64,000 nt of DNA. Source: Haloterrigena salifodinae (GTDB lineage: Archaea; Halobacteriota; Halobacteria; Halobacteriales; Natrialbaceae). The position numbers and the translations under genes were made by a program. This document shows positions 1-64,000 of this stretch, piece by piece (the stretch's first letter is position 1; each line of letters begins with the position of its first letter). A model generated the notes under the pieces. That model did no database searches. It saw only the letters and a list, made by a program, of their open reading frames with translations, and had not been told where the DNA came from. The stretch covers positions 806,001 through 870,000 of the forward strand of contig NZ_RQWN01000002.1 of NCBI RefSeq assembly GCF_003977755.1, given 5' to 3'.

Positions 1-1
1 G

Positions 2-271
2 ATCGATCTCAGCGAGTACACCGGCGAAGTCGTTACCTGGACGACCAGCACGGCGACGCCCCCGGGCGTCCGCGAACCGAACACGCTCGCTATCGTCGAG
101 TTCGAGATCAAGGGCGAGTCAGTCCGCGCGCTCGGTCAGGTGACCACGGACGACGTCGAGACCGGCGACGAAGTCGAACCCGTCTACGTCGACGAACTTC
201 GCGAGCCCGGCGCCGGCATCCGCGAACCGGAGAGCCAGGACTGGGACGGCTATCGGTTCCAACCGGTCTGA
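2..271 (+). CDS. OB-fold (DUF35-like) protein, C-terminal part
   Basis: The reading frame is open from the window edge and ends at a TGA; the start lies outside. The 89 visible residues contain a GEVVTWTT strand, a PPGVREP turn, a VEFEIKGESVRALGQV segment and a closing F-Q-P-V. This is the layout of the acyl-CoA-binding OB fold at the C-terminus of DUF35 proteins. Such proteins normally carry an N-terminal zinc ribbon and act beside a thiolase or HMG-CoA synthase-like enzyme; neither can be seen here. The family call is from the strand pattern, and the function is inferred. Confidence 0.7.
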   Translation: MDLSEYTGEVVTWTTSTATPPGVREPNTLAIVEFEIKGESVRALGQVTTDDVETGDEVEPVYVDELREPGAGIREPESQDWDGYRFQPV

Positions 272-469
272 GAGCGCCGGTCCTGCAGTAGCCGGCGGTC
301 GGCCGTCGTCTCGCGCGTGATCGGGACGCGGCACCGTTCGCGGACGCCGGAACCCGACCTGCGGAGGTGATCGCGAGCCCGAAGGCCGCTTCCGGTGCGA
401 GCGAGAGCCGCTTCCTACTGTCCCTCGCTTTTTTGAAGACCGTCACGGCGGTTGCACGACCCGTACTCC

Positions 470-799
470 CTACACCTCTTCGAGCACCGCGAGCGAGTAA
501 AGATCGATCGCGCTGAGGGTGAGGACGGCGAGCGGGAAGGCCACGTCCGCGAAGGCGACGGTCTCGAGGTGGAGGATCGAGAGGACGAGCGGCTCGACGA
601 GCGGGCCGGCGGCGAGAAGCGATCCGGGACTCAGAAACACGAGCGCGGCCCCGCACAGTGCGGCCCAGCAGCAGCCGCGGCGCCACTGCCGGGCGTAGAG
701 GTGCCCGGCGCCCGGCCAGCAGATGGTCAGCAGGTACGCCGGCCACGTTGTCACGCGCACGTCCAGCGGGAGTAGCGGCGTGGACTGTGCTGACGACAC
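470..799 (-). CDS. Small haloarchaeal membrane protein
   Basis: This 109-residue protein has about three hydrophobic segments (roughly residues 18-36, 42-64 and 82-105), joined by a short basic loop (ARQWRRG). The N-terminal part, PAYLLTICWPGAGHLYARQW, resembles the small TM2-like membrane proteins in which a GxGHLY-type turn follows the first helix. I do not recognise a specific family or function. It stands alone, convergent with the partial gene at the window edge. Base composition is like the neighbours, and the acidic C-terminus (LEEV) looks natural. Confidence 0.6.
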   Translation of the reverse strand: MSSAQSTPLLPLDVRVTTWPAYLLTICWPGAGHLYARQWRRGCCWAALCGAALVFLSPGSLLAAGPLVEPLVLSILHLETVAFADVAFPLAVLTLSAIDLYSLAVLEEV

Positions 800-1009
800 G
801 GATTATCGCCTCCGATACGCCGACTGTCGCTGCTCGATACGGGACGTCTCGACGGGGAGTCGAGTTACCATACCGGTCGGATCAACGGTCGGGGTGAAAA
901 ACGTCAGTCAGACGGCTGTACGACGCGCGGCGGAACCGTCGAGCGATCGGACGCCCCGGACGATCACGAGCGACTCCGCGTTTCATTTGTCGTGCGTCTC
1001 GGTCCCGTT

Positions 1010-1135
1010 CTACGTCGTCTTCTCTTGTTTCCACGTGTGATCGCACAGATTGCAGCCGTACTGGATGTGTCGGGCTCGCTCCTCGAGCCAGACGTCCGTT
1101 TCGCCGCAGTTCGGGCATGGCTCTGTGGCTCCCAT
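1010..1135 (-). CDS. 41-residue zinc-ribbon microprotein
   Basis: A short ATG-initiated frame encodes 41 residues with two CxxC knuckles: CPNCGETDVWLEE near the N-terminus (Cys 7 and 10) and CNLCDHTW near the C-terminus. The spacing of about 19 residues between the knuckles, the GET turn after the first pair and the H-T-W after the second are typical of a treble-clef or rubredoxin-like zinc ribbon. Haloarchaea carry many such one-domain zinc microproteins of unknown role. Its neighbours give no functional clue. The cysteine pattern makes chance coding unlikely. Confidence 0.75.
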   Translation of the reverse strand: MGATEPCPNCGETDVWLEERARHIQYGCNLCDHTWKQEKTT

Positions 1136-1322
1136 ACCCCAAATAGCACTGTAAACGGCTTCACAATCACGCTGCCCATGCATGCCGGGCTACCGATCTC
1201 CCAGTCTCGAGTCTCTGCCTGCGGTAACCTGCATCGAGAAGCAGCCGAGCACGGCGAGACACGCCGACGGAGACCCACCGTTCCCAGGGGTTCAGCCGCG
1301 AAACGACGCGATCCGCGTCGGA

Positions 1323-1532
1323 TTAGTCCTTCTGAATATTTGTAGTGGGATCGTCGACAGCGGGCATCTCGCTCTCGTTGGCGTGGGTCGCGAACCGCGC
1401 GATGAGGTCGTCGACCGCGAGCGATCCGGTCATCTGCGGACTGTTTCGAGCCAGCGTGAGGCACATCAGTATCCGCTCGATCTCCTCGTCCGTGAACTCG
1501 AGTGACACCGTAGACTCCGTCTCCTCCTCCAT
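1323..1532 (-). CDS. Small acidic protein of unknown function
   Basis: This 69-residue acidic protein begins MEEETESTVSLEF. It contains a predicted helical segment, DEEIERILMCLTLARNSPQM, and ends in a polar tail. A GTG eight codons further upstream is in frame, but the ATG is the more natural start. I do not recognise the family. The composition (many Glu and Asp, no low-complexity tract) supports a real haloarchaeal gene rather than a chance frame. Confidence 0.5.
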   Translation of the reverse strand: MEEETESTVSLEFTDEEIERILMCLTLARNSPQMTGSLAVDDLIARFATHANESEMPAVDDPTTNIQKD

Positions 1533-1692
1533 ATAGCGAATAGCTATAAGCAACACTCCTACTTAATGTCCTGCAATCCGGTTTTTCTCACCACGAGGTG
1601 AACGAATCTGCAGTTTTGTGTCCGTTCGTCGAATGAATATTGTCAGCATCCTCGAGCGCGCAGCCACCTCGCTCGAGTCCCGGAACGAAGTA

Positions 1693-1701
1693 CCTTTAGG
1701 G
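1693..1701 (+). promoter_or_regulatory. TATA-like box for the 1724 gene
   Basis: The sequence cctttaggg is centred about 27 bases before the ATG at 1724. This is the expected spacing for a leaderless haloarchaeal transcript. Confidence 0.45.
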
Positions 1702-1723
1702 AGTTCGATGCAACCTCGAGACA

Positions 1724-2281
1724 ATGTGGCCCTGGGGACACCTCGCCGTCGCGTATCTGTGTTATTCGATCGCCCGGCACCGCCTCCGCGACCGTCCGCC
1801 GCGTGCGCTGCCGGTGATCGCGCTGGCGATCGGGTCGCAGTTTCCCGATCTGATCGATAAGCCGTTCGCCTGGTCGCTCGAACTCCTCCCCGGCGGGCGG
1901 ACGCTCACCCACTCCGTCTTCGTCGCCGCGCTGTTGCTCCCGTCCGTCTACCTCGCCGCGAGCCGATTCGACCGACCCGACGTCGGAGTCGCGTTCGCCG
2001 TCGGCCACGTCTCGCATCTGCTCGCGGACGTCCCGCCGAACGCGATTCTCACGGCCGACGCGTCCCAGTTGACGTTCCTCGTCTGGCCGCTCCTCCCGCC
2101 GCCGCCGTACGAGTCGGTCGACGGGATCCTCGCGGGCTTCATGCGCTACTCGATGGGCTGGTATGAGTGGGCGCAACTCGGCCTCGCGTTCGTCGCCCTT
2201 CTCGTCTGGTACCGCGACGGACGGCCCGGACTCGGCTACGTCCGCCGAAGCGTCACGATAATCACGCGAAAAGCCGCGTAG
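1724..2281 (+). CDS. Membrane metal-dependent hydrolase, YdjM/DUF457 family
   Basis: This is a 185-residue membrane protein with the histidine and aspartate signature of the YdjM/DUF457 family (LexA-regulated inner membrane proteins distantly related to phospholipase C). It has WPWGHLAVAYL at residues 2-12, GSQFPDLIDKP at 37-47, RTLTHS near 60 and GHVSHLLAD near 95. These residues would form a metal site at the membrane surface. No substrate is established for the family, so hydrolase activity is inferred. A related protein lies convergently at 2323-2862. A TATA-like box at 1693 supports the ATG. Confidence 0.8.
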   Translation: MWPWGHLAVAYLCYSIARHRLRDRPPRALPVIALAIGSQFPDLIDKPFAWSLELLPGGRTLTHSVFVAALLLPSVYLAASRFDRPDVGVAFAVGHVSHLLADVPPNAILTADASQLTFLVWPLLPPPPYESVDGILAGFMRYSMGWYEWAQLGLAFVALLVWYRDGRPGLGYVRRSVTIITRKAA

Positions 2282-2322
2282 CGGAACGGTTTCGACGGAC
2301 CTCAACGACTCTTCTCCGACTG

Positions 2323-2862
2323 TCAGCCGTCCGCCGGCATCGGCGACTCGTGCGACTCGCGCTCGAGCGACCGAGAGTGACGCCGAGCAACCAATCGGGC
2401 CGCGAGAGCCAGAAGGATCGAAACCGGTGCGACCCATCGATCACGGCTGCTGTAGAATCCCGGAAAGACGACGTCGGCGTCGGTGAGCGGCCAGAGGTAC
2501 TGGTAGGTGCCCGCCGGCGGCACCAACAGGAGATCGAGTACGAAGTGTGATAGCGCCCCGAGCGCGAGCAGGAGCGCGACCGCCCGCCGGTACTCCGCGC
2601 GGATGGTCAGCGAAGCGATGCAGATCACGACCGCCACGCCGCCGATCGAGTGCATCGGTCGCCAGGAAAACGACGCGCCGAGCGCAGCCTCGATCGTCTC
2701 CGGCGAGACGATCCATTTCAACCGATTGAGGTCGGGGAGCATCCCGCCGACCATCGCGACGGTCGCCAGCCGCGCCGTGATCCACGGATACCGTATCGAG
2801 AGGAGCGTCGCAAGCGCGTACGCGACCAGCACGTGCGTCAAGCCGTCGGCCACGTCGATCAC
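2323..2862 (-). CDS. Membrane metal-dependent hydrolase, DUF457 family
   Basis: A 179-residue protein with the same motif series as the gene at 1724. It has a DGLTHVLVAYAL helix near the N-terminus, GGMLPDLNRL near 40, RPMHSIGG near 70 and GALSHFVLDLLL near 100. Four hydrophobic segments are likely. The start codon overlaps the stop of the upstream gene (2859-3368) by ATGA, so the two are probably translated as one operon. Sequence similarity to the 1724 product is limited to the motifs, so this is a separate subfamily rather than a recent duplicate. Confidence 0.8.
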   Translation of the reverse strand: MIDVADGLTHVLVAYALATLLSIRYPWITARLATVAMVGGMLPDLNRLKWIVSPETIEAALGASFSWRPMHSIGGVAVVICIASLTIRAEYRRAVALLLALGALSHFVLDLLLVPPAGTYQYLWPLTDADVVFPGFYSSRDRWVAPVSILLALAARLVARRHSRSLERESHESPMPADG

Positions 2863-3368
2863 TCCCCGCTTCGCGCGACTCGAGTCGTCGACTGTCGATC
2901 GGCCGGCTCTGCCCCGGCGCCGCCACCGACGGGCAGTCGTCCGGTCGGCTCGAGGGAGAGCCGGCGGATGTCGAGTCGCCAGCCGACGAGCGCGCGGCCT
3001 GCGACCAGCGCGGCGCCGACGGCCGAGATCGCGTGCGCGTACAGGAGCCCCCCGATGCGACGCTCCTCGCTGCGGTCGGCCGGCGCGACGAGGGTGCTCC
3101 CGACCTCGGACGCGACGGCGGAAAGGCCGGCGGTCGCCGCTCGATCAGTCGTCTCGGCCTCGGGGGCCGCCGACGGACCGGCGTCGCGGTACGGCGCCCC
3201 GAGGTCGTAGTCGCCACCGTCGAGGACGACGAGTTCGTTCGCGTCGCCCGACTCGGCCGCCGGAATTACCTCGAGGGACCAGCCGGCGCCGCCCAGAACG
3301 AGCAACCCGAGGAGACCAGTAGCCAGCGCCGCGATTCCGAGGCCTCGAACGAGCGGACCGGTGTGCAT
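2859..3368 (-). CDS. Membrane protein of unknown function
   Basis: A 169-residue protein starting MHTGPLVRGLGIAALATG. It has one N-terminal hydrophobic helix (about residues 6-28) and a second near residues 108-128 (LLYAHAISAVGAALVAG). The acidic middle region (LDGGDYDLGAPYRDAG) probably faces outside. The frame extends further upstream, but the extension has a different character and the ATG at 3368 directly precedes the signal-like helix. The stop overlaps the start of the DUF457 gene by ATGA, indicating translational coupling and a shared function that I cannot name. Confidence 0.6.
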   Translation of the reverse strand: MHTGPLVRGLGIAALATGLLGLLVLGGAGWSLEVIPAAESGDANELVVLDGGDYDLGAPYRDAGPSAAPEAETTDRAATAGLSAVASEVGSTLVAPADRSEERRIGGLLYAHAISAVGAALVAGRALVGWRLDIRRLSLEPTGRLPVGGGAGAEPADRQSTTRVARSGE

Positions 3369-3637
3369 ACCTCGTCGTTGGCACGTCGCGGCAATAGTGG
3401 TCAGCAGAATATTATGTTCCGAGTCGAACGCCGACTCGAGGCTCGTTTCGGCTCGCGACTCGAGCCGTGAGGACGGAGGCAGGCAGTCGTCGGTATCCGA
3501 CGGGTCGGACACCGATCTGTAGCGTCACTCGTCCGAACCCGATCCTCGCGGCCACGCCGGGCCGCTCTGGATACAATCCGCGTAGAAAGATCACAAACAG
3601 ATAAGTATCAACCGCCGAAAATAACTCGCGAAAGCGT

Positions 3638-4105
3638 ATGAGTGGGGAACACGTTCAGGGGCAGTTCGTGGATCGGGGAATCGAAGGCGTGGCTGCGATC
3701 GCGGTCGCCGGACTCGCGGGCGGGATAGGGTTCGGGGCCGTTCTGTACGCGTTCGGCCTGCTCGAGTCGGTCGGCATCCTCGTCGGACGGCCCGGGCTAA
3801 TACTGGGCCTCTCGCTCGTGATGGCGGCCAGCGTGGTCGGGGCGTTCGCGTATCGACTGCTCGGAACGTTGAGTCCCCTCGAGGAGGACGTGACCGATCC
3901 GATCACGGGGCTCACGCTCGGTGTGTGTTTCGGCCTCGCGGTCTGGGTCCTCGGCGTCGCGCTCGCGTTGCCGCTGTGGCTCAGACCCCTCGGCTGGACG
4001 CCGCCGGTCCCTTATCTCCACTGGCAGAGTCTCGTCGCGCTGCTCGTCTACGGCGCGCTGATCGGACCGGCGTCTCCGCTCGCCGAACGGTACGTTCGGT
4101 TCTGA
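3638..4105 (+). CDS. Four-helix membrane protein of unknown function
   Basis: A 155-residue protein with four hydrophobic segments, approximately residues 18-42, 48-72, 88-112 and 128-146. Short loops separate them, and there is one acidic loop (PLEEDVTDPITG). The pattern of glycine-rich helices resembles small haloarchaeal membrane proteins near terminal oxidases or transporters, but there is no diagnostic motif. It stands alone on its strand. Function unknown. Confidence 0.65.
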   Translation: MSGEHVQGQFVDRGIEGVAAIAVAGLAGGIGFGAVLYAFGLLESVGILVGRPGLILGLSLVMAASVVGAFAYRLLGTLSPLEEDVTDPITGLTLGVCFGLAVWVLGVALALPLWLRPLGWTPPVPYLHWQSLVALLVYGALIGPASPLAERYVRF

Positions 4106-4295
4106 CGACCCGAGAACGCGAGGAGTCGTTCGAATGAACGGACTCGAGAGTCAACGCGGCTCATCGCCGTCGCCGATCACACTGAACCGACACGGCGCGC
4201 TATGCCGCCGTCGACGCGACACGACGCGAGCGTCGCCACTGTCGGACAGCGACCGAAGAAGGGACTCCGATTCGGGAGCGGGCGACTCGGACCGG

Positions 4296-4466
4296 TCAGC
4301 GAATTTCCTTCCACTCGGCGTCGCACTCCGGACAGGTGCGAACCGTCTTGATCTGGTCCGGGTCGTTTTCGGTCTTCAGGGCCTTCTCGCAGTCGCCGCA
4401 GACGAGCCGGTCGTAGGTGTCCTTGTCGAGTTCGCCGTCGCGGAGTGCCTTCCGGACTGATTTCAT
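4296..4466 (-). CDS. HVO_0758-family zinc-finger microprotein
   Basis: A short ATG frame encodes 56 residues beginning MKSVRKALRDGELDKDTYDR and containing two CxxC pairs, CGDCEK (Cys 23 and 26) and CPECDAEWKEI (Cys 45 and 48). The helical basic N-terminus followed by two zinc knuckles matches what I recall of the haloarchaeal HVO_0758 zinc-finger family, a widespread one-domain microprotein of unknown role. The size and WKE ending fit that family well. It lies between unrelated genes. Confidence 0.85.
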   Translation of the reverse strand: MKSVRKALRDGELDKDTYDRLVCGDCEKALKTENDPDQIKTVRTCPECDAEWKEIR

Positions 4467-4624
4467 GTTCCGCCCCTACGAACGTAGGGTAGAAAAAGAC
4501 CGGTGCTTTATCGAGATCTGTATCGTGACGACCTGAGTGGCGCGATACTGTAATCTAGTCATCACGACCGGACGTTCTGGCCGGAGTCGTGGCCGTTTTA
4601 CCGGTCCGCTCGAACACTCCATCG

Positions 4625-5746
4625 ATGGAGTACGTTCAGGAGCGGATCGCGACGCTCCACGAGTTCGGCGGGACCGCCGGCCGCGACGGCAACCTCGCCC
4701 ACGCGGCCGCCGACGCCGTCGCCGAGACGGCCGTCGTCGTCCCGATGACCGCCCGCGAACACGAGAATCCCGCCGCCGAACGCGTTCTCTCGGAACTCGA
4801 GTCCCTCGATCCCACCCCGACCGCCGTCTTCGTTCCCGTCCGCGCCGACGCCGACGAGATCGGCCCGTTTCGCAACTGGCTCGAGTCCTTCTCGCTGCCG
4901 ATTCGCGTCCTGTGGTGTAACGCTCCTCGAGTCGACGCCCTGCTGGCCGACGCGGGGTTGGACGGCGAGTTCGGCAAGGGCCGGGACGTCTGGCTCGCGC
5001 TCGGACCCGCCGCCGACGCCGGCGAGTACGTCGTCGTCCACGACGCCGACGCCAGGAGCTACGAGGCCGGCCACGTCCCGCGCCTGCTCGCGCCGCTGAC
5101 GATGGACTACGCCTTCTCGAAGGGGTACTACGCCCGCGTCGAGGACGGCCGGCTCTACGGGCGGCTCTTCCGACTGTTCTACGCCCCGCTCGTTCGCGCG
5201 CTCGCCGACCGCCACGACGCGCCGATCCTCGACTACCTCCGGGCCTTCCGGTATCCGCTCGCCGGCGAGTTCGCCGCCACGGCCGCCCTCGCCCGTCGGC
5301 TCCGCGCGCCGCGGGCCTGGGGCCTCGAGGTCGGAACCCTCGGCGACGCCTTCGACGCGGCCGGGTTCGACGGCGCCGCACAGGTCGACCTCGGGCGCCA
5401 CGAACACGACCACCGCGCGGTCGCCGGCGAGACCGGCCTCGAGGGGATGAGCCGCGAGGTGGCCGGAGAGCTGCTTCGCGTCGTCGAGGAGCGCGGCGTT
5501 GATCCCGACTACGAGACCCTCCAGGAGCGGTACCTCGCGGCCGGCGATCGGCTGATCGAGCAGTACCGCGCCGACGCAGCGTTCAACGGACTCGCCTACG
5601 ATCCCGCGGCCGAACGGGACCAGCTCGCCCGCTACGCCGGCTCGATCGCGCCGCCCGACCCCGACCGCCGGCTGCCGTCGTGGACGGACGCGCCGGTGAC
5701 GCCCGAGGCGATCGTCTCGGCCACGCTGGCGGTCCGTAACGCGTAA
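4625..5746 (+). CDS. Glucosyl-3-phosphoglycerate synthase-like glycosyltransferase (GT81 type)
   Basis: A 373-residue protein starting MEYVQERIATLHEFGG, chosen over an in-frame ATG 36 bases upstream because a TATA-like gttttacc lies about 28 bases before it. It has a GT-A fold: VVVPMTAREHENPAAERVL near residue 40, a GKGRDVWLALG segment near 118 and the metal-binding VVHDADARSY (D-A-D) near 140. The order matches glucosyl-3-phosphoglycerate and mannosyl-3-phosphoglycerate synthases. Those enzymes transfer a sugar to 3-phosphoglycerate or to glycerate in compatible-solute synthesis. Substrate assignment is inference. No phosphatase partner lies next to it. Confidence 0.75.
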   Translation: MEYVQERIATLHEFGGTAGRDGNLAHAAADAVAETAVVVPMTAREHENPAAERVLSELESLDPTPTAVFVPVRADADEIGPFRNWLESFSLPIRVLWCNAPRVDALLADAGLDGEFGKGRDVWLALGPAADAGEYVVVHDADARSYEAGHVPRLLAPLTMDYAFSKGYYARVEDGRLYGRLFRLFYAPLVRALADRHDAPILDYLRAFRYPLAGEFAATAALARRLRAPRAWGLEVGTLGDAFDAAGFDGAAQVDLGRHEHDHRAVAGETGLEGMSREVAGELLRVVEERGVDPDYETLQERYLAAGDRLIEQYRADAAFNGLAYDPAAERDQLARYAGSIAPPDPDRRLPSWTDAPVTPEAIVSATLAVRNA

Positions 5747-5805
5747 CGTCTGTCGAAATACCGGTGACCGCAACGCTAATCCGACCCTCGTCCGTCGTGG
5801 CGTGT

Positions 5806-6285
5806 ATGGACGCGACTGCGGACGAACTGGCGGGCGTCGTCGACCTCTTCGGCGGGCTGACCCGCGCGGAACTCGAGCGGGCGCTCTCCGAGGCGGCGTT
5901 CCGGGCGGACGGCCAGTCCGTCGACGAGGCGGCCCTCGAGACGGCGATCGAGGACGCCCTCGAGTCGTTCGCGCTCGTTCGCCACGAGCAGACCGTCGAC
6001 GGCGAGCGCCGGTCGCTGCTGGTCGCCGGGCCGACGGCGTTCCCGTCGGTGCCGGACCACGCCGAGGACGTCCCGCACATCCTCGACGTCGACCGGCGGC
6101 GGCTGGACCGCGAGGCACTCGGCGAGACGGCCCGCGAGCAGTTCACCGACGCCGTCGGGGCGGCCGAAGCGGCCGAGGACGAGGACCGGATCCGACACCT
6201 GATCGACGTCAGCTACGACGTCGAGGCCTGGGCCCCGGTCGAACTCGCGGCCGAACGGGAGCGACTGGAAGCTGCCCTCGAGTGA
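5806..6285 (+). CDS. Haloarchaeal conserved protein (probably DUF7109 family)
   Basis: A 159-residue acidic, largely helical protein starting MDATADELAGVVDLFGGLTR. The N-terminal half resembles a small helical or winged-helix domain in which ELERALSEAAFRADG would be the second and third helices. The C-terminal half ends in HLIDVSYDVEAWAPVELA. I associate this arrangement with the haloarchaeal family DUF7109 from memory. Function is unknown. An in-frame ATG lies 42 bases upstream, but the DELAGVVDLF start is the natural domain beginning. Confidence 0.65.
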   Translation: MDATADELAGVVDLFGGLTRAELERALSEAAFRADGQSVDEAALETAIEDALESFALVRHEQTVDGERRSLLVAGPTAFPSVPDHAEDVPHILDVDRRRLDREALGETAREQFTDAVGAAEAAEDEDRIRHLIDVSYDVEAWAPVELAAERERLEAALE

Positions 6286-6448
6286 GGTCACGTCGGCGAC
6301 CGCGAGCGCCCGACGACGGATCGCGAACCGAAACGGAGATTCCGATCGGGACCGACGGTCCGACATCGACAGCGACCTCGCGGCTCCGCGACCGATCGAC
6401 CGTCGCCGCGGGGTCGCGAAACGAGAACGAAGGTGAGCGTACCCCCGT

Positions 6449-7042
6449 ATGTCACAGCCGACGATGAACCTCGAGCCGGTCGCCGACCACGCGCCCCTCG
6501 AGATCGACGACCAGGAACATGACGCGGCCGTCCTCGCGCCGATCATCGAACGCGACGGCGAGGACCACCTGCTCTTTACGCGGCGAGCCGACCACCTCGG
6601 CGAGCACCCCGGCCAGATGAGTTTTCCCGGCGGCGGCGCCGAATCGTTCGACGACTCCATTCTCGACACCGCGCTCCGCGAGGCCAACGAGGAGATCGGA
6701 CTCGAGCCCGACGAGGTCGAAATCGTCGGCCAGCTTGACGATATCCGGACGATCACGGAGTACGCCGTCACGCCGTTCGTCGGTCGCGTCCCCGACCGCG
6801 AGTACGTCGGCGACGGCTACGAGGTCGCCGAAATCGTCGTCCTGCCGCTGTCCGGGCTGCTCGATCCGGAGAACTACGAGTACGAGCGTCGGGATCACCC
6901 CTACTACGGCGACATCGTCATCCACTACTTTCACGTCGACGGCTACACCGTCTGGGGAGCGACCGGCCGCATACTCGTCCAGTTGCTCGAGTTGACGACC
7001 GAGTTCGAGCCGCCCGAACGGGTCGAACGCTCTCGACGGTAG
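6449..7042 (+). CDS. Nudix hydrolase, probable CoA pyrophosphatase
   Basis: A 197-residue Nudix protein. The Nudix box runs from about residue 61 (GGGAES) to REANEEIGL at 77-85, giving the full G-x5-E-x7-R-E-x2-E-E-x-G pattern with the metal-binding glutamates. The preceding LLFTRRADHLGEHPGQMSFP stretch is the extension seen in CoA pyrophosphatases (NudL/PCD1 type), which cleave CoA to 4-phosphopantetheine and 3',5'-ADP. The reaction is inferred from this motif; the Nudix call itself is certain. Confidence 0.9.
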   Translation: MSQPTMNLEPVADHAPLEIDDQEHDAAVLAPIIERDGEDHLLFTRRADHLGEHPGQMSFPGGGAESFDDSILDTALREANEEIGLEPDEVEIVGQLDDIRTITEYAVTPFVGRVPDREYVGDGYEVAEIVVLPLSGLLDPENYEYERRDHPYYGDIVIHYFHVDGYTVWGATGRILVQLLELTTEFEPPERVERSRR

Positions 7043-7051
7043 GCTCGTCCG

Positions 7052-7741
7052 TTACTGCTCTCGGTTCTTCGTCCCATCGGACTCGAGGTGGCCGACCACG
7101 GTTAGCGCCCCCTCGTCGAGCTCCGCCTCGGCGGTTTCCGCGTCACCGAAGCCGCCGCTGACCACCCGCGTGAGCGCTTCCTCGAGCGTCTCGTCGAGCT
7201 CGGTGAAGTCGTCGGGCGAAACCTCGAGGACGTAGCCCGACGAGATGTTCGGCGACGTCGGGAGAAAGAGCGTCGCACGGCCGTCGGGCGTCCGCTGGCC
7301 GGTCTTGAACGCGGTCATCCATACGCCGTCCCAGGTTTCGACTCTGACCGGCGTCTGGAGGGCCTCGCCCGCGCCGAACGTCGTCTCGGTGGCGGTCTTC
7401 GAGGCGTTGTAGACGACGCGGATGACGGGTACCCGGTTCGCCACGTAGTCGACGATCCCCTCGAGGACGCCGCCGATCGTCGTGTCCGTCATCTGCCCGA
7501 CGACGTACATCGCGAGGAGGAGGAATCCGACGAACGTCGTGACTCGGAGGAAGCTGGCGAGTTGGACGCGCGCGTACTCGCCCAGTCCGGGCGCGATCGC
7601 CTCGAGGGTCTCCGCGTTCAGCAGGATCCCCGGCGTCACGCCCGCGATAAACGAGTAGAGGTAATGGGCGAGGTACAGCGTCACGAGGACGGGACCGACG
7701 ACGATGAGGCCACGTCCGAAATCCCCCTTGACCGAACTCAT
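7052..7741 (-). CDS. DUF502 family membrane protein
   Basis: A 229-residue protein starting MSSVKGDFGRGLIVVGPVLV. It has a first membrane helix at about residues 10-30, a second at about 65-88 (FLRVTTFVGFLLLAMYVVGQM), and a soluble C-terminal domain with VPVIRVVYNASKTATE and LPTSPNISSGYVLEV, the hallmark segments of DUF502. Members have been linked to membrane integrity and, in plants, to a LIKE COV role; the biochemical activity is unknown. The frame continues upstream, but the ATG at 7741 is the family start. Confidence 0.88.
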   Translation of the reverse strand: MSSVKGDFGRGLIVVGPVLVTLYLAHYLYSFIAGVTPGILLNAETLEAIAPGLGEYARVQLASFLRVTTFVGFLLLAMYVVGQMTDTTIGGVLEGIVDYVANRVPVIRVVYNASKTATETTFGAGEALQTPVRVETWDGVWMTAFKTGQRTPDGRATLFLPTSPNISSGYVLEVSPDDFTELDETLEEALTRVVSGGFGDAETAEAELDEGALTVVGHLESDGTKNREQ

Positions 7742-7982
7742 GTGGCCGCGATCACGGTCGATGGCAGGGCGCCCTCCTATGAGTAGATTGTGGACTCGCG
7801 GCGGCGGAAACCGTGTCGCTCGGCGATCGCAGCCGGCCACCGACGGCACCAGCGGAACGCCAGCTTTTTGCGCTCCGGCCGCACAGCACGTCTATATCCG
7901 CGTCGACGGTTCGCCGTCCCGATCGCCGTCGCTCGAGGTTTCGGGCCCATCGGGACCGCCGCGTCGCGCGAAGTGAGCATCC

Positions 7983-8762
7983 ATGTTGACCACGAGCACC
8001 GTCACCCGCGCCGGACTGGACGCGATTGCGCTGAAACCCGCCGAGTGCGACGTTTCAACGGCCGCGTCGATCCCGGTCGAGACGATCGCGATCGACTACG
8101 AGGGCCGCGAGCACCTCCCCGCCCTCGAGACGCTCATCGCCCTCTCGAAGGAGACCGACGTCCTGGTGACGACGCCCGTCCGGGCCGACGGTTTCGACCC
8201 GCTGGGCGACGACTCGCTGACCGCCGAACTCCCCGACGCCGTCGGGCGAGTCCTCGTGGCGGGCCACCCCGCTTACCTCACCGCCGAAGAGCGCGAGCGG
8301 GCCGTCGCGCCGCGACTCGGCGCTGCCCTCGAGACCGAACCCGAGGCCTGGGTCGGCACCGAGAGCGTCGAACGGATCGCGATGGCGACCGGCGCGACCC
8401 AGTACGAACTGCTCTCGCGGACGACCGAGCGCGACCTGCGGGCGTTGCGGGTGGCCGGCTTTGCCGGCAACGTCTCCGTCTACGCCCCGACAGTGCTTAC
8501 CGAGGACGACGATGCCGTGCTCGACGCCGTCGGCGCCTACGTCGCCCGCCGCCGGCCGGTCGCCCGGGCGTTACCCGAGGGAGCCCCGACCGACGCCAGC
8601 GCGACCGGTCGCGCTCGAGACGTGCTGCTCAAGGCGGCCACCGACTACGCGCTCGTCGGCGCTCCCGACGAGGTGCGCGCTCAGACCGACGCCCTGCGCG
8701 AGGCCGGCGCGACGACGATCGTCGGCTACCCCGCGCGCGGCCTCGGCCCGTTTCTCGAATAA
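7983..8762 (+). CDS. Haloarchaeal conserved protein with luciferase-like features
   Basis: A 259-residue acidic protein. The alternation of strands and helices (TIAIDYEGREHLPAL, DVLVTTPVRADGFDPLG, YALVGAPDEVRAQTDALREA and a final TTIVGYPARGL) resembles a TIM barrel. The segment with GAPDEVRAQTDALREAGA resembles the C-terminal part of luciferase-like or F420-dependent reductases. It is shorter than those enzymes and lacks an obvious flavin or F420 motif, so activity is uncertain. I recall a haloarchaeal family (DUF7388) of this type but cannot verify it. Confidence 0.6.
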   Translation: MLTTSTVTRAGLDAIALKPAECDVSTAASIPVETIAIDYEGREHLPALETLIALSKETDVLVTTPVRADGFDPLGDDSLTAELPDAVGRVLVAGHPAYLTAEERERAVAPRLGAALETEPEAWVGTESVERIAMATGATQYELLSRTTERDLRALRVAGFAGNVSVYAPTVLTEDDDAVLDAVGAYVARRRPVARALPEGAPTDASATGRARDVLLKAATDYALVGAPDEVRAQTDALREAGATTIVGYPARGLGPFLE

Positions 8763-8787
8763 CTGTGCCGGACGTCGATCACACAGA

Positions 8788-8796
8788 GTAAGTATC
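8788..8796 (+). promoter_or_regulatory. TATA-like box upstream of the 8817 short frame
   Basis: The AT-rich stretch agtaagtat lies about 25-28 bases before the ATG at 8817. This suggests that transcription starts at or near that codon rather than at the flavoprotein start. Confidence 0.35.
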
Positions 8797-8816
8797 AGCC
8801 AGCCCCAGTGTCCGGC

Positions 8817-8894
8817 ATGACGAGTTTCGGTGACGCGATCGACGCTCGAGGACAGCGCCGCGCACGCGCACTCCCGGCGCGTGATCGGCCATGA
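8817..8894 (+). other. Possible 25-codon upstream frame coupled to the flavoprotein
   Basis: An ATG frame of 25 codons (MTSFGDAIDARGQ and a basic tail) ends in the TGA of an ATGA overlap with the start of the oxidoreductase gene at 8891. A TATA-like box stands at leaderless spacing before it. The overlap would allow ribosomes finishing this frame to reinitiate on the oxidoreductase. The peptide has no recognised motif, so this is a candidate leader peptide rather than an established gene. Confidence 0.35.
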
Positions 8895-10078
8895 CCGACA
8901 TCGACGACGATCCGGAGATCGCGGTCGGCGCCGACGCCTTCACCCAGGCGGGCGCCGGCCTCGAGGTCGCCGTCGTCGGCGGCGGCGCCGTCGGCGCGAC
9001 GACAGCCTACGATCTCGCCCGCGAGGGCGCCGACGTAACGCTCTACGAGAAGGATCAGATCGCGAGCGGCTCGAGCGGCCGTGCGGCGGGAATCTGTTAC
9101 GACGCCTTCGCCGATCCGCTCGACGCCGAGATCGCCAGCGACGCGATCGAACGCTTTCGGTCGCTCTCGGGCGACGAAACCTTCCCGTTCGTCGAGTGTC
9201 CCTACGTCTGGCTCGCCCGCGAGGGCGATGCGGAACGCGCCGACGCCATCCGCGATCAGGTCGAGCGAATGCAGGAAAACGGCGTCGTCGCCCTAGAGGC
9301 CGACGGCGACGCGCTCGCGGACCGCTTCGACGCGCTCCGAACCGACGACGTCGCCGTTGCCGGCATCGCCGGCGGGGCGGGCTACAGCGATCCCGCGACA
9401 TACACCGCCTGTCTGGCCGCCGCGGCCGACGGCGCGGGCGCGACGCTCGCCCCCGAAACGCCCGTCGAGGTGGCGACCGATCCCGCGCGGATCGTCCTCG
9501 AGGACGGCACCGAACGCGAGGTCGACGCGGTCGTCGTGGCCGCCGGCGCCCACACGAAGCAACTGCTGGCGGACGCCGGACTCTCGATCGCAATGAAGCC
9601 CTACCGCGTGCAGGCGCTGGTCGCCGACGCCGACGTCGACGAGCCGATATGTTACGACGCGAGCGACTCCTTTTATCTACGGCCCCACCCCGACGGCCTC
9701 CTCGCGGGCGACGGCACGGAGTACGTCGAGGGCGACCCCGACGACTACGACCGCGATGCCGATCCGGACTTCGCCGACGACCTGCTCGAGCGCGTTCGCC
9801 ACCGGCTTCCCGACGCCGACCTCGAACTCGAGCGGGCCTGGGCCGGCCTCTGTACGGCGACGCCCGACCGCGATCCGCTGGTCGGCGAACTCGAGGACGG
9901 GATCTACGTCGCGACGGGGTTCCAGGGCCACGGCTTCATGCGCGCGCCGGCGATCGGACAGCGACTCGCAGAACAGGTGGTCGGTGGCGAGGGGATCGAC
10001 GCGTTCGATCCGACCCGGTTCGACGGCGACGAGTCGTTCGAGATCGTCGACGGGATGGCGGTCGAGTCGGAGAACTGA
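8891..10078 (+). CDS. FAD-dependent oxidoreductase, D-amino acid oxidase (DAO) fold
   Basis: A 395-residue flavoprotein. The Rossmann motif VVGGGAVGATTAYDLAREG with the acidic end ADVTLYEKD lies at about residues 25-50, followed by SGSSGRAAG, the second FAD contact. The C-terminus has the DRDPLVGELEDGIYVATGF and GHGFMRAPAIG segments of the sarcosine/glycine oxidase group, which close over FAD and substrate. Such enzymes oxidise the C-N bond of small secondary or primary amines. The exact substrate cannot be read, and no partner subunits are adjacent. It is convergent with hsp20, with one base between them. Confidence 0.85.
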   Translation: MTDIDDDPEIAVGADAFTQAGAGLEVAVVGGGAVGATTAYDLAREGADVTLYEKDQIASGSSGRAAGICYDAFADPLDAEIASDAIERFRSLSGDETFPFVECPYVWLAREGDAERADAIRDQVERMQENGVVALEADGDALADRFDALRTDDVAVAGIAGGAGYSDPATYTACLAAAADGAGATLAPETPVEVATDPARIVLEDGTEREVDAVVVAAGAHTKQLLADAGLSIAMKPYRVQALVADADVDEPICYDASDSFYLRPHPDGLLAGDGTEYVEGDPDDYDRDADPDFADDLLERVRHRLPDADLELERAWAGLCTATPDRDPLVGELEDGIYVATGFQGHGFMRAPAIGQRLAEQVVGGEGIDAFDPTRFDGDESFEIVDGMAVESEN

Positions 10079-10079
10079 G

Positions 10080-10514
10080 TCAGTCGTCGGCGGTGAGTTC
10101 GCCCGGTTCGGTGGCGTCCGTCGCGTCGCCATCGACGGCGACGTCCTTCGGGATATCGATCCGCAGCGTGCCGGCTTCGGTCAGCGTCGCCGTTCCAGAG
10201 TCGGGGTCGACGACCGCGTCGTCGGGTAACTCCGCTTCGCCGTCGAGTTCCATCCCGCGACCCGGGAACCGCATCTCGTAGCCCTCGTGGTACTGGCGGA
10301 ACCGATCGATCTGGATCTTGACGTTGCCGCCGAGATACCGAACCTGGACGTCGTCGGGTTCGGCGCCCGGCGCGTCGAAAACGACTCGGTAGGCGGTCTC
10401 GGTTTCGAGCACGTCGACGGGGAGCGTGCGATGGTTCTGGACGTGTCCGCTCGCGCGACCGACCTGTCGGTAGAGGACGCTACCGACTGATTTGCGGAGA
10501 TCACTTAGACCCAC
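10080..10514 (-). CDS. Hsp20/alpha-crystallin family small heat shock protein
   Basis: A 144-residue protein with an alpha-crystallin domain. It contains LPVDVLETETAYRVVFDAPG at about residues 30-49, VKIQIDRF near 70 and the conserved closing strand GTATLTEAGTLRIDIPK near 110-130. It should act as an ATP-independent holdase. The start is GTG at 10514: a good ribosome-binding sequence (gaggtga, 10521-10527) sits six bases upstream, and there is no ATG nearby. The C-terminal I-x-I anchor is replaced by an acidic tail (ATEPGELTADD). Confidence 0.88.
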   Translation of the reverse strand: MGLSDLRKSVGSVLYRQVGRASGHVQNHRTLPVDVLETETAYRVVFDAPGAEPDDVQVRYLGGNVKIQIDRFRQYHEGYEMRFPGRGMELDGEAELPDDAVVDPDSGTATLTEAGTLRIDIPKDVAVDGDATDATEPGELTADD

Positions 10515-10520
10515 GGTGAC

Positions 10521-10527
10521 TCACCTC
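10521..10527 (-). promoter_or_regulatory. Ribosome-binding site deciding the hsp20 GTG start
   Basis: On the minus strand the sequence gaggtga lies six bases before the GTG at 10514 and is complementary to the 16S rRNA 3' end. It implies a leadered mRNA, in contrast to the many leaderless genes in this window. Confidence 0.55.
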
Positions 10528-10680
10528 TGAGGGCGCCTGGAGCGACGACAGGGACCTGGACGTACGTCGAGGACATGGCTCACCAACGGTTACACGATCG
10601 GCATTCATATCTCTTTTGATGGTTCAAAATAAACGTCAGACGGCGTCGGGGTTGACCGTCGCTGGCGGGGCCCCGTCACG

Positions 10681-10839
10681 CTACAGTTCGACCTTCTCGA
10701 GGCAGTCCGTCCCCCCGCAGACCGGGCAGGCGAGGTCGGTCACCTCGAGGTCGTCGGGGACGTCGTACGTGTAGTGGTTCTCGAAAATGTCGAGAAAACA
10801 ATCCTCCGCGGTGCAGACGATCTCCTCGGTCGGTGGCAT
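10681..10839 (-). CDS. 52-residue zinc-binding microprotein (DUF7559-like)
   Basis: The frame starts MPPTEEIVCTAEDCFLDIFE and ends LACPVCGGTDCLEKVEL. Four to five cysteines form C-x4-C near the N-terminus and CPVCGGTDC near the C-terminus, a zinc ribbon built around an HYTYDVPDD centre. I recall a haloarchaeal family DUF7559 with this pattern. The open frame extends upstream without cysteines and with a basic composition, so the internal ATG is the likely start. Function unknown. Confidence 0.78.
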   Translation of the reverse strand: MPPTEEIVCTAEDCFLDIFENHYTYDVPDDLEVTDLACPVCGGTDCLEKVEL

Positions 10840-10980
10840 ACCCGGTACTAGCGTCACGACGACTATCAACGTCGGGGTTGCGGCACTACAGCACGGACGT
10901 CGTCGGGTTCGTGTTCCGTGGGTACCGCGGCACGACACGGGTGTCCGCCGTCTCGACCGGGCGTTCGCGTCGAACGGCGA

Positions 10981-11709
10981 TTAGGAGTCGCTCAACGAAC
11001 GGAGAGACGAGACGATCTCGTCGATTCGATCGGGATCGTACGTCCAGAACCCGTAATACCGATCGGGTTCGCGTTCTTCGGCGAGCAGTCCGCATTTACG
11101 CAGATCGCTTCCGCCGCCGTCGAAGATCACGAACCAGAACGCTCCGATCTCACCGCCCGCGTCGGAGACCACGTCGATCCCGTCGGCCATTCGCTCGTCG
11201 TACTCGTCCTCGACGAAGATCGTGATACCGAGGTTACGTTCCCGTACCATCCGTTCGTAGACCGAGACCTGAGAGGCAAGGGCCGCCGAATTCTGAAATC
11301 CGGCGAATAACGTGCCGGCATCGGTCCGCCAGGCGCGCTCTTCAATCTCGCGACTCGTGGCCAGCATCTGCCGTCGATCGTACGAGGTGAACAGCGTGTT
11401 CTCGAGGAACTCAAAGAGATCGGAATACTCGACGTCGGCGTCCTCGAGCGCCCACGGCGGGTGAATCTCCGGAGAGAGTACGGCCCGAAAGTGGTCGATA
11501 CCCAATGCGCCGCGGAACTCGTGGTCCGCGTCTCGAATGATCACGAAGCCACGATCGGCACTCGACGCGCTCGATTCCCGGACCACGCGTGCGTTTCTCG
11601 TCGAGAACTGCTGCTCGAACTCCGCCGCCACTCGATCTCGGTCCGTATGCACCTCGAGGAGCTTCTGCCGCGCTTCGATTTCGTCGATCTGATCGCGAAG
11701 GCCGTTCAT
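10981..11709 (-). CDS. DICT sensory domain protein
   Basis: A 242-residue protein with an N-terminal coiled helix (MNGLRDQIDEIEARQKLLEV). The following domain contains YSDLFEFLENTLFTSYDRRQ, SREIEERAWR, GFQNSAALASQ and a final GFWTYDPDRIDEIVSSLR. These segments match the DICT domain found in diguanylate cyclases and two-component systems; haloarchaea often have it as a stand-alone sensor. The ligand is unknown. It follows the regulator gene at 11714 by four bases, so it is probably the sensor partner of that regulator. Confidence 0.75.
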   Translation of the reverse strand: MNGLRDQIDEIEARQKLLEVHTDRDRVAAEFEQQFSTRNARVVRESSASSADRGFVIIRDADHEFRGALGIDHFRAVLSPEIHPPWALEDADVEYSDLFEFLENTLFTSYDRRQMLATSREIEERAWRTDAGTLFAGFQNSAALASQVSVYERMVRERNLGITIFVEDEYDERMADGIDVVSDAGGEIGAFWFVIFDGGGSDLRKCGLLAEEREPDRYYGFWTYDPDRIDEIVSSLRSLSDS

Positions 11710-11713
11710 CGTA

Positions 11714-12076
11714 TCACGTCTCTTTCTGCAGTAGTTCCCGGAGGACGGCGGGAATCTCGTCCCGCTCGACGGTTCGCGTTTCGCTGTCGAATTCGAGGTA
11801 GCCGGCGGCGTCGAGTTTCGGAAGCACGAGGTGATACAGGCGAAGGCGTATCTCTTCGCGGTCTCCGGGCGTCGCGATAGCGCCCGACTCAGTCGCCGCC
11901 AGTCCGGTCGCCGTGTCCGTGAGCGCGTCGAGGGTCGCGGTCGATTCGTCCGAGAGGTGGCACAGTACGTATCGCGCGTACCGATCCGAGAGCACGTTCA
12001 GGAGAACGTCCGGAGAGGCATCGCTCTCCATCGCTTCGACCGCCTCGAGGACGTCCCGTAGACACGCTTCGTCCAT
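11714..12076 (-). CDS. Winged-helix regulator, DUF7344-like
   Basis: A 120-residue protein. LLNVLSDRYARYVLCHLSDE (about residues 25-44) and the later LYHLVLPKLDAAGYLEFDSE are the N-terminal helix and wing region of the haloarchaeal DUF7344 winged-helix proteins. No metal or ligand site is visible. The downstream DICT gene is four bases away, which suggests a sensor-regulator pair. A TATA-like element at 12101-12110 sits about 28 bases upstream of the ATG. Confidence 0.72.
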   Translation of the reverse strand: MDEACLRDVLEAVEAMESDASPDVLLNVLSDRYARYVLCHLSDESTATLDALTDTATGLAATESGAIATPGDREEIRLRLYHLVLPKLDAAGYLEFDSETRTVERDEIPAVLRELLQKET

Positions 12077-12100
12077 TGATATGAGCTATCACTCTACAAG

Positions 12101-12110
12101 GTAAAATAGC
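12101..12110 (-). promoter_or_regulatory. TATA-like box for the regulator/DICT operon
   Basis: On the minus strand gctattttac lies about 28 bases upstream of the ATG at 12076. Confidence 0.45.
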
Positions 12111-12206
12111 TACGCGAAATATCGGACGGTCTTCGCACCGATCTCCCGTCGGACGGCGGACGCGGTTCGATATCCGAACGCGGAACGAGGTGACCGTGTA
12201 GTCACT

Positions 12207-12214
12207 GTTTTACC
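12207..12214 (+). promoter_or_regulatory. TATA-like box for the radical SAM gene
   Basis: The sequence gttttacc is centred about 27 bases before the ATG at 12237. Confidence 0.45.
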
Positions 12215-12236
12215 CCTTGAGGCGCTACCGATCGGT

Positions 12237-13964
12237 ATGATCGACCCCGAGACGCTGTCGGTGACGATCGTCGACGGCTACGTCGACGAGCCCGCACACT
12301 TCGGGGTGCCGCCGTACATCTCGACGTACCCCCGCTACGCGGCGGGAGCGCTCGTCGACGCGGGGGTCCCCCGCGAACAGATTACGTACCACACGATCGA
12401 TCGGCTCCGCGACGAGCCCGACTACTGGCGGGACGTCGACGAGGCCGACCTCATGATCTATCTGGGCGGGATGACCGTTCCCGGCAAGTACGTCGGCGGC
12501 ACGCCGGCCGAACCCGATGAAGTCCGCAAACTCGCTTGGACCGCCAACGGGACGAGCCTGATGGGCGGCCCCGTCAAGTTCGGCGTCGGCGACGAGAACG
12601 CCGGCGCGACCGAGACCGAGCGCCAGGACCTGGACTTCGATTTCGTCGCCAAGGGCGACGTCGAGGCCGCCGTCTTCGACCTCGTCGAAAGCGGCCTCGA
12701 GGGCTTCAACAACCGGATGCGCGATATCGACGAGGTCTCGCGGTGGGCCCAGGAGGGCGCGTTCATCGTCGAGCAACACCCCAACCACCCCGACCACCTC
12801 ATCGCCGAACTCGAGACCTCCCGCGGGTGCGCGTACCGCTGCTCGTTCTGTACGGAACCGCTGTACGGCAACCCCTCCTTCCGGCCGCCGCCGACGGTCG
12901 TCGGCGAGGTCGACGCCCTCTCGGATTTCGGCGTCAGACACTTCCGGATCGGCCGGCAGGCCGACATCCTTGCCTACGGCGGCGACGGCGAGGCGCCGAA
13001 TCCGGACGCGCTCCGGCAACTCTACAGCGGCATCCGCGAGGTCGCGCCCGACCTCGAGACGCTGCACTTGGACAACATGAACCCGATCACGATCGTCAAC
13101 TGGCCCGAGGAGAGCCGGGAGGGGATCCGGATCATCGCCGAGCACAACACGCCCGGCGACACCGCGGCGTTCGGCCTCGAGTCGGCTGACCCGGTCGTCC
13201 AGGAGGAGAACAACCTCAACGTCAGCGCCGAGGAGTGTTTCGAAGCGGTCAAAATCGTCAACGAGGAGGCCGGCTGGCGACCGGGCGAGGATCCCGCGGA
13301 CGCCCCCACCTTCGGGGACGACGCTCCGCGTCGGCTGCCCAAGCTCCTCCCCGGAATCAACCTCCTCCACGGGCTCAAGGGCGAGCGCGAGGAGACCTAC
13401 GAGCGCAATCGCGAGTTCCTCCAGCGGGTCTACGACGAGGGCTACATGCTCCGGCGGATCAACATCCGGCAGGTGATGTCCTTCGACGGCACCGATATGA
13501 GCGATACGGGGGCCGAGATCGCGAACGAACACAAACAGTTGTTCAAGCGGTACAAGAAGCAGGTCCGCGAGGAGATCGACAATCCGATGCTCGAGCGCGT
13601 CGCCCCGCCGGGCACCGTCCTGCCCGACGTCCACCTCGAGTACCACCAGGACGGGAGGACCTTCGGTCGCCAGCTGGGCACCTACCCGCTGCTGGTCGGC
13701 ATCCCCGGCGAGCGCGAACTCGGCCGAACCGTCGACGTCGCGGTCGTCGACCACGGCTACCGCTCCGTGACCGGCGTCCCCTATCCGCTGGATATAAACG
13801 CCGCCTCGATGGACGAACTCACCGCGATTCCCGGCGTCGGCGACAGCACCGCCGGCGACATCGTCGTCAACCGACCTCACGAGTCGGTCACCGACGCCGA
13901 TCTGGGAACCGAGGTCGACCTCGAGGGGTTCGCGACGACGCGAGCGTTCGAGGGTGCGGACTGA
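12237..13964 (+). CDS. Radical SAM protein with C-terminal helix-hairpin-helix
   Basis: A 575-residue protein. The N-terminal 150 residues resemble a B12-binding-like Rossmann domain (VTIVDGYVDEP, ADLMIYLGGMTVPG) but lack the DxHxxG cobalamin histidine motif. The radical SAM cluster motif is CAYRCSFC (Cys 198, 202 and 205), followed by RIGRQADILAYGGDG and LHLDNMNPITI. The C-terminus carries a helix-hairpin-helix (DINAASMDELTAIPGVGDST), suggesting nucleic acid contact. This combination is known in archaeal radical SAM proteins without an assigned reaction; an RNA modification is a guess. Confidence 0.85.
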   Translation: MIDPETLSVTIVDGYVDEPAHFGVPPYISTYPRYAAGALVDAGVPREQITYHTIDRLRDEPDYWRDVDEADLMIYLGGMTVPGKYVGGTPAEPDEVRKLAWTANGTSLMGGPVKFGVGDENAGATETERQDLDFDFVAKGDVEAAVFDLVESGLEGFNNRMRDIDEVSRWAQEGAFIVEQHPNHPDHLIAELETSRGCAYRCSFCTEPLYGNPSFRPPPTVVGEVDALSDFGVRHFRIGRQADILAYGGDGEAPNPDALRQLYSGIREVAPDLETLHLDNMNPITIVNWPEESREGIRIIAEHNTPGDTAAFGLESADPVVQEENNLNVSAEECFEAVKIVNEEAGWRPGEDPADAPTFGDDAPRRLPKLLPGINLLHGLKGEREETYERNREFLQRVYDEGYMLRRINIRQVMSFDGTDMSDTGAEIANEHKQLFKRYKKQVREEIDNPMLERVAPPGTVLPDVHLEYHQDGRTFGRQLGTYPLLVGIPGERELGRTVDVAVVDHGYRSVTGVPYPLDINAASMDELTAIPGVGDSTAGDIVVNRPHESVTDADLGTEVDLEGFATTRAFEGAD

Positions 13965-14127
13965 CCGGGATCCGAATTCCCCTCCTCGCGACGGTCCGCC
14001 AACTGACGACTGCTCGAGAATAGAGGGCGTTCGACCACGTTTTTTCACCGCCCCACCTGCAAATAACGGCCCGCGGTCGGTAGTTCTATTACGGAGGCGC
14101 TTCAGAGGTGGAATTGAGGGTCTACCT

Positions 14128-14529
14128 GTGGAAATATCTGAAAAACTCCTGTGTCTGTTCAGTGCGGACGTCTCGGCAGAGGAGGACCGATACGTCATCG
14201 AGGTACCACGTCAAGAAGTCGAAACCGGCGACATCGACCCGGAGGAGGTCTACCGCGTCGCGCTCATCTCACGCGAGGAGGACGACGCCGAGGAGTCGAC
14301 GGCACAGCCCCAGACGGCACCGTCGGAACCGCAGCCACCGGTCGACGTCGGCGAAACACGCTACGTCGAAATCGAGGACATCGGCAAACAGGGCGACGGG
14401 ATCGCTCGTGTCGAACGCGGCTACGTCATCATCGTCCCCGGTGCCGACGTCGGCGAACGCGTCAAGGTCGAAGTCTCGGAGGTCAAGTCCAACTTCGCCG
14501 TCGGCGAGATCATCGAGGAGACGTTCTAA
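14128..14529 (+). CDS. TRAM domain protein
   Basis: A 133-residue protein read from GTG at 14128, where VEISEKLLCLFSADV starts; gaggg sits seven bases upstream. The N-terminal 50 residues form a small acidic domain. A Gln/Pro-rich linker follows (SAQPQTAPSEPQPP is similar in kind), and the C-terminal 60 residues form a TRAM domain (YVEIEDIGKQGDGIARVERG, VPGADVGERVKVEVSEVK). TRAM is an OB-like RNA-binding fold, and stand-alone archaeal versions are proposed RNA chaperones. Strong hairpins follow the stop codon immediately. Confidence 0.88.
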   Translation: MEISEKLLCLFSADVSAEEDRYVIEVPRQEVETGDIDPEEVYRVALISREEDDAEESTAQPQTAPSEPQPPVDVGETRYVEIEDIGKQGDGIARVERGYVIIVPGADVGERVKVEVSEVKSNFAVGEIIEETF

Positions 14530-14532
14530 CAA

Positions 14533-14601
14533 CGAACTTTTTTAGCGGGGATATCGGCTGGCGTCGAAGACGCCAGCCACAACCCCCGCCAAAAAACTTC
14601 G
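14533..14601. repeat. Nested inverted repeat after the TRAM gene
   Basis: The outer arms at 14533-14550 and 14584-14601 pair with two mismatches, and each carries a run of six T or A. The inner arms at 14556-14565 and 14569-14578 are a perfect ten-base-pair stem (ggctggcgtc / gacgccagcc) with a GAA loop. Transcribed from the TRAM gene, the structure would act as a terminator-like hairpin. Because both arms carry the homopolymer, it could work in both directions. Confidence 0.75.
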
Positions 14602-14612
14602 ATGAAAAAATA

Positions 14613-14662
14613 CCGAGCGCGCCGACGGCGCACTCGGCGTAACGGCGCGCAAAGCGCGCCGT
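14613..14662. repeat. Two further GC-rich hairpins
   Basis: The segment 14613-14637 can form a stem with ten of eleven pairs around a GAC loop. The segment 14642-14662 is a perfect nine-base-pair stem (acggcgcgc / gcgcgccgt) with an AAA loop. A weaker six-pair stem lies at 14712-14730. With the nested repeat upstream they make a cluster of hairpins in about 130 bases, without a reading frame I would trust. Confidence 0.65.
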
Positions 14663-14894
14663 ATGCTGGCGCTCGCTCGCGGTTGCAAATAGTTCGTTTG
14701 CGGTGGCACGTGCTGTCGGTCGATGACAGCGCGCGAGGTCATCGCGAGCGCTGCGAGCGAATCGGTTAGGGAGCGTGTGACGATTACCCGTTGCTACGAT
14801 AGCAAATGCTCTAATTTGGTCCTGTTGAAACTCTATCAATTCGCCGCTTTCCCCGCTGGAATAGCCTTGGGAAGATGTACGAATATATCGGCTG
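14663..14894. other. Non-coding, less GC-rich stretch, possible insertion-element scar
   Basis: No convincing gene is present. The composition changes from GC-rich to AT-rich across this stretch. The segment ggtcctgttgaaac at about 14818-14831 resembles the terminal repeats I recall for haloarchaeal IS6-type elements, but no matching second end or transposase is present. It may be a relic end or simply intergenic sequence. Confidence 0.3.
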
Positions 14895-14902
14895 AGTTTA
14901 TT
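14895..14902 (+). promoter_or_regulatory. TATA-like box for the 14926 gene
   Basis: The sequence agtttatt is centred about 27 bases before the ATG at 14926. Confidence 0.4.
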
Positions 14903-14925
14903 GCAATCGAAGTCGATGCGACGAT

Positions 14926-15153
14926 ATGGAGCCGTCATTTAGACGCGACTCGCTCGTTTTTATCGGCCTCTACGTAACAGGGTTCGTAGCTGTCGGCGCT
15001 CTCCGAGCGGTGTTGCTCGAACGTACCCCCTCCGTGTATCTTCGCGGTTTATTCACGGATCCCATCTGGCTATTCCACTCTGCGCTACTGATAGCCATCT
15101 GGTTTTTGATGTATCCGAGATACCAACGGATCTACGAGAGACGAACGAGCTAA
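14926..15153 (+). CDS. Small two-helix membrane protein
   Basis: A 75-residue protein with two hydrophobic helices (about residues 10-28 and 46-63, IWLFHSALLIAIWFLMYP) and a basic C-terminus (RYQRIYERRTS). The base composition is clearly less GC-rich than most genes here, suggesting a foreign or relaxed origin. A TATA-like box at leaderless distance supports expression. No family recognised. Confidence 0.5.
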   Translation: MEPSFRRDSLVFIGLYVTGFVAVGALRAVLLERTPSVYLRGLFTDPIWLFHSALLIAIWFLMYPRYQRIYERRTS

Positions 15154-15297
15154 TTCATCGCTGCTCCGGCGGCTACTCGACCTGTATCTACCAACCAACT
15201 TCGCTAGTCCCGACAACGGCTGTGGATTTCAACACTTCCAGTTCCCGTTCAGTCTCGTTGGTTCGCGTACGGCAGATAACTGCGTCTTCGCCGATTA

Positions 15298-16062
15298 CTA
15301 CGCCGGAATTGTCTCCCGGAACGTCTCCGGATCGTCGTGGAAACAGTCGCCGACGACGATGGCGTCCGCACCGGCCTCGAGGATCTCCGTCGCTTTCGCC
15401 CGACTATCGATCCCGCCGCCGTAGAACAGCGCCGTCTCCTCGAGGTAGCGCGCGGCGGCTTCGACGTCCGCGGGGCCGCCGTAGGTGCCCGAGTACTCGA
15501 TGTAGAAGATCGGAAAGCTATAGAAGGTCTCCGTCGCCAGCGCCGCGCCGGCGACCTGCTCGGGCGAGTAGGTCGCCTCGACGCCGGAGGTCGCCGCCGC
15601 CGTGGACTCGAGGTGCTGAATTACGTACCCCTCTCCGACGACGTTCGTGGCGAGGTCCGCGACCGCGTCGGCCCCCTTCGAGGAAATCAGATCGCCGACG
15701 ACCGGAAGGCTCGCGCCGAGGAGGGCCTCGGGTTTGCTCCCGACCTCGGTAAAGAGGTCGACGTGTTTCCCCACGAAGTGTTCCCGATCGCCGTTGTAGA
15801 CCGCCGGAACGGACAGGTAGTCCGCCGCCTCGATCGTCGATTTGGAGACGTGACTCGAACTGTACGGTTCCTGAAAGACGGGGAGCGAGGGGACGGCGTC
15901 GTCGATCGCCGCAATCGCCTCGAGCGTGTTGGCCTCGGTGACGTCGTCGGAGCCGCCGACGAGCACCAGGTCGGTCCCCTCGAGAACGCTGAGATCAGCC
16001 GGTAGGGACTTGGCCGGGTCGATTTTCGTAACATGAGTGATCCCGTCCCAATCGATGTCCAT
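15298..16062 (-). CDS. Phosphoglycerol geranylgeranyltransferase (GGGP synthase) paralog
   Basis: A 254-residue TIM-barrel protein starting MDIDWDGITHVTKIDP; a TTG nine codons upstream is in frame but less likely. It has the family signatures ITHVTKIDPAK at the first strand, DLVLVGGSDDVTE near 35, the phosphate-binding YIEYSGTYGGP near 170 and LFYGGGIDSRAKA near 200. The enzyme joins geranylgeranyl diphosphate to sn-glycerol-1-phosphate, the first ether-bond step of archaeal lipids. The gene is followed on its strand by no other lipid gene. The family call is firm; whether it is the main or a second copy is not known. Confidence 0.88.
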   Translation of the reverse strand: MDIDWDGITHVTKIDPAKSLPADLSVLEGTDLVLVGGSDDVTEANTLEAIAAIDDAVPSLPVFQEPYSSSHVSKSTIEAADYLSVPAVYNGDREHFVGKHVDLFTEVGSKPEALLGASLPVVGDLISSKGADAVADLATNVVGEGYVIQHLESTAAATSGVEATYSPEQVAGAALATETFYSFPIFYIEYSGTYGGPADVEAAARYLEETALFYGGGIDSRAKATEILEAGADAIVVGDCFHDDPETFRETIPA

Positions 16063-16140
16063 GCCGGTCCCTTCGAACAACCGGGTCAATTTCCTATCGG
16101 TTCGCGCCGGACGACGAGCGCGCGATTGCGGCGACCGCGC

Positions 16141-16815
16141 TCACTCCTCGAGGGGCGTCCCGTCGATCCGTTTGGCTCCCTCGGAATCGTGGACGACCAC
16201 CTCGCCGGGGTCGGGATCGGCGGGTGCGTACTCGTCCCGGACGGCGATGGCCTCCTCGAGTTCCCGGACGGCGCGTTCCTTCAGCGCGCGAGCCAGGTCC
16301 TCGGCGTCCGCGCGGGAGATGTCCCGGCCCAGACCCTCGCACTCGTGGGCGCGGACGACGCCCTCCTCGTCGACGGCTTCGCCCATCGGCTGGCTCGTTC
16401 CGGCCAAGGCGACGCTGAAGGGGTAGGTCCGGCAGATCAGCGGTCGATCGTCGTGGGCGACGCAGGCGCCCGTCCCCGACTCGTCTTCCTCGTAGAAGGT
16501 GCAGTCGCCGCAGTCGTCGGTCTGGAGCGCCCACTCAAAGGTCTCGCCCTCGAGGTCGCCGTCCTCGGTCGCCGAGAGTCCGTACGGCATCGGCCGGGCG
16601 ACGTCGCGCCAGTCGTAGTCGCCGTCGTATTCATCGCTCTCCTCGAGTTCCCGTACCTCGTCGGGGAAAACGGTCGCCGTGTGGTCGTCCTCGTCTTCGC
16701 CCGTACAGCAGGCACCACAGCGGGTACACTCGAAGCCAATCGATTCGATGGCGTCCGCGAGGTCGTCGGTGTCCAGCGCGCGGGCCTCCTCGAGTTCGGC
16801 TTCAAGCGATTGCAC
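16141..16815 (-). CDS. YkgJ family cysteine cluster protein
   Basis: A 224-residue protein with FECTRCGACCTG at about residues 28-39, DDCGDCTFYEED near 100 and the typical ACVAHDDRPLICRTYPF near 117-133. These are the cysteine groups of YkgJ proteins, which bind zinc or an iron-sulfur cluster and have no agreed function. The best start is GTG (protein MQSLEAELEEAR). It lies 78 bases before the GGGP synthase paralog and 81 after the metallo-hydrolase on the same strand, so a loose operon is possible. Confidence 0.88.
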   Translation of the reverse strand: MQSLEAELEEARALDTDDLADAIESIGFECTRCGACCTGEDEDDHTATVFPDEVRELEESDEYDGDYDWRDVARPMPYGLSATEDGDLEGETFEWALQTDDCGDCTFYEEDESGTGACVAHDDRPLICRTYPFSVALAGTSQPMGEAVDEEGVVRAHECEGLGRDISRADAEDLARALKERAVRELEEAIAVRDEYAPADPDPGEVVVHDSEGAKRIDGTPLEE

Positions 16816-16896
16816 ACCCGAGTGTCGTCGCCGGCGCGGAAAAGTCAGTCGCTCCTCGAGTCCGGATCCGGATCCGAATCCGGGTCCGTACCGAGT

Positions 16897-17685
16897 CTAG
16901 TCCGATCGCGCCGCCGCGCGTTCCCCGTTCCACTCGAGGCGTCCCTCCACGGCGAGTTTCTCGAGGTGGGCGCGGACCGTCGCCCGGGCCAGATCGCGCA
17001 CGCCGGAGAGGTCCTTCTCGTAGGCCGTCTCGAGGAGTTCCTCGAGCGTGTCGGCGCCGCCCTCGACCGCCTCGAGCACCTTCCGTTCCCGACGGTATCG
17101 GTGATCCAGCAGTCGCTCCAGTGTCTCCCGCGGGTCGTCGATCGCGGGCCCGTGACCGGGATGGAGCGCCGGCGGATCCCTCGCCCACAGTCGCCGTAGC
17201 GTCGTCACGTACGCGCGCATGTCGCCCTCGGGCGCGCCCACGACGACGCTGCCCTCGCGAACGGCGCAGTCGCCACAGAGGACCGGTCCGCCGAAGCCGG
17301 CCTCGAGGGCGACGTGGTCGGGCGCGTGCCCGGGCGCGTCGAGAACCCGGACGCGGTCGTCGCCGAGCGGAATCGTCGTTCCGGGCGCCAGCGTCCGATC
17401 CGGCTCGCAGCCGGTCGCGTCGCGAAAGCGGTCCGCCCGCCCGTATCGCGCCCAGACGGTCGCGTCCGTCTCGTCGGCGTACGCGGCGACGGCGCCGACG
17501 TGGTCGGGATGCGTGTGCGTGACGAGAACGTGGTCGACGGCCCGGTCGCGAACGAGTTCGTCGAGAGCGTCGCTGCGCGCCGCGGGATCGACGAGTACAG
17601 CCGGATCGTCCCCGAGGAGGTAGGCGTTGGTTTCCCCCGTTGGGGCGCGCGTCGCGACCGGAACGGCACACCGAGTAACGTCCAT
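16897..17685 (-). CDS. MBL-fold metallo-hydrolase with C-terminal winged helix
   Basis: A 262-residue protein. The metal motif THTHPDHVG lies at about residues 56-64, with GHAPDHVALE near 118, a D in LCGDCAV near 136 and LHPGHGPAID near 173, making a two-zinc site. The C-terminal 70 residues (RRERKVLEAV to LEKLAVEGRLEW) are the small winged-helix-like domain of LACTB2-type proteins. These act as hydrolases or endoribonucleases. The substrate is not evident. Confidence 0.85.
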   Translation of the reverse strand: MDVTRCAVPVATRAPTGETNAYLLGDDPAVLVDPAARSDALDELVRDRAVDHVLVTHTHPDHVGAVAAYADETDATVWARYGRADRFRDATGCEPDRTLAPGTTIPLGDDRVRVLDAPGHAPDHVALEAGFGGPVLCGDCAVREGSVVVGAPEGDMRAYVTTLRRLWARDPPALHPGHGPAIDDPRETLERLLDHRYRRERKVLEAVEGGADTLEELLETAYEKDLSGVRDLARATVRAHLEKLAVEGRLEWNGERAAARSD

Positions 17686-17785
17686 ACCTCGAACAACTCA
17701 GCGGTCGAAAAAGTGTGTGTCGACGGCTCGGACCGGGTGGCCCACCCCACTCCCGCTCCGGAAGCTGCGGACCGGGTCGCCGTCG

Positions 17786-18067
17786 TCAGTGCTTGAGGAA
17801 GTAGACCTGCTTGCGGGCGTCGCGGAAGCTGTACCGGGAGCCGACGAGACCGACGTCCTCGAGGCGGTTGAGCGCGTAGCGGACGGTGCGGTCGGGCAGC
17901 AGCGACTCTTCAGCGAGTTGCCCCTGCGAGAGCGGCGAATCGGTCTCCAGCACTTTCGCGACGAGCTTCGCGCTCGGCGGCAGATCGCGGAGGCGATCGC
18001 GGTATTCGTCCTTCGAAAGGGTCTCTTCGGCAGCGGCGACTCGGTCCTCGGCTGTACTCGTGCTCAT
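17786..18067 (-). CDS. MarR/TrmB-like helix-turn-helix regulator
   Basis: A 93-residue protein. The DNA-binding domain occupies residues 28-93: LPPSAKLVAKVLETDSPLS, then GQLAEESLLPDRTVRYALN as the helix-turn-helix, then LEDVGLVGSRYSFRDARKQ as the wing. It has no ligand domain. Such single-domain wHTH proteins are common haloarchaeal regulators. A TATA-like element (minus strand agctttacca, 18091-18100) lies about 28 bases upstream. Confidence 0.82.
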   Translation of the reverse strand: MSTSTAEDRVAAAEETLSKDEYRDRLRDLPPSAKLVAKVLETDSPLSQGQLAEESLLPDRTVRYALNRLEDVGLVGSRYSFRDARKQVYFLKH

Positions 18068-18090
18068 ACCTACGTGAGCGGAATCGGTAG

Positions 18091-18100
18091 TGGTAAAGCT
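18091..18100 (-). promoter_or_regulatory. TATA-like box for the wHTH regulator
   Basis: On the minus strand agctttacca is centred about 28 bases before the ATG at 18067. Confidence 0.45.
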
Positions 18101-18243
18101 TCCCTATATGTGGATACGAATAGTTCAGTTTGTATAAGGGGTATGAATGTCGTATTAACACAGCAAAGGATCCGCCCGATTGCGGGGTTTGAGCCGGCCC
18201 CAAGTCGACATCGCCGTCCCGGGTATCGATAGACTCCAGTATC

Positions 18244-18250
18244 GTTTTAT
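18244..18250 (+). promoter_or_regulatory. TATA-like box for the 18278 methyltransferase
   Basis: The sequence gttttat lies about 31 bases before the GTG at 18278 and supports that start codon. Confidence 0.45.
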
Positions 18251-18277
18251 CCTCCCGCTCCTGTAGTTGCGCCCAGT

Positions 18278-18985
18278 GTGAAAGGACAGGAGTGGTACCA
18301 GGCCGACGACGTCGCCGAGGAGTACGACGATAAGCGCTTCTCCCGGGGCGGTCAGCTCATCGACCGTCGGGAGAAGGAAGCAGTCCTTGACGCGATCATG
18401 CCCGTCGAGGACCGGAATATCCTCGAAATCGCCTGTGGTACCGGGCGGTTTACCGTGATGCTCGCCCAGCAGGGCGCCGACGTCGTGGGACTCGATATCT
18501 CGGCGGCGATGTTACAGCAGGGACGGGAGAAAACGAAGGACGCGGCCCTCGAGGGAACCCTGGAGTTCCTCCGCGGGGACGCGGGCCGGCTCCCGTTTCC
18601 GGACGATCACTTCGATACCGTTATCGCGATGCGATTTTTCCACCTCGCGGACGACCCGAAGGCCTTCTTAGAGGAAATGCACCGGGTGTCCCGAGACCAG
18701 ATCGTCTTCGACACGTTCAACCGATTTAGCGCGCGCAGCATCTACAACTGGGCGCTGCCGATGGGATCGCGGCTCTACTCGAAGAGCGAAGTGGCGGTTC
18801 TCTTAGCGAAGACGAACCTGACGCTGGAGGACGTCGAGGACGACTTCCTCGCTCCGTACGGACTCTACCGGTCGATTCCCAACGAGCTCGCGACGCCCAT
18901 CCGGACGCTCGACGAGTTGATCGGATCGCTGCCGGTGACCGACCACCTCGCGTCGGTCTCCTACTGGAACACCCGCGTCCGGTGA
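18278..18985 (+). CDS. Class I SAM-dependent methyltransferase
   Basis: A 235-residue protein read from GTG. The SAM motif I is ILEIACGTGRFTV at about residues 47-59, with the acidic motif II end VVGLDISAAML near 70 and LRGDAGRLPFPDDHFDTVIA near 98-117, the usual Methyltransf_11 layout. The C-terminal third (LPMGSRLYSKSEVAVLLAK) should bind the substrate. The glycosyltransferase follows 81 bases downstream on the same strand, so the methylated product may be a lipid-linked or protein-bound sugar. This is an inference from position only. Confidence 0.85.
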   Translation: MKGQEWYQADDVAEEYDDKRFSRGGQLIDRREKEAVLDAIMPVEDRNILEIACGTGRFTVMLAQQGADVVGLDISAAMLQQGREKTKDAALEGTLEFLRGDAGRLPFPDDHFDTVIAMRFFHLADDPKAFLEEMHRVSRDQIVFDTFNRFSARSIYNWALPMGSRLYSKSEVAVLLAKTNLTLEDVEDDFLAPYGLYRSIPNELATPIRTLDELIGSLPVTDHLASVSYWNTRVR

Positions 18986-19066
18986 CCGACCGCCTGTCCG
19001 CTGGCCGCGAGCCGCTCGCAGCGGCGAACCCCGTATTTTTACTATCGATGGACGCTACTACCGCGT

Positions 19067-19966
19067 ATGGAGCTCTCGGTAGTGGTATCGACGCTCAACG
19101 ACCGAGAGCGATTACTCTCGTGTCTCGACGCGCTCTCCGAGCGGACACCGTCCGCGGCGGAAATCGTCGTCGTCAACGGCCCCTCCTCCGACGGGACGAC
19201 CGGCGTCGTCCGCGACCGTTCGGACGTCGACGTCCTCGTCGAAATCTCCGAACGGAACCCGAACGTCTCGCGCAACGCCGGTCTCCGCGCTGCGACGGGT
19301 GACGTCGTCGCCTTCCTCGACGGGGAGTACGCGATCGAGTACAGCTGGTACGACGCCGTCGAGCGCGCAATCGCCGACGGAACCGACGTCGTCACCGGCC
19401 CCGTGACCGGCGGGGAGCTCGATTACGATCTGCAGAATCCGCACACCGTCGCCGGGCGCAGCGTCACCCACTTCGACGGCAACAACGTCGCGTTCGATCG
19501 GACCGTCCTCGAGGCCCTGGACGGGTTCGACGAGTACCTCGAGGTCGGCGGCGAACGCGACTGTGCCCACCGCCTGGCCGGCCTCGGCTTCGAAACCGAG
19601 TGGGACGCGGGGATGGCCGCCAGGTGCGAGGTCGGAACCGACGGCGGCCAGACCGACCGCGACTGGGGGGACACCTACCGCTCCCGGGCCTATCGACTCG
19701 CGAAGAACTACGGCGTGCGGCCGACGACGGTCGGCCGAATCGTCGGGAGCGCCCTCCGCGACGGGACCGCGGGCGTTCGGGACGTCATCACCGGAGACGC
19801 GACGCCGACGGACTGGGTCGGAAACGGGACCGACGTCGTCGCAAACGCCACCGGCGGACTCCGCGACGGACTGCGAGCCCGCTGGGCCGACCGAACCTCC
19901 CGACGAAACCCGAACGGGTTGTCGAAACGCCACGACAGGGCGGTGCGGGTCTACGATCGGCGGTAG
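19067..19966 (+). CDS. Glycosyltransferase family 2 protein
   Basis: A 299-residue GT-A protein. It has LSVVVSTLNDRERLLSCLDAL at the N-terminus, EIVVVNGPSSDGT near 35, NVSRNAGLRAATGDVVAFLD near 66-85 and GFDEYLEVGGERDCAHRLAG near 150. The usual DxD metal motif reads D-G-E (FLDGEYAIEY). The tail (residues 210-299) is soluble with weak amphipathic helices, and there is no clear membrane anchor. It may act in S-layer N-glycosylation with the methyltransferase upstream, but no other agl genes are present. Confidence 0.82.
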   Translation: MELSVVVSTLNDRERLLSCLDALSERTPSAAEIVVVNGPSSDGTTGVVRDRSDVDVLVEISERNPNVSRNAGLRAATGDVVAFLDGEYAIEYSWYDAVERAIADGTDVVTGPVTGGELDYDLQNPHTVAGRSVTHFDGNNVAFDRTVLEALDGFDEYLEVGGERDCAHRLAGLGFETEWDAGMAARCEVGTDGGQTDRDWGDTYRSRAYRLAKNYGVRPTTVGRIVGSALRDGTAGVRDVITGDATPTDWVGNGTDVVANATGGLRDGLRARWADRTSRRNPNGLSKRHDRAVRVYDRR

Positions 19967-20011
19967 GGTTCGATCGCTGAACGACGCTGGATCCTTCTCA
20001 CCTCGAGTCCG

Positions 20012-20593
20012 CTATTCGCCGCGAAACTCCGGATCGCGGTCCTCGAGACGCGCCTCGAACCCCTCTCGGTAGTCGTGGGTGTCGTCGAGTTCGTCTACCA
20101 ACCGGCGTTCGTACTCCAGTCCCCGATCGAGCGGCATCTCGAGGGCGGCGTTGAGCGCCCGCTTCGCATTGCGCAGGCCCAGCGGCGCGTTCTCGCAGCG
20201 GTCGTCGGCGAACGCCTTCGTGCGCTCGTCGACAACCTCGGTGTCGACGACCTCGTGGACCAGCCCCATGTCGGCGGCGTCCTCCGGATCGACGAACTCC
20301 CCGGTGAGGACGATCTCCTTGGCCTTCGAGAGCCCTACGAGACGCGGCAGGCACTGGGTGCCGCCCGCGTGCGGGAAGGTCCCGAGTTGCACCTCGAGCA
20401 GACCGTACTTAGCCTCGCGGCCGATGACCCGGAAGTCACAGGGCAGCGTGAGTTCGAACGCCCCCGCGGGCGCGGCGCGTTTGATCCCGGCGACGACCGG
20501 CTGCCGAAGTTCCTCGATGGTCTCGAGGACCTCGGGGAAAACGTCGCGATCGATCTCGGCGTCGGGTTCGACCCGGTCGCGCATCATCTTTAG
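20012..20593 (-). pseudogene. Enoyl-CoA hydratase/isomerase, C-terminal fragment
   Basis: About 193 residues of a crotonase. It begins just inside the insertion boundary (LKMMRDRVEPD) and includes VVAGIKRAAPAGAFELTLP, the second active-site region, AKYGLLEVQLGTFPHAGGTQ and ADMGLVHEVVD, to a natural C-terminus. The N-terminal part lies beyond the inserted TnpB element at 21979-22071. About 36 residues that would carry the first oxyanion-hole segment (AGxDL) are missing from both fragments. The gene cannot make an intact enzyme. The fragment might be translated from the ATG at 20587, but it would lack part of the active site. Confidence 0.85.
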
Positions 20594-20680
20594 TCAGCGA
20601 GGAAACCCCGCCCCTTGGGACGGGGAGGAATCACGTACGCTCTGTTCCACAGCCGGCCGACTCCCCTACAGGAACGATAC

Positions 20681-20690
20681 TATTATAAAT
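20681..20690 (+). promoter_or_regulatory. TATA-like box for tnpB
   Basis: The sequence tattataaat is centred about 27 bases before the ATG at 20712, inside the element. Confidence 0.5.
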
Positions 20691-20711
20691 GTTGGATAAT
20701 ATACATGAAGT

Positions 20712-21923
20712 ATGGCGGAGGTCCGTCGTACAGTCGTCGTCAAACTCGACGTAGACGACAGCGACGCGACTCTCCTCCACGAAACCGTTGAGGAGTATCT
20801 GTGGGCGTGCAACTACGTCGTCCGAGATGCGTGGAAGGACGACTACAAACCCACCTCCAAGACGAAACTTCACGAACGGACGTACTCGGCCGTGCGCAAC
20901 GAGACGAGACTTCAAGCGAATCTCGTACAGTCGGCTCGGAACAAGGCTGCCGAAGCCATCAAGGGCGTCGTCGCTCGCTGGAAGGCCGGAAAGAGGGCGT
21001 CGCAACCACACTTCACGACGCCCTCTGTTCGCTACGACAAGCGAAGCGCCACGTTCCACGACGACTACGTTTCGCTCTCGACGGTCAACGGGCGCGTCGA
21101 AGCCGACTACGTCCTTCCGCCGGAAGGCGAGAATCCGCACACGACGTATCTCCGCAACGACGACTACGAAGTGACGGGGGCGACGTTACAGTACCGCGAC
21201 GCGACGGACACCTTTTATCTCCACATCGGAACGAAGGCCGACATGGAGTCCGAGATACCGGACGAAAGCGACACCGAGCACAGCACAGTCCTCGGTGTCG
21301 ACCTCGGTATCGAACAACTCGCCGTCACGTCGACCGGGATGTTTTGGAACGGTGCCTACCTGAACCACCGACGCCGGGAGTACGAGCGGATTCGCGGCAA
21401 CCTGCAACAGACGGGTACTGAATCGGCCCACCGAACCATCGACCAGATGGACGACCGCGAAACGCGGTGGGTCGAAGACTACCTACATCGTCTCTCGAAG
21501 GCTCTCGTCCAAGAAGCTATCGTGCACGATTGCGACACCATCGCGTTCGAGGAACTAACGGACATCCGCGACCGGATGCCCGGCGCAAAGAAGTTCCACG
21601 CATGGGCGTTCCGACGCCTGTATGACTACGTAGCGTACAAGGCAAAGGCCGAAGGGATCGAAGCGACGCAAATCGACCCGGCGTACACGAGCCAGCGGTG
21701 CTCGCAGTGTGGAACGACGCTTCGGGAGAATCGACGGTCGCAAGCGGAGTTCTGTTGCCAGAAGTGTGGATACGAAGCGAATGCGGACTACAACGCAGCG
21801 AAGAACATCGGGTTCAAGATGCTCCGTGCGGGGCAAAAGTCTCCGCATGGAGGGGCGACACGTCACCTCGCCCTGAAGTCGGGGACGTTGAACGTGAATG
21901 GCGAGTATTCGCCTGCCGAGTAG
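20712..21923 (+). CDS. tnpB: RNA-guided endonuclease TnpB
   Basis: A 403-residue TnpB (OrfB) of normal length. The RuvC-like catalytic triad appears complete: Asp197 in GVDLGIEQLAV, Glu280 in TIAFEELTDIRDR and Asp359 in NADYNAAKNIG. The zinc finger has Cys330 and 333 (CSQCG) and the C-x-x-C at 349-352 (CQKCG). The N-terminal 190 residues form the wedge and helical regions. TnpB cuts DNA next to a target motif, guided by a reRNA made from the right end of its element. It is located inside a broken crotonase gene, and no TnpA partner is present. Confidence 0.93.
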   Translation: MAEVRRTVVVKLDVDDSDATLLHETVEEYLWACNYVVRDAWKDDYKPTSKTKLHERTYSAVRNETRLQANLVQSARNKAAEAIKGVVARWKAGKRASQPHFTTPSVRYDKRSATFHDDYVSLSTVNGRVEADYVLPPEGENPHTTYLRNDDYEVTGATLQYRDATDTFYLHIGTKADMESEIPDESDTEHSTVLGVDLGIEQLAVTSTGMFWNGAYLNHRRREYERIRGNLQQTGTESAHRTIDQMDDRETRWVEDYLHRLSKALVQEAIVHDCDTIAFEELTDIRDRMPGAKKFHAWAFRRLYDYVAYKAKAEGIEATQIDPAYTSQRCSQCGTTLRENRRSQAEFCCQKCGYEANADYNAAKNIGFKMLRAGQKSPHGGATRHLALKSGTLNVNGEYSPAE

Positions 21924-21978
21924 GTTCGGCCAGAGCGGGAGTCCACCGACAAGCTCCGCCCTTTAGGGCGGAGAAGGT
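21924..21978 (+). ncRNA. Right end of the element, probable 3' part of the TnpB guide RNA
   Basis: After the tnpB stop the transcript would contain the stable hairpin CTCCGCCC / GGGCGGAG (21954-21973, loop ttta), which is typical of the 3' end of omega/reRNA scaffolds. The following 15-20 bases of crotonase sequence (from about 21979, gaccgcgttgcg) would be the guide. The 5' boundary of the RNA is not visible and probably lies inside tnpB. Confidence 0.55.
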
Positions 21979-22071
21979 GACCGCGTTGCGCTTGTCCGGA
22001 CGGGAAAGGGAGACGTCCGCCCGAGTGCCGTTCCAGTCGATGGCCGCGAGTCCGCTGCCGACGGATTCCAT
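21979..22071 (-). pseudogene. Enoyl-CoA hydratase/isomerase, N-terminal fragment
   Basis: This 31-residue start of a crotonase runs MESVGSGLAAIDW, then a strand, then SRPDKRNAV, the conserved first active-site helix start. It then runs into the right end of the TnpB element. It is in the same orientation as the C-terminal fragment at 20012-20593. A possible promoter element (gttaag on the minus strand near 22101) remains upstream. Confidence 0.85.
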
Positions 22072-22180
22072 GCTCGTGGTATCCAGTACCGCGCTCTTAA
22101 CGGGAGGGCATTCCGAGAAATCGTTCGCGATCGGCTCATCCGCGATCCTCGGCGATCGGCTGCTCCGCGGTCGCCGCGGC

Positions 22181-22960
22181 TCAGCCCTCGAGGACTTCGT
22201 ACGAGACGTCGGCGTCCCGGAGCGTGTCGGTGACGCGGCCGACCTCGTCGGTCGTGACGATCGCGGTCACCTCGAGGCCGCGTTCGGCACCCTCGGCGGC
22301 GGTTTCGCCGGCCGCGAACGGCACCGCGGGGTCCGCGCCGGCCTGTCGGCAGGCGACGACGGCCTCGACACCGGCGGTCACGACCAGATCGGCCGCCTCG
22401 CAGTGCTCGGCCACGAGGTCGGCGTCGACCGCCCGACTCCCACCGCTGCGGACTGCGGGCACCTGCAGGACGGTGACCGAACCCGGCTCTAAGTCCATCA
22501 CGCCCTCGAAGCTCGTGACGCCGACGTCGGTGCCCGCCTCGGCGTCGGTCGTCGCAACGCCGGTCGCCGGCCCCTCGTCGCCGGGTTTCGCGTGGAGCAG
22601 TCCGTCCTCGACGAACAGCGTGACGGTGTCGCCCTCCGTGATGTCGTCGGTCGCGAGGTAGGCCGCCTCGCTCATCGCGTCTAAGACGTCGCCGGTCACG
22701 TGGTCGGCGAACCGGCGGATGTCGTCGGCGGTCCGGAACAGCCAGTCGACGCCTTCCGGCGTGACGCGGTACCGCGAGCGGCCTTCCTTCTCGACGAGGT
22801 CGTCGTCGACGAGTTCGCGGATGTACTCGCTGACGGCCTGACTCGTCACGCCGACTTCCTCGGCGATCTCACCCTGGCTGACGGCGGGCTGGCGCTCAGC
22901 GATCTGGACGAGGATCCGAAACCGCGTCGCGGCCCGCTTGTTGTCGAGGACGTCGACCAT
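22181..22960 (-). CDS. MarR-type regulator with C-terminal ligand-like domain
   Basis: A 259-residue protein. The N-terminal 80 residues are a winged helix: VSQGEIAEEVGVTSQAVSEY is the helix-turn-helix and VEKEGRSRYRVTPEGVDWLF is the wing. Residues 85-259 form a separate domain with GDTVTLFVEDGLLHA and repeated alpha/beta segments (VDADLVAEHCEAADLVVTAG, VEAVVACRQAG), which could bind a small molecule. I recall haloarchaeal proteins of this form (DUF7839) but not their ligand. It is divergent from archaeosortase A, with 194 bases between. Confidence 0.8.
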   Translation of the reverse strand: MVDVLDNKRAATRFRILVQIAERQPAVSQGEIAEEVGVTSQAVSEYIRELVDDDLVEKEGRSRYRVTPEGVDWLFRTADDIRRFADHVTGDVLDAMSEAAYLATDDITEGDTVTLFVEDGLLHAKPGDEGPATGVATTDAEAGTDVGVTSFEGVMDLEPGSVTVLQVPAVRSGGSRAVDADLVAEHCEAADLVVTAGVEAVVACRQAGADPAVPFAAGETAAEGAERGLEVTAIVTTDEVGRVTDTLRDADVSYEVLEG

Positions 22961-23154
22961 ACACTGTCACTTTCGAGAGGACGACAAAAAGGGACGTGGT
23001 CGCCGACGCGTCTCGAGTCGATCGACTTGCCGGAGGACATCCGTGGTAACTGGTTGCGTTTCCGACGAAAGCTCGCACTCCCCCGACGACGACCGGTGAT
23101 TCGATCGAGAAGACGAGGCGTCAAGTTGATAGCAGGCGCGTCCTTCAGTCAGGC

Positions 23155-24231
23155 ATGACTATGCCGTCCGCAACCGCCGCGACCGAGGCAGCGTCGGTCG
23201 TCGGCTACGCTTTCGCCGGTTCGGCGACGTTCGTTCCCGGAACGGCAACTTCCGGGGGAATCACCCCATCGGATCTGTTGGCGTGGGCCGCGATCGGCGC
23301 GTTCATCGCGGCGTTGCTCCTCGCCTCCCAGGGGTACCGCGAACCGGCGCGCTACCTCGGCGTTGGGGCCTGGGTCGCCTTCGGCGTCTTCTGGGTGACG
23401 ATGGTGCCCTACTACTACGGCGAGGCCCAGAGCCCGCTCAAGACGATCCTGGGACTGCTCGCCTTGCCGCTGTGTCTCTACACCGGCTACCTCCTCTGGG
23501 CGGGACGGGACTCGCTGTTGATCCTCACGAAGGCCGTCGCCTGCATGGGGCTGATCTACCTGCCGGTCGAGACGATCCCGTTCGTCAAGACGTTGCTGAT
23601 CGAGACGACCGCGGCCCAGACTCACTTCGGGATGGAACTGCTCGGCTACAGCCCCGGCCTGATCGAGGGCAGCAACGGCTACGTGAGCAAGTTCGGCTTC
23701 GATCCGAACGAGACCGTGACCGGCCGGACGACCTATATCGTCCTCGCCTGTACCGGTATCGGGAGCATGGCCATCTTCGGCGGGCTGGTCGCCGCCGTCA
23801 AGGCGCCGCTGAAGCGAAAGGCCGCCGCCTTCGCGCTGGCCGTCGGCGTGATCTGGTTCCTCAACCTCGTGCGCAACGTCTTCATCGGCCTCGCCTCGCC
23901 GTGGGGCTGGTTCCAGCAGGACTGGCTCGTCTCGTTCATGACGACCTACATGGGCGCCGAGGCCAGCCGCGTCTCCTTCCTCGTCGCGCACAACTACATC
24001 GCCCAGTCGCTGTCGATCGTCGCCCTCGTCGGGATCACCTACCTCGTCGTCAAGATCCTTCCCGAGATCCTGCGGCCCCTCGAGGAGGCCCTGTTCGTCC
24101 TTACGGGCACCGAGTACGACCTCTTCGAGGCGCTGGCGCCGGAGAAGACCCCCGCCCGAACGGACGGCGGTCCCAACGGGGAACCGTCCGATTCCACCCG
24201 GGAACAGACTGATTCCGGCCGAGAGCGATAA
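23155..24231 (+). CDS. artA: Archaeosortase A
   Basis: A 358-residue polytopic membrane protein with about eight helices. The exosortase/archaeosortase catalytic residues are visible: Cys199 in VLACTGIGSMAIF, Arg240 in NLVRNVFIG and Arg272 in ASRVSFLVAHN. ArtA removes the PGF-CTERM anchor of surface proteins such as the S-layer glycoprotein and helps attach the lipid. The C-terminal 50 residues are acidic and probably cytoplasmic. The phosphoesterase gene follows eight bases downstream and is probably in the same operon. No PGF-CTERM substrate is encoded in the window. Confidence 0.93.
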   Translation: MTMPSATAATEAASVVGYAFAGSATFVPGTATSGGITPSDLLAWAAIGAFIAALLLASQGYREPARYLGVGAWVAFGVFWVTMVPYYYGEAQSPLKTILGLLALPLCLYTGYLLWAGRDSLLILTKAVACMGLIYLPVETIPFVKTLLIETTAAQTHFGMELLGYSPGLIEGSNGYVSKFGFDPNETVTGRTTYIVLACTGIGSMAIFGGLVAAVKAPLKRKAAAFALAVGVIWFLNLVRNVFIGLASPWGWFQQDWLVSFMTTYMGAEASRVSFLVAHNYIAQSLSIVALVGITYLVVKILPEILRPLEEALFVLTGTEYDLFEALAPEKTPARTDGGPNGEPSDSTREQTDSGRER

Positions 24232-24239
24232 CGTCTCCA

Positions 24240-24947
24240 GTGCCCGACGTCGACCTTCCCGTTTCGCCGATCGAACGCGCCCTCTCCGTCCCCGCAGCCG
24301 ACGCGCTCGTCGTCGCCGACGTCCACCTCGGCCGCGCCGCCGACTCGAGCGTCGATGCGCCGATCGACGACGGCGGCGACGTTCGGGACCGTCTCGCGTC
24401 CCTCCTCGAGCGCACCGACCCCGCGACGGTCGTTGTCGCCGGCGATCTGCTCCACTCCTTCGGGCGACTCCCCCACGGCGTCGAGCGCGACCTCGAGGCC
24501 CTCGAGGACTGCGTCGCCGACGCCGGCGCCGACCTCGTCGTCACGCCCGGCAACCACGACGCGATGCTCGAGTCGGCCTTCGACGGCGAACGGACCCCCG
24601 AGTACCGCCTCGCGGACGGCGAGACGGTCGTCTGTCACGGCCACGAACGCCCCGAAACGGAGGCCTCGCGGTATATCATCGGCCACGACCATCCCGCCCT
24701 CTCCGTCGACGGCCGAAAGCTGCCGTGCTTCCTCTACGGGCCCGACGCCTACGAAGGCGCGGACGTCATCGTCTGCCCCGCGTTCACGACGCTGGCGGCG
24801 GGCGCGACCGTCAACGGAATGCGCGCCCGCGACTTCCAGTCGCCGCTGGTCGCCGACGCCGACCGGTTCCACCCCGCCGTTTGGGACGACTCGAGCGGCG
24901 AGCCGCTGTGGTTCCCGCCGCTGGGCGAGTGTCGCCGGCTGCTGTAG
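24240..24947 (+). CDS. Metallophosphoesterase (PHP14-like archaeal phosphoesterase)
   Basis: A 235-residue protein from GTG. The metal ligand motifs are in order: VADVHLGRA near 27, VVVAGDLLHSFG near 64, VTPGNHDAML near 100, VVCHGHERPE near 125 and IIGHDHPAL near 141. This is the calcineurin-like two-metal site. It follows artA by eight bases. In archaea these small enzymes are found beside repair and membrane genes, but no substrate is known. The C-terminal domain (PAVWDDSSGEPLWFPPLG) is specific to the archaeal family. Confidence 0.87.
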   Translation: MPDVDLPVSPIERALSVPAADALVVADVHLGRAADSSVDAPIDDGGDVRDRLASLLERTDPATVVVAGDLLHSFGRLPHGVERDLEALEDCVADAGADLVVTPGNHDAMLESAFDGERTPEYRLADGETVVCHGHERPETEASRYIIGHDHPALSVDGRKLPCFLYGPDAYEGADVIVCPAFTTLAAGATVNGMRARDFQSPLVADADRFHPAVWDDSSGEPLWFPPLGECRRLL

Positions 24948-25005
24948 CTGGCTGGGGTGACCGGCGGGAGACGAAATTGTGCGACGCGCGCCCGTGACGA
25001 CCTCG

Positions 25006-25419
25006 TCAGGCCGCGACGAGAACGACCGCGACGACCGCGAGTCCCAGTCCGAGGACGTTCGTCGTCGCCAGTTGAGCGTCGAAGTAGAGGACGCCGACGA
25101 TCGCCGGAATGACGAAGTAGAGCGCGGAGATCGCCGACACGATCGCCATGTTGCCGTGGGTAAGCGCGGCGTAGAAGCTGATCGTCGCGACGGCCAGCAG
25201 GACGCCAGACAGCAGCGCGAACCCGACGTCCGTCCGCGTCCCGACGACGGGACGACGGGTCACGAGGACGTAGCCGCCGACAACGGCGAGACTCGCCACG
25301 TAGGACAGCAACACCGCGTTGACGGGCGAGAGCGACCGCGTCGCGACGCCGGCCGATACCGCCCAGCCGCCGTACAGGAGCAATGCGCCGAGTGCGAGGA
25401 CAATCGCTACGTTGGTCAT
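25006..25419 (-). CDS. Half-size EamA/DMT family membrane protein
   Basis: A 137-residue protein with five hydrophobic segments: VAIVLALGALLLYGGWAVSA, AVLLSYVASLAVVGGYVLV, VGFALLSGVLLAVATISFYA, IVSAISALYFVIPAIVGVLY and a final NVLGLGLAVVAVVLVAA. This is one EamA repeat, the half-size form of drug/metabolite transporters, which must dimerise to make a ten-helix pore. No other half is next to it. Substrate unknown. Confidence 0.82.
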   Translation of the reverse strand: MTNVAIVLALGALLLYGGWAVSAGVATRSLSPVNAVLLSYVASLAVVGGYVLVTRRPVVGTRTDVGFALLSGVLLAVATISFYAALTHGNMAIVSAISALYFVIPAIVGVLYFDAQLATTNVLGLGLAVVAVVLVAA

Positions 25420-25503
25420 AGCCCAAGGCGCGCCTTCATCGACAAAAGCGTCCCGCTCTCGAGAATAATTCCCGATAGAGACATATTATCCGAGTGACGG
25501 ACG

Positions 25504-26865
25504 TTATCCGGAGAGGTCCTTGAGCACCGCACGTGCAGCCTCCCGACCGCTTCGCATCGCGCCCTGAATCGACGACCAACGGGTGTAGTCGCCGGCCAGG
25601 TAGACCGAACCCGACGGCTCCCGCGGGTCCGGCAGTCCATCGTGGATCCCCGGCGGCTGGTCGAACTGCGCGAACGGCACCCGCTCGGTGTGCAGCGGCT
25701 CGAGGTCGCCGAACTGCTGGTCCGGATACCACGACTCGAGCGCGTTCCGTGTCCGTGCGGCCAGTTCCGCGTTGCGCTCCTCGGGGTCGCGACCGTCGTC
25801 GCTTTCGCTCGAAGATTCGAGGCGCACGCCGTCTCCCGAGGTCCCGAGATCCTCGCCCTCGAGATATGTCGCGCTGATCAGCGCTTCCCCGTCGGGCGCG
25901 TACTCCGGCGCGACCGCGCTGTGTGGGACGACGTGGTTCGGGCCGTCGTCGTCGACCGCGTTGAGCAGGAGTCGCCTCCCCGTCTCGAGGTCCGCGCCGC
26001 TCGGCAGCGCGTAGTACTGGGTGACACAGCCCCGCGCGTCGGTCGGGATCGACTCGAGACCGGTTAGGTCGCATGCGGCCGGCGGATCGGTCGCAACGAC
26101 GACGGCGTCGACCTCGCCGTTCATGCCGTCGGCCAACTGGACGGTTGCGGAGTCGCCCTCGCTCGAGACCGACTCGACCTCGCGGCCGGTCTCGACGCCC
26201 CCGCCGACCTCGCGCACGCGATCGGCGAGTTGCGTTGGGATCGCTTCCATCCCCGCGGCGGGGACCGCGGCGCCGCCGGCCGCCAGCGTCCGAAACGTGT
26301 ACTCGAAGACGCGACGCGAGGTCGACAGCGAGCGGTCGAGGGTGATCCCCCCGTAGAAGGGTGCGACGACGGTCTCGACGAACCCGTCCGAAAAGCCGCG
26401 CTCGCGGAGGTAGCGCTCGATCGACCGATCCGCGCCGCGGTCGGCGTCGAAGAGCCGGTCCGGATTGGTTCGACGCAACTCCAACCAGAGCCGGGCGACG
26501 CGGAGCCGGTCGCCCAGCGTGATATCGGGGTTGCGCAGCGTCGCGGGGAGCGCCGCCGGTGCGCTGCGCGGGTCCGCGAGGACCGTTTGGCGTCCCGGGT
26601 GCGCGATCGTCGCGCCGGACGTGAACCGGCGCAGGTCCAGTGCCTCGAGATCGAGCTCCCGTCGGACGGCGGGATAGGCCGGAAACAGCACCTGGAAGCC
26701 CCGATCGAACCGATAGCCGTCGCGCTCGAGCGTCCGGACGCGACCGCCGACGGTCTCGCGGCGCTCGAGCAGCGTCGCGTCGAGACCGCCGCCGGCGAGG
26801 TGCCTGGCGGCGACGAGACCGGCGAGGCCGCCGCCGACGACGAGGACGCGCGGTGTCGATGTCAT
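25504..26865 (-). CDS. FAD-dependent amine oxidase/phytoene desaturase-like protein
   Basis: A 453-residue flavoprotein. The nucleotide motif VLVVGGGLAGLVAARHLAGG is at residues 7-26, followed by TLLERRETVGGRVRT, the GGR motif of amine oxidases and desaturases. The FAD-closing motif near the C-terminus is SVYLAGDYTRWSSIQGAMRS. The acid insert near residue 350 is haloarchaeal. Related proteins act on carotenoid or other isoprenoid substrates, or as protoporphyrinogen oxidases. No crt genes are adjacent, so the substrate is open. Confidence 0.82.
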   Translation of the reverse strand: MTSTPRVLVVGGGLAGLVAARHLAGGGLDATLLERRETVGGRVRTLERDGYRFDRGFQVLFPAYPAVRRELDLEALDLRRFTSGATIAHPGRQTVLADPRSAPAALPATLRNPDITLGDRLRVARLWLELRRTNPDRLFDADRGADRSIERYLRERGFSDGFVETVVAPFYGGITLDRSLSTSRRVFEYTFRTLAAGGAAVPAAGMEAIPTQLADRVREVGGGVETGREVESVSSEGDSATVQLADGMNGEVDAVVVATDPPAACDLTGLESIPTDARGCVTQYYALPSGADLETGRRLLLNAVDDDGPNHVVPHSAVAPEYAPDGEALISATYLEGEDLGTSGDGVRLESSSESDDGRDPEERNAELAARTRNALESWYPDQQFGDLEPLHTERVPFAQFDQPPGIHDGLPDPREPSGSVYLAGDYTRWSSIQGAMRSGREAARAVLKDLSG

Positions 26866-27013
26866 GACCGATCGTTCGGCAACCGGTTACTAAGCCGTGG
26901 GGCCAAACGACTGCGGCGACGGCGATCGATCGCCGTCGGTCGCGTCGCCGACCGCCGCGGCCATCACTCGCAAGGACACGCGTTAACTTTCGTTTCGGAG
27001 TTCGTGACTTCGC

Positions 27014-28108
27014 ATGGGAGATAATGACAACCACCGGGCGGCGGGAGAGTCTGACACCCAAGCGCGGGCGAAACTGGACTTCACCCGAGACGTGTCGCGG
27101 CGGCGAGCGATACAAATCGGCGGGTTAGCCGTCTTCGGCATGGCCGGGACGGCGGAGGCGTTCGACCCCGAGAAGTTCGACGTGGCGCCCCTCGAGAGCG
27201 TGCAGGAAGTCGAGGTCGAGGAACAGGGACTCGAGTACTTCACGATCCAGCAGGCGCGGGTCGTCCACGACCTGACGGCGCGGATCTATCCCTCAGACGA
27301 CAACGGTCCGGGGGCGCCCGAAGCGGGCGTCGTCTACTTCATCGATCGGCAGATGAACTCGGCGTGGGGCCGCGGCGAGCGGTGGTACATGCAGGCTCCG
27401 TTCGCCGGGAAGAACCCGACCGATCCGTTCGAGGACGACCCGGAGGAGCCGGAAGACGTCGATCCGGAGGCGGAAGTCCCGTGGGCGGAGACGAACCCCT
27501 CGGAGACCCAGGGCTGGCAGTACGCGCTGACGCCGAACGAGGCGTACGATCAGGGCATCAACGCCGTCGAAGAGTACGTCCGGTCGGAGTCCGACGCGGA
27601 TTCGTTTACGGACCTGAACGGCGACCGGCAGGACGCAGTGGTCGCCGCGCTCGAGGAGGACGCGGTCGACACGTTCGATGACACCGACATCGACGCCGGC
27701 GGATTCTTCCTCTTGCTTCGACAGAACACCTTGGAGGGGATGTTCAGCGATCCGATGTACGGCGGCAACCGGGAGATGATCGGCTGGCGGCTGAAGGGGT
27801 TCCCCGGGACGCCCGGCGCGCTCGGCAGCTACCGAGGCCTGCTCCAGGAGGGGGAGTACATCGAACTCAAGGAGGACGACTTCCGGAAGCTGGCCGACGA
27901 CGTCGAGTCGCTCGGGATCGGCGATGAGAACCAGCAGCCGGCGAACGACCAGAGCGAGGAGGGACACGCCCACGTCCACGACGCCGCCGAGGCGGACTAT
28001 CCGAACGTCGTCGACAAGGCGGCGGCCCGCGGGGACGCCGATCGAGAGGTCACGCCGATGAGTCTCGACGACGGTGACGGCGACGCGGACGACGGGGGTG
28101 ATCGGTGA
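27014..28108 (+). CDS. Gluconate 2-dehydrogenase subunit 3 family protein, Tat-exported
   Basis: A 364-residue protein. A twin-arginine signal (SRRRAIQIGGLAVFGMAGT, about residues 28-46) is followed by the mature start AEAFDPEK. The domain of the small subunit of GMC dehydrogenases follows, with ARVVHDLTARIYPSDDNGPG near 80 and VYFIDRQMNSAWG near 106. An acidic tail carries GHAHVHDAAE. The small subunit is needed for export and FAD loading of the catalytic subunit. Its stop overlaps the next start by one base (TGATG). Confidence 0.85.
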   Translation: MGDNDNHRAAGESDTQARAKLDFTRDVSRRRAIQIGGLAVFGMAGTAEAFDPEKFDVAPLESVQEVEVEEQGLEYFTIQQARVVHDLTARIYPSDDNGPGAPEAGVVYFIDRQMNSAWGRGERWYMQAPFAGKNPTDPFEDDPEEPEDVDPEAEVPWAETNPSETQGWQYALTPNEAYDQGINAVEEYVRSESDADSFTDLNGDRQDAVVAALEEDAVDTFDDTDIDAGGFFLLLRQNTLEGMFSDPMYGGNREMIGWRLKGFPGTPGALGSYRGLLQEGEYIELKEDDFRKLADDVESLGIGDENQQPANDQSEEGHAHVHDAAEADYPNVVDKAAARGDADREVTPMSLDDGDGDADDGGDR

Positions 28109-29877
28109 TGGTCCAGCAGCTCGATCCCGTCGACGTGGTGACCATCGGCGCGGGCTGGACCGGCGGCATCGTCGCCAAGGAACTCACCCAGAACGACTAT
28201 CAGGTCGTGAGCCTGGAGCGGGGCGGCGAACGCGAGACGGAGAACTTCTTCACGGTCCACGACGAGCTGGGGTACGCGCTTCGATACAAGCTGATGCAGG
28301 ACCTCTCGAAGGAGACGATCACCTTCAGAAATTCGGTCGACGAACCCGCGCTGCCGATGCGCCGGTACGGCGCGTTCCTCCCCGGCTCGGGCGAGGGCGG
28401 CGCGGGCGTCCACTGGAACGGCCAGACCTGGCGCTTCCTCCCCTACGACTTCGAAATCGAGTCGCGGACGATCGACGAGTACGGCGAAGAGAAGATCCCC
28501 GAGAACATGCAGCTGCAGGACTGGGGGATCAGTTACGAGGAACTCGAGCCCTACTACGACACCTTCGAGTACACCGCCGGCATCGCGGGCCAAGCGGGGA
28601 ACATCGAGGGAGAGGTTCAGGACCTGGGCAACCCCTACGAGGGACCGCGCTCGCGGGAGTACCCCCTCCCGCCGATGATGGAGACCCCGGTCCTCGAGCG
28701 GTTCAAGGAAACGACCGCGGAACTCGGCTACGAACCGTTTCAGGCACCATCGGCCAACCTCACGGAACAGTACACGAATCCGGACGGCGTCCAGCAGGGG
28801 CAGTGTCAGTACTGCGGCTACTGCGAGCGCTTCGGCTGCGAGTGGGGCGCGAAGGCCTCGCCGATCACCACCGTCTTGCCCGCCGCACAGGAGACTGGGA
28901 ACTACGAACTGCGGACTCACTCCGACGTGGTGGAACTGCTGTACAACGAGGACGCACAGGAGGTCGAGGGCGTCCGGTACGTCGATCGGAAGACGGGTCA
29001 GGTGTACGAACAGCCGGCCGACGTCGTCGCGCTGACCGCTTACGTGCTGAACAACGTCCGGCTCCTGTTGCTGTCGGACATCGGCGAGCCGTACGATCCC
29101 GAAACCGGCGAGGGAACCGTCGGGAAGAACTACTGTTACCAGAACTTCCAGGCGAGCGCCCGCGGGTTCTTCGACGACGAGGAGTGGAACCTCTACATGG
29201 GCGCCGGCGCGTTGGGCGCGTCGATCGACGACTTCAACGGCGACAACTTCGATCACTCGGACCTGGACTTCCTCCACGGCGGGAACATCTCCCTGAATCA
29301 GACCGGCGACCGACCGATCGCCAACAACCCGGTCCCCGAGGGAACTCCCTCTTGGGGATCGGAGTTCAAGGCGCAGAGCATCGACAACTACCACAGTTCG
29401 GTCTCGATCGCCGCGCAGGGCTCGGTGCTCCCCTTCCGGGAGAACTACCTCGATCTCGATCCCAACTACACCGATCAGTACGGCCGACCGCTCCTTCGGA
29501 TGACCTTCGACTGGCGCGAGCAGGACCGGAACCTGGTCGAGTACATCGGGCCCTACCTCGAGGAGATCATGGATGAGATGGGCGCCGATACGATCGACGC
29601 GAACACCAGTCTGGAGGGGAGCTTCGACATCACGCCCTACCAGTCCACCCACAACACGGGCGGCGCGATCATGGGGTCCGATCCCGCGGAGTCGGTCGTG
29701 AACAACTACCTGCAGTGCTGGGACGCGAGCAACCTCTTCATCCCCGGCGCCTCCGCCTTCGCGCACAACAGCGGCTACAACCCGACCGGCACTGTCGGCG
29801 CGCTGGCGTTCCGCGCAGCCGAGGGAATCCAGGAGTATCTGGACGAACCGGAGCAGCTAGCGGCTCCCGAGTCGTAG
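28108..29877 (+). CDS. GMC family oxidoreductase, FAD catalytic subunit
   Basis: A 589-residue flavoprotein. It has DVVTIGAGWTGGIVAKELT at residues 9-27, the FAD-contact LPGSGEGGAGVHWNGQTW at 91-108, the active-site STHNTGGAIMGSDP near 515 and the closing GYNPTGTVGALAFRAAEG. A cysteine group C233-x2-C236-x2-C239-x4-C244 may hold an iron-sulfur cluster, as in FAD-dependent glucose and sorbitol dehydrogenases. The protein has no signal of its own and probably leaves with the Tat-exported small subunit. The substrate is an alcohol or sugar acid; it cannot be named. A GTG one codon upstream is an alternative start. Confidence 0.87.
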   Translation: MVQQLDPVDVVTIGAGWTGGIVAKELTQNDYQVVSLERGGERETENFFTVHDELGYALRYKLMQDLSKETITFRNSVDEPALPMRRYGAFLPGSGEGGAGVHWNGQTWRFLPYDFEIESRTIDEYGEEKIPENMQLQDWGISYEELEPYYDTFEYTAGIAGQAGNIEGEVQDLGNPYEGPRSREYPLPPMMETPVLERFKETTAELGYEPFQAPSANLTEQYTNPDGVQQGQCQYCGYCERFGCEWGAKASPITTVLPAAQETGNYELRTHSDVVELLYNEDAQEVEGVRYVDRKTGQVYEQPADVVALTAYVLNNVRLLLLSDIGEPYDPETGEGTVGKNYCYQNFQASARGFFDDEEWNLYMGAGALGASIDDFNGDNFDHSDLDFLHGGNISLNQTGDRPIANNPVPEGTPSWGSEFKAQSIDNYHSSVSIAAQGSVLPFRENYLDLDPNYTDQYGRPLLRMTFDWREQDRNLVEYIGPYLEEIMDEMGADTIDANTSLEGSFDITPYQSTHNTGGAIMGSDPAESVVNNYLQCWDASNLFIPGASAFAHNSGYNPTGTVGALAFRAAEGIQEYLDEPEQLAAPES

Positions 29878-29899
29878 CCGGGCGACGCAGCGTTCGGCG

Positions 29900-29910
29900 C
29901 CGCTTTTTTC
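29900..29910 (+). terminator. Poly-T terminator after the GMC operon
   Basis: A run of six T (29904-29909) follows the GC-rich segment ggcgccgc 22-33 bases after the stop codon, as expected for a T-tract archaeal terminator. Confidence 0.5.
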
Positions 29911-30005
29911 GTTGCGATCGCTCGAGGCCGCGGCTCGAGTCGCGCCCGTTCGCCGTCCCGACTTGCCGACTTGCCGACTCGACGGTTCGCGCCCGCCGCT
30001 CGGAC

Positions 30006-30140
30006 TCAGACGCCGAAGACGAACCGCATCGCGAGGCCGATGAGGATCACGACGATCCCCGAAATCGTCGCGATGGGCGGAATGGGGATCAATAGGAGCA
30101 CGATGCCGAGGAGGATGACGCCCGTCGATAGTTTGACCAT
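30006..30140 (-). CDS. 44-residue membrane microprotein
   Basis: A short ATG frame encodes 44 residues that are almost entirely hydrophobic: MVKLSTGVILLGIVLLLIP, then IPPIATISGIVVILIGLAM, then RFVFGV. The two helices with a Pro-Ile-Pro-Pro turn form a hairpin, as in haloarchaeal microproteins often listed as small transporters without evidence. The basic residue pattern (Lys3 outside helix 1, Arg at the end of helix 2) suggests both ends face the cytoplasm. Function unknown. Confidence 0.7.
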   Translation of the reverse strand: MVKLSTGVILLGIVLLLIPIPPIATISGIVVILIGLAMRFVFGV

Positions 30141-30242
30141 ACGAACGAGTTGCTGCCACGACAGGTATCGGTATGGCTGGCATCCCCAGCGCCACTAAAA
30201 GCGTCGCGACCGTCTCGGACCCGACCGGTCAGCGAGCAGCCA

Positions 30243-30250
30243 CGAATAAG
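30243..30250 (+). promoter_or_regulatory. TATA-like box for the 30274 gene
   Basis: The sequence cgaataag is centred about 27 bases before the ATG at 30274. Confidence 0.4.
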
Positions 30251-30273
30251 CGGCCGCGGTCCGTGGGTTCCGT

Positions 30274-31065
30274 ATGGTCGACGCATCCATCACTCCGATC
30301 GACCGCGGGACGATCACCGCCGACAGCAACAACATCGTCGAGGGCTTTTCCCTGGGATCGGCCGCCGATCCGAACCCCGAGACGGTGATGGCCGACGGCC
30401 CCGTCTACAACGTCGTCATCGATCACCCCGAGGCGACGATCCTCTGGGACACCGGCTCCCACCCCGACGCCGCCGACGGCCACTGGCCCGAGGAACTCTA
30501 CGCCGCCTTCGAACACAGCGGCCTGCGACCGCTCGAGGACGACCTCGCGGACGCGGGCTACGACGTCGACGACGTCGACGCGGTGATCCAGACGCACCTT
30601 CACCTCGATCACGCGGGCGGGCTCTACGCCTTCGAGGGAACCGACGTACCGATCTACGTCCACGAGCGCGAACTGAAGTACGCCTACTACAGCGCCAAGA
30701 CCGACGCGGGCGACGAGGCCTACGTCGCCGGCGACTTCGACCGCGACCTGAACTGGAAGATCGTCCATGGCGACCGCGAACAACACTTCGCGGACCTCGA
30801 GTTCGTCCGCCTCCCCGGTCACACGCCGGGGTTGCTCGGTCTCATCCTCGAACTCGAGGACGCCGGGACTGTCGTCCTCGCGGGCGATCAGGCCTATACG
30901 CGAGCGAACTACCACGACGAGCGACCGATGGGCGGCCAACTGCTCTGGAGTAAACGCCACTGGCTCGAGAGCCTGCGGACCGTCCAGGAGATCGAACGCC
31001 GCCGCGACGCGACCGTGATCTGCGGCCACGACGGCGATGACCTCGAGACGCTTCGCGGATTGTAA
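30274..31065 (+). CDS. MBL-fold hydrolase, N-acyl-homoserine-lactonase-like
   Basis: A 263-residue protein. The metal motif is TILWDTGSHPD near 55 for the strand and QTHLHLDHAGGLY near 105-117, with LPGHTPGLLGL near 185, LAGDQAYTRANY near 207 and CGHDGDD at the end. This order matches the AiiA/AttM lactonase group. Lactone hydrolysis is possible but not shown; archaeal members have been reported to act on other esters. It is convergent with the transporter operon, nine bases away. Confidence 0.82.
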   Translation: MVDASITPIDRGTITADSNNIVEGFSLGSAADPNPETVMADGPVYNVVIDHPEATILWDTGSHPDAADGHWPEELYAAFEHSGLRPLEDDLADAGYDVDDVDAVIQTHLHLDHAGGLYAFEGTDVPIYVHERELKYAYYSAKTDAGDEAYVAGDFDRDLNWKIVHGDREQHFADLEFVRLPGHTPGLLGLILELEDAGTVVLAGDQAYTRANYHDERPMGGQLLWSKRHWLESLRTVQEIERRRDATVICGHDGDDLETLRGL

Positions 31066-31074
31066 GAACGAAAA

Positions 31075-31794
31075 TCAGTGAACGCCGACGTACGCCTCGC
31101 GGACGTACTCGTTGTCGTGGAACTCCGCGGACGTTCCGGCGAGTTCGATCTCGCCGGTTTCGATCAGCGAGAGCCGCTCGGCGTGTTTCAGCGCGAACGT
31201 CGAGTTCTGCTCGGCGAGGAAGATTGTCAGCCCCTCCTCCTGGTTCAGTTGCTCGAGCGCGTCGCCGATGTCCTGGATGATGACCGGCGCGAGCCCGAGC
31301 GTCGGCTCGTCGAGCATCAGGACGTCGGGGTCGCTCATGAGCGCGCGGCCGATGGCGAGCATCTGTTGCTCCCCGCCGCTCATCGTCTCGGCCTCCTGTT
31401 CGCGCCGGTCGTCGAGCCGCGGGAACAGGTCGTAGATCACGTCGAGGTCAGCTCGAACTCCGTCGCGATCGTCACGGAACTGGGCGCCCATCAGCAGGTT
31501 CTCGTGGACCGAGAAGTACGGGAACAGGTCCCGGTCCTCGGTGCAGTAGATGAGACCGTCCCTGACGATCTGCTGGGGCGGCACTCGAGCGAGGTCCGCG
31601 CCGTCGTACCGGATCGTTCCCTCGTACTCGATGAAGCCGGCGACGGCGTTGAGCATGGTCGTCTTTCCGGCCCCGTTGGGGCCGATCACGCCGTAGATCT
31701 CGCCCGCCTCGATCGACAGCGAGACGCCTCTCAATGCGTGTGACTTGCCGTAGTAGACGTTGAGGTCGTCGATTTCGAGTATCGTGTCGGTCAT
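31075..31794 (-). CDS. livF: Branched-chain amino acid ABC transporter ATPase LivF
   Basis: A 239-residue ABC ATPase. It has the Walker A GPNGAGKTTML near 38, the ABC signature MSGGEQQML near 138 and the Walker B PDVLMLDEPTLGLAP near 154-168. The ETIGEIELAGTSAEF-type tail is typical of LivF. It is the last gene of the livKHMGF operon and overlaps livG by one base. The complex imports branched-chain or other amino acids, or related amides, across the cytoplasmic membrane. Confidence 0.92.
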   Translation of the reverse strand: MTDTILEIDDLNVYYGKSHALRGVSLSIEAGEIYGVIGPNGAGKTTMLNAVAGFIEYEGTIRYDGADLARVPPQQIVRDGLIYCTEDRDLFPYFSVHENLLMGAQFRDDRDGVRADLDVIYDLFPRLDDRREQEAETMSGGEQQMLAIGRALMSDPDVLMLDEPTLGLAPVIIQDIGDALEQLNQEEGLTIFLAEQNSTFALKHAERLSLIETGEIELAGTSAEFHDNEYVREAYVGVH

Positions 31795-32522
31795 TACAGT
31801 CCCTCCCCGGCGAGGTACGCTTCCTGGACGCGCTCGTTCTCGGCGATCGCGTCGGGGCTACCCGCCGCGAGGAAGTCGCCGTTGTTGAGCACGACGACGC
31901 GGTCGACCAGATCCATCAGGCCACCCATGTTGTGGTCGACGACGACCATCGTCATCCCCTCCTCGCGGAAGCCTTCGATCTGGGCCGACAGCTCGGCGAT
32001 CTCCGCCTGGTTCATCCCGGCGAAGGGCTCGTCGAGCAACAACAACTCGGGTTCGGTCGCCAGCGCCTTGGCGATCTCGAGCCGGCGGACGTCGGCGTGG
32101 GGCAGTTCGCCCGGCATCTGGTCGAGGTCGTCCTCGATATCGATGCGCGCGGCGTACTCACGGATCTCCGCCTCGCTCGCGCCGCCGTACAGCGAGAAGA
32201 CGCTGTTGGGCAGCGTGAACAGCCCGATGTTGTCGGCGACCGACATCGAGTCGATCGGGTTCGACTCCTGGGAGACTCTCGAGAGGCCCTGATTGACCAC
32301 CTCGTGGGTCGCGTCGTCGGTGATGTCCGCGCCGTCGAACCGGATCCGTCCCTCGGTGACGTCGTAGAGGCCCATGATGCAGTTGAACACCGTCGACTTC
32401 CCCGACCCGTTCGGCCCGATCAGGCCGACGATCTCGCCGCGCTCGACGGACAGCGAGAAGTCGTCGACGGCAACCAGGCCGCCGAACGTCTTCGTGAGGC
32501 CGTCGACCTCGAGGAGGGTCAC
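31794..32522 (-). CDS. livG: Branched-chain amino acid ABC transporter ATPase LivG
   Basis: A 242-residue ABC ATPase from GTG. It has the Walker A GPNGSGKSTVFNCIMG near 37-52, a signature-like segment that reads LPHADVRRLEIAKAL in place of the usual LSxGxQ, and the Walker B ELLLLDEPFAGMNQAEI near 160. LivG proteins usually have LSyGqqR; here the Gln-Gln-Arg is replaced by A-D-V-R-R, which departs from the LSGGQ contact with ATP. It overlaps livM by GTGA and livF by one base. Confidence 0.9.
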   Translation of the reverse strand: MTLLEVDGLTKTFGGLVAVDDFSLSVERGEIVGLIGPNGSGKSTVFNCIMGLYDVTEGRIRFDGADITDDATHEVVNQGLSRVSQESNPIDSMSVADNIGLFTLPNSVFSLYGGASEAEIREYAARIDIEDDLDQMPGELPHADVRRLEIAKALATEPELLLLDEPFAGMNQAEIAELSAQIEGFREEGMTMVVVDHNMGGLMDLVDRVVVLNNGDFLAAGSPDAIAENERVQEAYLAGEGL

Positions 32523-33637
32523 TCGCGATCACCTCCGACCGCGCCGACGGCGTGCCAGATCCAGCGGAAGAGCCCATTGCGGGCGAACACGAGGACGAGC
32601 AGGACCAGCAGCCAGAGCATGACCCAGCGCGTCGAGTGGCCGAACCACAGCCGCAGGATCTCGTCGCGCAACAGCACGAAGAGGAACGCGCCGCCGATCG
32701 GGCCGAGGACGGAGCTCATGCCGCCGATGACCGCCATCGCGATCATCTCGATGCTTCGGTCGACGACGACGAAGGTCGTGGGGTCGACGTTCCCGCCGAA
32801 GTGGGCCAGCAGGACGCCGCCGATCCCCATCGTGATCGAACTGAGCGCGAACGACCAGAGCTTGAACTTCGTCGGGTCGAGCCCGGCCGCCGACACGGCG
32901 CGTTCGTTCTCGCGGATCGCGACGAGCACGGTCCCGACGTTCGATCTGGCGACGACGGTGAGCGCGGCCGCGACGAGTAACATCGGGACGAGCATGAGGT
33001 AGTACCGCTCGGTGAAGTCCCAGGTGAACACCTCGACCGCCTGGAACCCGTTTTCGCCGCCGAGGGTCTCACTGAACCCGATCGTCAGCCGGTAGAACAG
33101 GAGCACGGCGACGAACGTGACGAGCGAGAAGTACGGCCCCGACAGGCGCAGCGAGGGCAGGCCGATGAGCAGGCCCAGCACTAGCGCCGCGAGGATCGAG
33201 ACCGGGATGGTGACCCAGAAGCTCGGCACCGGGCTGAGGTTGACGGCTAACAGCGCCGTCGTGTAGCCGGCCGCGGCCGACAATGCCGAGTGGCCGAAGC
33301 TGATATAGCCGGTGTAGCCGCTCTGGATGTCCCAGCCCATCGCGAAGATCGACCAGATGCAGGCAACCGCGAGCGTCCGCATGTAGTTGCCGACGAACAG
33401 CGGCGCCCACATCGGAACGGTCGCGAGCGCGACGAGCGCCGCGACGAGCAGCCCCAGCTGGAGCCCCGTCACCTCGCCGACGTACGAGCCGAGGAACCGG
33501 TTGAAGAGGTTCGCGCCGGGTTGCAGCACGCGGTCGATCGGCGAGAGGACGCGGGCGGCGGCCCGCCTGCTCGGGGGCAAGATCGTTTGCCGAACCGTAC
33601 TTCGCAGCCGTCCGATCCGTCTGACGCGTTCACTCAT
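32519..33637 (-). CDS. livM: Branched-chain amino acid ABC transporter permease LivM
   Basis: A 372-residue permease with about ten helices. The conserved LivM block is GYTGYISFGHSALSAAAGYTTAL near 108-130, and the EAA-like cytoplasmic loop is AIRENERAVSAAGLDPTKFKL near 245. The N-terminal 55 residues are an extra basic cytosolic extension. The gene overlaps livH by eight bases and livG by four, so translation is tightly coupled. Confidence 0.93.
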   Translation of the reverse strand: MSERVRRIGRLRSTVRQTILPPSRRAAARVLSPIDRVLQPGANLFNRFLGSYVGEVTGLQLGLLVAALVALATVPMWAPLFVGNYMRTLAVACIWSIFAMGWDIQSGYTGYISFGHSALSAAAGYTTALLAVNLSPVPSFWVTIPVSILAALVLGLLIGLPSLRLSGPYFSLVTFVAVLLFYRLTIGFSETLGGENGFQAVEVFTWDFTERYYLMLVPMLLVAAALTVVARSNVGTVLVAIRENERAVSAAGLDPTKFKLWSFALSSITMGIGGVLLAHFGGNVDPTTFVVVDRSIEMIAMAVIGGMSSVLGPIGGAFLFVLLRDEILRLWFGHSTRWVMLWLLVLLVLVFARNGLFRWIWHAVGAVGGDRE

Positions 33638-42219: not shown

Positions 42220-43230
42220 TCAGAGCCCGCTGGAGACGGTCTCGAGCAATCGGAGCGCGGCCAGTAACAGCGCGAGCAACAGGACGATCCGTCGAATGAT
42301 GGCGCCCCGCGTCGTCCTGATTCGGGAGCGGTCGGAGGGGTGGAAGCCGACGGTCCAGAGGGTCGCGATGGCGCCGACGTTGATCGCGATGAGGTTGACG
42401 GCGACGACGACTAGAGACCCGAGCACCGCCGCGGGTTCGCCCCACGCGACGCCGACGCCGACCACGCCGATCGGCGGCATGATCGCGGCCGCGATCATCA
42501 CGCCGATGAGGTCCGTGATGCCGGTCGTCGTCATCCCAAGCCCGCCGGCGATGCCCGAACAGACCGCGACGGTCACCAGCAGCGACGGCGGGAGGCCGTG
42601 ACTGCCCAGTCCGAGGCTCGCATCGAGGTCGACCGCGGCGGTGACCACCGACGACGTCCGCGCGAACGCCGCGAACGCGAGCGCGCTGGCCATCGCCACG
42701 CCGATACCGGTGAGCTGGAGTTCGACGCCGCGGACGAACAGCCGGCGCTCGTCGAGGACGGTCGCGACACTCGAGGCCATCGCGGGACCGAGCAGGGGGG
42801 CGATCACCATCGCGCCGACCAGCACCGCCAGCGAGTCCAGCAGGACGCCGGTGGTGGCGACGACGCCGCTGATCGCCGTCATCGCGGCGAAGATGACCAG
42901 CGAGGGTAACTGTGAACGGGCCTTCGAGCGCAGTTCGCTCCGGGAGATTCGCTCGAAGGAGAGCCACTCGCCGCGTCGTTCGTTTGCGCCGTCCCACTCG
43001 TTGCCGACGATCGCCATCGGCTCCTCGACGACGATAGTGACGTTCCCGGCGACCGACTGAAGCTCGTCCACCAACGGTTCTACCGCGTGAGCGGGTGCGG
43101 GAACGGTGATCGTCCAGTCGTTGTCGTCGTCGTAACCGGCGAGGCTGTACTCGAGGTCGTGGCGGTCGATAACCGCTCTGACCTCGTCGGTCGTCGACTG
43201 CGAGTCGGTGAGCACCGTCAAGAGGCGCAT
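42220..43230 (-). CDS. DUF389 family membrane protein (TIGR00341 type)
   Basis: A 336-residue protein. The N-terminal cytosolic domain (MRLLTVLTDSQSTTDEVRAV to VEEPMAIVG, residues 1-85) is followed by about six membrane helices with the conserved block VLLDSLAVLVGAMVIAPLLG near 130-150 and GMTTTGITDLIGVMIAAAIM near 250. This is the DUF389 layout. Function is unknown; some relatives are linked to potassium or metal handling. The frame extends upstream, but MRLLTVLTD is the family start. It precedes the 42194 gene on the same strand by 25 bases. Confidence 0.88.
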   Translation of the reverse strand: MRLLTVLTDSQSTTDEVRAVIDRHDLEYSLAGYDDDNDWTITVPAPAHAVEPLVDELQSVAGNVTIVVEEPMAIVGNEWDGANERRGEWLSFERISRSELRSKARSQLPSLVIFAAMTAISGVVATTGVLLDSLAVLVGAMVIAPLLGPAMASSVATVLDERRLFVRGVELQLTGIGVAMASALAFAAFARTSSVVTAAVDLDASLGLGSHGLPPSLLVTVAVCSGIAGGLGMTTTGITDLIGVMIAAAIMPPIGVVGVGVAWGEPAAVLGSLVVVAVNLIAINVGAIATLWTVGFHPSDRSRIRTTRGAIIRRIVLLLALLLAALRLLETVSSGL

Positions 43231-43280
43231 GTTCGACGTTCGCGCTCCGGGAGCGGTCCCCCGATTCCCGTCGCGTTCGA

Positions 43281-43847
43281 TCACAGTATCGCGAGTGCAT
43301 CGGTTTCGGGGGTGGAGTCCTCGGGGTACGTTTGCGCGAGCAGCGACCGGACGATATCCCTGATCGTCGCCAACGGATCGGCGCGGCGCTCGCAGCACGA
43401 CCCGCCACACCGAGCGATCGGCCCGTCGGGCCCTTCGGCGTAGGTCAGGCGGCCGCTACACTCCGGACACCGCGGTTCGACGTGGGCGGCCATCCAGTCG
43501 ACGTCGAACCCGTCGCGAGCGAGTCGGTCTCCGAGGGCACACCAGACGATAACGTCGCGCTCTTGGCGGCCCGTCGCGCTCCGCTTGAGGCGGTCGAGAG
43601 CCAGCGCGGCGCGCCGATACAGTTCGTCGCTCTCGTCGCCGTGTCGGCGGTGACACCGCCGGAAGTAGGTCAGGAGCGCGCGCCTCGAGGAGCGGCGTTT
43701 CCCCGTCGTCAGTGGGGCCTCGAGGGTCGCGTTCGGCGAGAGGTCGTCGGACTGCGGGACGCGTTCGGGGCGCCCCCGGTCGTCGTAGTGGACCTCTCGC
43801 GAGAGAGATGCACCGCTGGTCGGACAGAATGCGTGTTTACCGATCAT
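43281..43847 (-). CDS. Haloarchaeal zinc-ribbon protein of unknown function
   Basis: A 188-residue protein. An N-terminal HAFCPTSGASLSREVHYDDRG may be a degenerate zinc knuckle. The middle is basic and helical (RSSRRALLTYFRRCHRRHGD). A C-terminal ribbon is formed by CPECSGRL, then CGGSCCERR. The function is unknown. It is divergent from the 44052 gene across an AT-rich region. The composition is typical of the genome. Confidence 0.68.
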   Translation of the reverse strand: MIGKHAFCPTSGASLSREVHYDDRGRPERVPQSDDLSPNATLEAPLTTGKRRSSRRALLTYFRRCHRRHGDESDELYRRAALALDRLKRSATGRQERDVIVWCALGDRLARDGFDVDWMAAHVEPRCPECSGRLTYAEGPDGPIARCGGSCCERRADPLATIRDIVRSLLAQTYPEDSTPETDALAIL

Positions 43848-43914
43848 CGTTAGGGGGGTCGATCGAACCGCAGTGGGATTCGACCGGGGACGGGCCTAGC
43901 AGTGCCAGTGGTAT

Positions 43915-44030
43915 AAGATGACACAATACTGAAACTCGCTAGAATAAATTTATGTACTCATAGGTTTCTTGAACTTACGGGCAGTATTTTGTATGGAATT
44001 CTTGGATATTTGTACAACTTATGAGTAGGT
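43915..44030. promoter_or_regulatory. AT-rich divergent intergenic region with inverted octamer
   Basis: This stretch between the divergent 43281-43847 and 44052 genes is unusually AT-rich. An inverted octamer occurs: tactcata at 43955-43962 and tatgagta at 44020-44027. The second copy lies about 28 bases before the ATG at 44052, where a TATA box would be, so it could be a combined promoter and operator. No gene is visible. Confidence 0.4.
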
Positions 44031-44051
44031 GAACCGTACGACGGATGCACC

Positions 44052-44495
44052 ATGCCAAGTGGTGATCTCATCTCCGTCGATTCGACCGACCGCGCGCCGT
44101 GGTACTGGTACGTCTTGATCGGCTATCCCGCGCTGAGTCTGCTCGGGATCGTCTCGCTGGCCCGACTGACCGGCGGCGGTTCGGTTCTGGCCACGAGTCT
44201 CGGCAGCGTCGCGCTGCTGATCGTCGTCGCCGCCGCCGGCGCCGTCACGCTGCCCGCGATCTGGCGCGACATCGAGTTCGTCGAGACCCAAACCGACGCG
44301 TGGACGCCCGACCGGCAGATCTACGTCGGCGCGGCCGTCGCCGCGCCGCTGTTCCTCGGCCTGCTGTCCGGACTGGCGGCCGGGTTCAGCGTCGCGCTCG
44401 CGATCGCTCTCGTCGCCTTCCTCCTCTCGACGGTCTCCGTCTGCGTGGCCTATCTCTACAATCGCCATCGAACGGTCGGACTGATGGCTCGCTGA
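44052..44495 (+). CDS. Four-helix membrane protein of unknown function
   Basis: A 147-residue protein with four hydrophobic segments: WYWYVLIGYPALSLLGIVSL, VALLIVVAAAGAVTLPAI, VGAAVAAPLFLGLLSGLAA and LAIALVAFLLSTVSVCVAYL. A conserved-looking acidic loop (DIEFVETQTDAWTPDRQ) lies between helices two and three. I do not recognise the family. The gene is transcribed away from the AT-rich regulatory region. Confidence 0.65.
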   Translation: MPSGDLISVDSTDRAPWYWYVLIGYPALSLLGIVSLARLTGGGSVLATSLGSVALLIVVAAAGAVTLPAIWRDIEFVETQTDAWTPDRQIYVGAAVAAPLFLGLLSGLAAGFSVALAIALVAFLLSTVSVCVAYLYNRHRTVGLMAR

Positions 44496-44819
44496 GGACG
44501 GCGCGTCGACGCCTCGGCCGCCACGCGACCGAGTCCGCTGAAAACCCCCTGCACTGGCCGCTTCCGGACCGTCCGCGCCGCGAGACGAACGATCGATCAC
44601 ATGTCCGCTCGCGCCCGACGCTCCGGGTCGTCGGTGCACATTCTCTAGGTTTCGTCCATATTTTTACGCCATAATCTATTAGGCTTCGATGTCGGAAGGC
44701 CCGGACGACGCGCCCTCGGCGCGAATGACCTCCCGGCCCGCCAGCACAGTCGCCACTATCCGCTGGCGGCCCGTCTCGACGCGCCGTTCGATCGGCGACT
44801 CCGTTCTCGTTACTCCACT
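44496..44819. other. Intergenic stretch without a convincing gene
   Basis: No gene in the usual sense is seen. An AT-rich block (ccatatttttacgccataatctatt, 44657-44682) could be a promoter or terminator remnant. On the minus strand, residues read from about 44813 to 44679 (VETGRQRIVATVLAGREVI) resemble the C-terminal strand of amidohydrolases, but the upstream part is antisense to the permease gene; this may be a gene relic. Confidence 0.3.
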
Positions 44820-46334
44820 ATGCACGCAGTCATCCACCCGGTTACCGACGCCTACAGCCTCGTGGCCGCGCAGACGCGACTGCTCGTCTCGCTGGTGGTA
44901 GCGACGGTCGACCACGGACCGATCCCTCTCGCCGCGAGCGCTCGCGGGCCGCCACTCGGTATCGGACCCGTCTCCCCGGCTCCGAACGAAGGGAGCCTCG
45001 AGTTCGCGGCCCGACTCGCCGGCCTGCTCGGCGCGGTCCTGTTACGGCTCCTCGAGGCCGCGATCATCGCCTTCGAGATGGCCTGGGAGACGTGGTGGGC
45101 GCTCGTCCTCGGATTCACGATCACCGGCGCGGTCCAGGAGTTCGTCTCCGAAGACCGGCTCACCGACTACCTCGGCGACGACGGCTGGCGCGAGGTCGGC
45201 TACGGGGCCCTCTTCGGCGCGTCATCCTCGAGTTGCTCGTTCTCCGCGGTGGCGACGACCCGGTCGCTGTTCACTAAGGGTGCATCGGCCGCGGCCAGTC
45301 TAGGTGCGTTCCAGTTCGCGAGCACGGACCTCGTGCTCGAACTCGCGCTGGTCGTCACGCTCCTGCTGGGCTGGCAGTTCGCCGCGGCGGAGATCGTCGG
45401 CGGCCTCGTCGCCGTCGGCGTCCTCGCGGTGGTGTACCGACGGTTCGTCCCCCAATCGTGGATCGAACGCGCTCGAGCACACGCGCGGGCGCTACAGGAG
45501 ATCGAGTGTGCGACCTGTGGGATGGCCGTGGATCCGACCGACGAGGAGACCATCGCGGCCGAGTTCGACGGCGAGCGGCGACACTTCTGCTGTGGCGGCT
45601 GTCGCAACGCGTATGATCCGTCGACCGATCGCGACCCCGTTACAGCGGGCCCCGAACTGCTGTCGGGCGACCGCTGGCGGTCGGCGACCGCGAACGCGAT
45701 CCGCGAATGGGACATGCTCTGGCGGGACGTCGTCCTCGGTTTCGCCATCGCCGGCCTGCTGGCTGCGTTCGTGCCGACCGCGTGGTGGACCGCCGTCTTC
45801 GGCGTCGGCGCCGAGGGCAGCGTCCTGCGGCTCGTTTCGAACGTCGTCCTCGGCGCCATCGTCGGCGTGGTGACGTTCCTCTGTTCGGTCGGCAACGTCC
45901 CCTTCGCGGTCGTGCTCTGGCAGAACGGCGTCTCCTTCGGCGGCGTGCTCGCGTTCATCTTCGCGGATCTGGTGATCCTGCCGCTGGTCCGCACCTACCG
46001 GCGATACTACGGCACCCGGATGGCCGCCGTGATCGCCGTCGCGTTCTTCCTCGCGGCGGTCGTCGCCGGCCTCGTCGTCGAACTCGTCTTCGGCGGGCTC
46101 GGCCTCGTCCCGCCCGCGGGCGCGGCCGGCGGCACGGTGTCGGGGACGTACACGGCACTGTTCAACGTCGTCGCCGTCCCGATCTTCGCCGTACAGGTGT
46201 ACGTCGCCCTCGAGCCCGAACAGCGCGTCCGCATCGGAAACCGCCTCGCACCCCACATCGCCGGGATCGTCATCCGCACCCAGCAGTTCCTCGAGCGGAT
46301 CGCCTACGCGCTCGAGGACCGCGGGCTGAAGTAA
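44820..46334 (+). CDS. Permease (DUF318/ArsP-like) with an internal YHS/TRASH-like metal domain
   Basis: A 504-residue membrane protein. The first permease half has the family motif FGASSSSCSFSAVATTRSLF near residues 132-151. The second half has VTFLCSVGNVPFAVVLWQNG near 360. Between them, after a basic linker, lies a soluble insert with CATCGMAVDPTDEET (Cys230, 233) and HFCCGGCRNAYD (Cys257, 258, 261), which is a YHS/TRASH-type metal-binding unit. DUF318 permeases export organoarsenicals or other compounds. The metal unit suggests copper or a similar ion, which may link it to the copper-dependent oxidase downstream. The role is inferred. Confidence 0.8.
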   Translation: MHAVIHPVTDAYSLVAAQTRLLVSLVVATVDHGPIPLAASARGPPLGIGPVSPAPNEGSLEFAARLAGLLGAVLLRLLEAAIIAFEMAWETWWALVLGFTITGAVQEFVSEDRLTDYLGDDGWREVGYGALFGASSSSCSFSAVATTRSLFTKGASAAASLGAFQFASTDLVLELALVVTLLLGWQFAAAEIVGGLVAVGVLAVVYRRFVPQSWIERARAHARALQEIECATCGMAVDPTDEETIAAEFDGERRHFCCGGCRNAYDPSTDRDPVTAGPELLSGDRWRSATANAIREWDMLWRDVVLGFAIAGLLAAFVPTAWWTAVFGVGAEGSVLRLVSNVVLGAIVGVVTFLCSVGNVPFAVVLWQNGVSFGGVLAFIFADLVILPLVRTYRRYYGTRMAAVIAVAFFLAAVVAGLVVELVFGGLGLVPPAGAAGGTVSGTYTALFNVVAVPIFAVQVYVALEPEQRVRIGNRLAPHIAGIVIRTQQFLERIAYALEDRGLK

Positions 46335-46411
46335 GGTCTCGACCGCCGACCGGTTGCCGACGTTCGACCGCCGCGAGCCGATCGCGATAGCCGTCTCTCG
46401 TTCCAGTATCC

Positions 46412-47824
46412 ATGACCCAACACCCGACAGACGCCGCCGACCGCACCGATCCGATCCGGATCGTCTGTCTCGTCGCGCTCGCGACGAGCCACGGGCTGAT
46501 CCGCCTCGCCGAACGATACCTCCCCGAGTTCGTCGTCGCGATCGGCTCCGGGCCGATCGTCGCCGGCGCGCTGGTGTCGCTCGGACTGGGCGTCGCCGTC
46601 GCGGCGTCCCGGCGCTCGAGCGACGCCGACGCCGGTCCGACGAGCGACCTCGCGCCCGCCGCGGCCGCGGTGGCGTCGGTGCTCGTCGCCGCGGTCGGCC
46701 TCCTCGCGTGGGCGGGTGCGCCGACGCTCGACGCCCTGCTGGGAACGCCGCTGTCGGCGCTGGGGTGGCTCGCGGTCGGGATCGTCCTCCTGCAAGCGTG
46801 GTACGTCCGCGGCCCCGTGCGGGACCTGTGGCCGACCGATACGCGCGCGGCGGCACCGCCCTCGAGCGCGGTGCCCGCCCGCGACGAGACGTCGATCCGG
46901 CGCGGTGCCATCGACGGGCGACGAACGTGGATCGTCGTCGGCGCGCTCGGCCTCGCCGCGGCGGCCGTGTTCGCGGCGGCCGCCGTCGCGAGCGCCGGCG
47001 GAGTCCGCGCGGGCTTCACAATCGTCGCCGCGACCGGTGCCGCGGTCACCCTCGTCGGCGCGGTCGCGCTGGGGTCTGCGGGGGAACGAACGTCGACCCT
47101 CGCCGGGAGAGTGCTCGGCGATGGCCTCGCGGAGGGCAACCGAGACGGCGAGAGTGAGACGCACAGGGACGAGACGACCACCGCTGCGCCGGCCGACGCG
47201 GAGTCCCCGCTCGGCGCGGTCAGCAGCGCCGCCTCGAGGCTCCCCGACCGCCGCCGCTGGGCGGTCATCGGCGACGCTCTCGTTCGGGTCGCCCTCGCCG
47301 GGAGCTGGCCGTTCCTGATCCTGCTGGTCGTCGAGTACCGTTCGATCGGGCTCTCGATCGGCGGCCTCTCGCTGGCGCCGGCCGCCGTCTTCGGCCTGTT
47401 CGTCCTCGCGGAGGCCGCGGGCGCGGTCGTCGGCGCGGTCGCCGCCCCCGCCCTCGCCTCGCGGCTCGACCGGCGCGCGGTGCTGGCCGTCGGTCTCGCC
47501 GTCGTCTCGCTGCTCCCGATGGGGCTCGTGGCGGCCCCGTCCAACGCCGGTATCGTCGCCGTCCTGTTCGCGCTGCTGGGCTGTCGGACGGCGATCGAAC
47601 CGCTCCGGCCGACCGTCGGCGAGAGCGCTCGCGTCGCCCCAGTTCCCGGCCCGCGGCTCCCCGACGCGGTCGGGACGGCGGTGCAGGTCGCCGTCGTCCC
47701 CGCACCGCTGATCGGCGGCCTCCTGTACGCGGTCGATCCAATCTTCGCGTTCACTATCGCGACGACGGTCGGCCTGCTGGGCGTTCGCGAACTGGGGCGG
47801 GCGTTCGCGTTCGGACGGCCGTGA
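46412..47824 (+). CDS. MFS-like membrane transporter
   Basis: A 470-residue protein with about twelve hydrophobic segments. A long acidic cytosolic loop (SETHRDETTTAAPADAESPL) lies between the two halves. The second half has a regular MFS-like pattern: VALAGSWPFLILLVVEYRSI, ASRLDRRAVLAVGLAVVSLL and VGTAVQVAVVPAPLIGGLLY. There is no specific substrate signature. The stop overlaps the oxidase start by GTGA, so the two are co-translated. It may move a metal or cofactor for the oxidase, but this is speculation. Confidence 0.68.
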   Translation: MTQHPTDAADRTDPIRIVCLVALATSHGLIRLAERYLPEFVVAIGSGPIVAGALVSLGLGVAVAASRRSSDADAGPTSDLAPAAAAVASVLVAAVGLLAWAGAPTLDALLGTPLSALGWLAVGIVLLQAWYVRGPVRDLWPTDTRAAAPPSSAVPARDETSIRRGAIDGRRTWIVVGALGLAAAAVFAAAAVASAGGVRAGFTIVAATGAAVTLVGAVALGSAGERTSTLAGRVLGDGLAEGNRDGESETHRDETTTAAPADAESPLGAVSSAASRLPDRRRWAVIGDALVRVALAGSWPFLILLVVEYRSIGLSIGGLSLAPAAVFGLFVLAEAAGAVVGAVAAPALASRLDRRAVLAVGLAVVSLLPMGLVAAPSNAGIVAVLFALLGCRTAIEPLRPTVGESARVAPVPGPRLPDAVGTAVQVAVVPAPLIGGLLYAVDPIFAFTIATTVGLLGVRELGRAFAFGRP

Positions 47825-49320
47825 CCCGATCGACCGGTCGGCCGAACGTCGATCACCGACGGCTCGCCCGCTGGCACCTCGTGCTGGCGCTGGTGATGGG
47901 GCTGTGGGGCGGGCTCGACGCGCTGTTCCTGCGAACGGCGCTGGTCACTCCGACTCTCGGTCGGTTGACGGCCGAGACCTACAATGCCTTCTTCACGACC
48001 CACGGGCTGACGATGCTGTTCCTGTTCGCGCTGCCGGCGATCTGGGGCGTGGCCTACGTCGCCGTCCCCCCGCTGATCGAGGCCGACGACGTCGCCGCGC
48101 CGACCCTCGGCGCGGTCGCGTTCTGGCTGCAGGTCCCCGCGGCGCTGTCGATTCGGGCGGGCACGATCGGCGGCATCCTCGGCCTGGCGGGCCTCGAGCC
48201 GGTCGCCAGCGGGTGGACGCTGTATCCGCCGCTGAGCGTGCTGTCGGCGAACCCAGCCGTCGACGCCCTCCTCGCTGGACTCGCGCTGGTCGCCGTCGGG
48301 ACGACGCTGACGGCGTGGACGCTCCTCTGCACGATTCTGCGCGAGCGTGAGGTCCGATGGCTCGAGGTAGACACGTTCACGTGGACGGTGCTGACCGCCG
48401 CGGTGATGTCTCTGCTGGCGTTTCCGGTGCTAGCGACGACGGTCGCGCTCGTTCTCGCGGATCGGACGCTCGCCACCGGGTTCCTCCTCGGCGGCGGCGG
48501 GCCGCTGGTCTGGCAACACCTGTTCTGGTTCTTCGCCCATCCGCTGGTGTACATCGTGGTGTTGCCCCCGATGGGAATCGTCAGCCACGTGCTGCCGCGG
48601 TTCGCCGGCCGGCAGCTGTTCGGCCACCGCTCGTCCGTCTACTCGACGCTCGCGATCGGCGTCGTCTCGTTCACCGTCTGGGCCCACCACATGTTCGTGA
48701 CCGGACTGAGCCTCCCCGTGCGGACGGTCTTCATGTTCACGACGCTGGCGGTGGCGCTCCCGAGCTCCGCGAAACTCTGTACGTGGCTCGTGACGCTATG
48801 GGGCGGTTCGATCCGGTACACCGCGCCGATGGTTGCGTCCCTCGCCGCCGTCGGCTTCTTCGTCGTCGGCGGCGTCACCGGCGTCTTCCTCGCCGCCGTG
48901 CCGATCAACGTCCGCTACACCGGGACCTACTACGTCGTCGCGCACTTCCACCTGCTGCTCGCCGGCTTCGTCGCGCTCGCGCTCGTCGCCGGGGTCTACT
49001 ACTGGTTCCCCCTGCTCACCGGCCGGCGCCTCGAGCCGGGGCTGGCCCGCCTGCACGTCTGGCTCACGGTCGTCGGCGTCGCGGTGACCTTCGGAGCGCT
49101 CCTGCTCGTCGGCCTCGCACAACTCCCGCGGCGCGTCGCGACCTATCCGGCGGCGTACGCGCCGCTGCACCAACTGGCGACCGTCGGCGCCTACGTGATC
49201 GCCGCCGGCCAGGCCGTCTTCCTCGCGAACCTCGCCCGGTCGCTGTGGCTCGGCGGGCCCGACCCCGACGATCCGTGGGCCCTCGAATCGGGGCCGTCGC
49301 ACACACGCGAATGGAAATAA
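47821..49320 (+). CDS. Heme-copper oxidase subunit I, divergent
   Basis: A 499-residue protein with about twelve helices. All metal ligands are present: His61 (TTHGLTMLF) and His377 (VVAHFHLLL) for the low-spin heme, His375 for the high-spin heme, and His240, His289 and His290 (WAHHMF) for copper B. Tyr244 follows His240 by four residues, as in the cross-linked Tyr. However, HPLVYI replaces HPEVYI, and the residue pair before the His is Phe-Ala, not Tyr-Ser, so neither known D-channel gate is present. Lys318 (SSAKLC) keeps the K-channel. No subunit II gene is next to it. It starts with GTG overlapping the upstream gene. Confidence 0.9.
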   Translation: MTRSTGRPNVDHRRLARWHLVLALVMGLWGGLDALFLRTALVTPTLGRLTAETYNAFFTTHGLTMLFLFALPAIWGVAYVAVPPLIEADDVAAPTLGAVAFWLQVPAALSIRAGTIGGILGLAGLEPVASGWTLYPPLSVLSANPAVDALLAGLALVAVGTTLTAWTLLCTILREREVRWLEVDTFTWTVLTAAVMSLLAFPVLATTVALVLADRTLATGFLLGGGGPLVWQHLFWFFAHPLVYIVVLPPMGIVSHVLPRFAGRQLFGHRSSVYSTLAIGVVSFTVWAHHMFVTGLSLPVRTVFMFTTLAVALPSSAKLCTWLVTLWGGSIRYTAPMVASLAAVGFFVVGGVTGVFLAAVPINVRYTGTYYVVAHFHLLLAGFVALALVAGVYYWFPLLTGRRLEPGLARLHVWLTVVGVAVTFGALLLVGLAQLPRRVATYPAAYAPLHQLATVGAYVIAAGQAVFLANLARSLWLGGPDPDDPWALESGPSHTREWK

Positions 49321-49503
49321 TTGCGCCGTCCCGTTCCGTCGTCGAGCCGACCAACTCCGACTCGAGTCCGCGCTCCCTGACGACCGAGTACGCCGATTGT
49401 CGCCCGCGATCGAACCGCGCCGCCGCTCGAGCGAGTCGCATCGCCCGCCAGCCACCGCAACTGCGTGCGGTCCGCAGACCTACGCAGCGCTCCACATTCA
49501 CCC

Positions 49504-49830
49504 ATGTCAACCACTGCAAGCACCGACGTCGCACTGATGCTCCTGCAACTGATCGCGGTGACGATTCCCGCGACCGTCGTCCTGATCGAACAGTTACGTC
49601 GGTCAGGGAACCTCGAGTGGCAGTTCCGGAAGCTGAGCTTCGGGCTCGTACTCTCGAGTATCGGGCTGTTGCTCGCGGCCGCGACCGCCGTGATGGCCTA
49701 CTTCGTCGCGAGCCTCCAGCTATCGGCCGCCATTTACGCCGGACTGATTCTCGTGATCCTCGGGTTGCCGCCCCTCGGGGCGTTCGTCGCCGTTCTCTAC
49801 CGCGAACACCGGCTGGAGTTTGGTCCCTGA
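49504..49830 (+). CDS. Small three-helix membrane protein
   Basis: A 108-residue protein with hydrophobic segments at LMLLQLIAVTIPATVVLI, FGLVLSSIGLLLAAATAVMA and AIYAGLILVILGLPPLGAFVA. The loop RRSGNLEWQFRKLS is basic. I do not recognise it. It lies 184 bases after the oxidase and may be an accessory membrane subunit. It ends about ten bases before the tRNA-like segment. Confidence 0.6.
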   Translation: MSTTASTDVALMLLQLIAVTIPATVVLIEQLRRSGNLEWQFRKLSFGLVLSSIGLLLAAATAVMAYFVASLQLSAAIYAGLILVILGLPPLGAFVAVLYREHRLEFGP

Positions 49831-49838
49831 AGGCCCTC

Positions 49839-49886
49839 GCTACGTCCGGACTCGGCCGGTTGCGGGTTCGACTCCCGCGCGTAGCT
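49839..49886 (+). other. tRNA-like acceptor and T-arm structure (tRNA remnant)
   Basis: The sequence ggttcgactcc (49865-49875) matches the tRNA box B consensus exactly. A five-base-pair T stem (gcggg / cccgc, 49862-49866 and 49874-49878) surrounds a seven-base loop. Bases 49839-49845 (gctacgt) pair with 49879-49885 (gcgtagc) as a seven-pair acceptor stem with one wobble pair. Only 16 bases, with a small ccgg/ccgg stem, take the place of the D and anticodon arms. No anticodon is present, so it cannot be a working tRNA. It may be a deleted tRNA gene, an attachment-site remnant or a tRNA-like RNA. Confidence 0.55.
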
Positions 49887-49915
49887 TCGGCGGCTTCGCC
49901 GCCGGTGACGAACCG

Positions 49916-50281
49916 ATGCCCAGCCACCCACCGAGCGACACCGACGACAGTACCGAACCGATCTCCGACGAGCACGCGGAGCCGCGGCCGCTGGCGAACC
50001 TGACCGGGTTCAAACGCGATCAGCTGTTCGTCATCCGAATGCTCGCCGAGCGAAACCCTCACGGACTCGTCATCAAGGACAAACTCGACTGTTACTACGA
50101 CGAGGAGATCAACCAGGGCCGACTCTACCAGAACCTGAGCGAACTCGTCGAAGAGGGCTACGTCGAGAAACACCCTCTCGACGGGCGAACCAACGCCTAT
50201 CGTCCGAGCACGCGCGCCAACAGGCGCCTCGAGGAACACCACGAGTGGGAGCGCCGCTGCCTCTGCTGTGAGTCCCCATGA
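49916..50281 (+). CDS. PadR family transcriptional regulator
   Basis: A 121-residue protein. The N-terminal 30 residues are acidic and disordered, then the PadR winged helix follows: LTGFKRDQLFVIRMLAERNP, HGLVIKDKLDCYYDEEINQG, RLYQNLSELVEEGYVEKHPL, DGRTNAYRPSTRANRRLE. A final CLCCESP may bind metal. The C-terminal dimerisation helix of PadR is short here. It lies upstream of the glutamate-dehydrogenase-like gene and downstream of the oxidase block, and might regulate either. Confidence 0.85.
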   Translation: MPSHPPSDTDDSTEPISDEHAEPRPLANLTGFKRDQLFVIRMLAERNPHGLVIKDKLDCYYDEEINQGRLYQNLSELVEEGYVEKHPLDGRTNAYRPSTRANRRLEEHHEWERRCLCCESP

Positions 50282-50463
50282 CAGTCGCGCTCCCGCGGCG
50301 ATCGCACCGACGGCGTTCGCCGCCGGGCGCGGTCGCGCGTTCCCGGACTGACACCGGATCGTCCGTTCTGAGTGTGCACAGTGATCGTATCGATCGAACT
50401 CTCCGAATAGACCGACGTCTGCCGAGCGGGTCGGTCGAACACAACCGCGTTGACCCTGACACG

Positions 50464-51744
50464 ATGACAGCCTTTCACGACACCGACGACGAGACGACTC
50501 GAACCGATCCCGACCTCGCCGCCCCGTGGGCGTACGCGACGGCCGCGACGCGCCGTCTCGGCGTCCCCGACGGGATCGAACAGCGACTGCTCCACCTCCG
50601 CCAGCGCGAGCGGATTTCCGTGCCGTTCGAACACGACGACGGCACGCTCGACGTCTGCGAGGGGTACCGCGTCCGCCACGACGGCGTCCGCGGTTCCTTC
50701 CTCGGACCGCACCGGTACTACCCCGCGCTGAACGGGGACGACTGCGCCGGCCTCGCGGCCGCGACGACCGTCAGCGCGGCGATCGCCGACCTCCCGTTTG
50801 GCGGCGCCGCGGGCGGGGTCGCGGTCGATCCGACGGCGCTGTCCCGGGACGAACGCAGCCGCCTCACCCGATCCTACGCGCGCCGAATCGAGGGCGTCGA
50901 CCGCGGCGACGACGTCCTCGTTCCGGAGGTCGGTACCGACCGGCGGACGATGGCCCGGTTCGCCGACGCCGTCGCCGACGACGTCGACGCCCCCCGAACC
51001 GCGGCCGTTGCCGGCAAACCGCCGGCCATCGGCGGCCTCCGGGAGATCGATCGAGCGGGCGGTCACGGCCTCGCGCACGTGACGCGGGAGGTCCTCGAGA
51101 CCGACCACGACCGACCGCTGAGCGACGCGACGATCGCGATCTACGGCACCGAGGCCTGCGGCGTGGCGGCCGCTCGCCTGCTCGAGTTCCGGGGCGGCTC
51201 CGTCGTCGCCATGTCAAGCGACCGAGTCGGCCTCGTTGCCCCGGACGACGGCTCCGGACTCGATACCAACCTCGTGCCCAGCTATCTCGAGCGTCCGGGC
51301 GCGCTCGCCGAGTACGACGACGGCACCGTGACCGGCACCGAGAACGTCCTCGAGTGCGACGCCGACGCGTTGGTGCTCGCGGCGCCGGCGACGACGATCA
51401 CCGCCGACAACGCCGACGGCATCCGCGCCGACCTCGTCGTCGAAGGGACCGTCGGCGCCGTGACGCCGGACGGACAGCGCGCCCTCGACGAGCGCGGTAT
51501 CGACGTCGTCCCCGCCGTACTCGCGACCGCGGGGCGGCCGATCGCGGCCCATCTCGAGTGGATTCGGACCGTCGGCCGCGACCGAATGAGCGACGCGCGC
51601 GTGACCAACGAGTTCGCCTACGCGCTGACCGACGCGGTCGAGGACGTGCGCGACCGCCGCGAACGCTGCGATCTGAGTTGGCGGGCCGCGGCCTACAGCG
51701 TCGGTTGCTCCCGCGTCGCGGCGGCCCACGAGGTGATTCGGTGA
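50464..51744 (+). CDS. Glutamate dehydrogenase-like protein lacking catalytic residues
   Basis: A 426-residue protein with the Glu/Leu/Phe/Val dehydrogenase fold. GYRVRHDGVRGSFLGPHRYY aligns to the PYKGGIRYHP region, and PFGGAAGGVAVDP to PYGGGKGGIAIDP. The second has Ala116 instead of the catalytic Lys, and LVPEVGT replaces PAPDVNT (Glu155 for the catalytic Asp). The other substrate lysines align with Leu80 and Ser104. The NAD domain keeps IAIYGTEACGVAAARLLEF. It looks like a pseudoenzyme or a protein with a changed substrate. It overlaps the propeller gene by GTGA. Confidence 0.82.
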   Translation: MTAFHDTDDETTRTDPDLAAPWAYATAATRRLGVPDGIEQRLLHLRQRERISVPFEHDDGTLDVCEGYRVRHDGVRGSFLGPHRYYPALNGDDCAGLAAATTVSAAIADLPFGGAAGGVAVDPTALSRDERSRLTRSYARRIEGVDRGDDVLVPEVGTDRRTMARFADAVADDVDAPRTAAVAGKPPAIGGLREIDRAGGHGLAHVTREVLETDHDRPLSDATIAIYGTEACGVAAARLLEFRGGSVVAMSSDRVGLVAPDDGSGLDTNLVPSYLERPGALAEYDDGTVTGTENVLECDADALVLAAPATTITADNADGIRADLVVEGTVGAVTPDGQRALDERGIDVVPAVLATAGRPIAAHLEWIRTVGRDRMSDARVTNEFAYALTDAVEDVRDRRERCDLSWRAAAYSVGCSRVAAAHEVIR

Positions 51745-52988
51745 TCGACCGCCTCGACGACTCGCTGTCCGACGCCCTCGAGTGGCTCCAGCGGGTCGGC
51801 TCGCCCGGAACGGCCGACGATGCGAGCGAGGCGGGGAACGACCGGACCGAAACCGACGGCGACCGCCGATCCGCCGGCGACGACGGAGGGGAGAGCGACG
51901 CCGACGCCGCAAACCCAGCGAGCGGTGCCGACGCCGGCGACGGGACCGACGATCGCGGCGACTGGGAGTCCGTCGAGTCGCCGACGTCTCGGACCCTCCA
52001 CGGCGTCGTCCACGGACAGGACGGCCCCTACGCCTGCGGCGAAGGGGGACTGCTGCTTCATCAGACCGGCGACGGCTGGCAGGTCGTCCTCGAGCGCGGC
52101 CCGGGCGTCTCGGAGAACACCCTGCGCTCGATCGCGGCGACCGACGACGGCTGTCGGCTCTGGTTCGCCGGCGACAGCGGCGCCCTCGGGTTCTACGACG
52201 TGGCCGACGGCCACCTCAGTGACTACTCCGCGCCGATGGAGAAGACGAGCACCTGGGAGGCCATCGCCGTCGCGGGCCGGACGGGCGAGGAGCGCGTTCG
52301 CATCGCCAACGGCTCCGGAGAGGTCCTCGACTGCACCGTCGAGGACGGCTGTCCCGTCTGGGGCGAGGTCGTCAAACCCGGCGGCGGATCGACGATCCCC
52401 GGCATCACGGCGGGGCCGGACGGGTTCTACGCGATCGACACCAGCGGCGGCGCGTACCGCGAGGCCACCGACGGTGACGCGACCACCGCCGGGACCGACG
52501 GCTCGACGGAGCGCGATCCAAGAGACGGCGAACCGGCAGATACGGAACCCACCGACACCGAACCGACCGACGAGTGGGACCGGATCGGCGTCCGCAACGC
52601 GCAGGTCGACTTCCAGGACGTCCGGGCCGGCGACGAGTCGGTGTTCATCGCCGGCGCCGACGGCATCGCCTACCGGTACGATCCCGACTGCGAGAACTGG
52701 ACGCCGCTGCACGTCGGACAGGGCGCGCTGCAGGCGATCCGGTCGCGGGGCACCGACACGGTAGCGGTCGCCAACGGCGGCCGAATCTACGAGCGGGCGG
52801 CGAGCGTCCGCTGGACCGAACTGGACGCCCCGACCGAACAGTCGCTGCTGGGACTCGCGCTGGCCCGCTCGAGCGCCGACAGCGACGGCCTGGGAACCGT
52901 CCCCGTCGACGTCGCGGTCGGCGCCGGCGGCGCCATCCTCGAGCGCGACCGGCGCGGGCGGCCGACCGACGGTGATCGCCGTGACTGA
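51741..52988 (+). CDS. Beta-propeller (YCF48/BNR-like) protein, paralog of the 39769 gene
   Basis: A 415-residue protein from GTG, overlapping the upstream stop. Residues 1-75 are an acidic low-complexity extension and have no signal peptide. The remainder has about six propeller-like units, with WFAGDSGALGFYDVADGHLS, YSAPMEKTSTWEAIAVAG, WGEVVKPGGGSTIPGI and IAGADGIAYRYDPDCENW. The first three match the 39769 product closely. A second acidic insert is rich in Thr, Glu and Pro near residue 250. It is probably cytoplasmic, in contrast to its exported paralog, and may bind the dehydrogenase-like partner. Confidence 0.8.
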   Translation: MIDRLDDSLSDALEWLQRVGSPGTADDASEAGNDRTETDGDRRSAGDDGGESDADAANPASGADAGDGTDDRGDWESVESPTSRTLHGVVHGQDGPYACGEGGLLLHQTGDGWQVVLERGPGVSENTLRSIAATDDGCRLWFAGDSGALGFYDVADGHLSDYSAPMEKTSTWEAIAVAGRTGEERVRIANGSGEVLDCTVEDGCPVWGEVVKPGGGSTIPGITAGPDGFYAIDTSGGAYREATDGDATTAGTDGSTERDPRDGEPADTEPTDTEPTDEWDRIGVRNAQVDFQDVRAGDESVFIAGADGIAYRYDPDCENWTPLHVGQGALQAIRSRGTDTVAVANGGRIYERAASVRWTELDAPTEQSLLGLALARSSADSDGLGTVPVDVAVGAGGAILERDRRGRPTDGDRRD

Positions 52989-53043
52989 ACGCCGACCGTC
53001 CGCGATCGCATCGCACGTCGACCCCCACTTCGCCGCGTAACCG

Positions 53044-53859
53044 ATGGCACCCGACATCTCACTCCCGTCCACCGATCGTCTCGACCTCGAGGTCCCGGCC
53101 CCCGAACTCCTCGTCCTCTCGCTGTCGGCCCTGCTGTGGCTCGTCCTCCTGCAGGGGTGGCTTCCCGGACTTGGCTCCCCGCCGGCGGGCCTCGAGGCGC
53201 CGATGGGTGCGCCGGGGGTCCCCGAAGCGATCGCCGCGGCCAACGGCCTCGGCGGCGTCGCGGCGTACCTGCTGTTGTGGGGGACGATGATGCTGGCGAT
53301 GATGCTCCCATCGCTGCTCCCGGTCGTTCGGACGGTCCGCGAGGAGGTCTGTGCCAGCCGGTCCGTGTTCGGGTCCGCCATCGTCGCCTTTCTCGGCGCC
53401 TACGGCCTCGCGTGGACGCTCGTCGGCGCCGTCCCGCTGGTGGTCGCCGTTCTGGTTCCGATCCGTGAACTGCTGACCGCCTCCGCGTTCGGCGTCTCCG
53501 TCGCCGTGATCGTCGTCAGCGGCCTGCTGGCGTTCGCCGGCGTCTACCAGCAGACGGCGCTGAAACGCGACCTTCTCGCTCGTTGTGGTCGCTGTCATTC
53601 GGTTCCTCATCGTCCCAAGTCCGCTCGAATGGCCCGCGACGGTCTCTCGTACGCCGCCAACTGCATCGGCTGTACGTGGCCGCTGTTCGCGCTAATGGTC
53701 GCGCTCGGGTCGATGAACGTCCTCGTCATGGTCGGGCTGACCCTTGTCGTCTCGATAGAGCGGCTCGCACCCGACGAGACCGCCGCCGCTCGCGCCCTCG
53801 GCGTCGTGCTACTCGGCGCCGCTGTCTTCACGCTCCTGTTCGGCGTGCCGGCCGTCTGA
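53044..53859 (+). CDS. DUF2182 family metal-binding membrane protein
   Basis: A 271-residue protein with about six helices. It has the DUF2182 motifs LLLWGTMMLAMMLPSLLPVV near 75-94, FAGVYQQTALKRDLLARCGR near 165-184, and the cysteine-rich block SYAANCIGCTWPLFALMVAL near 203-222, followed by NVLVMVGLTLVVSIE. This family is predicted to bind metal through the conserved Cys and Met residues. It lies 55 bases after the propeller gene on the same strand. Confidence 0.88.
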   Translation: MAPDISLPSTDRLDLEVPAPELLVLSLSALLWLVLLQGWLPGLGSPPAGLEAPMGAPGVPEAIAAANGLGGVAAYLLLWGTMMLAMMLPSLLPVVRTVREEVCASRSVFGSAIVAFLGAYGLAWTLVGAVPLVVAVLVPIRELLTASAFGVSVAVIVVSGLLAFAGVYQQTALKRDLLARCGRCHSVPHRPKSARMARDGLSYAANCIGCTWPLFALMVALGSMNVLVMVGLTLVVSIERLAPDETAAARALGVVLLGAAVFTLLFGVPAV

Positions 53860-53922
53860 ACGGTATCGACTCACCGGCATTCGTCGGTGGCTCGTCGACG
53901 GTTCGGCTCGATTCGGTTCCGA

Positions 53923-55998
53923 CTACCTCGCTTCCTGGAGTTCCTCGAGCGCCTCGGGGTTCTCGATGCTACTCATGTCGCCGAGATCCTCGCCGGTGTA
54001 GGTGGCCTCGATGGCCCGGCGGATGATCTTGCCCGACTGGGTCTTCGGGAGGTCGTCGACGAACAGGATCTCGCGCGGACGGAACGGTTTGCCCAGCTCC
54101 TCGCCGACCTGCGCACGCAGTTCCGCCTTGAGATCGTCCGATTCCTCCCGGCCGTCCTCGAGGATGACGTAGGTGACGACCGCCGTCCCAGTCGTCTCGT
54201 CGGGGGCGCCGATGGCGGCGGCCTGGTTGACGGCCTCGTGGTCGATGAGCGCCCCCTCGACTTCGGCGGGGCCGACTTTGCGGCCGGCGACGTTCAGCGC
54301 GTCGTCGGCCCGGCCATGGAGGAACCAGAAGCCGTCCTCGTCCTTCTGTGCCCAGTCGCCGTGGTTCCACATCGGCGGATCCTCGAAGGTCGACCAGTAC
54401 TCGTTCAGGTACCGCTCGTCGCCCGACCACAGCGACTTCGTCATTGAGGGACAGGAGTCACGCGCGACGAGGAACCCCCGCTGGTTGTCCTCCCTGACGG
54501 AATTCCCGTCCCGATCGACGATATCGATGTCCATTCCCAGCCCGGGTCCGCCCAGCGTGCAAGGCTTCAGTGGCTGGGTCGGCATCGGCATCAAGAAGCA
54601 GCCGCAGATTTCGGTGCCGCCGGAGATGTTGATGATCGGCGCCTCGCCGCCGCCGACGTTCTCGTAGAACCAGCGCCACGATTCGGGGTCCCACGGCTCG
54701 CCCGTCGACCCCAACAGCCGGAGCGACGAGAGGTCGTGCCCCTCGAGCCACTCGTCCCCGTGCTTCCGTAGCGCCCGGATCGCGGTCGGCGAGATGCCGA
54801 ACTGCGTCAACTTGTGGCGGTCGATCATCTCCCAGAAGCGGTCGGGTTCGGGGTGGTCGGGCGCGCCCTCGTACACGAAGACGGTGCCGCCGAAGGTGTG
54901 GGTGCCGATGAGCGTCCACGGCCCCATCATCCAGCCGATGTCCGAGACCCAGAAGAACCGGTCGGCGGGCTTGAGGTCCATCCCGAAGTAGACCTCCTTG
55001 GCGCACTGGACCTGCACGCCCGCGTGGGTGTGGACGATCCCTTTTGGCTTGCCCGTCGTCCCTGACGAATAGAGGAGCATCGACTCCTGACTCGAGTCGA
55101 GCGCCTTCGTCTCGTACTCGTCGTCGGCCGTCCCGACGGCGTCGTCCCACCACTCGTCCCGGTCGTCGCTCCAGGGGATCTCGTGTTCGTTTTGGCGGTC
55201 GCTGGATCCCAACCGATCGAAGACGATCGTGTGCTCGACGTACCCGGCCTTCTCGATTGCCTCGTCGGCGGCGGACTTGAGGAAGACGGGATCGCCGCGC
55301 CGATAGAAGCCGTCGCCCGTGAAGAGCACCGAGCACTCCGAGTCCGCGATCCGGGTCGCGGCCGCGTCGACGCCGAAGCCCGAGAAGATGGGCACCGCGA
55401 TCGCGCCCACCTTGAAACAGCCGTAGAGGATCGAGACGACCTCGGGCACCATCGGCATGTAGAGGCCGACGGTGTCGCCGGTCTCGATGCCCCGCTGCTC
55501 GAGGGCGTTGGCCACCTTGTTCGACTGCCGGCGCAGTTCGTGGTAGGTCACCTCCCGAATCTCGCCGTCCTCGCCCTCCCAGATCGTCGCCACTTTGTTG
55601 CGTCGCTCCTCGTCGACGGCGGCGTGACGGTCGAGGACGTTGTGGGCGATATTGATCTCGCCGCCGGGGTACCAGTCGGTGAACTGCGGACCACCGCGGC
55701 TCGCGGTTTCACCGCTCGCTTCCGAGGCGCTTCGCGCCTCGCCGTCGTCTCTCACCTCGTCGTACTCCTCGTAGAACTCGATCCCGAGGTAGTCGACGAG
55801 TTCGTCCCAGAACCAGTCGACGCCGCTCTCGGGTTCGCCGTCGACCTCGCTCGTCGTCCGCTCGATGAGCTCGTCGTAGTCGTCGATCCCGTACGTCTCC
55901 ATGAAGTCATAGACGTTCGTCGACTCGACGAACTCCCGGCTGGGGTCGTGGACGACCTCGTCGACGTCCTCGAGTGCCGGATCTGTTACGTCGGACAT
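53923..55998 (-). CDS. AMP-forming acyl-CoA synthetase (acetate/acetoacetate type)
   Basis: A 691-residue adenylate-forming enzyme. It has an N-terminal acidic extension with FTDWYPGGEINIAHNVLDRH near 107-126, the ATP loop LLYSSGTTGKPKGIVHTH near 312-329, an FGISPTAIRAL region, ISGGTEICGCF near 462 and the catalytic lysine segment DLPKTQSGKIIRRAIE near 655-670. The enzyme makes an acyl-CoA from a short acid, CoA and ATP. The hydroxybutyrate dehydrogenase upstream in the operon makes acetoacetate the likeliest substrate, but acetate or propionate cannot be excluded. Confidence 0.87.
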   Translation of the reverse strand: MSDVTDPALEDVDEVVHDPSREFVESTNVYDFMETYGIDDYDELIERTTSEVDGEPESGVDWFWDELVDYLGIEFYEEYDEVRDDGEARSASEASGETASRGGPQFTDWYPGGEINIAHNVLDRHAAVDEERRNKVATIWEGEDGEIREVTYHELRRQSNKVANALEQRGIETGDTVGLYMPMVPEVVSILYGCFKVGAIAVPIFSGFGVDAAATRIADSECSVLFTGDGFYRRGDPVFLKSAADEAIEKAGYVEHTIVFDRLGSSDRQNEHEIPWSDDRDEWWDDAVGTADDEYETKALDSSQESMLLYSSGTTGKPKGIVHTHAGVQVQCAKEVYFGMDLKPADRFFWVSDIGWMMGPWTLIGTHTFGGTVFVYEGAPDHPEPDRFWEMIDRHKLTQFGISPTAIRALRKHGDEWLEGHDLSSLRLLGSTGEPWDPESWRWFYENVGGGEAPIINISGGTEICGCFLMPMPTQPLKPCTLGGPGLGMDIDIVDRDGNSVREDNQRGFLVARDSCPSMTKSLWSGDERYLNEYWSTFEDPPMWNHGDWAQKDEDGFWFLHGRADDALNVAGRKVGPAEVEGALIDHEAVNQAAAIGAPDETTGTAVVTYVILEDGREESDDLKAELRAQVGEELGKPFRPREILFVDDLPKTQSGKIIRRAIEATYTGEDLGDMSSIENPEALEELQEAR

Positions 55999-56000
55999 TG

Positions 56001-56858
56001 TTACTCGTACGTAAGGGTCATGCCACCATCAAACAATAGGTCGCCGCCGTCCAAGTGCCGGCCGAGATCCGAGAAGCCCAGCAGGAAGAGGTTGGCGACG
56101 TCGATCGGTTCCATCATCTCCTTGACGCGGGACTGGCCGAGCATGACGTCCTCGATCACCTCGTCGACCGAGATCCCGCGCTGCTCGGCGGTGTCCTCAA
56201 GCTGGTCGGTCACCAGCGGCGTCTTCACGTAGCCCGTGCTGATCGAGTAGGCGCGGATCTCCCCCTCGCCCTCGGCGGCGATCGACTGGGTGAGCCCGCG
56301 TAGACCGAACTTCGAGACGTTGTAACCGACCTTGTCGCTGGTGACGTAGTGGCCGTGGACCGAGCCCATGTTGCCCACGCAGCCCTGGCCGTCCTCGGTC
56401 TCCCGGAAGTGGGGGATGCAGAGCTTCGAGAGGTACAGCGGCGCCCGGAGCATGATACGGTGCATCGTGTCGTAGGTCTCCATCGGGAAGTTCTCGATCG
56501 AGTCGATGTGTTGCATCCCGGCGACGTTGGCGAGGTACTTGATATCGCCCAGTTCGGCCGCCTCGTCGACGATCTGCTCTAAGTCGTCGTCCTCGGTCAG
56601 ATCGCCGACGATCGACGTGATCTCGCCCTCGAGGCCGAGTTCCTCGCCCCGATCGACGGTCCCGGCGAGGCCGTCCTCGTCGATGTCCGTCGCCGCGACG
56701 GTGAGCCCGTTCCCGGCGGCGGCGAGCGCGGTCGCGCGACCGATCCCCGACCCGGCGCCGGTCACGAGACAGACGTTGCGGTCGGTAAAGGCGTCGTCGT
56801 CGATCCGGTGAATCTCCTCGGCGGTCACGGTCGGTGGCGTCACCTGGTCCTGTGACAT
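56001..56858 (-). CDS. Short-chain dehydrogenase, probable 3-hydroxybutyrate dehydrogenase
   Basis: A 285-residue SDR. The cofactor motif TGAGSGIGRATALA is at residues 33-46, with an acidic ATDIDEDG near 56-63 that favours NAD. The catalytic residues are Ser166 (NMGSVHGH), Tyr179 and Lys183 (YNVSK). The substrate-loop segment STGYVKTPLVTDQL near 207-220 is the motif of (R)-3-hydroxybutyrate dehydrogenases. The 30-residue N-terminal extension is haloarchaeal. The gene precedes the acyl-CoA synthetase by two bases, giving hydroxybutyrate to acetoacetate to acetoacetyl-CoA. Confidence 0.86.
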   Translation of the reverse strand: MSQDQVTPPTVTAEEIHRIDDDAFTDRNVCLVTGAGSGIGRATALAAAGNGLTVAATDIDEDGLAGTVDRGEELGLEGEITSIVGDLTEDDDLEQIVDEAAELGDIKYLANVAGMQHIDSIENFPMETYDTMHRIMLRAPLYLSKLCIPHFRETEDGQGCVGNMGSVHGHYVTSDKVGYNVSKFGLRGLTQSIAAEGEGEIRAYSISTGYVKTPLVTDQLEDTAEQRGISVDEVIEDVMLGQSRVKEMMEPIDVANLFLLGFSDLGRHLDGGDLLFDGGMTLTYE

Positions 56859-57002
56859 TTCGTATGGCTACCCTCGGAACGCGCTAAAAGACGCGCGTTA
56901 ACATATCAACGGGCGTCCGGACGGCGCGCCGACTGACGCGACGTTACCGGTTTCGATCGGTAATCTCCGATTTCGAGCGGATCGCGCTCGCGAACGGGTG
57001 AA

Positions 57003-57012
57003 GATATTAATA
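57003..57012 (+). promoter_or_regulatory. TATA-like box for the bacterio-opsin-activator-like gene
   Basis: The sequence gatattaata lies about 31 bases before the ATG at 57039 and supports that start. Confidence 0.45.
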
Positions 57013-57038
57013 CGCTGTATGTGGTTCACTCGCTAGGA

Positions 57039-57761
57039 ATGATCGATCTCGATATCGACATGCGCCAGTACGACTGTCCGTTCATCGATACGACCGACGA
57101 TGTCGAGATCGCCTTCTCGGCCGTCCAGTGGCAACTGGACACCGACGACGAGCAACTCGAGACCCGGCTCATCGCGCGGGGGGAGTCAATGGGCGCCCTC
57201 GAGGACGGCCTCCACACGCTTCGGGACCACCCGAACATGCGGGAGTGTTACATCCTCTCGAAGCGGGAGAACGTCGCCGAGATCGGGACGACGATCGAGG
57301 AGACCAACGCGATGCGGACGATCCAGCGCAACGGCGGCTACATCACCGGCCCCTTCCACATCGAGGACGGCCACGAACGGTGGCACGTCGGCTTCGACGA
57401 CGACGCCGACGAAGATCACGCGTTAGCCGAACTCGAGCGCCACAACGACTACACCGTCGCGGACCGCGACCAGTTCGGCCCGACGGAACTGTTCGATCTG
57501 CTGGAGAACTCCGACAGCGCGCTCCGCCTGCTCGAGGGCTGTCGGTCGCTGACCGAGACCGAACGCGAAACCTTCGAGACGGCTGCCCGGGAGGGCTACT
57601 ACGAGACGCCCCGGGCGACGACCCTCGAGGAACTCTCGAATCACTTCGACATCTCGAAGACGGCCGTCTCGATGAACCTCCGCCGGAGCGAACGCAAGGT
57701 CCTGCAGGCAGCGCTGTCAGCGCTCGAGAACATGGACGAGATGGTGACGCAGACGCGCTGA
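57039..57761 (+). CDS. Bacterio-opsin activator type HTH regulator
   Basis: A 240-residue protein starting MIDLDIDMRQYDCPFIDTTD. Residues 1-165 form the alpha/beta effector-like domain of Bat-type regulators (ECYILSKRENVAEIGTTIEE, GFDDDADEDHALAELERHND). The C-terminal HTH_10 domain is at 170-235: LTETERETFETAAREGYYET, PRATTLEELSNHFDISKTAV, SMNLRRSERKVLQAALSAL. It is divergent from the hydroxybutyrate dehydrogenase operon across 180 bases, so it is a plausible regulator of that pathway. Confidence 0.87.
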   Translation: MIDLDIDMRQYDCPFIDTTDDVEIAFSAVQWQLDTDDEQLETRLIARGESMGALEDGLHTLRDHPNMRECYILSKRENVAEIGTTIEETNAMRTIQRNGGYITGPFHIEDGHERWHVGFDDDADEDHALAELERHNDYTVADRDQFGPTELFDLLENSDSALRLLEGCRSLTETERETFETAAREGYYETPRATTLEELSNHFDISKTAVSMNLRRSERKVLQAALSALENMDEMVTQTR

Positions 57762-57854
57762 CTCCGGTCCGTCGAACGTCGGTCGCGAGAGTGCAGCGCG
57801 GGTGCGGCGATGACCGTCGGTCGCGAGAGATTCGACGATCGGCTTCCGCTCCGT

Positions 57855-58754
57855 TCAGGCCTCGAGGATGTCGTCGTCTTCGTCCTCGGGGACGACCAGC
57901 GAGCCGTCAAGGACCGTCACGCCGCGACCGCCGACGCGGACGTCCTCGCCGATCCGAACGCGGACCTGCCCTGGGCGGTCGACGTAGTGACCCTGCTCGA
58001 GGCGCAGTTCCTCGGGGAAGTCGTCGTCGAACGCGCCGAAGCGGTCGAGGTAGGCGCCGACCGCGCCGCTGGCGGTGCCGGTGACGGGGTCCTCGGGCAC
58101 GCCGGCCCCGGGCGCGAACATCCGACCGTGCAGGGTCGATTCCCGGCCGAGCGCGTCGAACGTGAAGAGGTAGATTCCGGTCGCGTCCACTTCTTCCGTC
58201 AGCTCCTCGATCGCCCGCATATCGGGCTCGGCGCTCCCGAGGTCCGAGAGGTACGTGATCGGCGCGATCAGGAAGGGGAGGCCGGTCGAGGAGACCGCCA
58301 GCGGGATGTCGTCGCTCGCCCCTTCGAGGGCGGCCGCATCGACGCCCAACGCGTCGGCGACCCGTTCGTAGCCGATGTCGACCTCGCGGATGCGGGGCTC
58401 GTCCTGGGTCATCCAGACCGTTCCGTCCGCGTCGACCTCGATCTCGAGTTCCCCGACGTTCGTCTCGAGCGCGTAGGTGCCGGCCTCGAGGCCCTCGTCG
58501 CGGAGGTGGGCGAACGAACCGATCGTCGCGTGGCCACAGAGATCGACTTCCTGGGTCGGCGTGAAGTAGCGAATTCGGTAGTCGGCCGTCTCGCTGGGGC
58601 GGAGAAACGCCGTCTCGCTGACGGCCAGTTCGGCGGCAATCGACTGCATCTGGTCGTCCGAGAGCCCGTCCGCGTCGGGGACGACGCCGGCCGGATTCCC
58701 GGCCAGCGGCTCGTCCGTGAAGGCGTCGACCTGCAGGGTTCGAATCGTGTCCAT
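57855..58754 (-). CDS. PhzF family isomerase-like protein
   Basis: A 299-residue protein. It has TLQVDAFTDEPLAGNPAGVV near 6-25, the catalytic Glu in AAELAVSETAFLRPSE near 42, DLCGHATIGSFAHLRDEG near 72-89 and the second-half PVTGTASGAVGAYL near 232. These two linked halves define the PhzF diaminopimelate-epimerase-like fold. Archaeal members have no known substrate, and no phenazine genes are present. The start at 58754 is preferred over ten codons upstream because the family begins there. Confidence 0.88.
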   Translation of the reverse strand: MDTIRTLQVDAFTDEPLAGNPAGVVPDADGLSDDQMQSIAAELAVSETAFLRPSETADYRIRYFTPTQEVDLCGHATIGSFAHLRDEGLEAGTYALETNVGELEIEVDADGTVWMTQDEPRIREVDIGYERVADALGVDAAALEGASDDIPLAVSSTGLPFLIAPITYLSDLGSAEPDMRAIEELTEEVDATGIYLFTFDALGRESTLHGRMFAPGAGVPEDPVTGTASGAVGAYLDRFGAFDDDFPEELRLEQGHYVDRPGQVRVRIGEDVRVGGRGVTVLDGSLVVPEDEDDDILEA

Positions 58755-58858
58755 ACGACGGTGGTGGGCCGAACGCCGTATCAATCCTCGGTCATCTGAC
58801 GCCCGATCCGACGCGCGGTCGCTCGAGCGTCCGCCGCCGTCCAGGAATCGGCCTCGGT

Positions 58859-60286
58859 CTATCTCCCGTCGATCCAGGCGACGAGGTCGTCGATCATCGC
58901 CTCTTCGACGTTGTTACGCACCATCGTTTCGTAGGGAACGGACGGCCCCTCGCCTGACATGAACAGGTGGTCGAGTCCGTCGTAGCTCTCGAAGGTCGTC
59001 GCCGGCCGGTCCTCGAGTTCGGTGCGCCACAGCTCGAAGTCGTTCTCGGGCGAGACCTGGAAATCGCGACGGCCCTGCAGGAAGCGGAGGGGGACGTCGA
59101 CGTCACGAGCCGTGTCGACGTGATCGTAGTCCTCGAGGCTCTGCCAGAGCGCGCCGGGATACTCGGCGACGACTTCGTCGGCCTGATACTCGCCGTTGCG
59201 GATGCGTTCGGCGTCCTCCTGCATCCGATCGTATTGGGTGTTCAGTTGCTCCCAGTCGTGTTCGCCGACGGAGAGCCGGTGTTCGTACTGCTCGAGGAAG
59301 ACGTCGTACAGCGGTCGCGCGGGCGCAGCCAGCCCGACGGCCCCGGCGAGGGACCCGTCCCGCGCGGCGATCCGGGGCGCGGCCATCCCGCCCAGGCTGT
59401 GGCCCACGACGACGATCCGATCGGCGTCGACGCCCTCGAGCGCGCGAAGCTGGTCGACGGCGACCAGCGCGTCGTCGACGATGGTGCGATCGAGCGACCG
59501 ATCCGCGAGATCCGGGATGCAGCTGTACGTTCGCTTGTCGTATCGGAGGACCGCGATGCCGCAGCTCGCGAGGCCCTCCGCCAGATCGCGAAACAGCTGG
59601 GTGCTGCCGTTCTGGTAGTTCTTGTCGGTTGGGGTCGAGCCGTGGACGAGCACGACGCCCGGAACGTCGTCGCTGCCGGTCGCCTCCGTCGGGACGGTCG
59701 CGATACCGTCGAGGTGACAGCCCTCGGCCGGGACGGTCACGGACTCCGTCGCGAACGAGTCGGGGTCGACGTACGTCGGCCGTTCGTACTCGACGGGGAA
59801 GTCGACCACCGCGACGGCGTCGTCTTTGACGCCGACCAGCAGACCGTCCTCGCCGCGCTCGAACGTCATCGTCACGTCGATGACAGCGGCGTCGCCGAAT
59901 GCCCGCGTCTGTCCCGGTTCGAGGTCGGCGGCCTCGCCGACCGCCGTAATTTCCTCGAACTCACCGTGGACGGCCGTATACCCCATCCAGACCCGCTCGA
60001 GATTTCCGGCAGGTATCGGACCGGCAGTGGGGGTCAGGTTGCTCGCCTCCTCGAACCGGTCGGCCGCCAGTTTCTCGACGAACTGCCGTGCGAACGCTGC
60101 TGGCGTTTCCGGGGACGAATCGTCCGTTTTCTCGGCCTCGGGTTCGTCGGGCGATTCGTTCTCGTCGGTCGATTCCTCGCTGTCCGGTTCCCTCTCCTCG
60201 TCCAGTAAATCCGAACAGCCGGCCAGCGCGGCGACCGTTGTCGTCGAGACCGCCGACAGTAGCTGCCGTCGCCCCAATCTTGTCAT
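58859..60286 (-). CDS. Secreted alpha/beta hydrolase lipoprotein
   Basis: A 475-residue protein from the ATG at 60286. The Tat lipoprotein signal is GRRQLLSAVSTTTVAALAGC, followed by an acidic linker rich in Ser, Glu and Asp. A DUF3887-like domain comes next (FARQFVEKLAADRFEEASNL) and the alpha/beta hydrolase occupies the second half. The catalytic Ser297 lies in VVVGHSLGGMAAP and the His in YDGLDHLFMSG. The substrate is unknown, probably an ester or peptide outside the cell. A TATA-like box at 60310-60320 supports the start. Confidence 0.86.
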   Translation of the reverse strand: MTRLGRRQLLSAVSTTTVAALAGCSDLLDEEREPDSEESTDENESPDEPEAEKTDDSSPETPAAFARQFVEKLAADRFEEASNLTPTAGPIPAGNLERVWMGYTAVHGEFEEITAVGEAADLEPGQTRAFGDAAVIDVTMTFERGEDGLLVGVKDDAVAVVDFPVEYERPTYVDPDSFATESVTVPAEGCHLDGIATVPTEATGSDDVPGVVLVHGSTPTDKNYQNGSTQLFRDLAEGLASCGIAVLRYDKRTYSCIPDLADRSLDRTIVDDALVAVDQLRALEGVDADRIVVVGHSLGGMAAPRIAARDGSLAGAVGLAAPARPLYDVFLEQYEHRLSVGEHDWEQLNTQYDRMQEDAERIRNGEYQADEVVAEYPGALWQSLEDYDHVDTARDVDVPLRFLQGRRDFQVSPENDFELWRTELEDRPATTFESYDGLDHLFMSGEGPSVPYETMVRNNVEEAMIDDLVAWIDGR

Positions 60287-60309
60287 ATCTAATGTTATTA
60301 CAGAAAATG

Positions 60310-60320
60310 AATTAATAAAT
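60310..60320 (-). promoter_or_regulatory. TATA-like box for the hydrolase lipoprotein
   Basis: On the minus strand atttattaat is centred about 29 bases before the ATG at 60286. Confidence 0.5.
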
Positions 60321-60380
60321 GTAATCACTTCCCGGTTAGGATTCGGCATCCGGTCCCCGCCCTCACCGCCCGACGTCGAC

Positions 60381-61823
60381 TCAGTCGTCGCCCGGCTGTT
60401 CGACCCGCTCGCCGTCGTCGACCGACGGCAACTCGCCGGATTCGTGGGTCCCCACGGGCGGCCGGTTGACCTCGGCGGCCGGCGAGGCCTCGAGGTCGGT
60501 GCCGCCGTCCTCGTCGTTCGTCAGCGACTCCATCTCCCCGTCCTCACGGGCGTCCTGATCGATCCGCATCGAACAGAACTCGACACCGCACATCGAGCAG
60601 AAGCGGGCCTCCTTGTAGTTGTCACCGGGGAGGGTCTGGTCGTGGTACTCGCGGGCGCGGTCGGGATCGAGCGCGAGACCGAACTGCTCGCGCCAGTCGA
60701 ACTCGTAGCGGGCTTCCGAGAGGGCGTCGTCCCAGTCGCGCGCGCCGGGCCGCTCGTTGCCGACGTCGCCCGCGTGGGCCGCGATCCGGTAGGCCGCGAG
60801 GCCGTCGCGGACGTCCTCCTCGTCGGGGAGGCCGAGGTGCTCTTTGGGCGTGACGTAACAGAGCATCGCGGCGCCAGCCTGGGACGCCATCGCGGCGCCG
60901 ATGGCGCTCGTGATGTGGTCGTAGCCCGGCGCGATGTCGGTCACCAGCGGACCGAGGACGTAGAAGGGAGCGCCGTCGCAAACCTCCTGTTGGCGCTCGA
61001 CGTTCTCGGCGACCTTGTGCATGGGGACGTGACCCGGCCCCTCGACCATCACCTGGACGTCGTACTTCCAGGCGCGGCGGGTGAGTTCGCCGAGCGTGTC
61101 GAGTTCGGCGTACTGGGCCTCGTCGCAGGCGTCGGCCAGACAGCCCGGACGAAGGCTGTCTCCGAGGCTGAAGGTGACGTCGTGTTCGGCGAAGATCTCG
61201 CAGATCTCGTCGTACACCTGAAAGAGCGGGTTCTGTTCGCCGTGGGTCTCCATCCACGAGGCCATGATCGACCCGCCCCGCGAGACGATCCCCGTCTTGC
61301 GGCCGTCGGTCAGCGGCAGGTGTTCGGCGAGGATGCCGGCGTGGATCGTCATGTAATCGACGCCCTGCTCGGCCTGTTTCTCGATGACCTCGAGCAGCAG
61401 GTCTTTGGTAAGTTCCTCGGGCCCGCCGGCTCGCTTGACGGCTTCGTACAGCGGCACCGTTCCGAGCGGCACTGGCGAGTGTTCGATGTGAGTCTCGCGA
61501 ATCTCGTCGAGATCGCTTCCGGTACCGAGGTCCATCACCGTGTCCGCGCCGTAGTGGACCGCGGTGTGGAGCTTCTCGAGTTCCGTCTCGAGGTCGCTGG
61601 TCTCCTCGCTGTTACCGATGTTCGCGTTGACCTTCGTCGCGAACTCGCGGCCGATGATCATCGGGTCGAGCGACTCGTGGTTGACGTTCGCCGGGATCAC
61701 TGCCTGTCCGTCAGCGACCTGCTTCCGGACGAACGCCGGGTCCCGGTTCTCGCGCTCGGCGACTCGTTCCATCGCGTCGGTGACCGTCCCCTCGCGGGCG
61801 GCTTCGATCTGGGTTCGCGCCAT
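60381..61823 (-). CDS. thiC: Phosphomethylpyrimidine synthase ThiC
   Basis: A 480-residue ThiC. The radical SAM cluster motif at the C-terminus is CSMCGVEFC (Cys409, 412 and 417). The active site includes [18 protein letters not shown] near 180, [11 protein letters not shown] near 208 and [20 protein letters not shown] near 255. It converts aminoimidazole ribotide to HMP phosphate in thiamine synthesis. The acidic tail of about 60 residues is a haloarchaeal addition. The gene stands alone; its TATA box lies about 28 bases upstream. Confidence 0.95.
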
Positions 61824-61846
61824 CGATAACTAGGTTGTATCATCGA

Positions 61847-61856
61847 GTTATATAGC
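61847..61856 (-). promoter_or_regulatory. TATA-like box for thiC
   Basis: On the minus strand gctatataac is centred about 28 bases before the ATG at 61823. It implies a leaderless message, which leaves no room for a leader riboswitch. Confidence 0.5.
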
Positions 61857-62050
61857 GCTTGCGCTGGGAACGTCCGTTCGAACACGACCAGTGAGGCGAC
61901 GGGAGTCGCCGTCCGGCACGATACGGGGGACTTCCTGCCGCTACGTCGGCCATTCGTCCGACCGATCGCAGCAGTCCGAAAAGCTAACTGTCAGATAGCG
62001 ACGCTGAGATGGCGATGAACGATAGTTATAGTTAATCCAGATTCACGTGG

Positions 62051-62060
62051 TTTTTTATAG
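62051..62060 (+). promoter_or_regulatory. TATA-like box for the HalOD1 gene
   Basis: The sequence ttttttatag is centred about 35 bases before the ATG at 62091. Confidence 0.4.
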
Positions 62061-62090
62061 TACGATGTGGCCTTCTCGCCAAGGCAATTC

Positions 62091-62384
62091 ATGGCGACGG
62101 AACACCATCGAAACGAGATCGGGGGGAACAGTTCGACGAACGAGCAGACGTACGTCTTTTCGCCAGAGAAGGCACCGTCGCTCGCCGTGGTCGATGCCGT
62201 CGCATCCGCGTCGGAAACCGACCCCACGGCGCTCCCGCCGCTGTACAACGCGATCGAACCCGACGCGCTCGACGCGATGTTCGAATCGTCGCAACCGGGA
62301 TCGACGCGGCGCATTTCGTTTTCCTACAACGGGTTCGACGTTACCGTCGACGGCGGGCGGGCCGTCACGGTCTCGCTCGAGTAA
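62091..62384 (+). CDS. HalOD1 output domain protein
   Basis: A 97-residue protein. Residues 30-97 match the halobacterial output domain 1: SLAVVDAVASASETDPTALP, PLYNAIEPDALDAMFESSQP, then a beta region ISFSYNGFDVTVDGGRAVTV. The N-terminal 30 residues are variable. This domain is found alone or at the end of response regulators and is thought to be an output module; its activity is not known. Confidence 0.82.
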   Translation: MATEHHRNEIGGNSSTNEQTYVFSPEKAPSLAVVDAVASASETDPTALPPLYNAIEPDALDAMFESSQPGSTRRISFSYNGFDVTVDGGRAVTVSLE

Positions 62385-62505
62385 TCGGCCGACTAGCGGT
62401 CTGTCCGGGGGGAACAGTCCTCGAGGCGCGTGCTAACGACCGGCGCGAATCGTCCGAATACGCATCGTTTAAGCGGCGTTGATCCGTGGTACGTCCTGAA
62501 ACACG

Positions 62506-63204
62506 ATGTCCGACTTACCGGACGACTTCGACTGTACGATCACTACCTGGGAGTACATCTACGGCCTCTGTCGCGACGTCAGCGACGAGGTCCGCGACGA
62601 CGAGTTCGACCCGGATGTCGTCGTCGCGCTGGCCCGGGGCGGCTGGTTCGCGGGTCGGTGTCTCTGTGATTTCCTCGGACTGGACGATCTGACGAGCCTG
62701 AAGATGGAACACTACGTCGGGGCCGCCGAGAAGAGCGACGAGCCGTCCGTTCGATACCCGATGCCCAAGGGCAGCGTCGAGGGGAAGGACGTGCTGATCA
62801 TTGACGACATCGCCGACACCGGCGGCTCCATCGAGCGCGCCTACGAGTACGTCACCGACCGCGACGCCGGCGAGGTCCGCACTGCGACGCTGCAGTTGCT
62901 CGGCACCAGCGAGTACCAGCCCGACTACGCCGGCGAACACTTAGCGGAGTGGACCTGGATCGTCTACCCCTGGAACTTCATCGAGGACATGGTCGACCTC
63001 GTTTCCAGCGTCATGGAGCAGGCCGATCAGGAGTCGTTCACCCAGGAGGAGATCCGCCACTACCTCGCCGAGTTCCACGGGGTCGACCGCATCGAGATGG
63101 AGATCGCCCAACCCGACCGCATCCCCGAGGTGCTGACCGAGATGGAGCGACGCGACGTTCTCGAGTCGGCCGGCCCGGGCGAGTGGACGCTGGCCGCCGA
63201 CTGA
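62506..63204 (+). CDS. Phosphoribosyltransferase domain protein
   Basis: A 232-residue protein. The PRPP-binding motif DVLIIDDIADTGGSIERAYE is at about residues 95-114, preceded by DPDVVVALARGGWFAGRCLC near 36-55, the hydrophobic hood strand. The C-terminal 90 residues are acidic and helical (EQADQESFTQEEIRHYLAEF, MERRDVLESAGPGEWTL) and look like a small wHTH. Type I phosphoribosyltransferases salvage purines or xanthine. The specific base is not visible. No frameshift or truncation is seen. Confidence 0.85.
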   Translation: MSDLPDDFDCTITTWEYIYGLCRDVSDEVRDDEFDPDVVVALARGGWFAGRCLCDFLGLDDLTSLKMEHYVGAAEKSDEPSVRYPMPKGSVEGKDVLIIDDIADTGGSIERAYEYVTDRDAGEVRTATLQLLGTSEYQPDYAGEHLAEWTWIVYPWNFIEDMVDLVSSVMEQADQESFTQEEIRHYLAEFHGVDRIEMEIAQPDRIPEVLTEMERRDVLESAGPGEWTLAAD

Positions 63205-63222
63205 GCGAGCTGTCGAGTCCGC

Positions 63223-63848
63223 CTACTTTTCGAGTCGCCCCGCGATGTACACCCAGCGTTCGTCCTCGCGGAGCGTCCCGGAGACTCCTCGCTCGTCGAC
63301 GATTTCGAACCCCGTTTCGCGCAACTGCGTTCGCGTTGCCGCCGCGCCGGCCACGTGCCACTGCATTTCGACCCCGGTCTCGAGCCAGTCCGGGTTCTCG
63401 CCGCGCCACTCCTCTAGCCCTCGGAGACCAGCACCCGCCCGCCGGGTTGGAGGACCCGCGCGAACTCCTCGAGGACCGTTAGGTGCTCGTCGAGCGGCAC
63501 GTGAATCAGGGAATGAAGCGCTGTTACAGCATCGAAAGTCCCGTCGCGAACGGGCAGATCCGTCAAGTCCCCCCGAACGAGCGACGCCGTCGGTGCGTTC
63601 GCCGCTGCCAGTTCGAGTTGCTCCCGAGAGAAATCGACGCCGATCGCTGCCGCGGCGCCGTCCTCGCTTCTCCGCCGCAGAACTGGCGTCCCACGTCCGC
63701 AGCCGGCGTCGAGAACCGTCGGTGACGCCGGCAGCGATCCGAAAAACGCCTCGAGGGCCGCCCGTTCGCGATCCGCCTCTGACCGTTCGGCGGCGTACGT
63801 TTCCGCCAGTTCGTCGTATCCTCGGCGGACGACGTCCTTGTCGACCAT
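63223..63848 (-). pseudogene. SAM-dependent methyltransferase with a frameshift
   Basis: The frame from 63848 gives a normal methyltransferase start with TVLDAGCGRGTPVL near residue 45, DFSREQLELAAANAPTASL, a SLIHVPLDEHLTVLEEFARV region and LQPGGRVLVSEG, where it stops at 63414. The protein continues in another frame with EEWRGENPDWLETGVEMQWH and FEIVDERGVSGTLREDERW to 63223. A single missing base near 63414-63425 explains both. Either the gene is broken or the base is a sequencing error. Confidence 0.8.
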
Positions 63849-64000
63849 CGACGAGGGATTCCGAGTCCTCCCTCTTCAATCGTCGTGCCGGACGCCGACG
63901 GACGCGTCCCTCGAGACACCCTCACCGCCGTTCGCTGCGGTCCCGAAACCGCGACCGAGCGTCGATCAGTTGGTCGCAGTCCTGACGCCGCCTACGCCCG
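63849..64000. other. Window end, no gene assigned
   Basis: This segment holds the upstream region of the methyltransferase and the window edge. An open plus-strand frame without a recognisable motif continues past the edge (VPDADGRVPRDTL). It could be the start of a gene outside the window, but I cannot support it. Confidence 0.3.

Follow-up and report, generated by a model that had tools for sequence, protein, structure and literature searches.

The window analysed here, 64,000 nucleotides of haloarchaeal DNA (G000:C2:806001-870000) from the 4.96-Mb genome of Haloterrigena salifodinae, contains a segment of 48 nucleotides that resembles parts of a tRNA and lies between two genes, and the question that it raises is whether it is debris of a tRNA gene or an RNA with a function of its own. 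A preliminary description had recognized in it an exact box B, a five-pair T stem and a seven-pair acceptor stem in the proper register, had considered the D and anticodon arms to be absent, and had proposed that it is either what a deletion left of a tRNA gene at the border of an integrated block or a tRNA-like RNA.

All of the named parts are present in the sequence, and the distance from the 5' acceptor strand to the T arm is exactly the 16 nt described. These 16 nt fold as a hairpin of their own, CCGG-ACTCGG-CCGG; the anticodon arm is indeed absent, in the window and in relatives, and the D arm is not simply missing, its place being taken by a D-arm-like hairpin. The overall fold is a three-way junction (Table 1), and no CCA follows the discriminator-like base. 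Directly 3' of the acceptor stem is a second, GC-rich hairpin, which ends 11 nt before the padR ATG (49916) and has no U run, and which was rejected on these grounds as an intrinsic terminator. Both hairpins, and the compensatory conservation of the whole, had escaped the preliminary description.

Table 1. Positions of the tRNA-like element, its parts and the neighbouring genes in the window
Feature	Position	Strand	Remarks
Heme-copper oxidase subunit I-like gene	47821-49320	+	recurrent upstream neighbour; Pfam COX1, E=1e-120
Small membrane-protein-like gene, 108 aa	49504-49830	+	ends 8 nt before the element
P1 5' strand, acceptor-stem mimic	49839-49845	+	GCTACGT, pairs with GCGTAGC (49879-49885); 7 pairs, one of them U-G; in alignment A4 all 7 pairs change on both sides
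P2 mini-hairpin CCGG-ACTCGG-CCGG, D-arm mimic	49846-49859	+	helix 96% paired; 4/4 pairs covary
P2 loop end GG	49854-49855	+	columns 21-22 of A4
Predicted elbow contacts	49854-49869	+	G49854-U49868 (G18-U55), G49855-C49869 (G19-C56)
T-arm mimic GCGGG-TTCGACT-CCCGC	49862-49878	+	stem 49862-49866 with 49874-49878, loop 49867-49873; T-loop TTCRANN in nearly all members
P1 3' strand	49879-49885	+	predicted from sequence and conservation to stack on the T stem, giving a 12-bp acceptor/T helix
Discriminator-like base	49886	+	predicted tRNase Z cut just 3', by analogy with tRNA
Second hairpin CGGCGGC-TTC-GCCGCCG	49888-49904	+	next to start-codon region; 7/7 pairs change on both sides
GTGA, possible weak Shine-Dalgarno sequence	49905-49908	+	from sequence; not shared by all members
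padR-family regulator gene, 121 aa	49916-50281	+	Pfam PF03551, E=7e-9
Glu/Leu/Phe/Val dehydrogenase-like gene	50278-51744	+	recurrent downstream neighbour

The element was examined for its likelihood of arising by chance, which the preliminary description had held to be small. Scored as box B, a 5-pair T stem and at least 6.5 acceptor pairs, the combination occurs once in the window, against a mean of 0.013 per window in first-order Markov shuffles (both strands), in agreement with that judgement. A stricter descriptor that adds a mini-hairpin whose loop ends in GG matched related loci, 401 kb in total, 27 times at scores of at least 14, and three rounds of shuffling gave no match at all. The folding energy of the single sequence (z = -0.28) is uninformative by itself because the DNA is GC-rich. 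ARAGORN called no tRNA gene at the element, the canonical tRNA family (RF00005) gave no match to it even at E up to 10, and there was no Rfam match at the gathering threshold, the family being absent from Rfam 15. Searches of the open-access literature revealed no tRNA-like element before padR.

Covariance model R1, built from six sequences, was searched against 392 genomes of the order; 38 of these, from six families, contained matches scoring 45 bits or higher. The weak tail of this search (44 bits or less) held no convincing padR member, and four genomes with matches below 45 bits and no recognisable element (G318, G268, G297 and G374) were set aside. Model R2, built from 39 members, added further members in three families; when 295 genomes sampled across the whole phylum were searched, only those of the order gave strong matches. 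Model R3 was derived from a MAFFT alignment of cores (A5) in which a gap in P2 was wrongly placed, and for this reason it includes only two P2 pairs; it nevertheless separates padR members (at least 46 bits) from others (36 bits or less). The exact pattern CAGGCC..box B, sought genome-wide, returned mostly unrelated sequence, and its sole strong member was from Halomarina oriensis.

Pairing is conserved among these relatives, and members beyond the genus (G030, G032, G041) carry many compensatory changes. In alignments of 39 and of 51 members alike, 95% of cells are paired as the named structure requires, and 21 of 25 pairs have changes on both sides in the larger alignment, figures to be read with the fact that the alignments were fitted to the covariance model and so favour the helices. 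None of 500 shuffles, which keep the relatedness of the members, reached the observed double changes or covariation score, and sliding, which removes that relatedness, lowered the paired fraction to 35-46%. Comparative evidence of this kind indicates that the element is almost certainly a conserved structured RNA acting in cis, and the proposal of a tRNA-like RNA is upheld by covariation that conserves structure across six families of the order.

When APC-corrected mutual information was calculated for all column pairs, ten helix pairs led the list, and the eleventh, the top non-helix pair, was that of columns 21-47, the last-but-one base of the mini-hairpin loop and the second base of the T loop. 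At this pair 44 rows have G-U and four have C-G, without exception among ungapped rows, and the adjoining pair 22-48 is G-C in 47 of 48 rows; the two match positions G18-Psi55 and G19-C56 of tRNA. The C-G swap is carried by both copies in G279 and by G683 and G685 (three genomes, two families), the second of these families having surfaced after the model was built, and the covariation of columns 21-47 was not imposed by the model. No alternative or competing pairing appeared among the top covarying columns. A tRNA elbow is very probably present in the element; the evidence is strong and falls short of conclusive because independent events are few (at most two or three). The elbow covariation identifies the mini-hairpin as a putative mimic of the D arm and the anticodon arm as the missing part, so that the element would share with canonical tRNA (RF00005) the acceptor/T helix, the T loop and the elbow contacts, and differ from it in having no anticodon arm. 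As a predicted fold, then, the comparisons demonstrate a 12-bp acceptor/T helix, an elbow-docked D-arm-like mini-hairpin and a second hairpin before the start codon.

The genes around the element were compared among its carriers. The element is present in all seven close padR orthologues (at least 59% identity) and in none of 23 distant PadR relatives (about 47-55% identity); its presence tracks a padR subfamily, and with few exceptions 6-10 nt separate the end of the second hairpin from the ATG of that one subfamily. A PadR tree was left out of account, since most of its rows lacking the element were wrong ORFs. The recurrent order is permease, transporter, heme-copper oxidase subunit I, small membrane protein, element and padR, followed by Glu/Leu/Phe/Val dehydrogenase, a hypothetical gene and DUF2182; a homologue of the 108-aa membrane protein had no match in Pfam. 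This neighbourhood is annotated on a plasmid of Natrinema zhouii, the RNA element itself being unannotated there. Other upstream genes also occur (for example, an antiporter-like gene), which indicates that it is padR that the element goes with. Five genomes (G030, G032, G291, G279 and G397) have a second copy of the element upstream, and the gene between the tandem copies is, where read, the small membrane-protein gene.

In four of about 40 members, the upstream gene extends into the element and its stop codon lies 14 nt inside it; in L182, L185 and L187 that codon overlaps the first base of the element. At L135, L136, L147 and L159 the upstream stop TAA falls within the P2 loop, so that upstream translation and folding of the element should compete. 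The padR gene that follows an intact element at L135 (G181; 5008-5226, plus strand) is 73 aa long and looks frameshifted. No recognisable padR lies directly downstream of the elements at L138 (G084) and L182 (G667); in G084, a further element about 11 kb away (L226) is accompanied by padR.

Two explanations in which no functional RNA is involved were also weighed. Haloviruses have tRNA-like att sites (PMC8707807), and box B and the acceptor register would suit an attachment site or the remains of a tRNA gene where DNA was integrated long ago; a relic, however, would neither keep compensatory pairs across genera, here spread over six families, nor stand consistently 6-10 nt ahead of a single gene family. 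The flanking block that had been taken for accessory DNA is a recurrent operon, though plasmid-borne in Natrinema zhouii. No tRNA with the same acceptor and T arm was found in the genome, the exact T arm occurs in it only once, and BLAST against 30 of its 45 tRNA genes gave matches of 7-17 nt only, the best being one of 15 nt. Hardly any credence can be given to the relic on this evidence. It is also extremely improbable that the inverted repeats form no RNA structure and serve instead as an operator in the DNA to which PadR binds. They adjoin the padR gene, and PadR proteins bind palindromes and often regulate themselves, but RNA is indicated by the many G-U pairs, the variation in loop length, the covariation at the elbow and the tRNA register.

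The reading favoured here, with a probability of roughly 0.5, is that the element, an anticodon-armless mimic of tRNA in the transcript upstream of padR, works as an intercistronic t-element; the chances that cleavage by tRNase Z is its main purpose appear to be about even. By analogy with known t-elements, the elbow and the 12-bp helix would recruit tRNase Z, which would cut after the discriminator base (about 49886), and RNase P may cut at 49838/49839. Cleavage would separate padR from the oxidase and membrane-protein part of the message and would leave a padR mRNA with a hairpin-capped 5' end beside the start codon, which would thereby gain its own stability and translation rate. The anticodon arm, the part that is absent, is presumably needed by neither RNase P nor RNase Z.

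A cut by tRNase Z after the discriminator is favoured on two grounds, the precedent of the haloarchaeal 5S t-element and the conservation of the 12-bp acceptor/T helix and the elbow, the parts by which both RNase P and RNase Z hold tRNA (PMC4810234). In Haloferax, t-elements placed around a crRNA are cut in vivo by RNase P and tRNase Z, and the 5' end of 5S rRNA is made via tRNase Z at a natural t-element (PMC4326828, PMC4946936). The 5S rRNA genes of the window's genome and its relatives have a comparable T arm and acceptor-like segment in the last ~60 nt before 5S (L486-L501), with the anticodon arm absent here too and 10-12 nt between acceptor strand and T arm in several genomes. Such a haloarchaeal t-element upstream of 5S rRNA was reportedly described by Hoelzle in 2008 and 2012. 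The two kinds of element have in common the host group and a T arm stacked on an acceptor-like stem, placed immediately in front of the 5S rRNA or of padR; unlike the 5S t-element, the padR element stands before an mRNA and includes a clear D-arm-like hairpin of 4 bp as well as a second hairpin. Model R3 gave no match in 12 loci around 5S genes, so that homology between the two was not supported. The 5' cut by RNase P is less sure, since in members with overlapping stop codons it would strip the stop; only a 3' cut fits every member. Against the t-element, it may be said that a mere site of processing would require neither a link to a single gene family nor a hairpin 6-10 nt from the AUG.

The main rival of the t-element is a tRNA-shaped translation leader that undergoes no cleavage, whose fold would meet the ribosome and raise or gate the translation of padR. 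The fixed distance to the AUG fits such a leader equally well, and there is a precedent in the tRNA-like leader of yjdF, which in bacteria forms a D/T-loop elbow upstream of the Shine-Dalgarno sequence; tRNA-like leaders in that position increase translation 2- to 6.3-fold in vitro, and authentic tRNAs grafted there also raise it (PMC9142559). The yjdF riboswitch resembles the padR element in having its elbow in a leader just upstream of the start codon, but it is bacterial, and it has a four-way junction, a ligand pocket and an off state with alternative pairing to the Shine-Dalgarno sequence. The padR element has a three-way junction, no sign of a switch or of such alternative pairing and no Rfam match, and a clear Shine-Dalgarno sequence is missing in many members of the family. 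The translation leader is accordingly regarded as a serious but unlikely explanation.

Elements of similar architecture were noted away from padR, as leads from single sequences that are likened to the padR family by their architecture. Weaker matches (L230-L232 and L236, at 2001 nt in element orientation) lie beside an uncharacterised gene of ~98 aa, whose family had no match in Pfam and occurs in three genera of one haloarchaeal family. Single elements are found between genes of probable mobile elements in G047 (L234) and G119 (L235), and an element with the mini-hairpin GAC-ACCAGG-GTC precedes another gene, possibly of a mobile element, in G636 (L233), which belongs to the phylum but lies outside the order. 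A tailed-phage contig of 38 kb, IMGVR_UViG_3300007735_000699, in which PHROGs identified an integrase and a head protein, contains at least four anticodon-armless elements in a row (L369; G717:C1, about 6070-7574), each of them between small genes and followed by a hairpin, a purine-rich Shine-Dalgarno sequence and a start codon. BLAST of this stretch against named phages gave no match. Most matches of the element in named phages fell on annotated tRNAs or on unannotated stretches that the descriptor did not recognize as containing one. At L480, a 4-kb IMG/VR contig, a viral tRNA-like element (703-755; GCAACCG...CGGTTGC) has a 13-nt P2 loop and is followed by a hairpin. At L481 (MAG contig JAJDDB010000015.1, labelled Phycisphaerales; 2441-2508, minus strand) the P2 hairpin is identical to that of G181 (CCGGTAAGCAGGCCGG); the contig, of 4 kb, may derive from a phage or may have been misbinned.

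These wider occurrences, together with the absence of competing pairing in the mutual-information analysis, bear on the suggestion of a ligand-sensing riboswitch, in which the three-way junction would be the aptamer and the 3' hairpin the expression platform. The leader position, the restriction to a single gene family in chromosomes, the junction with docked loops and the conserved second hairpin would all suit a riboswitch, but no conserved non-helical pocket is apparent beyond the T loop and the GG, and the same architecture stands before unrelated genes and phage genes. A riboswitch is possible, with no positive sign beyond its position, and is considered quite improbable. Less credible still is an excised RNA of ~48 nt acting in trans, comparable to mascRNA. 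The best relevant sub-threshold match in Rfam, and the nearest in shape, is indeed mascRNA/menRNA (RF01684), at 16.8 bits for the element and 29.2 bits for a phage copy, but both scores are below the threshold of 42.5 bits, and the fixed position before padR and the tandem duplicates point to action in cis. The mascRNA/menRNA family shares with the element an acceptor stem, one reduced hairpin and a T arm, differs in sitting at the 3' ends of animal lncRNAs, and is matured by RNase P and RNase Z.

That a single phage contig carries copies in front of several genes speaks for a general device. It is tentatively suggested that armless tRNA mimics may be a general intercistronic signal in archaeal operons and phages, a portable 'tRNA punctuation' of mRNA; it would consist of a T arm, a mini D arm bearing GG, an acceptor stem and a following hairpin, and might recruit either processing enzymes or the ribosome. 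For the t-element favoured at padR, the G-U to C-G swap at the elbow provides a ready-made compensatory test of tRNA mimicry, and the element, at 48 nt, is small enough to define a minimal natural substrate of tRNase Z or RNase P. The padR leader also offers a concrete haloarchaeal locus at which tRNA-like mRNA leaders can be tested. The conservation of a tRNA mimic in protein-coding messages would mean that archaea, and some phages, use the recognition of tRNA as a control signal in mRNA.
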